Below are positions 1 through 64,000 of a stretch of 64,000 nt of DNA, one piece after another. The translations under genes and the position numbers were made by a program. The stretch comes from Rhodosporidiobolus odoratus (taxonomy: Eukaryota; Basidiomycota; Microbotryomycetes; Sporidiobolales; Sporidiobolaceae): contig JAOANU010000007.1 in NCBI GenBank assembly GCA_034387635.1, forward strand, positions 682,001 to 746,000. The letters run 5' to 3'. The notes beneath the pieces were generated by a model. The model was not told the DNA's origin, made no database searches, and saw only the letters and a program-made list of their open reading frames with translations. The number at the start of each line of letters is the position of its first letter. Position 1 is the stretch's first letter.

Positions 1-757
1 ACAACGACGTTCCAGTCGTTGAGGTCGACGCTAGTGTCCCAGGCAGCGCTGTGCATAACCTTACCATCGAAGTTGCTTACGTCGAAGGGCGGATCCGCGG
101 GCGTTGACAGGGCCCCGACGGCAGAGATGAAAACGTTGGCGGTCTTGTTCCGTGTCTCATCGGTGGTGACATTACGGATCCTTATGGTCCAGAGGCCGGT
201 GTCGCGCGAGAACCGGGCTTCTTCTACGACAGTGTGGAAGACGAACTGATCCCTGACGCCATACTTGTCGACTACTCGATCGTAGTATCGACATATGCCT
301 AGGAGCAGGGACACACACGTATCAGCTCGAGCTTGTCGTCAGGAAGCACTCGGAAGGGCCAGGAAGAAAGGGCTGAAACAAAAAGAAGAACTGAGCGTAC
401 CTTCGCTATCCGGCCACTGAGTCGCAAACTCCTTCGCCGGCTCAAAGGAGAAGGAGTAGAAGGCGATAGGGATGTCGCAACTGGCGCCAGGATACCGGTT
501 CGATCGCCAAGTGCCTCCCAGTCCATCTCCTTTCTCGTAGCAAACGACATCGGTGACCTTTGCTAAGCGCTTGAGCTGTACGAGCGCGTCTAGCCCAGAG
601 AGACCAGCTCCAGCGATGATTCTGATGTATGCGAAAGCTGTCAGCAATCATACCGCGGAGTGCAAAACGGAGGAGGCGAGGAAGTTGAAAAGGAGATAGC
701 GACTCACACGCTCGTATGCGGCTCCGAGTCCAGCGGGAACGTGTGGGGAGCAGACAT
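1..757 (-). CDS. Baeyer-Villiger-type flavin monooxygenase, N-terminal part (runs off the window)
   Basis: FAD- and NADPH-dependent monooxygenase that would insert one oxygen atom into a ketone or related carbonyl. The start ATG is at 757. Exons are 708-757, 401-621 and 1-298, joined by GT-AG introns. The first Rossmann motif GAGLSG, which binds the FAD ADP moiety, lies at the start of exon 2. It is followed by the GGTWRSNRYPGASCD block typical of this family. In exon 3 the string FDGKVMHSAAWD fits the class I Baeyer-Villiger fingerprint FxGxxxHxxxW(P/D). The NADP-binding second Rossmann fold and the rest of the protein lie beyond position 1. The substrate cannot be read from the sequence. 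It sits downstream of VTC4 on the same strand with a 365-bp gap and no obvious functional link. A plain flavin monooxygenase is the alternative, but the fingerprint favours the Baeyer-Villiger class. Confidence 0.85.
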
Positions 758-1122
758 GACGGTTAGTGAGTAGCCAGGTGAGCTTCAAAGCGGTTAAAAG
801 GCGTGAGAGTGACATGCTCAACCCAGTTCAGAAACTCGTCGACAAGTTTTCTACCGAAGGGCTCAAGCGTCGAGCGGATTCCGAGCCCGTCGTCCGAAGC
901 TGCAGAGGAGACGGTCTGCTAGCCTCACAGAAGGGCGGAGACGGCGAGGTCAAGCGGAGGTGCGTGTGGGTAACAAGCAAAGGCGAGAGGCTCAGGTGAG
1001 AAGCGATGGACAACTCTCGCGGTCGGATATCTGGCGTAGAGACAAGCATCGACGTTAACAACCGAGTAGTGCAATGCACCGCAGTCTGAGTCCAGACTAC
1101 GTCAGGTGAAGATGCGCGCTAA
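758..1122. other. Intergenic region between VTC4 3' end and monooxygenase start
   Basis: About 365 bp. It must hold the VTC4 3' UTR and the promoter of the monooxygenase, both on the minus strand. Small open frames here show no splice-consistent structure, and I see no repeat or RNA gene. Confidence 0.5.
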
Positions 1123-4100
1123 CTAGAAACCCTCCTTCATCCGGAGGGAAAAGTTGACCATAACAGCGACGAACAGGATGCCGCAAAGTACCGTAGGGCC
1201 AATGTGGTCGTGATATTGAACAGCGCGACGAGCACTGCAGCGGAGGAACGGCTTGGTCAGCACAGCGCTGGGAACCCGAGGATCGGCGCAAGTTGACGAC
1301 GGCGGACGTACCGAATCGCGCTGACGCGCCACGAATACATGAAGGCGGTATACAGGATGGCAAGAAGGGCGACGGCAGTAAAGGTAGAAGCGGCGGCAAG
1401 GGCGATATCGTCTGGTGGACAGGGAAAAGGTTACGAGGACGCACGGAAGAAACACGGAAGACAATGAGGCAAACGTACCATGCGGATCGGAGAAGGAGAG
1501 TATACCGATTCCGATAGCTGAGACAACGACAGAGAACTCGATCCATGCGAGGGCTGGGAGCGGCAACTCTTCAGTAAGGAAGCGCTTTGAGGGGAAAAGG
1601 CCAAGACGACGCACTCGTACGCTCGTTCGCGTAAAACACCTTGGGCTCAACACGAACCGGCACCGCGACACGTTTCCCTGCCGTCGCACGGAACGATGAG
1701 ACGTACTCGACCCTCCCCGGCGTCAGGGAGATTCCGCTAGGGTTCCCCGTCGCTTCCGAAGCACCTGTAGCGCCTGCATCCCCCCCACCGCCGCTGCTCG
1801 CCCGTTCGTGCAGCCCTCCGTCTCGACCGACTTCATATCGCGAATCGAGCACCTTGGAGAGGTTCTGCGGTGTGAGCTTGGGAAAGACTTCTTGCTGTTT
1901 CGGCGGTCGAGATGGTGGGGCCGCAGTGAGGTGACTCTGCTCTGGTCGTCCTGCAGGTCCCTGAGCGAGCTTCGACTGTCCCTCACGAAAAGCCCTCGCC
2001 TCAGCCGCAGCTTCCGGGTCAACGTCTGCCCATCCCGCCTCGTCCGTCGTTGCTGCAACTAACCGATTTCCGTCCTCCTCCTCGTCGTCCGAGACTGGCT
2101 CAGTGTACTGTGCGTAGTCCGCTGAGCGGTCTTCCGAGGGAGTGCCGGAATTGGTGTTGGAATGTGAGGTGATCGGACGTTGAATTTGCGCTTTTTGGGT
2201 TGCAGGCTTGCGAATGTCGATCCTATGGCGAGCGGACAAAGTCAGCGAATCGCTTCTACGGGAGCTAGGGAGGGAGAGCGGACTCCATCTGTGGCAGCCA
2301 GAATGGGACAAGGTCGACACGTTCAGGCAGGAGGGTGGCACAGCCTACAGGAAAGGAAAGCGAATCAATCTCGTTCGATCTCGTTACCAAAAGAGCGAAA
2401 GTGGCGCGAAGAGCGCACCATGGATGAACTTGCTGAATTTGGGTACCGCTGCATTTCGAGTAGTGAGAAGATCAGCTATCTTCCGACAATAGAAGGAAGA
2501 AGAGTACGTACCTTCGACAAGGTGCGAGCTGACCAGCTCTTTCACCCAGTCGGGCGGGTCCTGCCCCATCTGTGTCTGCAGCTTGACCTCGAGCACGCCG
2601 TAAGGGAAGAGTTCCTTGTCGCCCTCTGGAAGCTGCGGGAAGGGCCAATCGATGCCGATGTCGTTACGCCGCCAATTGTCACCGCTTCGAGTACTGCCGT
2701 CCCAATTGTCTTCGCGGATGAGAGACAGCTGTGTATCGAAGGAGATGCGAACGCGGGCATCACCCGGCAGCTGAAAGGCGGTACGGTTATAGAACGTCCG
2801 CATCACTGACAGTGCAAAAGCGAGGGGAAGAGGTAAGCGAACGTGTTGAGGCGAGCGAACAGTTTTCTCCCTGTCTAGTGCCAGGGATAGAGAAAGAAGG
2901 CAGACGTACCGGGCCCTAGCTTCTTGTGTTTCACCGCCGCTTGCACCTCCCTGGCCAGCTTGATCATCCCGTCAATCTCCTTGTCGCTCTTCTTTCCCTT
3001 CTTCCGCATCGCTTCGAACGTCTCGTCCATGTTGTACTTCCCAGACAGGTAGTCGTTGACCAAGTGTTCCGGAATCGGGAAGCGTTCCTTCACCGACTTC
3101 TCGCCCGTCCAATCTTCTCGGTGGGTCTTTCGCTCGACCTGCATGCAGAGAAGTTCAGTGTGTGCAGGGAAGGAGTTGCGAAATAGGATTATGCGTACGA
3201 AAATCTGCTTAACGCTCGTATCTCCATACCAACGCAAACGAATCGCTTCGGCGCCCTCTGTCTTTTCTAGACGGCCCATATAAAGCTCGAGGTCTTCGTT
3301 ATCTGCAAGGGCGAAATAGGTCAGCTAGAACTGCCGGCTGTAGGACATAGGGGAAAGCGGACCGAAGTAGGAAGAAGTGATGGCAGCGTCGGCTTGTGCG
3401 AAGGGTTTATCGGGGTTGAAGACTGGGCGTTGAAGGTGAGTGAGTCGCTGAAAGCTTTGCAATACGATGGAAAAGGGCGTACCGAGAATTGGAAGGTGCT
3501 TGAGGATGACAAGCTTCAGCTGGACCCAGTTGTCGGGGTGAACCTGTCATTGAGACGCTTTCGTCAGCTATCGCAAGATACGCGGCAGAAGTAGAAGTGG
3601 GCTAACCCAGTACTTCGTTGTCTGCCGGACAAAGGCATTCTGGCTTCCACCCGCGCTGGAATCGCCGAGGACGGGGTTGCCTCGAGTCCTCACCAGGTTG
3701 TACAGACGCGACAGTTGCAGGATAAGGCTGTCGTAGTTCTCTTTGTAGAATGGTCGTTTTTCAAGGAAGTCGCGCATGAACTGACCTTTGAGGGTGAAGC
3801 CGGTTCGTTTCTGCCAGAAGAGGGAGGTCAAGATCGAGTACGTTTGTCGAGACGACCGATTGACTCACGTCGTGCTTCTTGACAATCTTGACGAAGCCGG
3901 TGTAATTGAGGTGTGAGAAATGTCCTGCCGGCGTACCAAAGGCTTAGGAAGCGCGGAACAGATAGCGGACGCGGAGCAGCGCACCCAGGTCGTGAACATC
4001 TGCAATCACGTTTGCCAGGTCCTCCTCCAGGTCAACGAAGCGATCCTCGAACTCATCGTCGGATGTATCGCTCATGCTGTCGTCCGAGTCTTCCGGTCCT

Positions 4101-4802
4101 TGCTCTTCGTCGCCCGTGGAGGCGGAAGCCTTTTGGTCGCGTCGCTCTTGGCTTTGAGCGATGAGATCCTTGACTTCATGCTCATAGGCTGAGATCTTGT
4201 CGGTGAGTTCGCCAATCTGCAACAAGAAGGATCAGTACTTCGTATTCGAGCAACAAACTGTAATCGATTGCTGGTTCGGAGCCGGGTCTGCCTGGGAGAC
4301 AAAGCCCGCAGTGCCATCGCATTCAGAGAGGCTCACCTTGCCCTCTTGGAACTTGACGACCTTGTCGAGTTCGCTTTCCAGAGCTGCACGGATAAAGATC
4401 AGTTTGCTGTTGGAAAAGAAGTGAAAGAGACCCTGCTAACAACTCACCCTTGATGAAGTCCGCCTCGTCTGCGTCGTCCCACTGGTGCTTCCCTTGCCTG
4501 TCCTTGATGAAGCGCTTCAGGCCGCCATCTGTGGTCGTCCGAACGGCGAGAAAGACATGACGGTTCGATCAGCGGCAGTCACGGAGAGAAGGGCGAGAGG
4601 TAGAGCGTACAGTCGATGTAAGATGCTTGCCAGTCTTGATCTATGGCGTCATCCGGGAGCAAGGTCAGTCTACTCCGTCAAGTATCGGCCAAGAGGTGAA
4701 GGACGAACAGAGGGCGTCCTTGATCACGGCGCCGACTATGGATAAAGCGCGTCAGCTTGACCACTCCCGACATAGCGAGTAGGGCGTGTACGTACACTTC
4801 AT
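1123..4802 (-). CDS. VTC4: VTC4-like vacuolar transporter chaperone, polyphosphate polymerase
   Basis: Catalytic subunit of the vacuolar membrane VTC complex, which makes polyphosphate from ATP and pushes it into the vacuole. An SPX domain (about residues 1-160) starts [20 protein letters not shown] and ends near [12 protein letters not shown] domains sense inositol pyrophosphates. The central tunnel domain shows TTKYW, the catalytic pair in AIRLRWYG, the lysine in [24 protein letters not shown] and [10 protein letters not shown], all expected of an active VTC4 rather than an accessory VTC. A long acidic, glycine-rich linker follows, then a DUF202-type membrane domain with three hydrophobic segments, and the end SLRMKEGF. 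The coding region has many introns. The first exon is only 7 nt (4796-4802) and the SPX start only reads correctly if three short 5' exons are spliced. Activity is inferred from conserved residues. Confidence 0.88.
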
Positions 4803-5948
4803 CTCGCTTAGATGGATTCGACGGATTGAGGGGAAAGGGTCAAAGTGGGGAGGAGGTTGATAAAGTCGAGTCTAGAGCGGTAGCGGATCCGGAGGAGTCG
4901 CAACTTGCTTCGCGAGATGTGAGAGTACGGCAGTAGCAGATCTGAGTGATAGGATAGTGTCGATTGTGTTTGACGCCGACGGCGATGCAGCAGAGAGGAG
5001 AACGTGGGTTTCAGAATTTTCGCCCGACTCCCGGCGATTTTTGCTGCCTACCTACTGTGCCACACTGGGGAGCTTGAATAACCTGCATGCACTCTGTGGC
5101 CGTGCCTCGAATGAGAAACAAAGGTTTTGATACCATGTTTGCTGCTGGACTTCGCGTTGTCACCTGCCAACATCTGCGCTTTACCCGCTTCGACTCACTC
5201 GCTTTCCCGCGCGACTTGGTGTCGCGTCCATTGTTCTCTTGCACCGCTACTGAATTGTCGACGCGCCCTACGACGCTTCTCGCCCAGCACGAACACCCTA
5301 ACCCTCAGCGACTGCCCACCATCGCGTCCTGCACTTCAAGTAGTGCAGCACAGAGGCCGCCTACATCCGACACGCTCTCAGGCAGGCAGCAACAGCTCGT
5401 ACGGCATAGCGCAGCGGCACAGTGTAGCCGCAGCAACCTGGGCGATTGAATCAATTGGTGGTCTAGAACACCGACGCGTTCAACAGCGACGGCGGAGTCG
5501 GTGCGCTTCCTCCCTCAATCCGACACGCCTGAATGTGCTTCGGAGGTCAGGGGCAACAGGCGCACGTCTGCCGCACAGATGGCCCGCTGAGCGCGCACTG
5601 GGTTCTGCTCACCTGTTTCGCTTCGCACCGTGTTGTTTGCTGCCCTCCTCCGTACAACGCCATAGACACGATGTACGACTTGCGCCGTCGGATGACTTTA
5701 CTCTTCTGCCCGCCCCTCGGCTGCTGTGGTCCCGCACACGTCTTGGGTGACTCTTTCGCTGACGCGCTCTCCCTTTTCTCGGCTTGGCGCCATTTCGTGC
5801 ATGCTCATCTATTGTGCAGGACGCACATGCATCCTCGAGTGCTTCTACCGGTCACTCTGACTGGCGGTGGCCTTGGCTGAGCAGAATGACTGCCCATTGC
5901 TAGCGGATGTGCTTCTCCCCAGTTTTTGAGACTGGCCATGCATCATGA
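4803..5948. other. Gene-poor stretch upstream of VTC4
   Basis: Contains the VTC4 promoter on its left side. Overlapping plus-strand open frames at 5087-5880 have no recognisable domain, no splice support and low-complexity composition, so I do not call a gene. This is the left edge of the repeat-rich block. Confidence 0.4.
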
Positions 5949-6109
5949 GTGTCTTTTCCCTTGACATGGAGCTCTGTCTGGCCTTGTCGCTGTAGCTGTG
6001 ATGCTCAAGGCCTCTCGAGCTGTCACAATCGCGCTCGTCAGCCGCTATCCCCCGCCTTTTTGCCCGTTCTGCTGAGTCCGCCCACGTCGACTCAAGGGAG
6101 GCCAGGGGC

Positions 6110-6412
6110 TCAGCGGGAGAAGGATGAGCAGAATGAACCTGCCGCTGCACAGTGGGCTTCTTTCAAGCCCGCTCGGCGCCAGGTGCTCGCTCCTGCAGTG
6201 CCAGAAGCGTGTGACACGACATCGGGGTTTGTCGGGCAGTCAACCACTGGGAAGGTTGTGAGCGCGGTGGGTATTGAGGAGGGAGTGCTGGACGGGGGGA
6301 AGGAGGCGATTGAGGAGAAGGAAGAAGGAGCAGACAATGGAAAGAACAAAGTTGAGGGAATGAAACAGCAAGGCGGTTTGGTTGAGGGTCAGAGGGTGGC
6401 AACGAGGCGCTT
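6110..6412 (+). repeat. Repeat block related to 33.2-33.4 kb (putative N-terminal exon of the unknown family, copy A)
   Basis: The plus-strand reading frame here encodes a stretch ending in EEKEEGADNGK that is matched by the frame at about 33214-33424. The two stretches share about 68 residues with few changes (for example IEEGVLDGGKEAIEEKEE in both), and the DNA is about 90 percent identical by eye. Conservation of the reading frame suggests coding origin. A GT donor follows the frame at about 6480 (CAAGAT then GTGAGT), so it could be an early exon of the gene whose 3' part lies at 13.1-17.2 kb. That link is inference from order and strand only. Confidence 0.45.
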
Positions 6413-7705
6413 CAAGTACGGTGTGCCAGCTGAGTCTCATACCTGCCGCAGGATCCGCTCGCCCGAAACCCGTCAAGATGTGAGTCTGACCTATTCTCTG
6501 CCCTACAAGTCACTTGTATTCCTCTGGTCGTGTATTGAAGTGTACTGAACTCTCCCAGCCTTCTCTGCAGCCATGCCCTGTACAAAATCGCGTCGTCCTT
6601 CAGTGCAAAGAATCACCGTACCTCGGCCTTCAATCCCGAGCAAGAACGTCTGGCCTTCCTTTGCCTCGGGAAAAGGCATTCAAGTGCTGCGTTGAGCGTC
6701 TGCAGAGCCATGAGGCAAAGGAGGAGAAGAAGAGGGCTGGAAAAGAGGACAGGCATCTCGAAGGTGCAACTCTTTTTCCCTTCCCTGCAGGTTGGCGGGG
6801 CCTGACTGGAATTCCCGTGTGTGCAGCCACCTTCCAAGGGGCTCGAAAGCGCAACGATACTAGTGTGTTCAAGCGGGGGGCCTCCCGGCTTGTAGACAGC
6901 CCTTGTAAGGCAAGGTGTGCTGAGCACGTTGGCATCAACGGTATTTCCTTGACTCGGATCCGCTGTTGCTGACTCATCTCGAGGTGCTCAACTTTCAGCA
7001 AGCCCGCCCTTCCTCTCCAACGTGAATGTCGTCATTCCCAGTTTGGCAGCTACGGTCTCGCTTCTCTCTGCCCTCTACCTTGCCTTTGGCTGGATCACCC
7101 ACACCTTCTTGACCTTTCCCTCCTATACGACGCCTGCTTTGACATCTTCGTTGCCCAAATCCGCTCTTCCCTCCTCCCGCATTGATGTCCTCCTCGCCGC
7201 CGCCGTCGCCTACTCGAGGTTCCCCACCTACCCAACCTACTCCAGGCGATACTTTGACCTCGGAGGCCTTGGCGAGGTGCGGATGGAAGGAGGGTGGTCC
7301 CGTCGACTCAAGCAGCGTCGGCGGCATGCTCGGTGTCACCCTCCGAGGCCGTCTACGCCGACACCGCCGATCACGATACAACTCGAACAAGAACTTGCGA
7401 GACACAGGTGCAGTGGCGGCCGAGTTGCCCACGAGCTATACACTGAGCAAAGACAGTATAGCTGGTTTGAGCGTGCTGTGCGCGGTGCGCTTCTCCGTTC
7501 GTTCTTCCCTCTGTCTTGCTTGCTGACCTTCTCAATCCGGTTGGACAATAGCTTGTTGCGCAACAACTTGAGCCTACACTGTGAACGACTTGTGCCAACT
7601 TCAGCGCATGCCGGGCGTGCTCCTCTTCTCGCGCCTACGTAGCTGTTCCGCAATCGTCGCGCCATTGATTCTCCGTGCTTTCCTCCTCAGTCTCCTCCGC
7701 AACGT
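6413..7705 (+). other. Left flank of the retroelement; possible upstream exons of the disrupted unknown gene
   Basis: Several open plus-strand stretches separated by GT and AG signals occur here (for example an ATG at 7182 opening a frame rich in S, P and T, closed by a GTGCGC donor near 7490). I could not build one continuous frame, so no CDS is called. The stretch ends with a probable acceptor (TCCTCAG at about 7690) and the AACGT that became the target-site duplication of the retroelement. Confidence 0.3.
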
Positions 7706-7985
7706 TGTAAGCCCGTAGCTTACGACGGACGGTAGTAGCAGTATGGAGCAGTAGGAGAAGGAAGGAAGAAGACGGAAAAGCTGAGACAGGAAGCGGAGGT
7801 TGAAGTTGAACGAGCTTCTCCCTGGTTAGCTCCCTACGCATTCGCTGACGGGACTATCCAGGTGAGCACCGTCTCTGTAGCGGTTAGCTCCCTACGCATT
7901 CGCTGACGGGACTATCCAGTAATACACTCTGGTCCTTGTTCTCGCGGCGCAGTGCGAGAGTGTTGGTCGAAACCTTGACCTTCCA
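7706..7985 (+). repeat. 5' LTR
   Basis: 280 bp, TGTAAG to TTCCA. It starts with a short hairpin (GTAAGC, loop CCGTA, GCTTAC at 7707-7723). Inside it a perfect 38-bp direct repeat lies at 7824-7861 and 7882-7919. The element's long reading frame is open from an ATG at 7936, inside the LTR. No primer-binding site lies immediately after the LTR; a T-rich run follows. A TGG-led sequence (TGGCGCCTCGGGTGAC) about 33 nt downstream is a weak candidate. Confidence 0.93.
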
Positions 7986-10900
7986 CTTTTTTTTAACAAC
8001 CGACCCAGCAGCTACACTGGCGCCTCGGGTGACTCGCTCATACGCCAAGCAGTACGGCGTACTACCGATCAACCCGTCTCACTACCCTCAGGAGCGGCGG
8101 CGACACCCACTTGACCCCCCTCCTCCTCATTCAACTTCGGACTCTGGTTCTCTCCCCTCTTCGGCTTCCGAGGCAGACGAACCACCCACGGCACTACGGA
8201 AACGGACAACTCGCATCATGACACCCACCACCAGCACCACCTACTCGTACCAACCCGGCAAGGCTCCCGTCCTCATCGATTCGTTTCCCGCCGGTCTCAC
8301 CGCCTTCGTACGTTCTGCCAAGCTTTACTTTAAGACAAAGTCGGTCAAGGAGGACGAGGACAAGGTCGCCTACCTCGGAGCGGGACTCGTGAACTTCGCG
8401 GAACTCTCGAACTGGTACCTCTCGGCGGCGGCGGAACATGAGTCGCGCTCGTACGACACCTTCGTAGCGGAGCTCCAGCGTCGCGCTCTCCCTCGCGACT
8501 ACGTCTGGGAGGCGAAAGGACGACTCCGTTCGGCGAAGCAAGGCGACGAGGATTACGAGGATTGGAGCGACTTCATGCGTTCCGAACACCTCGCCCTCAC
8601 TATCAACATCCTCAGCACGAGGGACTTCGTCGAGTACCTCCTCTACGGAATGGACGTCGAACTCTCGGCGGTTCTTCGACGGGGACAAGCTCTCAAGAAC
8701 TCGGGCTTTCACCAAGACGACCTCACCAGCGTCGCTCTCTCCTCCGCACCTCTCGCCTTCACCACCCCCATCGACTACGACAAGTTCGATCGTGAAGCCC
8801 GTGACGAGTGGAGCAAGATCGCCTTCCGACGACGCAGCAACGCTCAGCAGGTCAAGAACCTCACCAAGAAGACATCCTCCTCGGTCGGTACCGGTGCCGT
8901 CAAGAACGGTTCCTCCTCGCCGCGACTCCCCAAGGTTGTCACGGGAGTAACGGAAACCGTCACCAACGGAGCCGGAACGGATACTCCTCGTCTCAAGAAG
9001 CTCACGGACCTTGAACGAGACTGGCTCAGCGACACGAAGGGCTGTTTCAAGTGCAGGGAGTCGTACGTCGAACACGAAGGTCGTGACTGCAAGGTCTGGG
9101 CGCCTCCCGGTCACGTCGTCCCCGTCCCAGCCGGTTGGTCGAAGGGAAAACCAATTCCCCCTTCGTTCATCGCTGCCAACTCTGGTAGGATCGGTTCCAT
9201 GGTCGCCGCTCTTCATCTCGACGACTCGGAATCGGACGTCGACATCCCGGGACACTTCGCGGACGGATCGGACTCATCGGATTTGGATTCGTGCGCCTTC
9301 CCTCCTCTTTCTCTCCGATTCTCCTCGAAGCGTGGAAGTCGATCGGTTCTGGCCCTCGCTGACTCTGGCTCTTCCGTGACGCTCATCGCAGATAAGCTCG
9401 CGTTCGAGCTAGGGTTGGAGAGGTTCAGACTGAGTAGACCGAAGCGTGTTAGAGTTGCAATCCAAGGAGGAGACGACTCTTTCCTCATCACGGAGTTCGT
9501 TCGATCGCGCACGGAACTGGAGAACGGATCATGGGCTTCTGGTGCGACTACCTTTCTGGTCGCGCCCCTTTCGGAACCGTTCGAGGTCATCCTCGGCGTC
9601 CCTTTCCTTCGGACGAACCGAATCTCCCTCGTCGCCTTCCCCGAACCTCGCATCCTGGTCGACCAAGGAGACAAGAAGGAACCGTACGACCTACTTGCCG
9701 ACGTCCAAGGACCTTCCACCGCCTTCGAAACCCTCGTATCGGCGGATCCATCAGCCGGCAAGATTCTTTCAGAAATCGCCGCCTCCTGCGCCGCTACTCT
9801 GGTCGACAAGACAGAGAAGGAGATCAACGAGCGAGACAACATGAAACGGAGGGCGGATAAGCTCATGACCGAATTCGACGACCTTTTCCCCTCCACCCTT
9901 CCTCCTCTCGCCGCCGACGCTCTCGAGAGGTCGAAGGCACGTCACCGGATCCGACTCGTTGACAACGACAAGGTTCACAATCAGCGCGGGTTCTCGGTAC
10001 CTCGGAAGTGGCGGGAATCGTGGAAACGGATGTTGGAGGAACACCTCGCTGCCGGACGGCTCCGCCCCTTGACGTCTCCCTTCGCTTCCGCCGCCTTCGT
10101 CGTACCGAAGAAGGACAAGACAGCGGATCCTCGATGGGTCAACGACTACCGCGGTATCAACTCGAACACGGTCAAGGACAGGACGCCTCTACCTCTCACC
10201 GACGAGGTCCTCTCCGACGCCGCTCTCGCGAAGGTCTGGGGGAAGATCGACATGACCAACGCCTTCTTCCAGACCCTCATGCACCCGTACGACATCGAGA
10301 AGACGGCCATCAAGACTCCTTGGGGACTCTTCAAATGGACCGTCATGCCTCAAGGACTCTGCAACGCTCCTGCGACGCATCAAGCCCGCGTGAATGAAGC
10401 TCTTTGGCACCTCATCGGAGTCTGCTGTCAAGCATTCGTCGATGACATCATCATTTACAGCAACTCCATCGAAGAGCACGAGGAGAACTGCCGGAGAGTC
10501 CTTTCAGCTTTACGTGAAGCGGGTCTTTTCTGCTCTCGTAAGAAGACTGATCTCTTCACCCTTTGTACAGAGTTCCTCGGCCACATCACCTCGCGGGATG
10601 GCCTCGAAGCGAGCTCGGAGAAGGTCGACAAGATCCTCAACTGGCCTCGTCCCAAGACGGTTACACAAGTTCGCGGTTTCCTCGGCGTGGTTCAGTACCT
10701 ACGGAAGTTCATACCGGATCTAGCTAAGTTCACTTCCACTCTTACCCCTCTCACAAAGAAGGGGATGGCGGGAATTGAGTCGTTGTGGACGGACAAGGAG
10801 GAGAGGGCGTTTGAAGCGATCAAAAGGATCGTGACATCGCTACCGGTACTGAAGCCGATCGATCAAGCCTCTGGTGAGACGATCTGGCTGATGACGGACG

Positions 10901-12765
10901 CGAGTAAGGTTGGGATCGGAGCAGTACTGCTGCAGGGGGAGGACTGGAGGACGGCCACTCCCATTGGGTTCTACTCGAGGCAGTACATTGCGGCGAAGAA
11001 AAACTACCCTACGCACGAGCAGGAGTTACTAGCTATCGTCGCTGCGCTAAAGGCATGGCGCGTAGACTTGTTGGGCGTCCCCTTCAAGATCTTAACGGAT
11101 CATGATACGCTTCGTCACTTCGGGACACAGCAAACGCTCTCGAAGCGTCAAGCGTGGTGGACGGAGACGTTAGCGGACTATGACTTCTCTTTGGAGTACG
11201 TACCAGGACCGCAGAACACGGTTGCGGACTCCTTAAGCCGTTTCTCCTTCTCGGACGAGGAAGTGGCGGTGGCGGTTTGCGGGATCTTGTCGGTTTCACT
11301 CGCACAGTCGGTGGTTGAGAAGATCAAAAAGGGATACGCTGACGATCCGTTTACCGTACAGATCGTTCGCAACCTTTCTTCCTCTCCCTCCTTCTCTCAG
11401 CAAGACGGCCTTCTCTACTTCGAAACCGACCGGATCGTGGTACCCAAGAACAAGGTGGTGCGTGAGGCGTTACTACATGACGCTCACGACGCTCTCGGAC
11501 ACCTCGGACCGCGCAAGACGCTCAAGGCTCTCTCGATGTCGTTCTACTGGAACGGAATGAACAAAGAAGTTGAGTCGTATTGTTCTTCTTGCGATGGATG
11601 TCAACGGTACAAGGCGCGGACGACGAGACGGGCCGGGAAGCTTCACAGCCTACCAGTGCCGTCTCGTCCCTTTTCGGATGTCGCGTTGGATTTTGTGGGA
11701 CCGCTTCCCCTTTCAGAAGGGAAGGACATGCTTCTGACGATGACGGATCGGTTGACGGGCTACTCTTGCATCCTACCGTGCCGTTCAAAGGACGGTGCGA
11801 AGGAAATAGCAGAGTTGCTCTATCGGGGGTGGTATTGTCTTTTCGGTTTACCCGAACGTCTCGTTTCGGATCGGGACAAGCTCTTCACATCGAAGTTCTG
11901 GCGCGCTCTACACAAGCGTGTCGGTCTTCAGTTACAGATGTCAACGTTCTTTCACCCCGAAACAGATGGTCGCTCGGAACGGACGAACAAGACGGCCATT
12001 CAGATCCTCCGGCAGTACGTAACAAGGCATCAAAAGGACTGGGTAAGTCGTCTCTCCACTGTCGAGTACTCCATCAACGCTGCCGTGAACGACTCCACAG
12101 GAAAATCACCATTCGAGGTCGTTCTCGCTTACTCGCCTTCCCTCTTCCCCTCTTCCTCCTCCGCCCCCTCTCCGGTTCCCGCCGTCGAAGACGTTCTCGA
12201 GGATTGCAAGGCTACGATTACGGAGGTCCGGGAAGCGTTGGCGGCGTCGAAAATCCGGCAAGCGGAACAGTCAAACCGGAAGCGGGGGGAGGATCCCTCG
12301 TTTTCGGATGGGGACTGGGTGATGGTGGATTCAACGGACCGGAGGTCGCGCTACAAAACACGGGGCGGTGACGTACGTGCGGCGAAGCTGTTCCCTCGCT
12401 GGGACGGACCGTACAAGGTACTCGAAACTTTCCCCGACACTTCCACTTTCCGCCTCGATCTCCCTCCTCTCGACCGCGCACACCCGGCATTCCATTCTTC
12501 CAAGCTCAAAATCTACACTCCCAACGACCCCTCCTCCTTCCCCTCCCGCGAACCTCCTCGTCCCGATCCCATCGACGTCGACGGCGAAGCAGAGTTTGTG
12601 GTGGAAAAGATCGTCGACGAGAGAAAGTTTAGGAGGAAAACACAGTTCATGGTGAAGTGGGAAGGTTACCCAGACACGGACAACTCGTGGGAACCAGCGG
12701 AAGGACTCGAGGACACGGCGGCATTGGAAGAGTGGTTAAAAAAGAAGGGACGGGGGGAGGTTTAG
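7936..12765 (+). CDS. Gag-Pol polyprotein with C-terminal chromodomain
   Basis: A single frame of 1609 codons holding all retrotransposon functions. Order: Gag with a CCHC-like knuckle near residue 369 (CFKCRESYVEHEGRDC, CX2CX6HX4C); aspartic protease at about 475 (ADSGSS); reverse transcriptase about 710-900 with the catalytic FVDDII near 834; RNase H (MTDASKVGIGAVL, THEQELLAI); integrase with an HHCC zinc module (CSSCDGC) and DDE residues in LDFVGP, VSDRDK and DGRSER; and a chromodomain at about 1553-1609 (MVKWEGYPDTDNSWEPAE). Gag and Pol are fused without stop or frameshift, as in Tf1-type elements. The first ATG (7936) lies in the 5' LTR. A later ATG at 8218 directly precedes the recognisable Gag and may be the real start. 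Confidence 0.95.
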   Translation: MFSRRSARVLVETLTFHFFLTTDPAATLAPRVTRSYAKQYGVLPINPSHYPQERRRHPLDPPPPHSTSDSGSLPSSASEADEPPTALRKRTTRIMTPTTSTTYSYQPGKAPVLIDSFPAGLTAFVRSAKLYFKTKSVKEDEDKVAYLGAGLVNFAELSNWYLSAAAEHESRSYDTFVAELQRRALPRDYVWEAKGRLRSAKQGDEDYEDWSDFMRSEHLALTINILSTRDFVEYLLYGMDVELSAVLRRGQALKNSGFHQDDLTSVALSSAPLAFTTPIDYDKFDREARDEWSKIAFRRRSNAQQVKNLTKKTSSSVGTGAVKNGSSSPRLPKVVTGVTETVTNGAGTDTPRLKKLTDLERDWLSDTKGCFKCRESYVEHEGRDCKVWAPPGHVVPVPAGWSKGKPIPPSFIAANSGRIGSMVAALHLDDSESDVDIPGHFADGSDSSDLDSCAFPPLSLRFSSKRGSRSVLALADSGSSVTLIADKLAFELGLERFRLSRPKRVRVAIQGGDDSFLITEFVRSRTELENGSWASGATTFLVAPLSEPFEVILGVPFLRTNRISLVAFPEPRILVDQGDKKEPYDLLADVQGPSTAFETLVSADPSAGKILSEIAASCAATLVDKTEKEINERDNMKRRADKLMTEFDDLFPSTLPPLAADALERSKARHRIRLVDNDKVHNQRGFSVPRKWRESWKRMLEEHLAAGRLRPLTSPFASAAFVVPKKDKTADPRWVNDYRGINSNTVKDRTPLPLTDEVLSDAALAKVWGKIDMTNAFFQTLMHPYDIEKTAIKTPWGLFKWTVMPQGLCNAPATHQARVNEALWHLIGVCCQAFVDDIIIYSNSIEEHEENCRRVLSALREAGLFCSRKKTDLFTLCTEFLGHITSRDGLEASSEKVDKILNWPRPKTVTQVRGFLGVVQYLRKFIPDLAKFTSTLTPLTKKGMAGIESLWTDKEERAFEAIKRIVTSLPVLKPIDQASGETIWLMTDASKVGIGAVLLQGEDWRTATPIGFYSRQYIAAKKNYPTHEQELLAIVAALKAWRVDLLGVPFKILTDHDTLRHFGTQQTLSKRQAWWTETLADYDFSLEYVPGPQNTVADSLSRFSFSDEEVAVAVCGILSVSLAQSVVEKIKKGYADDPFTVQIVRNLSSSPSFSQQDGLLYFETDRIVVPKNKVVREALLHDAHDALGHLGPRKTLKALSMSFYWNGMNKEVESYCSSCDGCQRYKARTTRRAGKLHSLPVPSRPFSDVALDFVGPLPLSEGKDMLLTMTDRLTGYSCILPCRSKDGAKEIAELLYRGWYCLFGLPERLVSDRDKLFTSKFWRALHKRVGLQLQMSTFFHPETDGRSERTNKTAIQILRQYVTRHQKDWVSRLSTVEYSINAAVNDSTGKSPFEVVLAYSPSLFPSSSSAPSPVPAVEDVLEDCKATITEVREALAASKIRQAEQSNRKRGEDPSFSDGDWVMVDSTDRRSRYKTRGGDVRAAKLFPRWDGPYKVLETFPDTSTFRLDLPPLDRAHPAFHSSKLKIYTPNDPSSFPSREPPRPDPIDVDGEAEFVVEKIVDERKFRRKTQFMVKWEGYPDTDNSWEPAEGLEDTAALEEWLKKKGRGEV

Positions 12766-12783
12766 TCGACGGAGCATCGACTC

Positions 12784-12800
12784 GGGAGGGAGGGGAGGGG
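12784..12800 (+). other. Polypurine tract of the retrotransposon
   Basis: Seventeen consecutive purines, GGGAGGGAGGGGAGGGG, immediately before the 3' LTR. This is the position and composition of the plus-strand primer for reverse transcription. Confidence 0.9.
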
Positions 12801-13080
12801 TGTAAGCCCGTAGCTTACGACGGACGGTAGTAGCAGTATGGAGCAGTAGGAGAAGGAAGGAAGAAGACGGAAAAGCTGAGACAGGAAGCGGAGGTTGAAG
12901 TTGAACGAGCTTCTCCCTGGTTAGCTCCCTACGCATTCGCTGACGGGACTATCCAGGTGAGCACCGTCTCTGTAGCGGTTAGCTCCCTACGCATTCGCTG
13001 ACGGGACTATCCAGTAATACACTCTGGTCCTTGTTCTCGCGGCGCAGTGCGAGAGTGTTGGTCGAAACCTCGACCTTCCA
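12801..13080 (+). repeat. 3' LTR
   Basis: 280 bp, same as the 5' LTR except for one substitution near the end. It carries the same 38-bp internal repeats at 12919-12956 and 12977-13014. The AACGT duplication follows directly. Confidence 0.94.
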
Positions 13081-16000
13081 AACGTCCTCCTCCCCGCCGC
13101 CTACTCCACCTACGTCTTCCTCGAGCAAGAAACGATTCGCTCGAGTAAGCCGCACGGTAGCGTATTCTGGTGGACGGTTCTGGTTTTCATGCGTTGTCGG
13201 TGTTGGGTTGTTCCGCCGGAGGAGGAATCGTGGGCAACACCCTCACCTCGCAAGGCGAGTCACACTCTACTCTTTCCTAACTGTTCTAGTCTGATTAGAT
13301 TACGTCCTCGTGTACAGAAGCGCCGTGTTGACCCGACCTTGGCCGCGTCGCCTTTGTCTTCTTCTCCTTCTTCTCCTCCTCACCTTCCTTCAACTTCAAC
13401 CTCTTCCCCGCTTCCCAGCTCCTCTGTCTCCCCTGGAGAGTCTGGTGCCTGTCCTGTCAAGAAGAAGAAGACCGCAGCTCCCAAAGCAAAAACGAAACCG
13501 GCGGCCAAAGCCCCGCTCAATACCGGCGCGTCGGCAGCGGAAAGGGCAGATATTGTGAGTTTGATGACGCGGGAACAGCGGTTGGAGGAGGAGGCTGAGC
13601 AGAAGCGCCTCGAGAGGGAGCACGAGATTGCGTGCGGAAATGCGGAGCGAGTTGCGGCATTGTCAGCGGGACGAATCTGGGGTAAGTCCTCTTCCACCCA
13701 AGAACCAAACTTGGCTCACTCTTGCACCCTCCACAGAACGCCACATCAAGAAGCTCAAAACTATACCTGAAGCCACCAACTTCTTCCAGTATGCCCGATT
13801 GATTTCGTTCTCAACTTGCTGTACTTCATCCTAATAATTTCCTTCATCAGACGCCGTTCCATCCCTCTTCTCTGTGCCTATGTCCCTACGTCAAAAAGGG
13901 AGGCGCGCTTCACTTGCGTAGAGAGTCCGACTGCCGTTATTCCAGCCAAACATCGCCTGGACGGTCTCGCCCTCAGCGTCTTCGTTCACTTGCCCGACAC
14001 TGTCCTTTTTGTTCTGGAGGAGTCCCTCAGACTTTATGCTCGGAGCCTTCTAGGGGACGTCACGCTTGAACAACTCAAGTGCGTCCCATCCTGTGGTCCT
14101 CTTCTCCGTACAAACTGACTAGGCTAGTGCACAGCCATAAGCAACTGCGAGTCTTGACCACTGCGCCGCCGCAAATCATCGACTTTCTCCACCCCATGAT
14201 GATTCGGGTGCGTAAGCGGTCTTGGCTGTCCCCACAAGCGCTACCTTACCGTGACCCTCTTTCTAGTTGACCGAGCTTGCAGTCAAAGAGAACGGCAATC
14301 TGACCTTTGACGAAACGCTACTGCTCGACAAGACCCACCAGATGTACGAAGCAGCCCTTCGCATCGGATCCCTCAACACAAACGAATATCTGCACTTCCA
14401 GAACACTCGCCTATACCTCGAGTTGCCCGCAAGAGACATCCTCTCCGACGCCAGGCCTTCCGAGGCCTTGGCTACGAAACTACGGGAGGGCCTCGAGCTC
14501 ATTCGGCAAGCAGCAGCAAAGTACGGTATCAAGGTCAAGAGCGACAATGTTCCCTCTGCAACTGCTTAGCTCTTTGAATTCCCTCCGACAGTGCCCGATC
14601 TCCCCTCTGCTACCGTCAACTACCCTGCCCCCCCACCGTCCACATCATCAGCCCGCCCCCGAGCCGCTCCCACTTCTTCTCAGCCCCGCCCTCCCCCCCT
14701 CGCCCAAGCCGCATCCGCTGCCGGCTCGCCCAGCGTGTCCACCTCAACCCCTTCTTCCGCGCCTGCGCCAAAGGAGCCTCAACCCGTCCCGCAAACCCCG
14801 ATGCAAGCCGAATACATGCAACGCTGGTACAGGCACCCCCTCAAGACGGCGCTGGGCGTACTTCGGGGGCAGGCGAGCCTCAAGGGGCTGTTCACGGTGG
14901 ACCTCAAGAAGGGAAGGAAGGAAATCATCGATGACGAGATTCCTATCGATATGTACCGCCTCAGGAAGGATGTTACCGGGAACGACTCAACGATGGGTGG
15001 TATGAGGAGGGGAACAGGTCCGGAAACTCGGTTCTTCCATCAGTTTCCCGTACGCTTCCTGTCTCTCCCTATTCTTACTGTGTTGCTGAGTATCAGAGTA
15101 TGTGTCGCGCAGGGTCATGATGGCGACTGCTTCAGCGACGTCTTCCTCGACACTGTTCCTCAGCTAGGCAACTGGACAATGGACCTCTTCTCACACCGAT
15201 CAACAGCTACCTCAAAGGTCTTCTTACAGACAAAGCAGTATTGGACTGGGCTGCAAGGTATGTCATTCCCTTCCCCGCGTTGCGAAAACAAGCCTTACCT
15301 CCCTCTCTCTCTTTCTCGGTAGACCGAACACCTCTGCTCTTCTGCAGTGCTCGGCTGCCAATGGCCATCGTCTTCGTCCCATATTGGAGCGTGTCAACAA
15401 GGTTCTCGCAGTAAGCCCTATATTTCGCCGCCTCGGGGCCGCAGGAGCTGATGCCGAACCTCGTTGCCGGCTTGTCAGGTCTATCTCGCCAAGAACGGTT
15501 CACTCAGCGCCGCCGAAGCCGCCCGTCCTTGGTTCACCATGGTCATGATCGATATGGCGTCCTTCAGCCTGCATCACTCGAAGCAGCTCATTGGCGCCTC
15601 GCTCGATGGAAGTGCCATCGTCGTCTTGACCGGTTCTCCCAACCCCTCTCGCCAAGGTTACGGCGCACAGGGGCTGCTCGCCAGTCTGATGCGCTGTTTC
15701 CGCGGCGCCTCATCCGAAACGGCGGTCTTGACCGTTCTCCCGACAACCTCGATCCTTGCTCAGCAGCTTTTCCAGCTTCGCAATCGAGCTGAAGCATTCA
15801 TCATTCAAGACAAACACATCATCGCCGTCTCACCAGAAACCACCAAAGCGGTCATCGACGCTCCGAAGGTGAGGGCGGCCAAACTCGAGCTGGCGAGGGT
15901 GACTCAGATGGAACGGGACAAGATGCGACAAGTCGGTTCTATTTCCTTATTTCGTTCCGCTGCATACTCACAGCTCACGGCTCGCATTCCAGGAACAACG

Positions 16001-17199
16001 CCTCAAAGCAATCGATCACGACCTCAACCCCGCAGCAGACCCAAGAACGCCTCTTTCCGTCCCTGGACAATTCGCAGAGCGTGCCAAATCCCTTCTACGC
16101 CTCCTCAGCGATTCCACCACTTGCACCAAGAATTGCGTACAACGCGACGCCCTCGATAAGGACATAGGAGAGGGAGCTGTAGTCAGTGAAGGAGAGCGAA
16201 GTCGAGCAATGAGATTAGCGGTAAACGCAGAAGGCGAGGGGATTGTGCGCGACATGATCAGGCCGGGGGACAAGACCGGTGTTTATCTCCAACAAGCACA
16301 AGGGGAGAGGGTAGATGTTGAGATACTGTGTTGTACTTGTGCACGGTGCGTCTTCTACCTCTTGCTTCCTGGCGACATATCCTGAATGAACGAGTCTGCA
16401 GCTGGCTAAGTTGCAATATGCCGCTTGCGAATCTCGCCAACTACTGCGTCAACCACCGCCCTCAAACACACGCGTCAGCCTGTAGTCGCTCCCTCGAGAC
16501 TCTCAACTCTCGATTGTACCGTGTGGACGACTTGGAGTCTGCAGAAGAACAGGGGTTGGATTTGCGGCAGGAAGCGGTCGACGACCTCATCGTGTGTTGA
16601 TTCTGCTGCTTTCGCTTTCCATCTGTACCGTACTGGCGCCGCCTCGAAATGAGCTCCAGGTATTGATGTTTCGCCTTGGACAGACCTTCTCCACCTACGA
16701 CCCCATCACCAATGTCCGACTACTGTTCCCACTCTATTGCTGGTACACCCAGTTGACGGCAAAACTGGAAAGACACGGTACGCGCTGGCGCAGACTTCTG
16801 ATGATGAATGAGGGGCTGATGTACGATTTTCTCCAGGTGACATCGCTAACTCTCTGGACTACTTTCTCCGATGCGAACTCCCCCCAGACCATCCGTCGTT
16901 TGCCTACCTGCGCAAAGTTACCGACGAAGCTATGCGAGAAGACTACAAATCCTTCTACAAACTCCTCCATTGCCTTGATGTTGGTTACGAGAGTCATTTG
17001 AGCCTGACTGGTAACCATGGCCTTCCTTGTGAGTCTCTTCTGCTGTCGGGAACCTGTTGACTAAGACTATGTCCTCCTTGCAGTGGGTGTCGTTATCCCT
17101 GGCAAGATCAGTCTAATCATCAAGAATCTCTTTCCGTGCGTGCAAAATCCGGATGTAGCGCTACGAGTGCCGGTCGATGGGGAGGAAGAGGAGGTGTAG
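13081..17199 (+). pseudogene. Unknown long multi-intron gene, 3' part (copy A), interrupted by the retrotransposon
   Basis: A chain of about a dozen exons reads in one direction with good GT-AG borders and ends at TAG 17197-17199. Parts: an S/P/T-rich start and a lysine-rich, coiled-coil-like segment (VKKKKTAAPKAKTK; REQRLEEEAEQKRLEREHE); a conserved stretch around THQMYEAALRIGSLN; a proline-rich linker; a core with QAEYMQRWYRHPLKTALG, ETRFFHQFP and DVFLDTVPQLGNWTMDLFS; a block with GSAIVVLTGSPNPSRQGYG; a cysteine cluster near ILCCTCARWLSC; and the end VPVDGEEEEV. I recognise no known domain. Comparison with copy B fixes the frame and shows damage: an extra ACACC at about 15195-15199 shifts the frame after DLFS, and TAG at 14567-14569 is removed only if a 36-nt intron is assumed. 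With the retroelement insertion, the copy is probably dead or broken into a shorter gene. Confidence 0.6.
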
Positions 17200-17255
17200 C
17201 TTGTGTGGATGTTGTAGGTGCACAGTAGGAGAAAGTCTCAGTTTAATTTGCCCCC

Positions 17256-19105
17256 TCATCGACGCCGTCCATCTTGGCTTGCAGCAGAGGATAAAAGATC
17301 TAGCCAAGTGCACCTTTCACATCTTGAGGGGAAGCACAAAGTGCCTGAGAAGGAAGGCAAGGAACAGCTCTTGTCGCAGTTTGAAATCAGAACGGAGGTA
17401 TCGAAGGGTTCAAGCAAATAGGAGTCGAAGAAACAATTCGAGTGCTCGAGTGTGTCTGCGTGGACACTGCTGTCATTGAGCATGGTTCTCTTTGTAGTGT
17501 TGTGAGCAACGACGCTGCAATGTCCAATGCGAGAGGGTAATGGAGACGAGGATGTCTCGAAAGGTCTGTCAACGAGGCAGAGCGGAAGACTGAAAGGGAC
17601 GCACCTCCGGGCGTGGGCCGAGGCTCGAATCTTCAGGTGCGTTGCGTACTTGGCAGCAGTCCAACAGCACCGCGGGCACTCCTTGTCGAGGTGGTAAACT
17701 TGAAGGTAGGTGTGGGTGAGTTGAGCGGCTCGCACACGGCCAAGCATGGTGACGATCTTTTTAATCGAGGACTGGAGAGGAAAACGTGGATCAGTACAAG
17801 AGGGAGGGCGGGAAGATGGGGAATGAAGGCGGCTTACCACACTAAGAATTGCCTCCAAATCCTTAGTAAGCCCGTGAGTCGACTTGAGCCGACGATCACT
17901 CGAGTACTCAAGGTAGTGCATGGCGACGGTATGGTCGAGGATGTCGTCCGGGAACACCTTGTTGGTAATATTGTCGCGGAACCATTCCTACAGGCGGGAC
18001 AAGTCAGGAATCGTCCGCCGACGAAAAGTACGGGGGGAGTTAATTGACGTACGGAAAATGGATTCATTCAAAAGCTGGTACAGTCCCGTCTCTTCTCTAG
18101 TAGCGAGTAGAGAGATGTGTGAGCAACTCTGATACAGTCTAGATCAAACAAGAGAATACTCCAACAGACCTAGTAGCGAGTAGAGAGATGTGTGAGCAAC
18201 TAAAGAACAAGAAGGGGATTCCGCCTTCCAAGGCTCACTTCCGCTCTCTACCTCGCTCCACTCGTCTTTGCTCATCCGTCGCGCTCCCCTAGTCCTTCTT
18301 CTCCTCTTCACAAATTCAGAACGCTCTTCTCTGTGGCAAATTGCACCTTTGCGCCTCGTTTGGGCATCTCCGCTCGCACTTGCAGATCGATCCCACTCGA
18401 GGCCAAAGTCGAGTCAGCTGAGCAGGCGGTGAGAAGGATGCAGAGTCAGCTCAGACTTTGGCAAAGCGAAGACAGAACACGCTCACCATCGGGGTAGAAG
18501 ACATCCTCGAATTGCATAAGGCGAGCAACCCCGCGAGAAGGCACGTATCCGCCTCCATTTGCTTGTTCCTCCGAGTCCTGGTCAGACTCCTCGTTGGCAA
18601 AACCGCTATCAAAGTGGCGCTCAAAGTCTTGCACGTCGGTTGAGTCGTCAGCAGCGAGTTGGGGGTACGACGCACTGAGGAAGTCCGGGTGAAGTAGGTT
18701 AGTTTGCAAGCCGAAAAGGATGAAAGGCATGGAAAGAGAAAGTGTACAGTTGCTCCATGTCAACGGCAGCCTCAGCAAACGCGGTGTCGATAGTGTCCGA
18801 TAGCATGACAACGCGCTTGTCATTGGGAGCATTTGTCGAGTCTTGGAGGGTAGCCGTCAACTTCTTCTTCCTGGACTTCGTCTTCTCCTTTTTCAAGTTT
18901 GAGCTGTCCGAAGGTGGGAGGGCGGGGGCGGTCGCTGTTGTCGACACCTTCTTGGTCCTTGCCGTCTTTGTATTTGAGGCAGCAGGAAGTGCTGGAATAG
19001 AGACAGCAGAGTCAGAGCTAGTTGAGGGAGAAAAGGCGAAAGTGATGTACCATCCATGTGCGCAGTGATCCGAGCAGCCAGGGTTCCCTTGTCATCCTTC
19101 ACCAT
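17256..19105 (-). CDS. Unknown protein gene convergent with copy A
   Basis: A spliced minus-strand gene of about 400 codons with all frames open. The model starts at ATG 19105 (MVKDDKGTLAARITAH) and ends TGA 17256-17258. A basic segment (LKKEKTKSRKKKL) is followed by an acidic one (DSGFANEESDQDSEEQ), then VARLMQFEDVFYPD. After an intron of about 350 nt, which holds a 32-bp direct repeat, comes EWFRDNITNKVFPDDILDHT, then an exon with KECPRCCWTAAKYATH, and a cysteine-containing tail. All joins keep phase with GT-AG borders. I do not recognise the family. A possible further 5' exon lies at about 19202-19227 (acceptor CTGTAG, donor AAGGTAGAT), so the true start may be upstream, where copy B begins; the gene could be 5'-truncated. 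The basic/acidic make-up hints at a nuclear protein, which is a guess. Confidence 0.5.
18097..18201. repeat. 32-bp direct repeat pair
   Basis: Two identical 32-bp copies, 18097-18128 and 18170-18201, separated by 41 bp. Each begins CTAGTAGCGAGTAGAGAG. They lie in a long intron of the convergent unknown gene. Too long for a target-site duplication; probably a local duplication or the trace of a small insertion. Confidence 0.8.
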
Positions 19106-20573
19106 GTAGCTGATCGGGAGAAGCTATATGCACAAACACTTATGGGTGATATTTTGCTAGAGCAGCAGCGGTATACTCTCTGTTCCATCTGATCTACCTT
19201 GAGTCCGTTGACGAGTAATTGACCTACAGGTATTGGCTCAGAGTGACAGCCACGGCACCCCCCCCAGATTGATATCATTGACTGTCTCCACTCTGTCCTC
19301 TCAGTGTAGGCGCCAAACCATAACGGCTCTGCGACGAGCAAAGCTAAATAGCCGTTGCCTGCTCGCAGATCGCGAGGTCGCCGTTGATTTTGCCAGTGAC
19401 CTGCACTTTGAGACCAACTTGCTCATCGAAAGCAATCAATTATACGAAGCGGCGCTTCAAATCGCGGGCCTGAACCAAGGATATACTGCTTTTCCAGAGC
19501 CGTCGCATGTACTGCGACCAGGTTATCTATAGACTTCACTCGGGATCCACGCCAACGGAAGCGCTTGCCCTCAAATTTCAAGAAGGCTTCGACCTGTCAT
19601 GTCGGAGAGCGATCACCGTCAAGCCTCGAATATAGGATCCAACAGCCTTGACGTTTCAAACACTATTCGACAACGCGCCGCCCGTTCCCGATCCCGTAGG
19701 CCCTGCTCCGTCACAGCTCCCTCCATTGCTTGCACCTGTACGCAAGACCCCTGTCTCTACAAGGTCCACTCTGACTGCTGCAGCCAACCTCCCCACAACC
19801 TCCTCGACCAGTACCTCTTCTTCGACCTTGACCTCGTGACCTACCCCTTCTACCTCTGCCACGCCAATTGCTGCTTCCGCTGCAGCAGGAACTTTGGCTT
19901 TGTTGTCAGGCGGTGTGAGTCCGGCAGACAAGGAGAATCCAATGCACAGCGAGTATCTACGGCGCTGGGTTGGCACCGCACTCCGAACATCATTGGGCTT
20001 GCTGACTGGGGAGGTGAGCCTGACAGATTTCTTTGTGGTGGACTTGAAGAGGGTCAGTCCAATGTGGACAAGCAGGATTTACTGGATGACATGTACCGCT
20101 TGCAGGAGGATATTGCCGGGAATGGGCACACCATGGGAGAGTTTGCGAAGGGAACAGCACCAGGTACTCAGTTTTTCCATCAGTTCCCTGTGCGCTTCTT
20201 TTGCTCCCCCGTTCTTCAGGCTTATCAGGACTTGCTCATTCTCCTCCTCGCAGGGCTATGACTGCAACTTGTTCGGCGATGTCTTCCTTCAGCTGCTGCC
20301 TCAATTGGGAGATCGGACGATGGATTTGTTCTCGATCAATGCTTACTTGTAGGACTTGTTAATAGACAAGGCTGTATTGGATTGGGCCGCACCGTACGTC
20401 CTGGTGGTACCTCGCACGTGCGTGGAGCTGACTCACTTGTGATGTGCTTCTGCAGACCCTATGAGAATGCTCTTCACTGCTGCTCCGCCAGTGACGGCCG
20501 TTGCTTGAGACCGATCCTCAAACGAGTCAGCGCGGTCCTTGCCATAAGTCTCTGTATGGAAGGCGGATCACTC

Positions 20574-20800
20574 TGCCAACACTAAGCGCAGCTAAGGAGA
20601 ACCGCGTTGTATTGCTAGTTCGATCTGTTAGCGACAGCGTAAGGCTATACAAAGTGAGAGCAAGCTACCTAGTTTGAACCGTTAGCGAAAGCGTAAGGAA
20701 AGAACCAGAAGCTGCCTCAGACCTTCAACTTTCCTTCCCTCTTCCCTTCCTTCCTTACTCTACTTATACTCCTCCACCTCAGTAAGGCTCTAGCCTTACA
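20574..20800 (-). repeat. Solo LTR of a diverged Ty3-like family inside copy B
   Basis: Read on the minus strand it starts TGTAAGGCTAGAGCCTTAC, the same TG-plus-hairpin design as the LTR at 7706, followed by a purine-rich stretch. It has two copies of a motif like TTACGCTTTCGCTAAC, matching the CTACGCATTCGCTGAC pair of the 7706 LTR. There is no coding sequence. It sits between two exons of copy B that are adjacent in copy A. I found no clear target-site duplication, so the left edge is uncertain. Confidence 0.6.
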
Positions 20801-22216
20801 CTATATCTCTGCCTCTTGCTTGGAAAAGTAGTGTGGAATTAATGCTCCTTAAAAATTGGCAAATCCCTAGGTCTACCTCCAGGCCCAAACTTCCCTCAGC
20901 GCTGCCAAAGCAGCTTGTCCTCGCTTTGTTGTGGTACAGGTTAACATGGCAATTCTTGGCCTGTACCACTTGAAGCAGCTTGTTGTCGCATCTCGCGATG
21001 GAACCGCCCTCGTTGTCCTGACCGGTCGGTTCAACCAACCCTTCTCGACAAGGCTATGGTGATCAGGGTTCACTCGCGAATCTCTTGCAATGCTTCTGCG
21101 GCGCTTCCTACAAATCGGCAGTTCTCACTGTCCTTCCCGCGGCAAATTTGGAGCTGGCAAAGGTTACCAAATTGGAACGGGACAAGCAACGACGGGTGCG
21201 GTCCTGTTCCTGCTGAGCGCCCTTTTGTCCCAAACCTACATGAATAGGCTGATTTATATGCTTCTTGCAGGAGCATTGACTAGCAGCCATTGAAATTGAC
21301 CTTCAACATGTCGCTCCGACCACAAAAGCCCTCTTGATTCCTGCCGATCTAGCAGCATGCGCCGAGCGTTTCAGTACGCTGCTCACTCGCACAGAGCTGC
21401 TAGTGGGTCGGCAACCTCTCAATTGTAACATTGGGAATGAAGCAATAGCAAAAGCGGGAGAGCGGGCTTGCGCGTCAAGGTTGGCGATTAATGCTGAGGG
21501 GGAGGGACTTGTATTGCACATAATTGGACCGGGGGAGAAGCCCAGCAATTGGCACAAGAATCCTCCTACGAGCAAGTTGCGGTTGAAATAGTTTGCTGTA
21601 CTTGCGGGAGGTGTGTTCTGTTTTCTCTGTCAGCCTCTTCCTGATGTGAACTGATCCAAGCTCGAGTCGCAGGTTCCTCAGCTGCACGCTTCCATCAACC
21701 AAACTCAGCACTTCAATTTGCAACAAGAAGCGATTGACGACCTTGTTGTACGTCTGTGTTTCGTCGTTTCCCTTGATTCTGATCTGTACGGTTGCCGGAA
21801 ATCGACCTCAAGAACCGAAAAGAACCGAAATTGATGAAACTTGTCTCCGCTCGCAGGCCAACTCCGTCTATGACTCGTATACAGACGTCTGGCAGCTCCA
21901 TGCCTTAGTGAATTTGTATCCGACGGTTGATGTGCAGCTTGCAAAAGATGGTACAGTTACTTCCCCTGCTTTTTTACAACTTCAGACTCACCATGTCTGT
22001 GTCTTTTCCGGATGTTATTTGCCTATCTCTGCGGAATTACCTTCATGACAGCCTCCCTTCCGCGCATCCTCAACATGGTATCCTTCAGCGCTTGGTCAAC
22101 AAAATGTCCGCTTGGGGCAGGCGAGATAGGGCCGAGCTTTTCTCCTATTTGGAACTGGCGTACACCAGCTATTGCTCGCTTGGCGACAAGAATACCCCTA
22201 GTATGCCGCTCTGGCA

Positions 22217-22677
22217 TAGAGACCTCACCGGAAATTTCCGGAGCGAAAATTTCCGGGTTTCGGGGGTTTCGGAGGGGTCGACCGGTTTCCGCGCATTTTC
22301 CGGGTTCCGGACCCGAAAATCCCGAAAATTCCGGGTTCCGGCTCCGAAATAGACAGTACGGAAGTCGCTGTGCGTAGCTCCGGCTCGTAGGTAACAAGTG
22401 CAATGGTCTGGTCTCATTCCACTGCGCTACCGCACCAGCTATACCGGTCTTGTGTAACATGTCTCTCTATACAGTCTTTTGCCGGTAGGTAACGCAGCAG
22501 GCCCGCCATTTCTACTCCAAAACTTGCGAAACCCGAAATTTCCGGGTCATATACCACCTCAGCCACCTCAATCCGGTTTCCGGTTACTTTTCGGATTCCG
22601 GAGCCGGAACTTCCGAAAACCGCGGAAAGTTCGGGACATCCTAGAAATTCCGCCGGAAAATTCCGGTGAGGTCTCTA
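22217..22677. mobile_element. hAT-like MITE (non-autonomous DNA transposon)
   Basis: 461 bp bounded by inverted repeats TAGAGACCTCACCGGAA (left) and its complement (right), flanked by an 8-bp duplication CTCTGGCA (22209-22216 and 22678-22685). An 8-bp duplication with ends starting TAGAG fits the hAT superfamily. There is no coding capacity. The interior is packed with TTTCCGG/CCGGAA motifs in both orientations, which makes it strongly self-complementary. It lies inside copy B. If the leading T is counted as target, the duplication could be read as 9 bp (Mutator-like), but hAT fits the ends better. Confidence 0.8.
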
Positions 22678-22890
22678 CTCTGGCATTGCCTGCCAAAACA
22701 GCTTACCCTGACCGTGTTCTGTGTGGCCCTGCAGTGGGCGGTTTGGAACCTTACAAGCTGACGGAGATCATTGAGGCAAGCTTCCCAATCAGAGACAAAA
22801 CGGATGAGCCATTGGAGGACAGAGCTGGCGCAGCGCTGCTGGCCAGGGGGACGCCAAGGACAGTAGTGAAGACTGATTGACTTGGCAATC

Positions 22891-24027
22891 ATAAGCTCTT
22901 CTTGTCTCTGGGCACGCGGGAGTCAGAAGAAGGTTGCAGCTAGCAGGAAAGAGGCAAGCTGTTTATACCACCTTTCACAAGAGACTGCATCTGTTCGGAA
23001 CAGCTTGAGAGCGTTCAATCTGGGGGAGAAAGAAACACCTGTGCAATTGGGCAGGGCGCCAAGAGACGCAGGCAAAACTGCGCCTACTTTGGTGTGAAGC
23101 AAGCTGGTCTTGAGACTTTTGCCTCCATTGCAGAAAAAGGAAGAAGGCGAAAAAGAATATGTACATAACTTTTTTGCCGTTGACTCTCGGTATGGCTGAT
23201 CTGGTCAAAAAGTCTAGCTGATGAGCTGCGGTACTCTGTAGGGCGCTTGAGATGCGCTCTTCTCCAGCTCAGAGCGTGCGAAACCCGGTCTCTGATTCTC
23301 CTCTGACTGTGCCTTCACTTGCGGCAACATACGTCACTGAGAAAGAGTCTGCCAACCACGATCTGACAAGTCTGCACTAATGTTTTCCTTGAGGGTCGCT
23401 CATGCCAGTGACATGCTCAACGTTGTGGGAGGCGTCGAGGTTGCGCTTAGCTGTCCAGTCCCCAATCCCGCAGCGGCTCGCTTGGGAATCATTGTTGTCA
23501 CCGCCGCTATGCAGGACAGAAACGCTCATTCCGCTAGACTCTGCCTAGCCTGAGCCTTTTGCTGCTTTCCACACGCCAGAGCATGAGACCAGGATTGCAC
23601 AAATTCCTCCTCCTTCCCTCCTTCCTTCTGGCCTGTCCTGGGGATAAATACCGCCGAACCCTGCTCCATGCCCCGCGGTTGAGTTGCGTTTATGCCTTTA
23701 ACAGGCCCTGCGCTTTTGCTGTCTGCACCCGGACAAGCGTCAGGCTCTTTCTTTTGGAGGTGACCTTCTTACTGTAACTTGCATTCTCCCTTACAGTGCC
23801 CACTGCCCCAAGGTTTTTAAGCACTCCTGGCTCCACCTCGCGTTACTCAGTTCCCAGGCAGCTCCAACTGCCCACAAAGGAGGGCAAAGGCGAGAGAACT
23901 GGTGGTCATGAAAGGCCAGGAGATCCACTCGCATGCCAAGTCAAACATGGTCGAGCTCCTCACTCCCTTCAAACACACAGAGTTTACTTGAATTTATGGT
24001 TTACTGAAAAAGGTTTCTACTAAATAC
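22891..24027. other. No gene seen
   Basis: Contains only short, unsupported open frames. It includes the tail of the copy B region and the upstream flank of the tRNA gene. No repeat or domain was recognised. Confidence 0.4.
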
Positions 24028-24120
24028 GGCGGTTTGACCGAGTGGTTAAGGTGCTGCCTTCAGGTCGCTAGACGTGTACGGCAGTTCGAAAGAGCGAGGG
24101 TTCGAATCCCTCAGCCGTCA
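24028..24120 (+). tRNA. tRNA-Leu (anticodon CAG) with intron
   Basis: A cloverleaf can be drawn. The acceptor GGCGGTT pairs with AGCCGTC (two G-U pairs), and the D arm is ACCGAGTGGTTAAGGT. The anticodon stem is CTGCC/GGCAG with loop TTCAGG-intron-C; the 14-nt intron (TCGCTAGACGTGTA) follows position 37. A long variable arm TTCGAAAGAGC is typical of leucine tRNA, and the T arm is GAGGG TTCGAAT CCCTC. A run of eight T follows as Pol III terminator. It reads CUG codons. Confidence 0.9.
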
Positions 24121-25521
24121 TTTTTTTTCAAATACCTTTTGCATAGACAGTCTCTGGGTCCGTTACTCCATAGACGGTCATCAGGCTCGTAAACATGGCA
24201 ATAGCTACACAAGCACACATTTTCCTCTTCCCAACCCCATAATTTGCGTTCTGGGCTCCGTGGCCACCAACTTCATGGCTGGAAAGGTCAAAGGGCGGCA
24301 TCAGCAGTGGACAAGCGCTGCCTGACTACCCAGGTGGGGAAAGCAAGCCATTTGATGTGCTCGTGTCAATGTCCTGCTACACAAACAGGGTCTCGTGGTC
24401 CAAAGAGACTTAACAGTGATCCTGTGAGCGTGGAAATCGTGAGAAGGGAGCTGGTGACGCGAAGTAGGTTGGGATGAAGGGAAGAGGGAACTTGTTTAGG
24501 TTGGCAGCAGCGGATGCGGAGCTTCTTCTTCAGTTGCTCACGCATCTTACCGCTTGCTGCCAGCTCGCTTCGCCGTCTTCCCATCAGATTTGTCTGAAAT
24601 ATCCTAGATTGCCTGCCTATACTGTATGCTGAGCACTGATGCAGATTGAACAGGGAACAATGGCAAGACCCTCGGTCAGTTTACTCAAGTGAGGCCTTAG
24701 GCTTCTCCCCCTCATTGCCAGAGCACCTACCACCCAGGTAAAACGAGAGATCAGAGCACCAGCACAAGACTGTTCCAAGTGTCCTGTACAGATGTGCTCC
24801 TTCTGAAGCCCAGTGCCTGATGGGGAGGAAATCTATTGCACCTGTGTTCTCCTCAATGAAAGCTCCGGGAGAGCCTTGGCACAGTACAAGGAGGCAAACA
24901 GTAGTGTCCTTTGCTTGAAGAAGGAGCTGGCTATGAGCATGAGCAGCAGAAGGCTTGCCTAGCAGCTTGGGAAGGTCAACCTCTCTGCACAGGCACACTG
25001 TGCCAAGGCTTGATACAACGTTGGAGGTCATATTGTAAGATGCTATGCTTCTGGGGCCTCACTACAACAATAACGGCAGACCAGATACACTGAAAGAGAA
25101 AGTGCCCACAGGACAGAGAAAGGCAAATGGCCCTGGCTGATGGGTAATCTTATGGTCTGAGCACTTGGAACCCAGCTGGACTTTGTTGTGGTCCTAGCCA
25201 GCTAGACCCATCTCAGGGTGTGACAGAGTTGGCTTCCAGGTTCATCAGGCCATATGTCTGCTGTCCAAGGCTTGCACAACAATGATTCAAGCCCATCATC
25301 GAGCACCCACAGACTTGTGGCTGGTGCCTCTTCAACAGCCTGCAATGACTGGGGGAAATGCCGACGAGCGGCGGTGCAAACTTCAAAGTAAAGAGGAACT
25401 TTGAAAGTTGAATTCCATTTCTAGTAACACACCATGGAGAACAACAGAAAGATGATGAGGACGGTGAAGATGGGGGCTCATTGGGAAGAGAAGTGGGCCC
25501 ATCTTTCTGAAGTAAGCAGTC
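24121..25521. other. No gene seen
   Basis: Short unsupported open frames only. A 28-bp motif (about 25346-25373, including ACTGGGGGAAATGCCGAC) recurs at about 33557. It may mark the edge of a decayed mobile element. Confidence 0.35.
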
Positions 25522-27720
25522 TCAATGAGAGCGGCTGTTGTTGTTGTTGTTGTTGCCGTTGCGTGAGTTGTCGCGACCAGATTGAGAAGGTCGCAAGTAG
25601 CTGACGTTGTTGTTGCTCTCCTGTCTACACTGAGGCTGGGAGAAGCCGAACTGAGTTTTGAGCATCTTGAGAGCCTGCTCGATGTTGCGCACTTCCTTGA
25701 CCATGTCGCAGCAAAGGATCTCCTCCTTGCGGTTCCAACCGCGGAGGCCCTTCTCTCGGTAGAGATGCATCTTGATGTCCGAACGCAAAGCTGTGACAAA
25801 GTGTTTCTTGCGTTGCATAGGAGTGGCCTCGTTGAGCCTCTCAGTGATCTCAAGAAGCTTGGTGTCAAATTCAGAGAATGACATGAAGGAACCATCCCTC
25901 CTGCGCTGCCAGAAGGGCTTCCCACTCGACCTCAGCCTTGAGATGGTCATCCTTGTTGACATAGCAAGCGTAGAGCTCGTCGCGGATCCTACCAAGAGGC
26001 CAGGGGGAAGTCATCGTGCGCCAGTCAACCAGTTCACCAGGGAGGTAAAGGTCAAGATCTTTCTGAACCTCTCTGTTTGTCCAATCACCGGCAGCGACTT
26101 TGAGCGTGCGGATGGCAATGTTTGTAGCGTACTGAGAGGTTCCGTGGATCATAGCTGTCCTTAGTTGCGTGCGGAGAGCCATGTATCAGCAGTCGAGTTC
26201 AAGAGGAGAATCCTTCCTTCCGGAATACTTGCGCAAGACTTCCAGCTTGAAGGGAGCCTTGAAGTCCTTGGTAGCAACTCCTTTGAGCAGAGTTCCCGCT
26301 TTCAGATAGGCGTGTCTTGCAGCGCCGGGAATCTCCCAATGGTTGTCATCACTAGACGACTCGCTCGAAGTGTCACTTGAGTCAGAGGTGCTTCTACTCC
26401 TCCACTGCCGGTGTTCACAATAACACCTGCAGGTGTTGAGGTACAAACATAGTTCCCACCACTAGCGGCCATGGGAGCGGAGATTTGAGTGGAAGAACCA
26501 GCTTCAGCCCTGTGGCGATTGTTCTCAGCTGCAACTCTCTCCTCAGTCTCTCGGCACTCCCTAGCGCAAGAAATAGTGCCCATGACGTGAGCAACTTTGC
26601 GGGACAAACGCTCCGGCGTGTCCGTAGCGACCGGAAGCGAACCAAAGGAAATGCCCTTGGGGTGTTTCTCAGTGGTCACGGCGACCTGCCAGTTGTCCTG
26701 CTTGATCAAAGGGAAGTTGGTGCTCTGAGTCTTGAGCGGCGAGGCTCCCTGTACGTCGCAAGCAACCAATTCAGCAATAGAGGAGGCCCTTTCTTCGATC
26801 TTCTCAGGTTGAACCTTCTGATTAATTAGCCTGGCAAAAGTTACTGGGTCCATTCCGGCACGACCTAGCATTGCAAGGAGCTTGTCTACAATGCTAGTAG
26901 GGTCTAACTTGACTTATTGACCCTTGGGAAGCAGGAGAAACCTGGACACCAGCAGCCGCAGCTTGCTCTGAAGTAACATGACAGCCAAGCTCACATTGAA
27001 GGGCCAACAGCAATTTAAGCATGCGCGGTGCAGAAGTGCGTGCAGAAATAGTTTGCCTTCTAAGTCTAAGGTGAAAAGGAGCCCAATGCTTGACAGTTTT
27101 GACTGCATGCTACGTCTGGCTCGACGAGCACGACTTACTCCCCCTAGAGCTAAGTCTTATTCCTCTATTCTCTCGTCCCATCCGCACGGTTTTCCAGATG
27201 CGTCACTCACTCTCTCACTTGCATCCTGCAGACGGATTCTTTTGATGAGACATTGTTGAGTGATCGCTGAGCTGGGCAGCAAGCGGACTTGTAGTTTCTA
27301 GTCTTCACCGCTACATCACCCTATCCTCTTGTCGAATACCAAGCTTGAAACACTGTTGATTGCTTTTGTAGCGGGAAGCCTGAGCAAGTACCAACCCCCT
27401 CCTCCTCCGGCTCGATTCCCGACCTCGCCTACGGCTTGAAGTTGGTGGATCTTGCACTGCATGTGTCAGGAGATAAGAAAGCACCTGCTGTTTCTCAGCC
27501 ACACTCAAATCAGCTTCTACACCGTCAAAGCCAACGCTGCGGTTTGACAGCTGTGCCCTGGCACCCTGGTTTGACATTTCAATCTGGGTTTGCTCCTTGT
27601 TCTGTTGCTGCACCAGAGTTTGCAATTGAGTTTGGGTCTAAGTCTGAGTATATCGCTGTGACTGTGGCTGTAGCTGAGACTGAGGCTGACAATGTCTTTG
27701 ACTTGTATTTTGCAGAACAG
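25522..27720 (-). pseudogene. Decayed retrotransposon gag gene
   Basis: Minus-strand frames fit one broken Gag. From upstream to downstream: a glutamine-rich start (QPQSQLQPQSQ; LVQQQNKEQTQIEM), a middle region (MDPVTFARLINQKVQPEKIE), an acidic serine-rich stretch (SDSSDTSSESSSDD), and then a capsid-like part (FKLEVLRKYSGRKDSPLELD, followed in frame by TGA and YMALRTQLRTAM). After a frameshift near 25900 comes FDTKLLEITERLNEATPMQR, with an N-rich end encoded by a GTT repeat. The order and composition resemble fungal Ty3-like Gag. Two frameshifts and at least two in-frame stops make it non-functional. No matching pol or LTR pair was found nearby, and the family differs from the intact element at 7.7 kb. 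Confidence 0.6.
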
Positions 27721-27880
27721 ATGAAGGGGGAAGAGAGGAGGGGAAAGAGGGGAGGGGAGGGGGAAAGGGAGTGTGAGGGGGGGGTGAGAGAGGAGAGTGT
27801 GAAGAATGGGAGGGAGGGGGGCAATGGTGAGGGAAGCAAGGAGATTGAGGGGGAGAGCGGAAGAAAGAGGAGGCAGGCAG
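27721..27880 (+). repeat. Purine-rich low-complexity tract
   Basis: About 150 bases almost wholly A and G with runs such as GAGGGGGGGGTGAG. Such a tract can form triplex or G-quadruplex structures. No coding support. Confidence 0.8.
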
Positions 27881-28765
27881 TGTTGCACAGAACACCTTTG
27901 GAGCTTGCGTTCCTCGTGTCAACGGGGCGATGTACACCTTCCTGGATGTTTCCAATGCCTTCCATCACGTGCTCACGCCTCCTACCTCCGCAGGCGCTTC
28001 GGCGGGAGTGTCGCCTCCCCCCGCTCGTCCCGCAAGCAGCAGGTTCTTCTAGAACAACCTAGTCTCGTCTTCCATTTTCTAGTTCTCCTCCCTTTGGTCA
28101 TATCATGCTCCGTAGCTCTCTCTTTCTGTTCTTTGTCGAAATCTTATCCTATTCTACCCGAGTGTAGCCTTGTCGTTCCAGCTCGAAGTCCTCGGAAAGC
28201 TTGACCAAGTTTCCTTCTCCGTCTTACAGGCAGAGGGCGGGCAGAAGGGACCGAGGAGTGGGGGGAAGAGACAGGGGCCGCAAAGTAAAGCAGCGTTTGT
28301 ATGTATGCAGGGTAATAGAGCAGCAGAGCGGCAGGGTGAGGGGAAAGAGAGAGAGACGGTCGAGGAAGAACTTTGAGAATGTCTCATCAGTCCGTGGAGA
28401 GTCCGCTTCAACGCAACTCACACTCCGCTCTATCCAGGGTTTGGGGGGAGCAAAAGAGGGCGTCTACAGCTGATACACATCATCACAGTCCAGTGTCACC
28501 GAGCAGTGCAGTAGCAGAGCAAGGTGACCCAAAAGACAAGAGAGACAGAATAAGTTGGGTTATGATCTAGAGGATCCCCAGAGCGGAGGTGCGGGAAAAC
28601 CTGTTCCTGTGCCTCCACACACCTGAGCATGGGGGGGAGGCATAGTAAGAGCAAATCTTCTTCGAAGTTTGCAATGATGTGCCGCACCTCAGGACAACCC
28701 AACTCTAACACTGTATTACTGCCATATATATTAAGCGAAACATAGGGCTGTTATACTGAGAAAAT
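27881..28765. other. No gene seen
   Basis: Several short open frames on both strands without family resemblance or splice structure. Nothing supportable. Confidence 0.35.
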
Positions 28766-28860
28766 GTTGAGGGTTTGGCTGACTGGTTAAGGTGTTACGT
28801 TGCGCCGGGTGGCAAAAGCTGTTGAGGGCTGTGGGGTTCGAACCCACGCTCTTTCGAACC
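28766..28860 (+). other. tRNA-Leu-like relic overlapping the tRNA on the other strand
   Basis: The plus strand has GAGGGTT, TG, then the D-arm-like GCTGACTGGTTAAGGT (box A), and reaches the palindromic GGGTTCGAACCC that also serves as the T loop and box B of the minus-strand tRNA. The anticodon region does not fold well and there is no matching 3' acceptor. It looks like a second leucine tRNA half placed head to head with the real one. Confidence 0.35.
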
Positions 28861-28910
28861 GCCGTTTTGTTTTCCTAAAGACGGCCCCATAACCACTCGG
28901 GCAAACCCCC
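28823..28910 (-). tRNA. tRNA-Leu (anticodon TAG) with intron
   Basis: The acceptor GGGGGTT pairs with AGCCCTC. The D arm is CCCGAGTGGTTATGGG. The anticodon stem CCGTC/GGCGG encloses TTTAGG, a 9-nt intron AAAACAAAA, and C. The variable arm TTCGAAAGAGC is identical to the tRNA at 24028. The T arm is GTGGG TTCGAAC CCCAC. It reads CUA codons. The terminator is weak: no long T run follows directly. Confidence 0.8.
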
Positions 28911-31228
28911 GTCTACATCCGACCAACGTGCGATTGAGCGGGTCCCAAAAGACAGTATAAGGGGGATGCAGCAACCTCAGTCTACAAGGGCAAGTGAGAG
29001 AACAAGAGAGAGAACAATGTTTTCTCCTTTCTTTCATCTGTTCGTCGCTTGAGTGCTGCCCGGTTGCTAGCTTCAGAACTTTGTTGGCCCCACCACTGTC
29101 CGAGAACTCTGTCGGCCTACCCACTGTCAACTGACTTCCCCAGAGTATAATGGAAACACAAGACGTGCAAGAAGTGCTCACCCTCAAGCTGTGAGCGGAT
29201 CTCGCAACAAAGACGGCGCAAGAGGGAAGCGGCGTCCTCAGCCGCACAAGTGTGAGCGAGAGAACAAAGAAGAAGAAAACTTTCTCTCTTTCTCCTCTTG
29301 GTCCGTTTCTCCAGCATTGCCCAATTGCTAGCTCTAGATTGCTTTTCAGCCCTCCCACCGTCCCCAAACATCTCCATGGGTTTCTACACCATGATCTGAC
29401 TGGCAAAACGAGATTTGCGAGGATTGCTCATTTTCAAGCTGCGAACAAGTCTCATGCTGGAAAGGAACTGCTCAGTCGACACCCTTCCTTCTCCAGAGCA
29501 GACCGGGGCTTTCCTTCCTTGCCCACATCTATCCATAGCAGCCTAACTTTGACAGAACATCGCAAGACAAACTTGCGCATGCTGGGAAGGAAAGCCCGGT
29601 CAAATGAGGTTCGTTGACCCCGCTCAACAAGCTGTCCCTTGTGCCTGTTCTTTGCGGCCCACACCTATCCTACAGCTTGACCTGAACAGAATAGTGTGTG
29701 ACAATCTTGTGCCGGGTCACACAAGATTGAACTCACTCGTTAACCTTGTTCCCACTAACAAGGCTGGGACCACAGTGACGCCAGTGTTGCAGTTGCATCT
29801 TCGCTCTGTACTCCCCTGTGCCTCCCATCATCTTCTGCCCCCAGTCTACGGCATTGACAGGGACAAGCACTAGAGCGGGCACCAAGACCTGTTAGACGGC
29901 GGGGCGGGTCTGTCGCGCAATCGTGTGCCACAGCCGTGCTGTACTGCCTCGACCCAGGATGTATATTTGTACTTGTTAGAACAGGGAGTGTATTCACAAG
30001 TGACAGGCCAATGGGCAGTGAGGATCTTGAAGTCTGCTTGTCAGCGAGAAAAAGGTGTCATTCTCAGAGGAAAAAGCAGAAGAGCGGAAGCATGGGCATC
30101 TTCCTTGTCAGGAGCTGCAGTATGTCACTGGGCTGCTGCCCTCAGGCTGTAGCTGGTATCTGCAGCTCGAGAGAGAGGGAAAGAAGCGAAGTTCGCGGAC
30201 TAGACAGGAGATTGGAGGGATCTGCCAAAATGTGACAGCGACATGCAGTGAGGTAAGTTGCAGCTTGTGCTTGTCAGACAAGCAGCAAGCCATGAGCCGT
30301 CAGTAGGAGAGAAGATGAAAAACAGGATGGACCTTCCCAAATGCAAGCGTGTCACTTCGTACCCCAACTTCACTGCACACGCTTCATGTGCCAATTTCCC
30401 GTCCACAAAAAACAGTACACTTTGACATTCAAGAATGGCTAGCCAGCAGCATCATCCACACAGTGCAGCACCACCCTACAGCATACTGCTTTGTTGGCCC
30501 CTCTTGCACCGCCTCGCCATCAGCACACGTACAGTTGCCAGACCTTGGATAACGCCAGGCGCAACTGAGGGGGAAGCGGAGAGGGTACACAGACCAGAAC
30601 ACAAGTGTCACGTGAGGAGGAGGTCACTAAACACGGCCAGAAGAGGGGAAGGGAGCGAGTAGGAGGACAAGAACGAGGATGACAGGCGCGCGGCTCGTTG
30701 CCAGCTCACAGAGGCCGCAGCTAGCAGTTAATTTTTTTTTGAAGAGCAGGGGAAGGACTAGGGAGCGTAATGGATGAAGAAGACGAGATGGCAAGGATTG
30801 TAGGCTCCGCTAGGATCCATTCCGTTCACTAGGAATTGCTAGGATGCATTGGGCAAAATTGGAAGGTCAATCGGCAGAGTTGCTAATGCAGTGGTGGGAA
30901 AAGAAGAAACGAATAAAGGTTTCCCTTGGCTTTGCGTCATACAGGAGAGCATCCTCTACAGCCCTGCTGAGCTTGGCAAGGCTGGAACTACTCTCTACCG
31001 CTGCCATGCAGAGTAGGATGTCTACCGAGAAACTAGGCGACCCAACTGGATCCCACCGGGCGAAATGGCAAGGTCAAAACAGTTTGCCCGGAGAGTCCTT
31101 GCGCGGTCGGGCAGGCACGGTGTGGTAGATGACTTGGCGGAACAGATGTGGGCACCGAGCTATGCATTATCTGGTGGCAGTGTCTTCGGGAGCAAGAGTT
31201 GAGTTGGCGGTGGGGCAAAAAACGCTTG
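28911..31228. other. Gene-free stretch with a decayed tandem duplication
   Basis: No convincing gene. Segments at about 28980-29110 and 29238-29370 align loosely (shared GAGAGAACAA, TTTCTCC, GCTAGC and CCCACC blocks in order), and a further partial match runs at about 29390-29460. This is an old tandem duplication with a unit near 250 bp. A TTAATTTTTTTTTG run lies near 30726. Confidence 0.35.
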
Positions 31229-31634
31229 TACAGTAGATTCCCTCTATAAGAAACACATTGGGAGATGGGGTTCTTGCTTCTTATAGAGGATCATTTCTTA
31301 CAGAGGTTGACCTATACCATATTGTAGCCACTGTTCTGATTCCTCGAGAAGTCCTTTCACCTTGACCATAGCTACTCTGTAAAGCGAGCAAAGCGAGATT
31401 GAAGTTGAGAAGGCCAAATCATCTTAAGTCCAGCCAGTCAAGGTGCGCAGGTGAGAAGGTTGGAAACTCAAGGTTGAGGGTTCAAATTTTCAAATCCGAG
31501 TGCTTGACCTTTTTCATTGGGCTACTCTCTTCCTCAATAGACAGGCAAGATGAGGTACAGTGCTTGCAAGCCTTCAAGCATGAAGCATGTATACAAAGAG
31601 CAGAATCTAGGTCAAAAAAGGGGAAAGGATTTGT

Positions 31635-32019
31635 CTAAGCATCCATCCACTCCTCCATCTCGATGAGGACAACTTTGTCCCTCTCCTCCCGGTCCAGCTC
31701 CGGATGCTGGCACGCAGCTCCAGCAAGGTCAATGAAAATCTCCTCAAAGTTTGTCCTCCTGATCTCAAGCAAGCGGCAGGCAGCGCGAAGGGTTTTGACC
31801 GCCTCGGAGTCCTCGGAGAGGGCAACAGCCGTGACAATCGGCTTGCCGTGCTCTTTGATACCGCCAAGGACAATCGAGGCAAGGACGTCCATAGCTGTAG
31901 ACACGATATGAGATCAGCTAGTACCCTGCCCTCCCTGCCTAGTAAGCGAGAGCGAGAGATGACATACCATCCTGTTGCTTGGCTTCACGCTTGGCTTTGC
32001 TAGCCTTGCCCTGGGCCAT
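31635..32019 (-). CDS. Small unknown protein gene inside the TIR element
   Basis: A 103-codon gene. Exon 1 is 31968-32019 (ATG at 32019) and exon 2 is 31635-31894, joined by an intron with GTATGT donor and CTACAG acceptor. The protein starts MAQGKASKAKREAKQQD (basic), continues VLASIVLGGIKEHGKPIVTA and ends EMEEWMDA. No stops or frameshifts were seen, and splicing keeps phase. I do not recognise the family; it shows no transposase motif, zinc finger, signal peptide or membrane segment. Upstream (to the right) a purine-rich plus strand gives a pyrimidine-rich promoter-like region. It lies between the inverted repeats and so may move with the element. Confidence 0.65.
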
Positions 32020-32040
32020 ATTGAGGTTGGTGTGTGTGTG

Positions 32041-32105
32041 GGGGGGGAGGAGGAAGTGATAAAGAAGAAGAAAGAAGAAGAAAGGAGAGGAAAGGGAGGG
32101 AAGAG
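32041..32105. repeat. Purine-rich simple repeat upstream of the small gene
   Basis: GGGGGGGGAGGAGGAAG followed by AAGAAGAAAG-type repeats. Read on the minus strand it is a CT-rich tract just upstream of the ATG, a common fungal promoter feature. Confidence 0.7.
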
Positions 32106-32422
32106 GAGCAGCCAAAAAGCAAAGTCAGAAGGTTGCCCTCTCCCGTAATCGAATGCTCTCTATCTCCGGAACAATGATAGAGGCTTCACTCTGTAAAAAA
32201 GTACCTTTAGACTATGCTACCGACGTATCAACTGAGGGCGTTTCGCTGAAAACGTTCATGATAGCTGTCGCTTATAAGAAGTATGACCCTCCCAACTCCG
32301 CTTTTGCCTTATAGCGGTGCTTTATGCCTCGCACCATAGAACAGAGGTGGGAGACAGCAAAGCTGCTTCCTATAGAGCAACATCTTTAATAGAGAGCCTT
32401 CTTATAGAGGGTATCTACTGTA

Positions 32423-33063
32423 CTCCTCGCGGCCTGCTCAAGCCGCCTATCTGCTGATTCAGGACTGTGATACTTTGCAACTTCCGCACCCTACACCTGT
32501 CGCCACGCTCTGTCCTGCCCTCTGCGTGTCAGCCGTTCTCGCCAAACATGCTCCGGCCGACCAAATTGAGCAATGCGGACTGAAGACGCCGGAAGAAGGT
32601 GACCGTAGAGGCCTGGTTGCAGACTGTAAGCCACGTCCGCTGCGTCCGGCTGGGCCGCGCGGGCCTTGCTGGTCGACCAGGCTACTGAAGGCGATATGCT
32701 GGCTGAGGTGGATGCGAAGGCGGGGCCTCCGCTCGCTTGATGGGGGGCTAGGTTAGATTGGAGTTGGCTGGTTTGCAGTACTAGGCTGAGCATCAGGGTG
32801 CAGACGGAAAACGAGGCAAGCTGCTTTGGCAGACTGGGTTGGAGAAATTAGAAAGGAGCGGACGGACTGCAGCTGAGCGTTTGGATCATCGATTGACACA
32901 GCTCAAGATCTGAGCCAAGGCTCGTGCGCTTCCTGTTGCAGAGAAGCATGGAAGAGACAACGGTGGAGAAGAGGATATTTGGGCAATTCTTCTCCTGCCT
33001 TTCCTTTCCGTCTGACTTCACGTTTTCACTTGCTCTCATCACCACTTATCCACAAACAAAGAC
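32423..33063. other. No gene seen
   Basis: An open frame at 32475-32756 and its antisense partner lack family resemblance and splice support. Nothing else recognised. Confidence 0.35.
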
Positions 33064-33540
33064 ATGCCTTCTACCACCCTGCCTCTCCACATCTCCCACT
33101 TCTCCTCCCGCCCTCACACGGATCCCCCGTCCTCGCACATCCCCGCTCGCCGACATCGTCAGCAGGCTAACGACATGCCGACTCCCAGCATTACGCCTTC
33201 CAACGATCAGCAGACCAGTCCTGTCGCTTCACAGTGGCCTTCTCTCAAGCCCACCAGCCTCGAAGCGCTCGCTCCTGAAGCGCCAGAAGCGTGTGATAGG
33301 ACATCAGGGTTCGTCGTGCAGTCAACCACTGGGCAGGTTGTGAGCGCGGTGTCCATCGAGGAGGGAGTGCTGGACGGGGGGAAGGAGGCAATCGAGGAGA
33401 AGGAAGAAGGAGCGGACAATGGAAAGTGCTGGGACTACCGGCAATCGAGCCGAATGGCAAGACCAGAGTCGCGGGGAGGGGAGGAGGGACGAGTTGCTGA
33501 GTTGAGTGAGACTGACGGAGTCCCAGAAACAATGAACTGA
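33064..33540 (+). pseudogene. N-terminal fragment of the unknown family (copy C)
   Basis: An ATG-started 158-codon frame whose middle (about 33214-33424) matches the block at 6110-6412, including EACDRTSGFVVQSTTGQVV against EACDTTSGFVGQSTTGKVV, and the same VLDGGKEAIEEKEEGADNGK. After GADNGK the two sequences diverge. No downstream exons like those of copies A or B follow, so this is a detached fragment. It could alternatively be an independent short gene sharing one exon. Confidence 0.45.
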
Positions 33541-34576
33541 TCCTGGATTCTCAGATGACTGGGGGAAATGCCGACAAGCGGCAGCCGGCATACGAAATCT
33601 CCTCCCGTTAGACGGGACCTAGAGTTGCGCCGAGATGTCGCTTAGTCACGAGTTGGGGGAACGAGCGTCTGGACTTGGTTGGGCCTGGCGGAGGAACTCG
33701 GTCGCGATAAGTCGTCTGTCTTGCCGGGCAGGAAGGGAGAGGAGAAACTATCCGAGCGAGCCTTGCAGCGCTTTTGAACGGCAAGAGACCGATTCGATGG
33801 GACAAGATAGGAAAAGGGAGAAGGAGAGCATGCGCGAGCGGGACGCGCATTGAAAGGTTGATCTGGGAATACTCGTGCCCATGGTGTTGTCGAAGCCGCA
33901 GCCGAGCTCGAGTATAGGACATGACAGTGGAGGGCAGGCGGTAGGCAGATAAGGGAGAAGGAAAGGTATAGATGAAGCTAGGGCTCGTTAGCCACGTGAT
34001 CCTCGCCGGACACGGGACGAACAAATGGACAAGCGTAAGGTGGGGACTTGAGCCAAACAGCGGCGTGCACAGGTAGTCGTGTTGCGGTTCCACCGCCCCA
34101 GAATCATCCCCTCTGTAAGACCATGCGCAATGCGAGGCGGTTACCGCAGGAAGGCGTCTCCTGCGGCTCAAGCGGTCGTATGCTGAAACTAGGTTGAACC
34201 GCAATGCGTTGCATGACGAAGGCGCTGGCACAACAGTACTTGTAGGACAACGATACAGCAGAATACAGTATTGCCTGGCAATGACCCAGTGTCAGCATGG
34301 CGGTCGATATCGAATGAAAGTTTCGGAAAAGAGAGAAAATGCACACCATATTAACCTCGAACAGCGCACGCCAGATGAGCGACCACAGCTACAGACGGTG
34401 GAAGGCTGCAGAGTGACTGTAGACCAAGTTGCGTTTCTGGACGTTACATACAAAAATGGGGTGAGGAAAAGCGAGTGGCTAGCGGTACTGCGGGAACGAG
34501 GTTAACCCTCAAACGTAGTGTAGCTTATGTCGGACGAGACTACGACGCACCAGCTACGATTCATCTCGTCTGCACA
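33541..34576. other. No gene seen
   Basis: Holds the second copy of a 28-bp motif (about 33557-33584) also present at 25346. A 207-codon minus-strand frame at 33608-34231 has no family resemblance and I do not call it. Confidence 0.4.
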
Positions 34577-34990
34577 TTAGGGCGATGCTGATCCCGACTC
34601 AGCTCCTTCCACAGACAACTCGGCCTTCTTCGCATCCAACCGCATCTGATTCCTCTTGCCCAAGACCCGCAGTATCCGCTTGCGCTCGTCATCTCCCATC
34701 TCTGGCCAGTTGGAGATGCGCGAAAGGGTCTGGACGCACGAAGGCGATCAACACACGGAACGAACAAGGAAGAGAAATGAACAAACCCCATCCGAATTGA
34801 CCACGGTCGGACCAAGGCGGTCGAACAGGGAGACCGATTCGCCTGTGGATACGTCTAGCTTGAGTGGCTCGTCGTCTTTTGATTCTGGCGGGGCCGGAAG
34901 AGCGAGTTGAGGATGTTGAGCGGGCGGATTGGCGGAAGATGCCGTGGGGGTGTTTGCTTGCGCGTCGGTGTTGTCCGTGGGCGCAGACAT
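34577..34990 (-). CDS. Small conserved fungal-type protein, function unknown
   Basis: A 118-codon gene in two exons (34787-34990 and 34577-34729, GTTTGT donor, CCAG acceptor). The N-terminus is low-complexity (T, A, N, P-rich). The C-terminal half is compact and looks conserved: SLFDRLGPTVVNSDG, then TLSRISNWPEMGDDERKRIL and RVLGKRNQMRLDA. Short proteins with a DGTLSRI-W-M ending are common in fungi as far as I recall, but I know no assigned function. There is no signal peptide or membrane segment. It is the first gene of the gene-dense block and is divergent from the BTB-like gene, with about 117 bp between start codons. Confidence 0.65.
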
Positions 34991-35107
34991 GACTGGGACG
35001 TCTGTCAGGCGCTTTGACTGGTAGCAGAGCTCGTGGTAGAAGCACGAATCTCGACATTGCTCTTCTCTCCGTCCAATATCACTGTGCTGTCTTCGATCTC
35101 CCCAGGA

Positions 35108-36122
35108 ATGACTGCGAGCACAATCAGTATGCACAGATCATCCCTATACAACGCTGTGACTCACCCGACTTTTCCGCAGTGTCCACCTCACCTCCCTCTC
35201 ACACCCTCATCCTGAGAGGAGAGCATTTCCTCCTGTCCGACACTCAGATTCGTTCTGACTCGCTCAAGTAGCTCCCTGGTCATTTCCTCGCCAACTCGCG
35301 CCCGTCTACGCTCTACGCCCACCGGAGACCCGAAGTCTTCCGTATCGTCCTCGAGCATCTCTTCGGCTACGATGTCTTCCCTGTTGACGGGCTGAAGGGC
35401 ATGACTCGGCAGGAGGCAGCCAAGGCAGTGTTGGCGGAAGTCGAGTTTTTCTCGCTGAAAAAGCTCGAGGAAAAGGCGAGAAAGGCATTGGGAGGAAAGG
35501 CCCCGACGATGCTGTGGCCGTTGCGGAACCAAGGCGATGGGCGCTATCAACCTATGCCGAAGGACGTCGAGGCCGTCTCTGCTCTATTCGGCAGGGAGAA
35601 GCAGGTACAGCGCAGCGTGTTTTACCCGGGCCTTACTGATTGCCGCACGCTTTACCGCTTCACGGATCTACAGTTCCAGTAAGCAGTCATGCATGCCCCT
35701 CATCGCCAAAACCTGATGCCCTGTCCTTGACTTGCAGGATAATGCCCGATGCGCCAACCAAGTTGCGACAGAGCACAGTGCTCTTCCTGAACCGCGCACA
35801 GCAAGCCTCGCTCGACCAAGCTCGAGGTGGAGACGTCAAGCAACCAAAGCCCACGCACGTCGAATTTTTTGAATTCTGGAGTTCTGGAACACAGCAAGCG
35901 TCAGTCACGATCGACGGGCAGCCTCTCAGCCTCAAAGTCCTCCTCACCTGGGCTGCATACCCCTCGTCCGCCACGGCGAGAATCCCGGCTCTCAAGCCTC
36001 TTAACGACATCTTTCACCCGGAGCTGATCCCCGAGTTACGGCAGATGGTCACCTTGCGCGTTCACTCCGCAATTGGCTACTTCGTCGATGCGCGTTTGCA
36101 ACTGCTTCACCTCAACACTTGA
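35108..36122 (+). pseudogene. BTB/POZ-like gene with an in-frame stop
   Basis: Model: exon 35108-35126 (ATG), 35180-35678 and 35738-36122. The N-terminal part reads as a fungal BTB domain: LILRGEHFLLSDTQIRSDS, then GHFLANSRPSTLYAHRRPEV and FRIVLEHLFGYDVFPVDGL. Between them the family normally has SPNYFTG; here the same-length stretch is SLK-stop-LPG, with TAG at 35269-35271, consistent with a TAC to TAG change. The downstream frame stays open for about 230 codons, including HVEFFEFWSSGTQQASVTID, so the break is isolated. It may be a pseudogene, a sequencing error, or a gene restarted at Met 35401. BTB proteins mediate dimerisation, often as ubiquitin-ligase adaptors; the role here is unknown. 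Confidence 0.55.
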
Positions 36123-36681
36123 CAAGGCTTGGTTGTACGTGCTCCCTACCATCCGTCTATCCTGTATTGCCACTTTACACTGTTTCGACTGTGACAGGAC
36201 TTGCCAAAAGTACTCTTGGCTACGAGCCATCGCAAAGCGCTCGCTCCGTCGACACCCGCTGCTGCTCCAACGTTTGCGATGCCGTCCACGTCTGCACGCG
36301 ATGCTCTACCCTTAGGAGACTGGATTCAGTAGCCTTCGGTACGGCGAAGCATAGTCCTCTAGTCTTTTCTTGCCAAGTGTTAGCCTCACGTTGGCAGCTC
36401 GAGAGTATGCGCAGAGTGAGAGACGATCCAACCGCTCTATTAACACGCCCTTCCTTCCCTTCTTCCATACAAACTCAGAAGAGCCTGGAAAGAAAACCAG
36501 AGGAAGGGAATGAAGGGGTTTTTTCTTGTTTGCGCCCTGTCGGGACCGAGAGAGAGAAAGGGAGGTAGTAGCACTATAAACGACAACGAGACTGCGAGCG
36601 AGCGAGGCGAACGGAATTGAAAGATGGGATGCCCTATGCGGCGAGTATGGAGGAGGGTAAGAAGAAGAGAAACAGGGCGGT
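36123..36681. other. Intergenic region between convergent genes
   Basis: Holds the 3' ends of the BTB-like gene (plus) and pyruvate kinase (minus). Further plus-strand open frames could be an extra spliced exon of the BTB-like gene (acceptor GTGACAG near 36198), but I cannot confirm it. Confidence 0.4.
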
Positions 36682-39164
36682 TTAGTGCTCGACCGGGCGG
36701 AGGACGAGACCAGCGTCCTTCTCGGGGACGGAGAGGACACGCATCTGCAAGACTCGAACAGAGAGTTCGGTCAGCAACAGTCGGTATGAAGGGGAAAGAA
36801 GCGAGTAGAATTTACGGTGTTGGTGGAACCACCTCCGGCCCTCCAGCCCTGAACAGCGACGATGGTGTCCCCCTTGCGGACAATGCCGAGGTCGAGACCG
36901 CGAGAGAGACCGTATCGGATACGGTTGTCAACGTCGGTCTGCCAGCCCTCGTCAGTGGTAGGCTTGGCCTCGCTGCAGAGTCGGGAAGGAAATGTCAGTA
37001 GGCGCGGGGAAGCAGAGAGGGTGGGATAGACACGGACTCGTAGAACATGGGGTAGCAGCCGCGGTGGAGGTGGACCTGACGGGAGGTCTGCTCGTTGCGG
37101 GTGACTGTGGAGGAGAAAAGTCAGCTCTGGCTTGTCAATGGAGAAGGGAAGATGCGACATACCGGTGATGATGGGGCAAGGAGGCTTGTACTTGGAGACA
37201 AGGCGGGCAGTGTTACCCGAGGTGGACATGACGAGGATGGCACCGGCGTTTTGCTCGAGAGCAGCAGCGACAGCGGCCATGGCGACGGTCTCCTCAGTAG
37301 GAGTGGGGCGGACAGTCATAGAACGCTGGAAGTGGTGCAAGCGCATTATCGTCAGCAATGAAAGCGGCATATACGAGCAAGAGGACGCACGAGCTCGTTG
37401 TAGAGAGGGGGGTAGCAGATGGAGGATTCGGCAAGGAGGCAGGTCTCGGCCATCATCTCGACTGCAGGCCGGGCAGGGCGAAGAGGTGAGAGTTGCGTCA
37501 GTCAGGGATCGCATGGACAAGGAGAGACTTGACGCACCAGCCTGGAGAGGGTATGAACCCTTGGCGGTCTCGCCGGAAAGCATGACGCAATCAGCACCGT
37601 CGAGGACGGCGTTGGCAACGTCAGAAACCTCGGCACGGGTGGGGCGGGGGTTGTAGGTCATCGACTCGAGCATCTGAGTGGCGCAGATGACGGGCTTGCC
37701 GGCAAGGTTGCACTTGGCAATCATCATCTTCTGGGCCATGAAGACCTGGGAGGCGGGGATCTCGATACCGAGGTCACCACGGGCAACCATGACACCGTCC
37801 GTCTCGCGGAGGATCTCGTCGAAGTTGGCAACACCCTGCAAGTTCTCAATCTTGACAATTATCTTGATGTTCTTGCCGGCCTCGCCGAGGTGAGCGCGGA
37901 TGTCGGTGACGTCCTGGCCGCGACGGATGAAGGAGGCGAAGATCATGTCGACACCGTTCTTGACACCGAAGGTAAGGTCGTCTTTGTCCTTCTGGGAGAT
38001 GGCGGGGAGGTCGACGTCGGTACCGGGAAGGTTGACACCCTTGCGGGAGGAAAGGGTACCGTTGTTGACGGCCTCGACCTCGAGCTCGTCACCGTTGATG
38101 GAAATGACGTTGAAGGACATGATACCGTCGTCGACGTAGATGGGCTTGCCCTTCTCGATGACGTTGGGGAGGTTCTGGTAGTCAACGTACATGACCTTGT
38201 CGTCACACTTGTTGGCGTACTCAGCGTTAGTGCTGAACTTCATGCGGTGACCGGCGTTGATCTTGATCTGTATCGAGGCCAACTAGAGTCAATGCAGCTC
38301 AGGGTGAGTTGGGAAGGTCGAGCTGAAAAACGTACGTCGACGTCGTTGACCATGTTACCAGTCCTGATCTCCGGGCCCTTCTACTCGATGTCAAGATAAC
38401 GCATCAGTACCGCTGCGTATCCTGGTAACGGGATTGTAGGACGAACGGTGTCAAGAGCAATGGCGAGAGGGCGACCCTCGGTAACTGCGGGATTGGGCGA
38501 ATTCAGCTCAGGGTTCAGGTAGAGCCGTCACGGGGAAGGACCGTACGGGCAGCGGCCTTGCGGGAGTTGTCGATGACCGACTGGTGGTACTCGTAAGAAC
38601 CGTGGGAGAAGTTCATGCGGACTGGTAAAGAAAAGAAAGAGGATTAGCTTCATTGCCTCTTTCTTCCGCCATCAAATTGCGAGACCAGCGCACCGACGTT
38701 GACACCGGCCGAACGGAGCTTGTTGATCATCTCAGGCGAGTTGGTCTTGGGACCTGCGGGACGAGGCACATAAGCTTGTGAGGTTGGGATGAGGCAGAGG
38801 GTACGAGTGCTTACCGATGGTAGCAATGATGGAAGTCTGGTGGACATGGAAAGCTGTCAGCACACGCACTACCTCCGTGAGCGAGTAGGCTGAGCGTGGA
38901 AGCGCTTCATCGCCTATCTCGGGACCTCTGGTGTGTTGTAAGGTTACTCACCTTGCGGAGAGACTTGTGCTGGAGACCCTCCGGTGCAGAAGGGGGGATC
39001 TGGAGCTGCTGGAGCCATTCGAGCTGACTGGTGACCTGTACAAGCGAGATCAAGACGAAAATCAGCAAGTTGTGGAGGGTTGGGAGGATAGCCTGAGCAG
39101 CACCAAAAGGGTGGCTGCGTGAGCTATACGAGATGGAGAGGCGTACCTGGTCGATTCCGAGCAT
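36682..39164 (-). CDS. PYK1: Pyruvate kinase
   Basis: Cytosolic glycolytic enzyme converting phosphoenolpyruvate and ADP to pyruvate and ATP. The start is MLGIDQ at 39164; the end is [19 protein letters not shown] with TAA at 36682-36684. Several short exons encode the N-terminal region, with [16 protein letters not shown] (active-site Arg, Asn, Ser) and [10 protein letters not shown]. The large central exon gives the barrel with IVKIENLQG (catalytic Lys and metal-binding Glu), [25 protein letters not shown] and [18 protein letters not shown]. Later exons give the C-terminal domain with [22 protein letters not shown] and [11 protein letters not shown]. At least eight introns interrupt it, denser at the 5' end. 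Length (about 520 residues) is normal. It is convergent with the BTB-like gene. Confidence 0.95.
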
Positions 39165-40897
39165 CCTGACAGTTCTCTCAAGCGGTTAGAAGTGAAATGA
39201 AGGAGGCAACTCTGCGCTGTCGATTTGTTGGCGGAGCTGTCTTGGCTTCGAGATTCCTCGCCAACTTTCTGATCTGCCTATAGACAGGCGCGATAAGTTG
39301 CCGAGACTACCACTACTGTAGCAAAAATCGCTACACAACTTGCTCGAGGCAATATAGGTTCTGCCGCAATTTTTCCATCCAGAAGGCGGAACTCGGAGAC
39401 AGGCAAGGCGGACAAGGGACAAATTGTCGCGACTGCAGGCTGGTCGGCGGACACTGCAGCAGCAGGATCGCTGAATCGACAACAGCGGGCCGGAGCTAGC
39501 TGGCGAGGGTGAGGGGTTGCAACAGAGCAGCAACTTGAAAGCGAGGAAGAAAACACGATGAACGCAGCAGCGTCGCCGCTGAAAGGAAAGGTGAGCAGCG
39601 AGGACCGTGTGCAGATCATCTCCGGGTCGCACGAGGTGAGGGACCGCAGCGCGAAACAGTCGGGCACGAGAGCACGGGCGTCTCAATACTGTGAGGATCT
39701 CGAGCGTGGGGAAGCAACGGCGGCCAGGGCAGGCACAAGCTGGGTCGCCCGCAAAGATACGCATTGTGAAAGCTGTAGCAAAGATCCGACTGAGGCGCAA
39801 GGTAAGGGTCCTGAGGAGAAAGACCAGAATCGAGAAAAAGAGAAAAGCGACGAACCTCGAACGGTTCGAATCCCCACCGCTAGCCTCAGGCGCATTCTCC
39901 GTAGCCCCCATACACTTGAGTGACGTGAATCGTACACGCCAGTTTCGGCGCAGGCAGACTCCATCTCGACAGCCGGAGAAGGCGATCCTTGATTCCGCCA
40001 ACAAAGTGATAATCCGTTGACGCCTCGCGGTGGTGGCGCCGAATGAAGCGTACAAGCGGGCTACTGGACCGAACACAGTGCCGCTCTGTCGCAAGCCTGG
40101 CAAGCGCGACGTCGAGACCGTTGTTCTCCAACAAATTGGGGCCTTGGCTTCGACCTCTCTCGATCGCTCCAGCGGCTCAGCACGCTGTTCTCACCCTCCC
40201 CCCCTGTGAAGCTTGCAGCAAGCTCACCGACCCCAGAGTCGCTCATACAAACTCCGATGCAACTCATCCGCGCCCGCCTCTTCCTCTTCGCGACCTTAAC
40301 CTCGGTCCAGCTCGCCCTCAAAGCAAACAAACGGAAGCGCGGACGACGGGCCGGAGCATGGTCAACGAATACAGGGCCTCGATGCAACGTGGTGCAAGGG
40401 CCCCTCGGAGTCCTCCACTGCGTCCTGCCGAACCTGGCAACTCGGATCAACTTCGTCGCCGGATTCGGATGAAAGGCTGGTTCTCGATTATCCTCAATTC
40501 TTCCTCTTCCTTTTCAACTTGCCTGAACCGCTGAGATGCACTTCACTCAACATCAATTCAACCTCTCTCGAACCCACATGGATGAGGGTCAAACCCCTTC
40601 TCGCGTGGGTCGGGCAAGCTTCGTTTGTCGTCAGTTTGCCGCCGCCGCTCTTCTCCTTCCCCTCTGCCCCTTCTTGCTTCTTGCTCCGCCCGTCGCTGGA
40701 CGTCGTTTCCTTTTCTCTATCGTACCAAGCTTGTTACCCCTTCGCAGCCGGATCTGCCTTTTTCTCCTCCCAACTTCGCCTCGACGGACGTCTTCAGACA
40801 GCGTCTATTCACCGTACCAATCTTGCCGCCACCTCTATCCACCCTATCATCTCTTTCAGACCGGCTCTTCAGCAGCTACACCTACAACTAAATCACC
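39165..40897. other. 1.7-kb divergent intergenic region (pyruvate kinase / ferric reductase)
   Basis: Holds both promoters. Open frames of 305 codons (39186-40103, minus) and 163 codons (40043-40534, plus) overlap each other and have no recognisable domain, so I treat them as chance frames in GC-rich DNA. A CT-rich stretch at about 40620-40890 precedes the ferric reductase ATG and looks like its 5' leader. Confidence 0.45.
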
Positions 40898-43487
40898 ATG
40901 TCGCCCCACCCCCTTCAACACCTCGCTATGGCGCCTACCACTCCGAGCCTCTCCCACATCATTCAGCGGTCAACCGACGCACCAGTCACCCGCACTCCCG
41001 AGACCGTTAAACAGCAACATGCCAACTTCGACTTTGCCGCCCTGTACCAATGGATCATCGTCGGCGCCGTTGCCCTGCTCACCCTCCGCAACATTGCCAG
41101 GATCGTCGCCAGAAGGAACCGAAAGTGGCGCCTGGTTCTGCAAAAGCTCAACGAGCTGAGGCTCGAGAAGCTGGGCAAGCCGAAGGGCATGCAGCCGCTT
41201 GGCCACACCGCGAGTTGGAGTGCTAAGATCGATGCATGGGTTTTCTTGCCATTGAGGTCGAAGTGGGTCTTGGGGCTGAAGAACCCGCTTCAGGTGTTCC
41301 TGATCGTTGCCTCGTTCGCCATCAACATTGGCTTTGTCCTCGTGCGTTGACCCCTCCGAACCGCTTTCCTGTTTTCTTGGCCAGCTGACCTTCTCAACCT
41401 CCCTCTCTCCTCACCTCCCGCACGCAGGGCATCACTATGGACTACAATGGACCGCAGGACAGCCACTGGAACACCATCCGTACGTTTGTTTCCCGGCGCC
41501 GGCTCCATATCTTCTTCAGACGATTCAGACAAACCAGATGCGCCTTGCCAGTGATACCAAGTCAGACGTGTTTGCTTACCCCATTCCTTCCTGCAGACGT
41601 CGTCGCTCTCCGCTGCGGATGGATGTCCATGGCTCAACTTCCTGCCGTCGTCGCCACCACTGGTCGCAACTCGCTCGTCTCCTTCCTCACCGGCATCGAG
41701 TACAACCAGTGCCGCTGGGCGCACAAGCTCTTGGCGTGCTGGTGCGCTGTACTTGGTCTCATCCACACCCTCGACGCCACGATGGCGCAGCTCAAGTATT
41801 TCTCCGGAGCTGGCGTGGAAACCCTCTACTTGCACAACTACCTCGGCAAGACTGGTATCGTTGTACGTGTCTTTCTCGCTCGAAGCAGGGCTGAACAGGG
41901 CTAATGGATGTACGCATTGTGCAGATGCTCGTCGGCCTCTTCCTCCTCTGCTTCTTCGCCTGGCGCCCGATCCGCATGCGCTTCTACGAGTTGTTCCTCG
42001 TCGCACATGTTATCGGTGCCGTCCTCATGCTCGTTGGCATCATCTACCGTAAGCCTCTCTCTTCGCGCTTTTCGTCTTGCAGGTGACCTGACTTATCTTT
42101 CCGCGCCATGCAGACGTTCCCTCCCTCTCCGTCTGGCTTTACGTTCCTCTCGGTTTCTGGATCTTCGGTGCGCACCCTTTCACTCAGAGGCTGTACTCAA
42201 CCTTGCTGACCTTGGCATGGCTGCATGTACAGAACGAGTCGCCCGGGCTCTTCAGCTTTTCTCCATCAGCATGCTCTGCAAGTTCCAATTCCGCGCTCCG
42301 CTTGTCAAGGCCCAGGCCACCCTCATCGAAGGTGCCGTCGTGCTTCGTGTGCCGTACAGGGGAAAATGGAGGGCTGGTCAACATGGTGCATCGCCGTTCC
42401 CTTTCCCTCAATTCCTTCCGAAGCTGATCGTCTGCTGTTTTGCTCCTAGCCTACATCTCCTTCTGGGACCCTTCTTTCCTTCGCACCCCTCACGTCTACT
42501 TCCAGTCTCACCCCTTCTCGATCGCCAACGTCCCCACCTGCTCAGAGGAAGACGCTCAGGGCAGCCACGACATGCTCTTCGTCATGCGAATCCGTGACGG
42601 TCTCACCAAGACTCTCGCGAACCGTCTGGCCAAGAGCTCGACTGGCTCGGCACCGCTTTGGATCACACTCGAGGGCCCGTATGGAGGAAGTACCGACACG
42701 GAGCAGTTCCACGAGATCTTGCTTGTTGCTGGTGGATCCGGTATTTCGCATGTCATGAGCAGTACCTCCTTGTCTCTTCTCGCTGTCGCTGGCGTGACGC
42801 TGACAATCCCTCCTTGGTGTTTGCCTTTTCTCCGCCTGGCAGTGCTTGCGGACATCCTCTACAAGGCCAAAACCTCCTACTCCCGCGCAACTCGTGTTCG
42901 TGTCGTCTGGACCGTGCAAAACATCGAGCAGAGTATTTGGACCCTGACGGAGCTGCTCAAGTTCGTCGTGTCTCCTTGTCTCCCTTCTTTGTCCGTGACT
43001 AACCTGGTCCTTTCCTTCCCCTGCTTAGCTCCGCCAAAACTGCCTTCGAAGCCGGAGTCGAGCTTCAAATCGAGCTCTACGTCTCCCGAGGCATGCAAGC
43101 GCCCTCACCGCAAACCGTCGACCTCATGGCCAAAGAACTCCCCGCACCGCCTCACCTCGCAGCCCGTCGCCACAGCCGGATGCCAGAGGAAGAATGGGAT
43201 CAGCTCAAGTCTGAGAGCCCCATTGCGGATGCATTAGCGATTATCGGTGGACGGCCGAGAATCGATCATCTTGTGCCGACGTTTATCTCGAATGTGGATG
43301 GGAAGTCGCTCGTTGTTGGCACGTCTGCTCCGTCGCTCTATGCTCTGTCTAACCGCTTGGTGACTGACTCTCTTTCGTCGATCTAGCCTGCGGACCGGGA
43401 CCGATGAGCCAAGCCGTCCGATGGGAAGTTACCAAGCTTCTCTCGGTCTACGACGTCGAACTCGAAATCGCTCTGTTCGAGTGCTAG
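40898..43487 (+). CDS. Ferric reductase, transmembrane (FRE/NOX family)
   Basis: Plasma-membrane flavocytochrome that passes electrons from NADPH through FAD and two hemes to extracellular ferric or cupric ions for uptake. After an N-terminal segment (YQWIIVGAVALLTL) comes a ferric reductase membrane domain with four candidate heme histidines (RWAHKLL, GLIHTLD, LVAHVIG, IIYHVPS). The FAD-binding motif HPFSIAN follows, then the NADPH-binding VAGGSGIS, VRVVWTVQNIE, and the C-terminal ACGPGP plus final FEC. At least eight introns are spliced; the one before ACGPGP uses a GC donor (about 43318, GCACGT). TAG is at 43485-43487. Iron regulation is likely, but I see no operator that I can name. The four-histidine set and normal length suggest a working enzyme. 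Confidence 0.92.
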
Positions 43488-43837
43488 CGTCCTCCTCCGT
43501 GTTCATGCTGTCAGTCGTCAATCGTCGTTGTCCGTGTATCACCTGGACTTCCCCGGCAGACGTATATAGTCCCCGTCGTCAGACCTGTAGCCCTTTTTCA
43601 CCCTCCATCTCGTGCTGTTGACCCGTAATGTAGCCCGACTTTCGCAGCCTTTCTCGTCGTACAGCACCGGAGTCATTTAGCAGGCAAGCGTATGAGCCTG
43701 CCAGGCCAGCTGCGTCCTTTCACCCCCATCTCACGGGACCCTTCGCCCCTTCTCCTTCTCTTCTTTTTCCTCCTCACTCTTCTCCGTCTTGCTTCTATCG
43801 CTACAACCTTCGAAAGACAGTCCCATTCGCGTTACAG
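43488..43837. other. Intergenic region
   Basis: 350 bp between two plus-strand genes. A CT-rich stretch with TTTTTCCTCC lies about 70 bp upstream of the next ATG. Confidence 0.5.
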
Positions 43838-44716
43838 ATGTCATCGTCCGCCGAAGTAAGCCTTGCACCAGCCTCGTCCTCGTCCTCCTGCCCGGTACAC
43901 CAAGGCTTCGAACGGTCCAACGCTCGACCGCCGCTCAACCTTCATGACCACCGATGCATGAGTAGTAGCTGTATGAACGGATATTCTGGCGCTGTGCGGG
44001 CTGGCTCGGGGCACTGGCAAGGGCCGACGCAACAGATGTCGCGAGCGGGAAGGTGGGGAGTGGGGCAATCAGAGTTGTTGCTCAACCTAGGCTGACCTGC
44101 TTACCCTTCTAACAGGTTCTCGACCGCATGCATGCCCACAGCGACGAGCGTGCCAAGGAGCACCCCCACGACACGGTACGCTTTTCTCGTTCCCGCTTTG
44201 CCTCCCCTCTTCCACCTTTGTCTGCCCTACACTCAAACTCTCGGTGTCCTGTGTAGGAGCACGTAGTCGACTGGAAGCACCTCACCACTGCTACTGGGAA
44301 AGATGCCCAGGCCGTATTCAAGGGTGATGAAGGGGTGTTGCGTAACCCGCAGGCGGGGGATGAGTTGAAGATTGTGAGCGGCAAATCGCCCTTTCTTCGG
44401 AACCTATCGGACCTGACCTCGCTGTATCACGGTATAGCACGCCGCGGACGAGATCTACAACCTTCAGAAGCAGGAACTCATCGAGGCCAACCGCTGCGCC
44501 GACATTATTGAAAACGTGAGCTTTGCGTATTCTCTACGTCCCTCTCTCTGCCGAGTGGTCTCGTCCCCCATCAAGACGTTCCTAGTCGCCCTGCCTGGGC
44601 TTTGTACCCACTTTAATGGTGACTTTATCTTTCTCGCTGCGCAGCCCAAGTCCACCTCGAACGCTCGCAAAGATGCCGCCGACACGCTGAACCGTCTTCC
44701 GGCCTGGCAGGACTAG
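43838..44716 (+). CDS. Small five-exon protein gene, function unknown
   Basis: Encodes 114 residues. Exons: 43838-43855, 44116-44175, 44257-44373, 44438-44515 and 44645-44716, all with GT-AG borders and phase 0. The protein reads MSSSAE, then VLDRMHAHSDERAKEHPHDT, VVDWKHLTTATGKDAQAVF, a helical stretch HAADEIYNLQKQELIEANRC, and the end TLNRLPAWQD. It is charged and histidine-rich, with no signal peptide or membrane segment. I do not recognise the family. The exact exon phasing across five small exons is strong support that it is real. Confidence 0.7.
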
Positions 44717-45310
44717 AAGAGTTCACTCCTGCCTATGGCTCGACTACGATGGGCCAACCCAGGCTATGCTTTTCGTCCGACGTGTACATTGACACAAGTC
44801 GCGTTTGCCTGTTTGTACATTGCTGCTTCTGCTTGGTGTATTCGGTTTGAAGGGAAGTACGGTTCAATGCAAAACCTTCCCCCCCCCCCGTTAGTGCTGA
44901 TGCTCTCATTCCGCTGGCTCTGCGCTCAGAACAGTGGGCATGTGCGTCTGTCAGGATGCTCGAGAAAAGCTACTTGAGAAGGTCACCGGTATCTTCAAGC
45001 CGACAATGCGACGTCTCTGGCTCGCGTAAACAGGTGCTGCCTGCCTGTCGAGCGAGTTCGAGTATGAAACGTCCCTGACAGCGGCATCAGCGAGGCAGGA
45101 CCGCTTGAACTTTGACTTGTCCTTACAGCCACCGGAAACTTGCCAAGGCTCTCGCAGAAATTGCTTCGACGCCCGAAAGAGGACACATGAGTATGAACGG
45201 ACAACTTGGTTTCTGTTTAGGAAGCGGAACTAGCTACAAGCGAAAAACAGGTGGAATAGGGAGAGAAGAAAGGGAACTGAACACGCGACTAGAAAAGCTA
45301 CTACCATCTC
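44717..45310. other. Intergenic region between convergent genes
   Basis: No gene seen. Contains a run of ten C near 44879 and the 3' ends of both neighbours. Confidence 0.45.
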
Positions 45311-46830
45311 TCAGTCCATGCGCGTAGCGGCCCCAGTAGTGCTCGCATGCTGAGCCGCCTCCTTCCCCTCCGTCTTACGAATTGTACCCTCCTCAACCTT
45401 GGCGGGGTTCTTGGAAACTTTGCCGATGAGACTCTCGACCGCTCCGGCGACTTTGTCACCGATAGTGGGCTTGTGGGCGCCTTCGTGGGTGCCAGTGGTG
45501 CCGGTAGTGGAGGAGTGAGCACCGGTGGTGGACGACGAGTGAGGACCGGTGTGCGAGGTAGAAGACAAAGGGTGAGTCGAAGATGAGAGGCCGGTGCCAG
45601 TGGTCGAAGAGGCACCAGCAGGGGTAGGTGCAGTAGGGTCACGACGAGCACCGGTATCGGTAAGGTGTCCGCCCTTACGAGCGTCCTCAGTGGCTGCGGC
45701 ATCCCCAGGGTGAGCAGGGTTGGAGGAAGCGGCGCCTGGGTGTTTGGCGATGTCCTTGGTATCTTGACCAGTCGCGGAGGAGGAGTGGGAGGAGTGGGTA
45801 CCATGGGCAGTTGAGTCGCTTGTCACGGCGTGAGCCGGAGAGAAAGGAGTAGCGGCCGTGGTAGGGTGAATGTGGGAGGAAGAGTGGGAGCCGAGGCCAG
45901 TGCCGGTGGTCGACGTACCGCCAAGAGCGGTGGGATCGCGACGAGCACCTGAGTCGGTGAGGTGTCCGCCCTTGCGAGCGTCCTCACCCGCAGCGGCATA
46001 CCCAGGGTGAGTGGGGTTAGAAGCCGCAGCGCCGGGGTGCTTGGCGATATCCTTGCCGGTTTGGCCTGTGGCGCCAGTGGAGTGGGTACCATGATGAGGT
46101 GCAGTGAGGGAGGAACCGGAGTAGTCCTGGGCTTCGGCACCAGCGACGGGGTGAGTCGGGTGAGTGGCGGCACCGACGGGGTGACGGCCGACTTCGCTGG
46201 CTTGGTGAGAGGCGGGGTCGTAGCCGGCACCGGTGGTGGAGCCTTACAAGCGTCAATGGGAGGTCAGCGGTGGACCTAGAAGAAGTGGGTCGGGGAAGGC
46301 GAGGTAGAAGGCGGAGGAAAGGGAAGGAGCAGGGAGGCAAAGCGTACCGAGACCAGACGAAGCTCCGCCTCCGAGGTGAGATTCGGCGTGGGCACTGTGA
46401 GAGGCGCCGGTGCCAGTGCTCGAGCCGTAAGTAGGCGCTGCAAAGACGCAAGAGGGAGGATTGAGAAGGTCAGCTTCCGGATTCGAGTCGGGTGTTTGCG
46501 AGAAACGAAGTGGAGAGGGCGTGTAGAGGAGGAGGGGAACGTGGAGGCTCAAGAGAAAAGAAGGAAGGAGGAAGAAAAGGGACGAACCTCCTCCAGAAGT
46601 TCCCCTCAAGTCACCTCCCTGACCACCGAGTCCACCCGCGCCAGCAAGACCTGCTCGAGCACACCAAGCCAGAGTCGGTATAAAACCCTGAGCTGCTGAC
46701 TATGTGAAGGAGAAGGAATCGGCTTACCCCTCTCTCCCTGTTCAGTGCCGTAGCCAGTCGAAGCGGTATTGGTGTTGGTGTTGTTGTAAGCGGACATTGT
46801 CTTGATTCTCTCTGTGTTGTAAGCGGACAT
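45311..46830 (-). CDS. Repeat-rich CsbD-like stress protein
   Basis: About 330 residues rich in G, S, T, H and A. The start is ATG 46797, or 46830 in frame 11 codons upstream, because a 33-bp tandem duplication repeats MSAYN. Four exons. The last, large exon holds two tandem protein modules of about 90 residues, each containing KDIAKHPGAA, then NP-HPG and EDARKGGHLTD plus GARRDPTA. The C-terminus, GDKVAGAVESLIGKVSKNPA then IRKTEGKEAA, resembles CsbD-type or fungal stress-response proteins. Such proteins are hydrophilic and disordered and often rise in stress or stationary phase; the function here is inferred from composition. No membrane or catalytic motif. Confidence 0.65.
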
Positions 46831-46851
46831 TGTCTTGATTCTCTCTGTGTT
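46786..46851 (-). repeat. 33-bp tandem duplication over the start codon
   Basis: Two perfect 33-bp units (46786-46818 and 46819-46851). Each contains GTAAGCGGACATTGTC, that is, each carries an ATG of the minus-strand gene in the same frame. Confidence 0.9.
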
Positions 46852-47384
46852 GTCTCGAGTGAAGGTAAAGAGAAGAGGAAGAGAGAGAAAAAAGCGGAAG
46901 TTGTCTGACCTTTGACGCTCCTCTTTCTCCTCGGAGCGTCATCAAAACGGTCGAGGAGGGGGCGCAGGCGGTGTCTGCATCGCGGAATGACGGGAGATGG
47001 AGGCAGACTTGCCTCAAGGGCACGAAGTGGAGAGCATTTTGTGACGGGGGGTGACCGGTGACGAGTCGCAGCCCAGATGAAGACCGAAGACGCCAGGAGG
47101 GCGGGAGGAAGGCTAACGACGGGATGAGGTGAAAAGACTGTAGTAGCATGCGTAGAGGTTGGGGGCATGTGGTGCTCGCCGTCAGTCAGCCATACGGTCC
47201 CACCCAGGCCAGCAGAGTGCGAAGAGCCAGCACACATTCAAGTAGAACGGCAGATAAGAAAGGTTAGAAAACCCGGCTCAAAGATATGGTACGATTAGCA
47301 ACACTGAACAACCCCTACACTTCACGACAGACGTCCCTCCTTGACCCGTAGCATGATCGCACAAGACTGCTGGTGCACGCTCGC
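46852..47384. other. Intergenic region
   Basis: Promoter of the CsbD-like gene and 3' end of TFIIB. No other gene seen. Confidence 0.45.
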
Positions 47385-48098
47385 TCACAGGGTGGCCCAA
47401 TTCGCCCTCTGCCCGTCGGGTCTGCCTTCTTCGAACCATTTCTGGTCGACGAGATTATCCTTGACCGTCAGGAGGAGGCTGTAGAGAGGGATACGTAGTC
47501 GCGCGGGAACAAGGAGGAAGTGAAAAGGGCGAAGAGAGACGCGGCCGGGGGAAAGAGTGCGAGGAAGAGCAGGGCGGCGAAGGAGGGCGTGGAAGAAGAA
47601 ACATGCAGTAGGGCAACGACAAGAGAGAGAGACAGAGAGAGAGAATCCAAGATTCGATGTAGAGACGAGGTCAGACGGACAACCGAGGATTATAATGGCT
47701 CGAGGCCGAAATGCAGAAGAGAAAGCGCACCGGTACCCCGTCCTAATCGTACTCTCCTGCACCCCACCCACCTTGGCCAATTCGGAAATATCCACCCTCT
47801 GCCCCCACAAGCTAGTAGTAAACCAAATCGCCGAACTAGCAATCGTGATCGGATTCCTACCTGCCAGCACACCATCTTCGACGGCTTTGGCACCGCAGAG
47901 AGAACAGGCTCGTTGGAGGGGGACGGAGAGAGCGAGGTGGTTTGATATGCGGGAGATGAGGGAGTCGAGGTCGGTCGAGGTGGAGCCGTGGGAGGTGGAG
48001 GTGTCGAAGAGTTTGTCGATTTGTTTGAAGGCGCCGGCGATTTCCTGCAACCAAGTCGCGGAGGAACCGCGTGAGTCGGTAGAGGGTCAGACGCGCTG

Positions 48099-48166
<68 letters not shown>

Positions 48167-49207
48167 CAGCTCCGAACATACCTTTTTCGACACACTCGTC
48201 AACGCGACAATTTCCTTGAACGTCCTCGGTACCCTCCCCTGCCTACACGCAATAAAGATACAAGCCGCAATAATCGCCGCCTCACTCTTCCCCTTCAAAA
48301 CCCTCTCCTCGTCCACCCTCTTGAACAACATTTTCGTCGTGTCCGAAATACTTTTGGGCAAACTAATCGCTTCGCACATGGTTCCGATTTCTCGGAAAGC
48401 GCTCTGCAGATCCCGTCCTCCGCTGGCTCCGCCTCCTGAGGCATCTTTTGACACGCGGGAGGCGGCGATTTGGAGGGCTTTGGCCACTCCGGTATTGTTG
48501 TCTCGGAAAGAGATTATCGTCGAGAGTTGCTCTGAGGCGTCGAGGAGCGGGTCGGCGGGTCCACCGACACGGGAGGGGTCGTCGCCCTCGGAGTCGGCGA
48601 AGGAACGCCCTGTACGTTCGAGACGAAGGCGGCAGCGTAGCAAGCCGAAAGATGATAGGAACGAGGTGGGAAAAGATGGCCTGTTCAATACATGTGACAA
48701 TGATACATCTCTTCCCCGTTCCCGTTCTCTTTGTGCGCAGCGAAAGCGACTCTGCCGCTGGAGCGCATCGTCCTTTAGACTGGGTCGCGTCTCCCCCTCT
48801 CCTCCGCCTCGTTTTTCGGAAAGAAAGAGAGGAGGAAAGGAAGGAAGGGAGCGAAGCTCACACTCGGACCGAGTATCGACCACCTTGTCACCAAGTACCA
48901 AACCTGCTCGTCCCAATTCGCACCACACGGAAAGGCGGAACAGATGCGAGGGCAAAGGCGGGAGGACAAAGGAGCCAAGTCAGCCAACCTCGTTGTTCGA
49001 CACCGGCAACGAAAGCGAACTTGGAGAGGGGGAGACAAGCGTACCGCATCCTCCACAAACCAGATCACCGGAGCTAAACTCCTCTACGAGGTCACCGGTG
49101 TCGCCACAATCTGGGCAAGTGAGGCGGACGTTCAAGTCTTGACGGAAGGCTTCGGGAATGGCGGGAGCGGTGGGGTCGCGTTTGAGCTGGAAAGGCTGAA
49201 CTGCCAT
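47385..49207 (-). CDS. SUA7: Transcription initiation factor IIB
   Basis: General factor that bridges TBP on the promoter and RNA polymerase II and helps set the start site. ATG is at 49207. A zinc ribbon (CPDC and CGGC pairs) is followed by the B-reader/linker block LVLGDKVVDTRSEWRSF. Two cyclin folds come next: the first with LQSAFREIGTMCEAISLPKS and IIAACIFIACRQGRVPRTFK; the second with LSVPLQRACSLC, NPITIASSAIWFTT and ISELAKVGGVQESTIRTGYR. It ends FEEGRPDGQRANWATL, TGA 47385-47387. At least four introns; the one between the two cyclin folds contains a long (AG)n/(CT)n repeat. Length is as expected. Head to head with GET1. Confidence 0.94.
48102..48164. repeat. (AG)n microsatellite in a TFIIB intron
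   Basis: More than 30 uninterrupted AG units on the plus strand, so a (CT)n run in the TFIIB pre-mRNA, starting soon after the 5' splice site of the intron between the cyclin folds. Confidence 0.97.
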
Positions 49208-49360
49208 GCTTGCAACACAGAGCTTCTCAGCGAACACGGGTCGGGGACGAGAGGGAGAAAGAGAGGTTCGGGCCGAGGTTCCGCTTCCATCTTCAACCGC
49301 TGTGACTTGTACAAACCCGACTCGGGCTAGCATATATAGCATACTCAAGCTTATAGCAAC
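49208..49360. promoter_or_regulatory. Shared divergent promoter of TFIIB and GET1
   Basis: Only 153 bp separate the two start codons. A TATATA (49333-49338) lies about 23 bp before the GET1 ATG, which is close for a TATA box, so its role is uncertain. Confidence 0.55.
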
Positions 49361-50252
49361 ATGGATCTCGCACTCTGGCTACTCCTCTCAACCTTCACCG
49401 TTGAACTTACAACCTGGATTGGCTCAGACTCTCTCGGTTCTCTCGTAACTCATTTCCCTCGTCTTCCTCCCTATACCAGGCCAGAACCATACTCACTCTT
49501 ACACTGCCCAGGTCTACGCCCCCCTCGCTCCCGCGTCTCGCTCTCTCAAAGACAAAAAGGCCGAAATCCTCTCCCTAAGAGCAGAGTTGGCTGCCACCAG
49601 CAGTCAAGACGAGTTCAGCAAGTGGGCCCGCCTACGCAGAAAGCTCGACAAGGCCGTCGCAGACCTCGAAGCTACCAGTCCGTTTCTCGTCTCTCCTCTC
49701 TTCGTTCCCCTCCTCCTTCTTCTTTCCCTCTGATCAACCTCTTCTTCCCCTCTTCTCCCAGACTCGACCACCGCCTCAGAGCGCAAAGCTTTCCTGACCA
49801 AGTTCAAGACGGCTCTCTGGATCCTCACCACGGTCGTACCCTTCATACTGTCGAGTTACCACCGCAAGAGCGCCGTGTTTTACCTGCCCGATGGGTGGTT
49901 TGGAGGGTTGGGCTGGTGGTTGAGTTTACCGAGTGCTCCTGCGGGTACGCGTCCTTCTGCTCTCCCCGACTCACTCTGGCAGTCGCGGTCTCCCTTACCT
50001 CGCAGTCTCGTCTGCGCTCGGCTGCGTTGTTCATACTTCGCACCGGCTCGAACCGGCCCTACCTCGCTCGCGACCTCAGGGTTGCAGAGACGATACTGAC
50101 GCCTCGCCCCTGTCTCTGTCACAGGAGCCCTTGCGGTTGGTCTGTGGACGATGGCGTGCAAACGAACCCTGACGTCGGTCAAGAACGCCGTGACGGAGCT
50201 GGTCCCGACCCCGGCAGAACGGACGGCACAGCAGATGGCGAAAGAACAGGTC

Positions 50253-50291
<39 letters not shown>

Positions 50292-50375
50292 GAGGAGAGG
50301 GTCAAAGTCGGGGTTACGGCCAGGGGTGGGGAGGAGAAAGTGTCGGAGAGTAAGAGGGAAAAGAAGGAGTTTTGA
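49361..50375 (+). CDS. GET1: GET1/WRB-like tail-anchored protein insertion receptor
   Basis: ER membrane subunit of the GET complex that receives tail-anchored proteins from the Get3 ATPase. Start [20 protein letters not shown] is the first membrane segment. After an intron comes a cytosolic coiled coil: [20 protein letters not shown], then [20 protein letters not shown], the family signature that docks Get3. The second and third membrane segments are [15 protein letters not shown] and [13 protein letters not shown]. The C-terminus is long and charged, with a run of glutamines coded by CAG repeats, and ends SKREKKEF. Four exons by my model. The polyglutamine tail is not usual for the family. 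The coiled-coil signature and three-segment topology support the call. Confidence 0.85.
50255..50292 (+). repeat. CAG repeat coding for polyglutamine in GET1
   Basis: About twelve CAG codons in frame with the GET1 C-terminus, between AKEQVK and EERVKV. Confidence 0.95.
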
Positions 50376-50733
50376 GTTGGAATGAACGTGTAGTGTAGGG
50401 GACGGTAAAATGTCAATCTGTTGAGAAAAAGTTTGCTCAAGGTGACTTGGATTCACGAGCCTGTTGAAGAAGATTGCGCGTCCGGCCTGTACTCGAGGCT
50501 CTTGTTTAGTCAAGTCACTCCTCCTGTTGCTGGGGGTCACTGAGGACCACAGTCTACATCTGGGATCCATCCAGATTCGGACTCTACACCTCTCCGACTC
50601 ACTCTAGACCTCCACACCACACCTTCCCTCATCTCCTCCCCCCCTCCTCCTCGTCCAAGCCATCCTCTGTCAATCCTCAAACTAGGGTCAACAAGTCAGT
50701 CACACCACTCCGATCCTCCTATATACTCCAGTC
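50376..50733. other. Intergenic region upstream of the bZIP gene
   Basis: Promoter and leader of the bZIP gene; CT-rich stretches at about 50600-50650. I see no clear upstream ORF set of the Gcn4 type. Nothing else recognised. Confidence 0.45.
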
Positions 50734-52490
50734 ATGGTGCTCACCCGCTCTTCCAGGCGAAACTCGTCGTCGTCGCGGGCAACCGCCGCACAGCCCCTCT
50801 CTCCCTCTCCCTCTTCCTTTCCCAACTCCGTCTTGGACAAGCCAACCCGCACCGCCGAAGCACACATGGACCCGCTTCCTGATCAAGCCATTGCGCCAGC
50901 GTCTCCGTTGTTCGGATGGGGAGAAACGATGAGAATGGGAGATGAGCAGGTGGGGCTCGGAGGAGCTGCCCTCGAAGCGGGAGAGACCACTGGGTGTGGC
51001 GCTGGAGACGGCACCGTGAACGAGTACAACGGTACGTATGCAAACAAGGCTTCACTCGGCGCGCCCCCTTTCCCTATCTCCCCCACTTCCTCAGCTTACC
51101 TCAGCATTCCGATCTTTCCCTCGAGCTGGTCTTGGTTTATGTGACTCGATCTAACTTACTCGACTTCGTAGGCTTCCCCACTCTGACCCCTTCCCAGCTG
51201 TACGACCTCAACGACCTGCTCACCTCGGCCGGTCTCTCCGCCCTCTCCTCCACCTCGGCCGTACCTGCTCCTGCTCCTTACACCTTTCCCTACGACTCCA
51301 CCCTCGCTTCCTCCTTCTCCAACCCTCGATCCCGCGCCCTAGCCTTCGACGCTCAACTCAAATCCCCACTGGGAGGCGAAGAGGCCCTGTCACCGTTTGA
51401 GAGTCCGTTCGATGCTTATGGACCGGAATCGGAGTACTCGCCTGCGATGTCGTATGCCGGTACGGGAGTGGGGGAGGAGGGTTGGGGAACGTCGCCCGTA
51501 TTCAGCCCGGTCATGAGCGAGCGCGGAATGGGCGGCGCAGGCGAAGGAGCTGCAGCGAGCAGCGGGGTCGTTTCGCCGCAGCTCTTGTGTGGCGGAATCG
51601 GTCTCGCGGGGAGGAATGAGGCAGGGATGAGCCCAATGCTGGAAGGGATGAGTTTGTTCCCCGGTCTTGGCGTCAACGTGGACGTCGGCGAAGGGGACTT
51701 TGCTGAGGTAGATGGCGCTCGAGCCACGAGCGCGTCCTACCCCCCCTTCATGTCCTACCCTTCCCACTCTCCGCTGCCGGCATCGCAGTATTCCCCGGTC
51801 CTCTCCGCCGTTCCCTCCCCCGCTCTGAACGACATCGACGTCTCGCCCGTCTCGCTCCCGGCAGCTCTTCCTGCCTTGCCTCCTGCTCCCGTCGTTGTCG
51901 AGACCGTTCAGTCAACCGGTCCGCCTCGCTCTCGATCTGGGTCGCCCTCCCTCTCGCCCATCTTGGAGGAGGAGGAGGAAGATGTCGACAAGGACGATGA
52001 GGAGTTCGTTCCTCCTTCCTCCTCCTCTTCCTCAGCAGTAGGAGGTGCGAAGCGCGAATCGTCCACCGGGCCCACAAGGTCGTCTCGTCGATCGACCTCA
52101 GCCTCGAGTCCCAGCCCCGTCCCCCACCCCCTCATCCCTGGAACCAAAGTCGCCCTCGACGCCCCTATCACCTCTCGTTCCTACGCAATCACCTCTCGCA
52201 CTTCAGCCAAACCTTTGACCCAAGCTATGAAACGAAAGATGGCTTCGGCTCTGAAACGCGGTGAAGTGGTCGATGAGAAGGAGTTTATGGACGAAGGGGC
52301 TAGGAAGAGACGGGCCAACACGTTGAGTGCTAGAGAGAGTAGGGCTAAGAAGGCTAGGGAGGTGGAGGAGTTGAGGGGGGTTAAGAGGGTTTATGAAAGG
52401 GAACGGGAGGAGTGGAAGGTGGTTGAGCAGGGGTTGAGGGAGAGGGTCGGGGAGTTGGAGAGGGAGGTCAAGAGGTTGAGGAGGGAGTAG
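50734..52490 (+). CDS. bZIP transcription factor, Gcn4/Cpc1-like
   Basis: Nuclear DNA-binding regulator. Two exons, intron about 51032-51172 (GTACGT donor, TTCGTAG acceptor). The long N-terminal part is rich in S, P and A with acidic patches (EEEEEDVDKDDEEF), as in activation domains. The basic region at the C-terminus, RKRRANTLSARESRAKKARE, carries the bZIP signature N-x7-R (NTLSARESR), followed by a coiled coil ending VGELEREVKRLRRE. The C-terminal place of the bZIP, and the ANTxSARxSR pattern, resemble Gcn4-type regulators of amino-acid synthesis, but the target set cannot be read here. The leucine heptads are weak, with V and L mixed. TAG ends the frame at 52490. Confidence 0.85.
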
Positions 52491-53797
52491 GGGGGAGGGA
52501 AGAGGAAAGAGGAAACAGGAGATGAAAATGGAGACTGTACGGGTGAGGGGTGGGAACGAGCGAGGTGCGTCTCCTTTACTCTTCTGCTCAGCAGCCTCAG
52601 CATCCTGAGCCATGTAGTAATCTGAACTCATGCCACAGATAGGCCGGCGCCGATGATCAACCACACTGAATCGCCTAAACCACTAAAAACAACCGGAAAA
52701 CTCAACACTCACACCCCAAAAAAAGAGACTCCCACGCCTTTTTTTTCTCGCTTGTACACCCCACCACCCCGAAACCAACCCTCGCCCCTGTTTGTACTCC
52801 ATCTCCCTTCTCACTCGCCTATTGCCGACCTCACTCCTCTACACTCCTCCTCTTTCCGCGTACATCCTTTTACCGCACCACGTGCTGGTCCGACGCAGCT
52901 GTCGCCGTCGCCGCTGTCGTCCTCTGTCCACCAGGACCTACCTCGACTGTCGATCTGCCCCAGCTGGCATCCCCGCACCCTCTTCTCATTCACCTCCCAT
53001 ACCCTTTCTCTGTACCCTTTCTCCCCGGCCAACGACGACGACAAGGACAACCTTATAGGAGGAAACAGAGGAACACGAGAAGGAACACCCCCCTTTTCTT
53101 GGGCGCGATGGAGCCGAGTCTTTGATTAGATCATCGTCCGCGCCTTGTGTTCCCTTCTCGATTCTCCGTTGTTGTTGGTTCGAAGAGAGATCCAAAAGAC
53201 CGGTTAGGACAGGTCCCCTTTAGTGTGGTTGCACTTGAACTGGTCTTTCTCTCCTCTGTCTTCCTCTTTCTTTCTTTTTGTCTTTGAGCTTGAGACACTG
53301 AGAGACAAAGGGAGGGAGCAACCTTTCGAAAAGCTGCCTCAGGGTTTCCCAAACACAGAACGCAAAACGCAAAAAAACCCAGCAAAGACGGAAGGAAGGA
53401 AGATGGCTACATTGGTTTTGTTTTCATTCCGGGGGACAGAACTGCTTGAACTACTACTTTGGATTGCTACGACTTGGCGAGCGAGAACAGGGAAGTGAGA
53501 GTGAGTGAAAACGAGGGAGAAAGCAGAGTGGTGAGAAATTCAAGTTGGTGGAGAAGCGGGAAAAAGAACACGAGGCGCGGAAAAAGGGGAGGGGGGGGTA
53601 TTTATCAACGTCGGGTGGGACTGAAGGGATTGGTATGAGGTTTTGATTTGCGAGCATTGGGAGGTAGAAAGGAAGAGGAGGGAAGAGAGATGCGTAGGGG
53701 CGAGGCGGCGGACGGGTGGGTTGAAAGGGTGGGGAGACGTCGCTTCGACGAGGAAGACGGAACTGGCGGGAGGGGAGAGGAGGGGATGTGCAGGCTT
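52491..53797. other. 1.3-kb intergenic region between convergent genes
   Basis: 3' ends of the bZIP gene and the J-protein gene. A 158-codon plus-strand frame at 52653-53129 is P/S/T-rich without domain or splice support. There are purine-rich runs at about 53500-53600. No gene called. Confidence 0.45.
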
Positions 53798-55364
53798 TTA
53801 TGCCAACACCTTTCTGATCCCCTCTGCTTGGGCCGCCGTGACTCGATCGGGGAAGACGACTTCGAATTGAACGAGAAGGTCGCCTTTAGGTTTCGGGGCG
53901 TTTTTGCGAGTGATGGGCATGCCCTGCGCGAATCGAATGGCAAACAGAGAGGGCGACGTCAGTGTGATGCGGAGGAGAGAGTGAGTGGAAGAAGAACAGA
54001 GCAACGTACCTCTCCTGAAACGCGAACGATTTGCCCAGGCTTGATCGGCGCTCCACCCCCCTTTGGATATGGCACGGTAAATCCAACGCTCCTCCCATCC
54101 AAATGCGTCACCTTGCCCTGTCCCAGCCCACCTCCTACTCCAGCCAAAGCATCCACCAGAGGAACCTTGTAAACAAACACGAGATCATCTCCTTCTCGTT
54201 TGAAGGTCGAGTGGGGTTTTTCTTCGATGACAAAGACTATGTCTTGTGAACCGCCCGGGTGTTCGTTACCGGCTTTGGCGAAACGGACTTTGGTTCCGGC
54301 TTTCCAACCGGGTTTGACGGCGACTGTGCAGAGAGAAAAGGCCCCGTTAGCAAGGTAAGAATAAAGAGGAGAAAAGGGGGGGAACAATCTACTTACTCTC
54401 GAGCGTGTTCGCTTCCTCTTGTCCATTCATCCGCTTCTTCGTCACCTTGAGTTTCTTTGTGCAACCCTTGTAGAGATCTTCAAGCGAAATCGGGAGGGGT
54501 TTGGTCTGCGCCAGTCAAAAGGCAAGAAAAAGCACCGGTCAGTCATCGTCATGTCGAGCAAGATGAACAGGCAAACAGACGTACGATTTCGGGTGGAGGA
54601 GGCGGTCTCTTGCCCGCTCCTCCACCGTTCATGTCTTCATCAGAATCGATGTCCATCCCAAACCCACCTGGGAAGCCTCCTCCTCCTCCGGGCATGCCTC
54701 CCATCCCGGCAAACGGATTACCTCCAGCGCCACCTCGACGGGTACCTCCAGCGCCCATGCCTCCCATGCCTCCCATGCCTCCCATGCCGCCGAGGTTCCC
54801 AAAGAGGGAGCTGAAGATATCGTTCGGGTCACTGGGAGTAAAGCCACCGGGTCCGCCAGATGAGAAAGAGAAGGTCGAACCGCCGGGGAACCCGCCTGCG
54901 CCACCTGCGCCGGCGAAAGGGTTGAACCCGCCGCCCATACCGGCTCCTTGACCCCCACCGCCCATGCCGGAGAAACCGCCTTTGAGGCCATCTTCGCCGT
55001 ATTGGTCGTAGATGGAACGTTTGTCTTTGTCCTGTGTGTGAGCGCAATGTCGGGGGTCAGTGGGGATGCAGGGAGTAGGAAGGGAAGGAAAAGGCTCTTC
55101 AGAGGAGTACTTACGGAAAGGACTTCGAACGCCTCACTGACTTCCTTGAATTTGGTCGCGGCTTCTTCTGAACCTCCGTTTCGATCTGGGTGGTACTTGA
55201 GGGCCATCTGCACAGGTTTACGCTCTGGTCAGCCATCTTCCACTGTGTCACAGTGGAGAGGGAACGAGGGTAGGTCGAACCTTCTTGTAAGCCGACTTTA
55301 GTTTGCCTTCGTCTGCGTTACGGTCAACGCCGAGGAGAGCGTAGTAGTCTTTGCCTTTTGCCAT
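53798..55364 (-). CDS. SIS1: Class B J-protein (Sis1/DNAJB type)
   Basis: Hsp70 co-chaperone of cytosol and nucleus that delivers misfolded clients and stimulates Hsp70 ATPase. The J domain starts [20 protein letters not shown] and contains the catalytic HPD in [11 protein letters not shown]. Then a G/F and G/M-rich linker with [11 protein letters not shown] repeats and [10 protein letters not shown], and two substrate-binding barrels ([51 protein letters not shown]). The C-terminal dimer region ends [12 protein letters not shown] 53798-53800. There is no zinc-finger region, which separates it from class A. At least six exons, ATG at 55364. Normal length (about 380). Confidence 0.93.
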
Positions 55365-56737
55365 GGTTGACGTGTGTGGGTTTGAGCTGTTGTAGGTGTT
55401 GTGAGATGAGGTGGTTCCGGGGTAAAGGTGTGGTGAAGGTGCGAGGTGAAGTGGGGAGAGGTTGGAAGGCGCAAGTCAGCAAGGGATCAAGGAAGCGTCG
55501 CTGAGGCGGGGTGTGGTGCTATCTTCTGAGGTGCCAACTAGTCTTACCAGTGTGTTGGTACGCCAAGGTGGTCAAGACAGGCGCGGAGAAGGGAGTTGAC
55601 GAGCGAAGTCGAGAGGAGGTCAAGTGTCTGCAGCGGCTGACGGCCAAGAGCGGAAAAAGTCGTGCGCGGGTTCAAGATCAAGCCAAGCTTGGAGTTTTCC
55701 GTGCGGGAACACAAACGAGAGCAAGAGCACAAGTTGAAGGAGGACAACCCTCGACGAGGGTCGTGGAAGATTAGAAGAAAGCGAGACCGAGCCCCGCCAT
55801 TTTCTTTTTCTCGCGCGTTCTGGCCTTCTCTAGCACACTCACGACGTTTCCCCTCATCCGAAACGTCTACGCTGCGCCCCTGACGTTGCGAGACCGGCCG
55901 AGCGGATACCGGAAGGTGACGGGGTACTTTCTTCCCTTTTCTTGTAGGGGCAAAGGGTCTTTGAGGACGCTGATTGTCAGGGACATGCCGGCCCGATCCC
56001 TGTAACCAGGGTCGCCGGTAGATTAGGCAAGTGAGGTGCAGAGCGAGGTGAGCGAGACGTGCTGAATCGTCAAGGTGACGAAATCTACCGCGGGAAAAAA
56101 AGCGCAGGAGGGTGAAAGATAGGATCGCCGCTGGCGACGGGCACTTTACCGGTGATTGAGGCTGTCTAGCGGGGCCTCGTAAGCTTTGTATACGGGTGGA
56201 GTGCACGAGAGAGGCTGCATTCGGGGAGCGCAGGACGAATGCAGCGTGCATGAGGGGGAAAAGAAGTGATCAAGAGTACACACACACCGCGTGAGGTTAG
56301 CCCCGAGATGCGGCTGACGAGGCGTAGGAGTCTGTGCGTACGTCTAGGGCGGTACAGCTAGCCTCGGCGCTACAAGGCTTGGACAGGACCGGCGTTTGAC
56401 CCGACGGAGAAAGAGGAAAAGGAAAAGAGGCTCGCAGGGTCGGATGGGATGTCGAGCTGTTTCGCAACAGGGTCGCGGGCATGACAGTGTGTCTGCAGGG
56501 CTTGTTGAGCAAGCTGAAACGACCCGACTGTAAGAGTTGAAACCGTGACATCGGATGAAGGCGATGGACAAGGCAAAGGTGGCAACAGCACGAGTCGCTG
56601 GGGGGACAGTCGGAGGGCCCATTGAGGTACCGAGCACTGACGTACGAGCAAGCGCAGCGGGTATAGCAATATGACGAGGGGAGGGACGAGGTCAAGGGAG
56701 TGGTCGCTTGTTCTACTTCCTCCACATCCCTCAAACC
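55365..56737. other. Divergent intergenic region (J-protein / RPN2)
   Basis: Holds both promoters. A 235-codon minus-strand frame at 55544-56251 has no domain or splice evidence and is not called. Confidence 0.45.
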
Positions 56738-59700
56738 ATGGTACAATCAGCACAAGGTAAGTCTGTGACCCCACTGCGAGCTAGTACAGCATCTCAACTC
56801 ACCATAGCACCCTTCTGTAGGACTGCTCTCCCTCCTCGACGAGCCTGAAGCGGCGCTTCAATCTCACGCCCTCTCGCTCATCAACGACAACATTGACACG
56901 TTCTGGGCTGAAGTAGCCGACGAGGTAGTCAAAATGTACGCTCAACCTTGTCCCTCTCGGCCTGCCCAGCTCTCTCGTGAGGTGGAACCGACTGTCGACT
57001 TCCGCTGACGACGTCGACTCCCTTCTCCAATTCAGCGAATCACTGTCGGAATCACCCACATTTCCCGCTCAATCCCTCGCGTCCCTCGTCGCCAGTAAGG
57101 TCTACTACCACCTCGGCTCAAACGAGGAAGCTCTCCGCTTTGCCTTGGGCGCCGCCAAGCTGTTCGATGTCGAACTCAAAGACGACGTGAGCCCGAGCGA
57201 GGCAGAGTATGTCGAAACCGTCGTCTGTAGGTTCACTATCCCCCTTATCACCACGGCGAGCAAGCTGACTGGGAGGGGATGCTGCAACAGCCAGGGCCAT
57301 CGACTCGTACATCTTCTCTCGCTCAGCTGCTGCTTCATCGACCGACTCCGCGCCGGTAGACGCAAGGCTAGAGGCGATTGTTGAGCGCATGTTTGAGCGA
57401 TGTGAGCGAGATGGCGAGTACAAGCAGGTGCGTCTGTACCCCTTGCTTTCTTTCCTGCCCCTGTTCAAGGGCCGGCTTTTTCGGGCCTGTTTGGTGTTAA
57501 CCTACCCCGTCACACAGGCTCTCGGTATCGCTCTCTCTTCCCATCGCCTCGACGTTGTCCGCCGCATCTTCTCCTCCACTTCCGACGCTTCCCTCCTTGA
57601 ATGGATCCTCGACATTGTCATTCGCGAGGGTGTCGTGGGTGGCGCCTCGCGGGAGTACAAGAGCGAGGTGCGTTGGCTCGGACGGATTAGCTCTTGAGCA
57701 AGCTTGCTTCCTGCAGAAGGAGCTGATGTAGCATCGGTCCTTCGTACAGATCCTCCACCTCCTCATTGAACTCTTCTCCACCACCTCCAACCCCGACTAC
57801 TTCGCCATCTCACAATGCCACGTCTACCTGAACGATGCCACACTCGCCTCGGCCCTGCTCACTTCCCTCCTTCACCTCGGTCCCGCATCCTCCACCTCTA
57901 CTCCCGAATCTTCCTCCGAACCAGACGAGACCGCCATCCTCACCGCCTACCAGATTGCCTTTGACCTCGCCGAAACCGCTACGCAAGAGTTCTTGCAGCT
58001 CGTCAGGAGCTCGCTGGCGCCTGCTACCGAGAGTGCGTTGGTTGAGGGCGAAGCACCTGCACCGGCTCAGGCGAAGGAAGGGAAGGAAGTGCACCGTGAG
58101 AGGGTGGTCAGTATCTTGAGCGGGGAGGAGAGTATCAGGTTGCAGTTGGAGTTCTTGTACAGGAACAACAAGACGGATATGCTGTTGCTCAAGGGAACCA
58201 AGGTACGCGTCGTCTTTTCCTTTGCCTCTTTCTCACTCCTTCGCTGACTCGCTGACTCGCCCACTGTTTGTTTTGTGTCCGCCATGGTCCGCCTTGAACA
58301 CGCGCAGGACCTCCTCGAACCCCGAAACTCGATCTACCACTCTGCCGTCACCTTCCTCAACGCTTTCTCCAACGCAGGCACCACTTCTGACCTCTTCCTC
58401 CGCGAGAACCTCGACTGGCTCGGTAAAGCCTCCAACTGGTCCAAATTCACCACCACCGCCGCCCTCGGAGTGATTCACAAAGGCAACCTCGATCAGGGGA
58501 AAGCCATCTTGGAACCTTACCTCCCCAGAGAAGCTGGAGGGAGGGGCGACAGTGGAAGTGTTTATTCCGAGGGTGGAAGTTTGTATGCGCTTGGGTTGGT
58601 TAATGCTAATCATGGAAGGGAGGAGACTGTCAGTTACCTTTTGGAGCAGATGAATGGCAGTCAGGAAGAGGTTATTCAGCATGGGGCGGCGCTTGGGTTG
58701 GGTGTGGCTAGTATGGGGAGTGGGAATGAGGGTGCGTCTTTGTCCAGCCTTTTCTTCCTCTACTGTCGCCGGACCCTAGGCTGATCTTGCCTCTTCCTTG
58801 GCCCGGCCTTGCTCCGAGTAGAGGTCTACGACGCCCTCCGCACCCTCCTCTTCAACGACTCTGCCGTCGCCGGTGAAGCCGCCGGGTACAGTATGGGTCT
58901 TGTCATGCTCGGTACCGGGTCTGAAAAGGCCCTCGACGAGATGCTCCAATACGCGCATGAAACTCAGCATGAGAAGATCATTAGGGGTTTGGCACTGGGT
59001 ATCGCCTTCCTCATGTATGGAAGGGAGGAGGCGGCGGATAAGACGGTTGAGGGGTTGTTGGGGGATGCGGTACGTCTCGCATACCTTGGACCTCTCAACC
59101 TCCCTCGCGGGCTTCGAACACTAATCGAGGGTTTGCGAAACCGCACAGGACGCTATCCTCCGCTACGGTGGCATCTACACCCTCGCCCTCGCCTACGCCG
59201 GAACAGGCAACAACAACGCCATCCGCAAACTTCTTCACATCGCCGTCTCGGACGTTTCTGACGATGTTCGTCGTGCCGCCGTTACTGCCCTCGGGTTCAT
59301 CCTGTTCCGTAACCCGACTCAGGTTCCGAGGATTGTGCAGCTGCTGGCGGAGAGTTATAATCCTCATGTCAGGTACGGTAGTGCGATGGCTTTGGGTATT
59401 TCGTGTGCCGGAACTGGATTGGAGGTGAGCTTTTGTCTCTACTGTGTTTTCCACTCGTTTGGGATCAGCTAAGCTGGGTGACTGACTCGAACTCTGGGCC
59501 ATGCTTAATAATAGGACGCTATCGCCCTCCTCGAACCTCTCACCAAAGACCCCGTCGACTTTGTCCGCCAAGGCGCCTGCCTCTCCCTTGCCATGATCCT
59601 GATCGAACAATCCGATGCCTCTCACCCCAAATCCGCCTCGACCCGATCCATCTACACCTCAATCCTGAAAGACAAACACGCCGACGCCATGGCTAAATTC

Positions 59701-60765
59701 GGTGCTGCTCTCAGTCAGGGAATCATTGATGCGGGGGGGAGGAATGTCACGGTATCGATGATGAACAAGAGTGGGAGGCGGGACATGAAGAGTATTGTGG
59801 GGATGGCACTGTTTTTGCAGTTTTGGTATTGGTTCCCTCTGGGGCATTGTTTAAGTTTGGCGTTTACTCCGACGGCTGTGATTGGAGTGGACAAGGACCT
59901 CAAGGTACGGTTTTTCTGCAGCCTCTCTTCCCTGTCTTGCTAGCTCGAGCACAGCCTGACCCATGACTCGTTCTTGCTCGGTAGATCCCCAAATTCGACT
60001 TTACGAGCAACACCAAGCCCTCGTTGTTCGCTTACCAGCCTGCGACCAAGCCACCGACGGAGAAGAAGGTGGAGAAGGTTGAAGCGGCCGTATTGAGTAC
60101 GACTGCCAAGGCGAGTATGAGGCAGAAGGAGAAGGAAAAGGAACAGGGCAAGGGGGAGGACGAGGAGATGGAGACGGTATGTTCTCCTTCTTTCGCTCTC
60201 TTCTTCCACCTACTCGCTACTTCATTCGTGATTTGACTCACCGTGCCCTGTACGGATCCAGGACGAGCCCAAACCCGCTTCCACTTCTACCGACGACACC
60301 GAGATGAAGGTCGACGAGCCCGCCTCGGGAGACAAGGACAAGGAGAAAGAAAAGAAGCCTCGTACCAAAGAGCCGTCAACTACGACTCTCTCTAACCTGT
60401 CCCGAGTAACCCCTCCTCAACTCGCCTACATCTCCTTCCCCTCTTCCTCTCGATTCGTCCCCATCCGACCCGTCAACTCAACCAACGGTGCTCCGGTTGG
60501 CTCGGGTCCTGCTTCGTCCAAGAGTTTGGGTGGAGTCGGGGCGGGGGGAGGGATTCTGTTGGTTAGGGATGCAAAGACCGGGGAGGGCGAGGTCGAGTTT
60601 ATGGAGATGGAGGTGCTCAAAGCTATCGATACGAGCGGGACGGGGGCAGCGGCTGAGGTGGTACCTGCAGCGGAGGGAGGAGCGGCGGCAGGTGGTGAGG
60701 AGGACTTTGCGTCGGGACCGATTGCAGAGGTGCCCCCACCGTTTGAGTGGACCGATTGGGAGTAG
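56738..60765 (+). CDS. RPN2: 26S proteasome regulatory subunit RPN2 (PSMD1)
   Basis: Scaffold subunit of the 19S base, holding ubiquitin receptors and deubiquitinase partners. The first exon is very short (MVQSAQ), followed by [21 protein letters not shown] long helical N-terminal rod follows, then proteasome/cyclosome repeats with [71 protein letters not shown] and [15 protein letters not shown], closing the toroid. After [20 protein letters not shown] comes a charged, lysine- and glutamate-rich insert, then the C-terminal domain, with [10 protein letters not shown] at the end (TAG 60763-60765). About a dozen introns. Length near 990 residues is normal. Convergent with MED5; the stop codons are only about 110 bp apart. 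Confidence 0.95.
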
Positions 60766-60877
60766 AGAGCTGGACGTAGATCTTTTCTGTCTTTGTTTCT
60801 CTCTCGAGACATTGTTCAATCTGCCAGGACAGACGAAATGAAAATCTAGTCAAGCATCCCGTCTTTCTGGTTCTGCA

Positions 60878-63800
60878 CTACGCTTCTACGAGCTCCGCTA
60901 GTCCTGTACACCGCTCCTCGACCAGATTCCAGCTTGCGAGTCGTCGCAAAAACACGGTCAGAGCCGTCTCCGCATCTTCGTCATCCTGATCTCTGCCTAG
61001 CCGCTTCGCATGCTCCATCGCTTCCTCCATCGCTCTTCGTGCTTCGACCATGAGTCGAGTCAAGACCTTCTCGACACGAGTCGTACGACCTTCTCCGCCT
61101 CCCGCCTCGAGAAACTTGTCTTGAGCATTGACCATGACCAAAGCTCCGGCGAGCATATCAGCCAACAACTCGAGGTTGATCCCATCCCTTTCACGTTCGA
61201 CCCCAGGCGCGAGAGGGAAGACCCGTTGTGCCAGATGAGAGAAGGAGGGTAAGATGGTCGCCGATAAGAACTCGAGCACCAGAGGGTTGGTGTGTGCTGC
61301 AGAAGAGAAGGAAGAAGAGTGGGACGGAGGGGAAAAGGCGAGAAGGGCGGAACCTGCTCGTTCGAGGCGGGAGTAGCGCAGGAGGGTATCGAGTTCGGAG
61401 GGGGTGTCGGCTGTAGAATCTGGTTTCGAAGACGGAGAAGTTGCGAGTGAGAGGAGGTGGGGCAGGAGGATGTCGCGCAGGATGAGACGGGAGGTTGCGA
61501 GGGAGGGAGATGAGAGGGTGAGAGAGGCGGCGTTAAAGAGGTTTGGCGGAGGGGCGGAAGTCAGGGGCGAGTCGATCGAGGAAGAGAGAATGTCGAGCAG
61601 GGCCTGCCTATCGGTTTGGGCTGCATGATTTGAGGCACGTCAGACAAGCTCGAAAGGCGATCGACCAATGGAACATTATCCCACCCTCGACTTCGGCCCA
61701 ATTCACCGCATCTTCCTTCTGCCTGAAGGGCATGATGAGCTTCCGTAGCTTGACACGGTCAACAGACTTCTCCTGCGTCTCCGTCGCTTTAGGTAGGTTC
61801 GAAAGCAAAGAAACGAGATGCGGCGCGATGAGTTCAAGAACCGGAGAAGGGAGCTGGTCGGAGAAGATGAAAACTTGGAGGATGTCAAGCATGTTGTGAT
61901 GGTGCGTCGAAGGGCTGAGCCACAGTTCGGTGTCAGCGATTGGCACTTTGGAAGGAAAGCTGCGAGGGAGAACGAACGGTGTTCTCGCAATCTCCTCAAT
62001 CAGCCAAGTAAGCACGCCAGGCAAGGTGAACCGCAAGAGTTCCTGTAAGAAGTAGGAGAGGGCGTCGCGCAGAATATCGAGGTCGACTACGCCAGCTCGA
62101 CATGCCATCAGAGACTGTTTGAGGATTGTCGGCGCGACACGCAGTAGCATGCGAGGATCGGTAGCACTGTGGTAGACTGCATCAATAGCGGTAAGGAAAG
62201 ATGAGTTCGAGGAAAGGGACGGACTGCATCAGATCATCCGAGATTCCTTCTCCAAACAAGGCCGCTATCCACCCGCTCACCGCCGTTCTCTCCTCGTCAG
62301 GCAGAATCGACAGTGGGTACGTCGCAGCTGATGACGGGAGCCAGCCTACGAGGAAGCTGCTTGCTGAGCCGAGGTGGTATGCGAGGTTGGCGTCCAGCTG
62401 CGAAGCAGTAAGAAGGAGTCATTCAGGCGGCGAATGGAGGGAGTGCAAATCCGCTGGACATACACCAAATCGAGCAACGACGAGCTGAACGAAGACGACT
62501 AGAGTTCCGTATCGTTCTGTCGAGTTCTCCTCGCCTGCATCGCAATGAGGGAATGAATACGAAACCACGGAACAGGGAGCGACGAGGAGAGTATCGCACT
62601 GAAGTCACTTTGCGCTGGGTCAAAGTCGTCGATGACCCTTCGTAGAGGCGCGAGGATCTGTCTCGGCTGAATGTGGAGCAGGAGTACCCCCAGTACGTCC
62701 GCGTCTTGCGATAGCGTCTCGCAGAAGGAAGCGAGGTTGTGCAAGTCAGGCGGCGATGAAGAGGCGAGGGAGTGTATGCTCTGCGGGATGCGCCGATGCT
62801 CAGTCGCCATAGCATAGAGGAAGTGGAGGACGAGTGCTCACCTCGCAGATCGCTCCTGAGATTGCCCGCTGTGCCGGAAGGTTGGACACGAGTTCCTCCA
62901 GAATCTGCTTGAGTTGCTCCGGGTCGCCGCCTGCAAGACGAGCGGAGTAATCGACAAGCTGCAGCCAAGATTATCGTGAGCTCGCTGGGTCGTGGTCACG
63001 GCGGGAGAACAGGCGCGCCTGCACGGATTCCAGGTCGCTCCGCTCGACCGTCGTGGCGATGCTGGCGCCAACGTCTGGTGAGTACACCTCCTGCTGGCAC
63101 AGAGCCACCACGAGTTTGTCTGCTGCGGATGATAGTGAGGCAAGCGAGCTACTGCTGAAAGGGGTAGCTGGGATCAGCAAGGTAAACAGGCGTGAGATCT
63201 GCAACGCTGAAACTCGCTGACCCGTCTACATCCATGGCGTTTCCAACTGATGACGAAGAGTTTGCGCTCTTCACGAGCCGTATTGCCTGCGCGAGCGCGC
63301 TGGGGAACTGGCGGACCTATCTTGATTAGCGAACGCTGCGACAAGTCGGTTGAAGGTCACGCACGTCTTCCTTCGCGCCAAGCTCGCTGGATTCGTGCTT
63401 CTCTGCGACCGCTCGAAGCATATAAGGCAGCTGCATACGAAGTGTGAATGCCTATTCTAGATCATAAAAAAAGCAGAGAAGTGCCTACCTTGGCGAAAAC
63501 AGCACCTTCAATGACCTTATCCTGACGCACCATGCCGGTGACCGCTTTGAGCATCGGGAGAAGTAGGTCGGCCAAGCCGCGTACGTATGCTACCTCGGCC
63601 GCGGAGTCACGAAAGGGAGATTGGGCTAGTCGGTAGTTAAGGTAAGATTGGATCTGAGAAACAAGGGTGGCGGCGGGGGTGTGCGGAAGTGATATCTAGA
63701 GACAGTGGTCGGTGAGTACAATGTACAGAGTCCAGAGCCAAGAGTTGCCGAAGCACGGGAGAGCGTATCCAGAAGAAGGGAGGTGTCGATGACTTACTAG

Positions 63801-64000
63801 CCGGGATGCGAGCATGACTGCGTCAGGTTCGTAGGTCAACAGTCTGCCTTCGTCGTCCAGCGCCACAGGAGACGCGACTCGTCGTCGACCTCCTGAACTC
63901 AAGCGGCTCAGTGCCGTCTGTAGGTCCGCCTTGAGCTGCACTTCCCGACCAGCAGGCAGCGCTTCAATCGCTCGCTTGAGCGCGACCGTGCACTGCTCGA
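60878..64000 (-). CDS. MED5: Mediator subunit 5 (Nut1-like), 5' end outside the window
   Basis: Tail-module subunit of Mediator, linking activators to RNA polymerase II. TAG is at 60878-60880; the frame is still open at 64000, so the N-terminus is missing. Recognisable stretches, in order: LKADLQTALSRLSSGGRRRV; SLPHTPAATLVSQIQSYL; VRQFPSALAQAIRLVKSANS; LAYHLGSASSFLVGWLPSSA; SGWIAALFGEGISDDLMQS; MLLRVAPTILKQSLMACRAG; DALSYFLQELLRFTLPGVLT; MLDILQVFIFSDQLPSPVLE; FRACLTCL. The chain from ALFGEGISDDL through the APTILKQS and YFLQ blocks is what I know of fungal Med5. The protein is nearly all helical with no catalytic motif. Many introns; several exon joins in the left part (61.3-61.6 kb) are uncertain. 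Confidence 0.75.

What the first reader, a model, noticed from the sequence alone, without database searches (positions are those of the whole stretch)
31229..32422. Inverted-repeat transposon carrying a captured intron-containing gene
The ends CAGTAGAT(T/A)CCCTCTATAAG are near-perfect inverted repeats next to TA on both sides. Subterminal TATAGAG copies are present and the only gene inside is a clean 103-codon spliced frame with its own upstream region, not a transposase. Established knowledge: gene capture by MITE or Pack-type elements is documented mainly in plants, and less so in fungi.
Basis: partly seen in the sequence, partly recalled or inferred. Interest (0 to 1): 0.75.

Follow-up and report, generated by a model that had tools for sequence, protein, structure and literature searches.

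The report
Small transposon carrying a decaying gene
A short jumping DNA element in a red yeast carries a small gene of unknown kind; related copies sit at many places in the genome, but no source gene outside the elements was found and the gene is broken in most copies.

Summary
Window 31229-32422 is one 1,194-bp element with 22-nt terminal inverted repeats (one mismatch) beside TA. A 97% identical copy lies at unrelated flanks on another contig, so the ends are not two separate MITEs. A nested copy elsewhere shows TA duplication against the single TA of the window copy. The host is Rhodosporidiobolus odoratus or a very near relative.

The gene (minus strand, two exons, 103 codons) looks like real coding DNA by its three-base GC pattern. 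Its length alone is within chance. 'Captured' is not supported: all 15 protein rows and all 7 DNA rows for intron, exon 1 and upstream fall in element copies. The protein collection gave one relative, from R. odoratus. Of 10 places with exon 2, the complete spliced frame is open in 2. Seven of nine simulated pairs of copies fit neutral decay; two hint at past constraint.

Best reading: a non-autonomous, TA-targeting transposon family that carries an old, decaying orphan gene. No transposase with matching ends was found. Gene origin (captured from a lost donor, or the element's own relic) is unresolved. New member of a known kind.

The parts
31229..32422 (.). whole element including one TA at each side (1,194 bp)
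   Evidence: full-length copy at G000:C10:1313786-1314980, 97% identical, unrelated flanks
31229..31230 (.). TA, left half of the target-site duplication
   Evidence: TA duplication shown on the nested C10 copy
31231..31252 (+). left terminal inverted repeat, 22 nt
31275..31289 (.). subterminal inverted copy of the TIR inner part (TGCTTCTTATAGAGG)
   Evidence: pair I2
31635..31894 (-). exon 2 of the resident gene, with stop codon
   Evidence: GC by codon position 0.65/0.36/0.71
31895..31967 (-). intron, 73 nt, GTATGT..CTACAG
   Evidence: sequence only, no transcript data
31968..32019 (-). exon 1 of the resident gene (start codon at 32019)
   Evidence: matches found only in element copies
32282..32283 (.). 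the single TA that corresponds to the site where another copy inserted in the C10:1185468-1187252 element (paralogous empty site)
32399..32420 (-). right terminal inverted repeat, 22 nt
32421..32422 (.). TA, right half of the target-site duplication

Best explanation
This is one copy of a non-autonomous, TA-targeting inverted-repeat transposon family (cut-and-paste, Tc1/mariner-like by its ends and TA duplication) in Rhodosporidiobolus odoratus or a near relative. A transposase supplied from elsewhere, not identified in this assembly, would recognise the 22-nt TIRs and perhaps the subterminal CTTATAGAGG copy and move the unit into new TAs. Between the ends the family has long carried a small spliced gene. 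The gene rides along and mostly decays: exon 1 is gone in one subfamily, exon 2 in two nested copies, and only the last codons remain in three shorter copies. Shown here: one unit, many copies, TA duplication, gene matches only in elements, few intact copies. Inferred: the transposase acting in trans, the superfamily, passive carriage, and the gene's origin (captured from a donor now lost or unrecognisable, or the element's own relic).
For: Unit and copies: 63 matching pieces; 48 TIR sites, 1 in the control. Window and C10 copies are 97% identical, and their flanks (1.4 and 1.5 kb a side) share no match longer than 16 nt. TA on both sides in 10 of 11 further copies listed; the eleventh has GA on the left. 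In C10 a copy sits inside another with TA on each side, where the window copy has one TA; those two copies are 99.2% identical, so movement was recent. Gene in elements: 15 of 15 protein rows to E 10 and 7 of 7 DNA rows overlap element matches. Gene old in the family: both exons in subfamily A, exon 2 in B, its end in three shorter copies. Gene real. Decay: spliced frame open in 2 of 10 places with exon 2. Substitutions by codon position in exon 2: 37/27/38.
Against: No autonomous partner: of 7 rows for DDE_1, DDE_3 and HTH_Tnp_Tc5 none has a pair of such ends in the held flanks; one (C40, L078) has a single loose end-like site with 3 mismatches to a degenerate pattern. So the superfamily rests on ends and TA alone. 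Some pairs hint at past constraint: dN/dS within subfamily B is 0.18 to 0.54; 2 of 9 simulated pairs had fewer amino-acid changes than neutral at P below 0.05 (0.0405 and 0.007, uncorrected); window against C2:1773860 has 0 indels in exon 2 and 5 in the 3' flank (P 0.03). The three-base signal in known host coding stretches is weaker than in exon 2 (medians 3.8 and 4.8), so that test is not a clean yardstick.
Confidence: 0.8

Rival explanations
1. Gene capture proper (Pack-type): the element copied a host gene with its upstream region and intron between its ends, then spread it. (This and the next rival concern the gene's origin, which the best explanation leaves open.)
For: The gene lies in the block without a match in the related gene-less family II (element positions 354 to 1069 against the C5:1282405 copy). 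GC is lowest at codon position 2, as in the host frames compared. The DNA upstream of the start codon is pyrimidine-rich, as in many fungal genes (the comparison is recalled).
Against: No donor by DNA or protein in the own genome, and one relative only, from R. odoratus, in about 5.8 billion proteins (the search needs shared 5-residue words). Family II could equally have lost the gene.
Confidence: 0.35
2. The gene is the element's own: a relic of an accessory gene of the ancestral autonomous element, left after the transposase gene was lost.
For: Gene matches lie only in elements, in two subfamilies and three shorter copies, with no donor. [quoted passage not shown] PMC7325037, passage seen).
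Against: No autonomous element with these ends was found. No Pfam transposase match for the protein.
Confidence: 0.35
3. The frame is not a gene but a chance open frame in element DNA.
For: Frames this long are common in Markov sequences of the element's make-up. Poor model (mean pLDDT 52.5), no Pfam match above cut-off, no PDB match. No third-position excess of substitutions.
Against: Three-base GC pattern in exon 2 at p about 1e-5 and in the diverged C2:1773860 copy at 2e-4; the highest of 29 windows elsewhere in the element is chi2 4.2 against 23.1.
Confidence: 0.15
4. Two separate MITEs flank an ordinary single gene by chance.
For: None found.
Against: The complete unit recurs at 97% identity with unrelated flanks, and gene-bearing units of 997 to 1,470 bp with TA on both sides recur at five further places.
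Confidence: 0.01

Closest known systems
Non-autonomous Tc1/mariner-like elements and MITEs with TA duplication
   Same: Inverted repeats beside a duplicated TA, no transposase match inside, many copies, shorter internally deleted forms
   Different: Window copy is 1.19 kb and carries a non-transposase gene; no autonomous partner found
Pack-TIRs and Pack-MULEs (PMC8277862, passages seen)
   Same: Non-transposase gene sequence between TIRs, multiplied with the element
   Different: There a parental copy not associated with TIR elements was required; none was found here
Histone H3 transduplication by hAT elements in Pyrenophora tritici-repentis (PMC3538342, passages seen) and Pseudocercospora fijiensis (PMC6710886, abstract and section list seen)
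   Same: A gene carried and multiplied by a DNA transposon in a fungus; in P. fijiensis the copies other than the original were inactivated
   Different: There the gene is histone H3 and the element a hAT, with a transposase in the long P. tritici-repentis form; here an orphan gene, TA-targeting ends and no transposase

Membership tests
Non-autonomous TA-targeting TIR transposon (Tc1/mariner-like) | Terminal inverted repeats at both ends of a repeated unit | tested here: met
Non-autonomous TA-targeting TIR transposon (Tc1/mariner-like) | TA target-site duplication shown against an empty site | tested here: met
   nested C10 copy against the window TA at 32282; the window's own site has no empty counterpart in this genome
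Non-autonomous TA-targeting TIR transposon (Tc1/mariner-like) | No transposase inside | tested here: met
   genome searches with DDE_1, DDE_3 and HTH_Tnp_Tc5 gave no match in the window element or another copy; the longest frame in the element is 130 codons stop to stop. Only the 103-aa protein was put to Pfam
Non-autonomous TA-targeting TIR transposon (Tc1/mariner-like) | Tc1/mariner transposase with matching ends | tested here: inconclusive
   7 rows, none with a pair of such ends in the held flanks of about 1.5 kb. One search lists no TIR site on contigs C4, C6, C34, C40; on C2 the nearest sites are 4.7 and 5.4 kb from the DDE_3 row and belong to partial copies
Pack-TIR (captured host gene) | Parental copy outside any element | tested here: not met
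   the tool scores only best candidates, so a very diverged donor could be missed
Pack-TIR (captured host gene) | Non-transposase gene sequence between TIRs | tested here: met
MITE in the strict sense | Short (below about 800 bp, recalled) and without coding capacity | tested here: not met
   window copy is 1,194 bp with a coding-like exon; shorter relatives of 417, 634 and 691 bp exist

The most novel reading that the evidence does not exclude
The element family carries a lineage-specific gene that still works in the two intact copies (window and C10:1313786), for example a small charged protein that acts in trans on the movement or silencing of the family: an accessory gene of a transposon that lacks its own transposase.
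Probability: 0.1. Interest if true: 0.6.

Novelty: new member of a known kind. Interest (0 to 1): 0.33.

Why it matters
It adds a basidiomycete yeast case to the fungal examples of DNA transposons that carry and multiply a gene other than a transposase. Because copies at several stages of decay lie in one small genome, it shows how such a gene erodes after spread. If a donor or an autonomous partner turns up in a relative, the direction (gain by capture or loss from an older element) becomes decidable.

Tried and rejected
Two separate MITEs around a gene: rejected. Donor gene outside elements: not found. Gene of bacterial or viral origin: no match in phage records; in prokaryote contigs 73 stretches and in viral contigs 17 matched a short pattern and none was a relative by tblastn. 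Structure prediction gave a poor model (mean pLDDT 52.5), so no fold search was run. PDB search by profile: no match at E 10.

Autonomous partner: DDE_1 one row, DDE_3 five (two of them adjacent on C6), HTH_Tnp_Tc5 one; no pair of matching ends. A search with family II DNA gave 39 rows; I did not search those copies for a transposase. A possible second capture in the C14:462802 copy was dropped: its inner DNA has 69 matches in the genome (40 of 60 candidates scored), many evenly spaced on C7 and C13, so it looks like another repeat, perhaps an LTR (inference, those places were not read). Empty site for the window copy: only its own two flanks match. tRNA-like stretch of the family: no Rfam match to E 1 inside the elements of L058 or L001; the two tRNA matches in L070 lie outside the elements.

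Literature: 12 papers listed; 6; 15 of 52 listed; 15 of 56; 8 of 24; none; 1. I saw titles and starts of abstracts there, and passages or abstract of five papers. None of what I saw describes this element family; that does not show that it is not in print.

Full report
What is there. The window element runs from 31229 to 32422. Its ends are TA followed by CAGTAGATTCCCTCTATAAGAA, and the mirrored right end differs at one position. The TIR occurs nowhere else in the 64 kb. The genome in which the window lies (24.8 Mb, 45 contigs, no names) has 48 sites within 3 mismatches and 1 for the pattern read backwards. Eight of the 48 read ACAGTAGGGACCCTCTATAAC (counted) and mark a related family, called family II below.

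One unit, many copies. The whole element matches G000:C10:1313786-1314980 at 97%. The flanks of the two copies, 1.4 kb a side against 1.5 kb, share only matches of 11 to 16 nt. One search lists 63 matches; these are pieces and not copies, and the tool calls such counts lower bounds. Of 11 further copies whose two ends I read, 10 have TA on both sides and one has GA on the left (the list was mine, from copies with both ends found). In C10:1185468-1187252 one copy sits inside another. The junctions read ATAAGAAG-TA-CAGTAG and CTACTG-TA-TGACC, while the window copy reads ATAAGAAGTATGACC at 32274-32288, with one TA. That is a filled and an empty site for the same position, so TA is duplicated on insertion. 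The nested and host copies are 99.2% identical. The window's own site has no empty counterpart in this genome.

The gene. Minus strand, ATG at 32019, intron 31967-31895, stop at 31635; 103 aa. There is no transcript evidence. By length the frame is not unusual, and a longer frame lies on the other strand. By composition exon 2 is coding-like: GC 0.65, 0.36 and 0.71 at codon positions 1 to 3, chi2 23.1. None of 29 other windows in the element exceeds 4.2, and 2.8% of 638 windows over the 64 kb reach 23.1. The diverged copy at C2:1773860 shows it too (p 2e-4). Control: in two host coding stretches the median is only 3.8 and 4.8, and in the retrotransposon-like frame 9.7, so the signal varies among coding regions. 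The protein has no Pfam family above cut-off (DUF460 at E 0.1), no PDB match and no trustworthy model.

Where else the gene is. Protein search of the own genome to E 10 lists 15 rows, the window's own included, and each overlaps an element match. DNA of intron, exon 1 and upstream region (31895-32200) gives 7 rows, all in elements. The protein collection gave one relative, a 79-aa hypothetical protein of Rhodosporidiobolus odoratus JCM11641, 91% identical, on a 4.3-kb contig. A profile search to E 10 gave the same single hit. A window protein whose more distant relatives carry bZIP domains is 97% identical to R. odoratus JCM11641 and 44% to the next, R. nylandii. So the host is R. odoratus or very near it, and the gene family is present in that strain too.

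State of the copies. Ten places hold exon 2. Subfamily A as aligned (window, C10:1313786, C27:115771) has both exons and the intron; C27 has a one-base deletion in exon 1 and a 282-nt insertion in exon 2. Subfamily B (six copies) lacks exon 1 and the intron, and five of the six carry a one-base deletion in exon 2; the sixth, C2:1773860, keeps 85 open codons from the exon-2 ATG. C2:1790165 keeps only part of exon 2. The two nested C10 copies keep exon 1 and lack exon 2. Three shorter copies (C26:208743, C26:11451, C5:73004) keep only the end of the gene and DNA after it; other short copies show no gene match there. The complete spliced frame is therefore open in 2 of 10.

Selection. Substitutions in exon 2 by codon position are 37, 27 and 38. 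dN/dS by Nei-Gojobori is 0.41 to 1.04 between A and B, 0.65 and 0.77 for the window and C10 copies against C27, and 0.18 to 0.54 within B; window against C10 has 0 silent and 2 replacement changes. Against simulations with the substitution spectrum of the non-coding parts, 2 of 9 pairs fall below P 0.05, both within B (0.0405 and 0.007, uncorrected). Window against C2:1773860 has no indel in exon 2 and five in the 3' flank (P 0.03); the other six pairs of that test do not reach P 0.05. Seven of the nine simulated pairs fit neutrality; some past constraint is possible.

Family II. The 710-bp copy at C5:1282405 shares 16-122, 327-353 and 1070-1194 of the window element. The stretch without a match, 354-1069 (window 31582-32297), holds the gene. 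Either family I gained the gene or family II lost it; the data do not say which.

Mechanism. TA duplication and CAGT ends suggest a Tc1/mariner-type transposase acting in trans (inference; recalled family traits). The genome has 1 DDE_1, 5 DDE_3 and 1 HTH_Tnp_Tc5 row. None has a pair of such ends within about 1.5 kb; L078 has one loose end-like site. One search lists no TIR site on contigs C4, C6, C34 or C40. The DDE_3 row on C2 lies 4.7 and 5.4 kb from TIR sites of partial copies in a locally duplicated region. The mover is unknown.

Comparison. Gene carriage by DNA transposons is known in fungi: histone H3 in hAT elements (PMC3538342, passages; PMC6710886, abstract). The Pack-TIR survey of animals required a parental copy (PMC8277862, passages), which is missing here. 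I therefore file this as a non-autonomous TA-targeting TIR family with a resident orphan gene, and not as a Pack element.

Noticed in passing
L062 (G000:C10:1185468-1187252): A copy of the element inserted in another copy of the same kind, 99.2% identical: recent movement and a paralogous empty site.
   Followed up: yes
G000:C2:1806177-1815220 (L055, L056): The two parts of one subfamily-B copy seem to be split by about 8 kb of other DNA near element position 1134, probably another mobile element; the inside was not read (inference).
   Followed up: no
G000:C2:1774748-1775844 and C2:1779392-1780486 (L052, L053), also L054 and L076: Stretches of 0.3 to 1.1 kb, 99.0 to 99.9% identical and in inverted order, near the elements on C2: recent local duplications.
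   Followed up: partly
window about 31476-31497 and L058 2156-2167: The element family holds a stretch like a tRNA T arm (GGGTTCGAACCC in family II, changed in the window copy); Rfam found no tRNA there.
   Followed up: partly
window 8218-12765: An uninterrupted 1515-aa frame that looks like the polyprotein of a Ty3-type retrotransposon (by eye; no family search run).
   Followed up: no
G000:C7:1099063-1117665 and C13:465326-478964: Matches to the inner DNA of the C14:462802 copy repeat at about 1.8 to 2.3 kb spacing, which suggests tandem arrays of some repeat.
   Followed up: no
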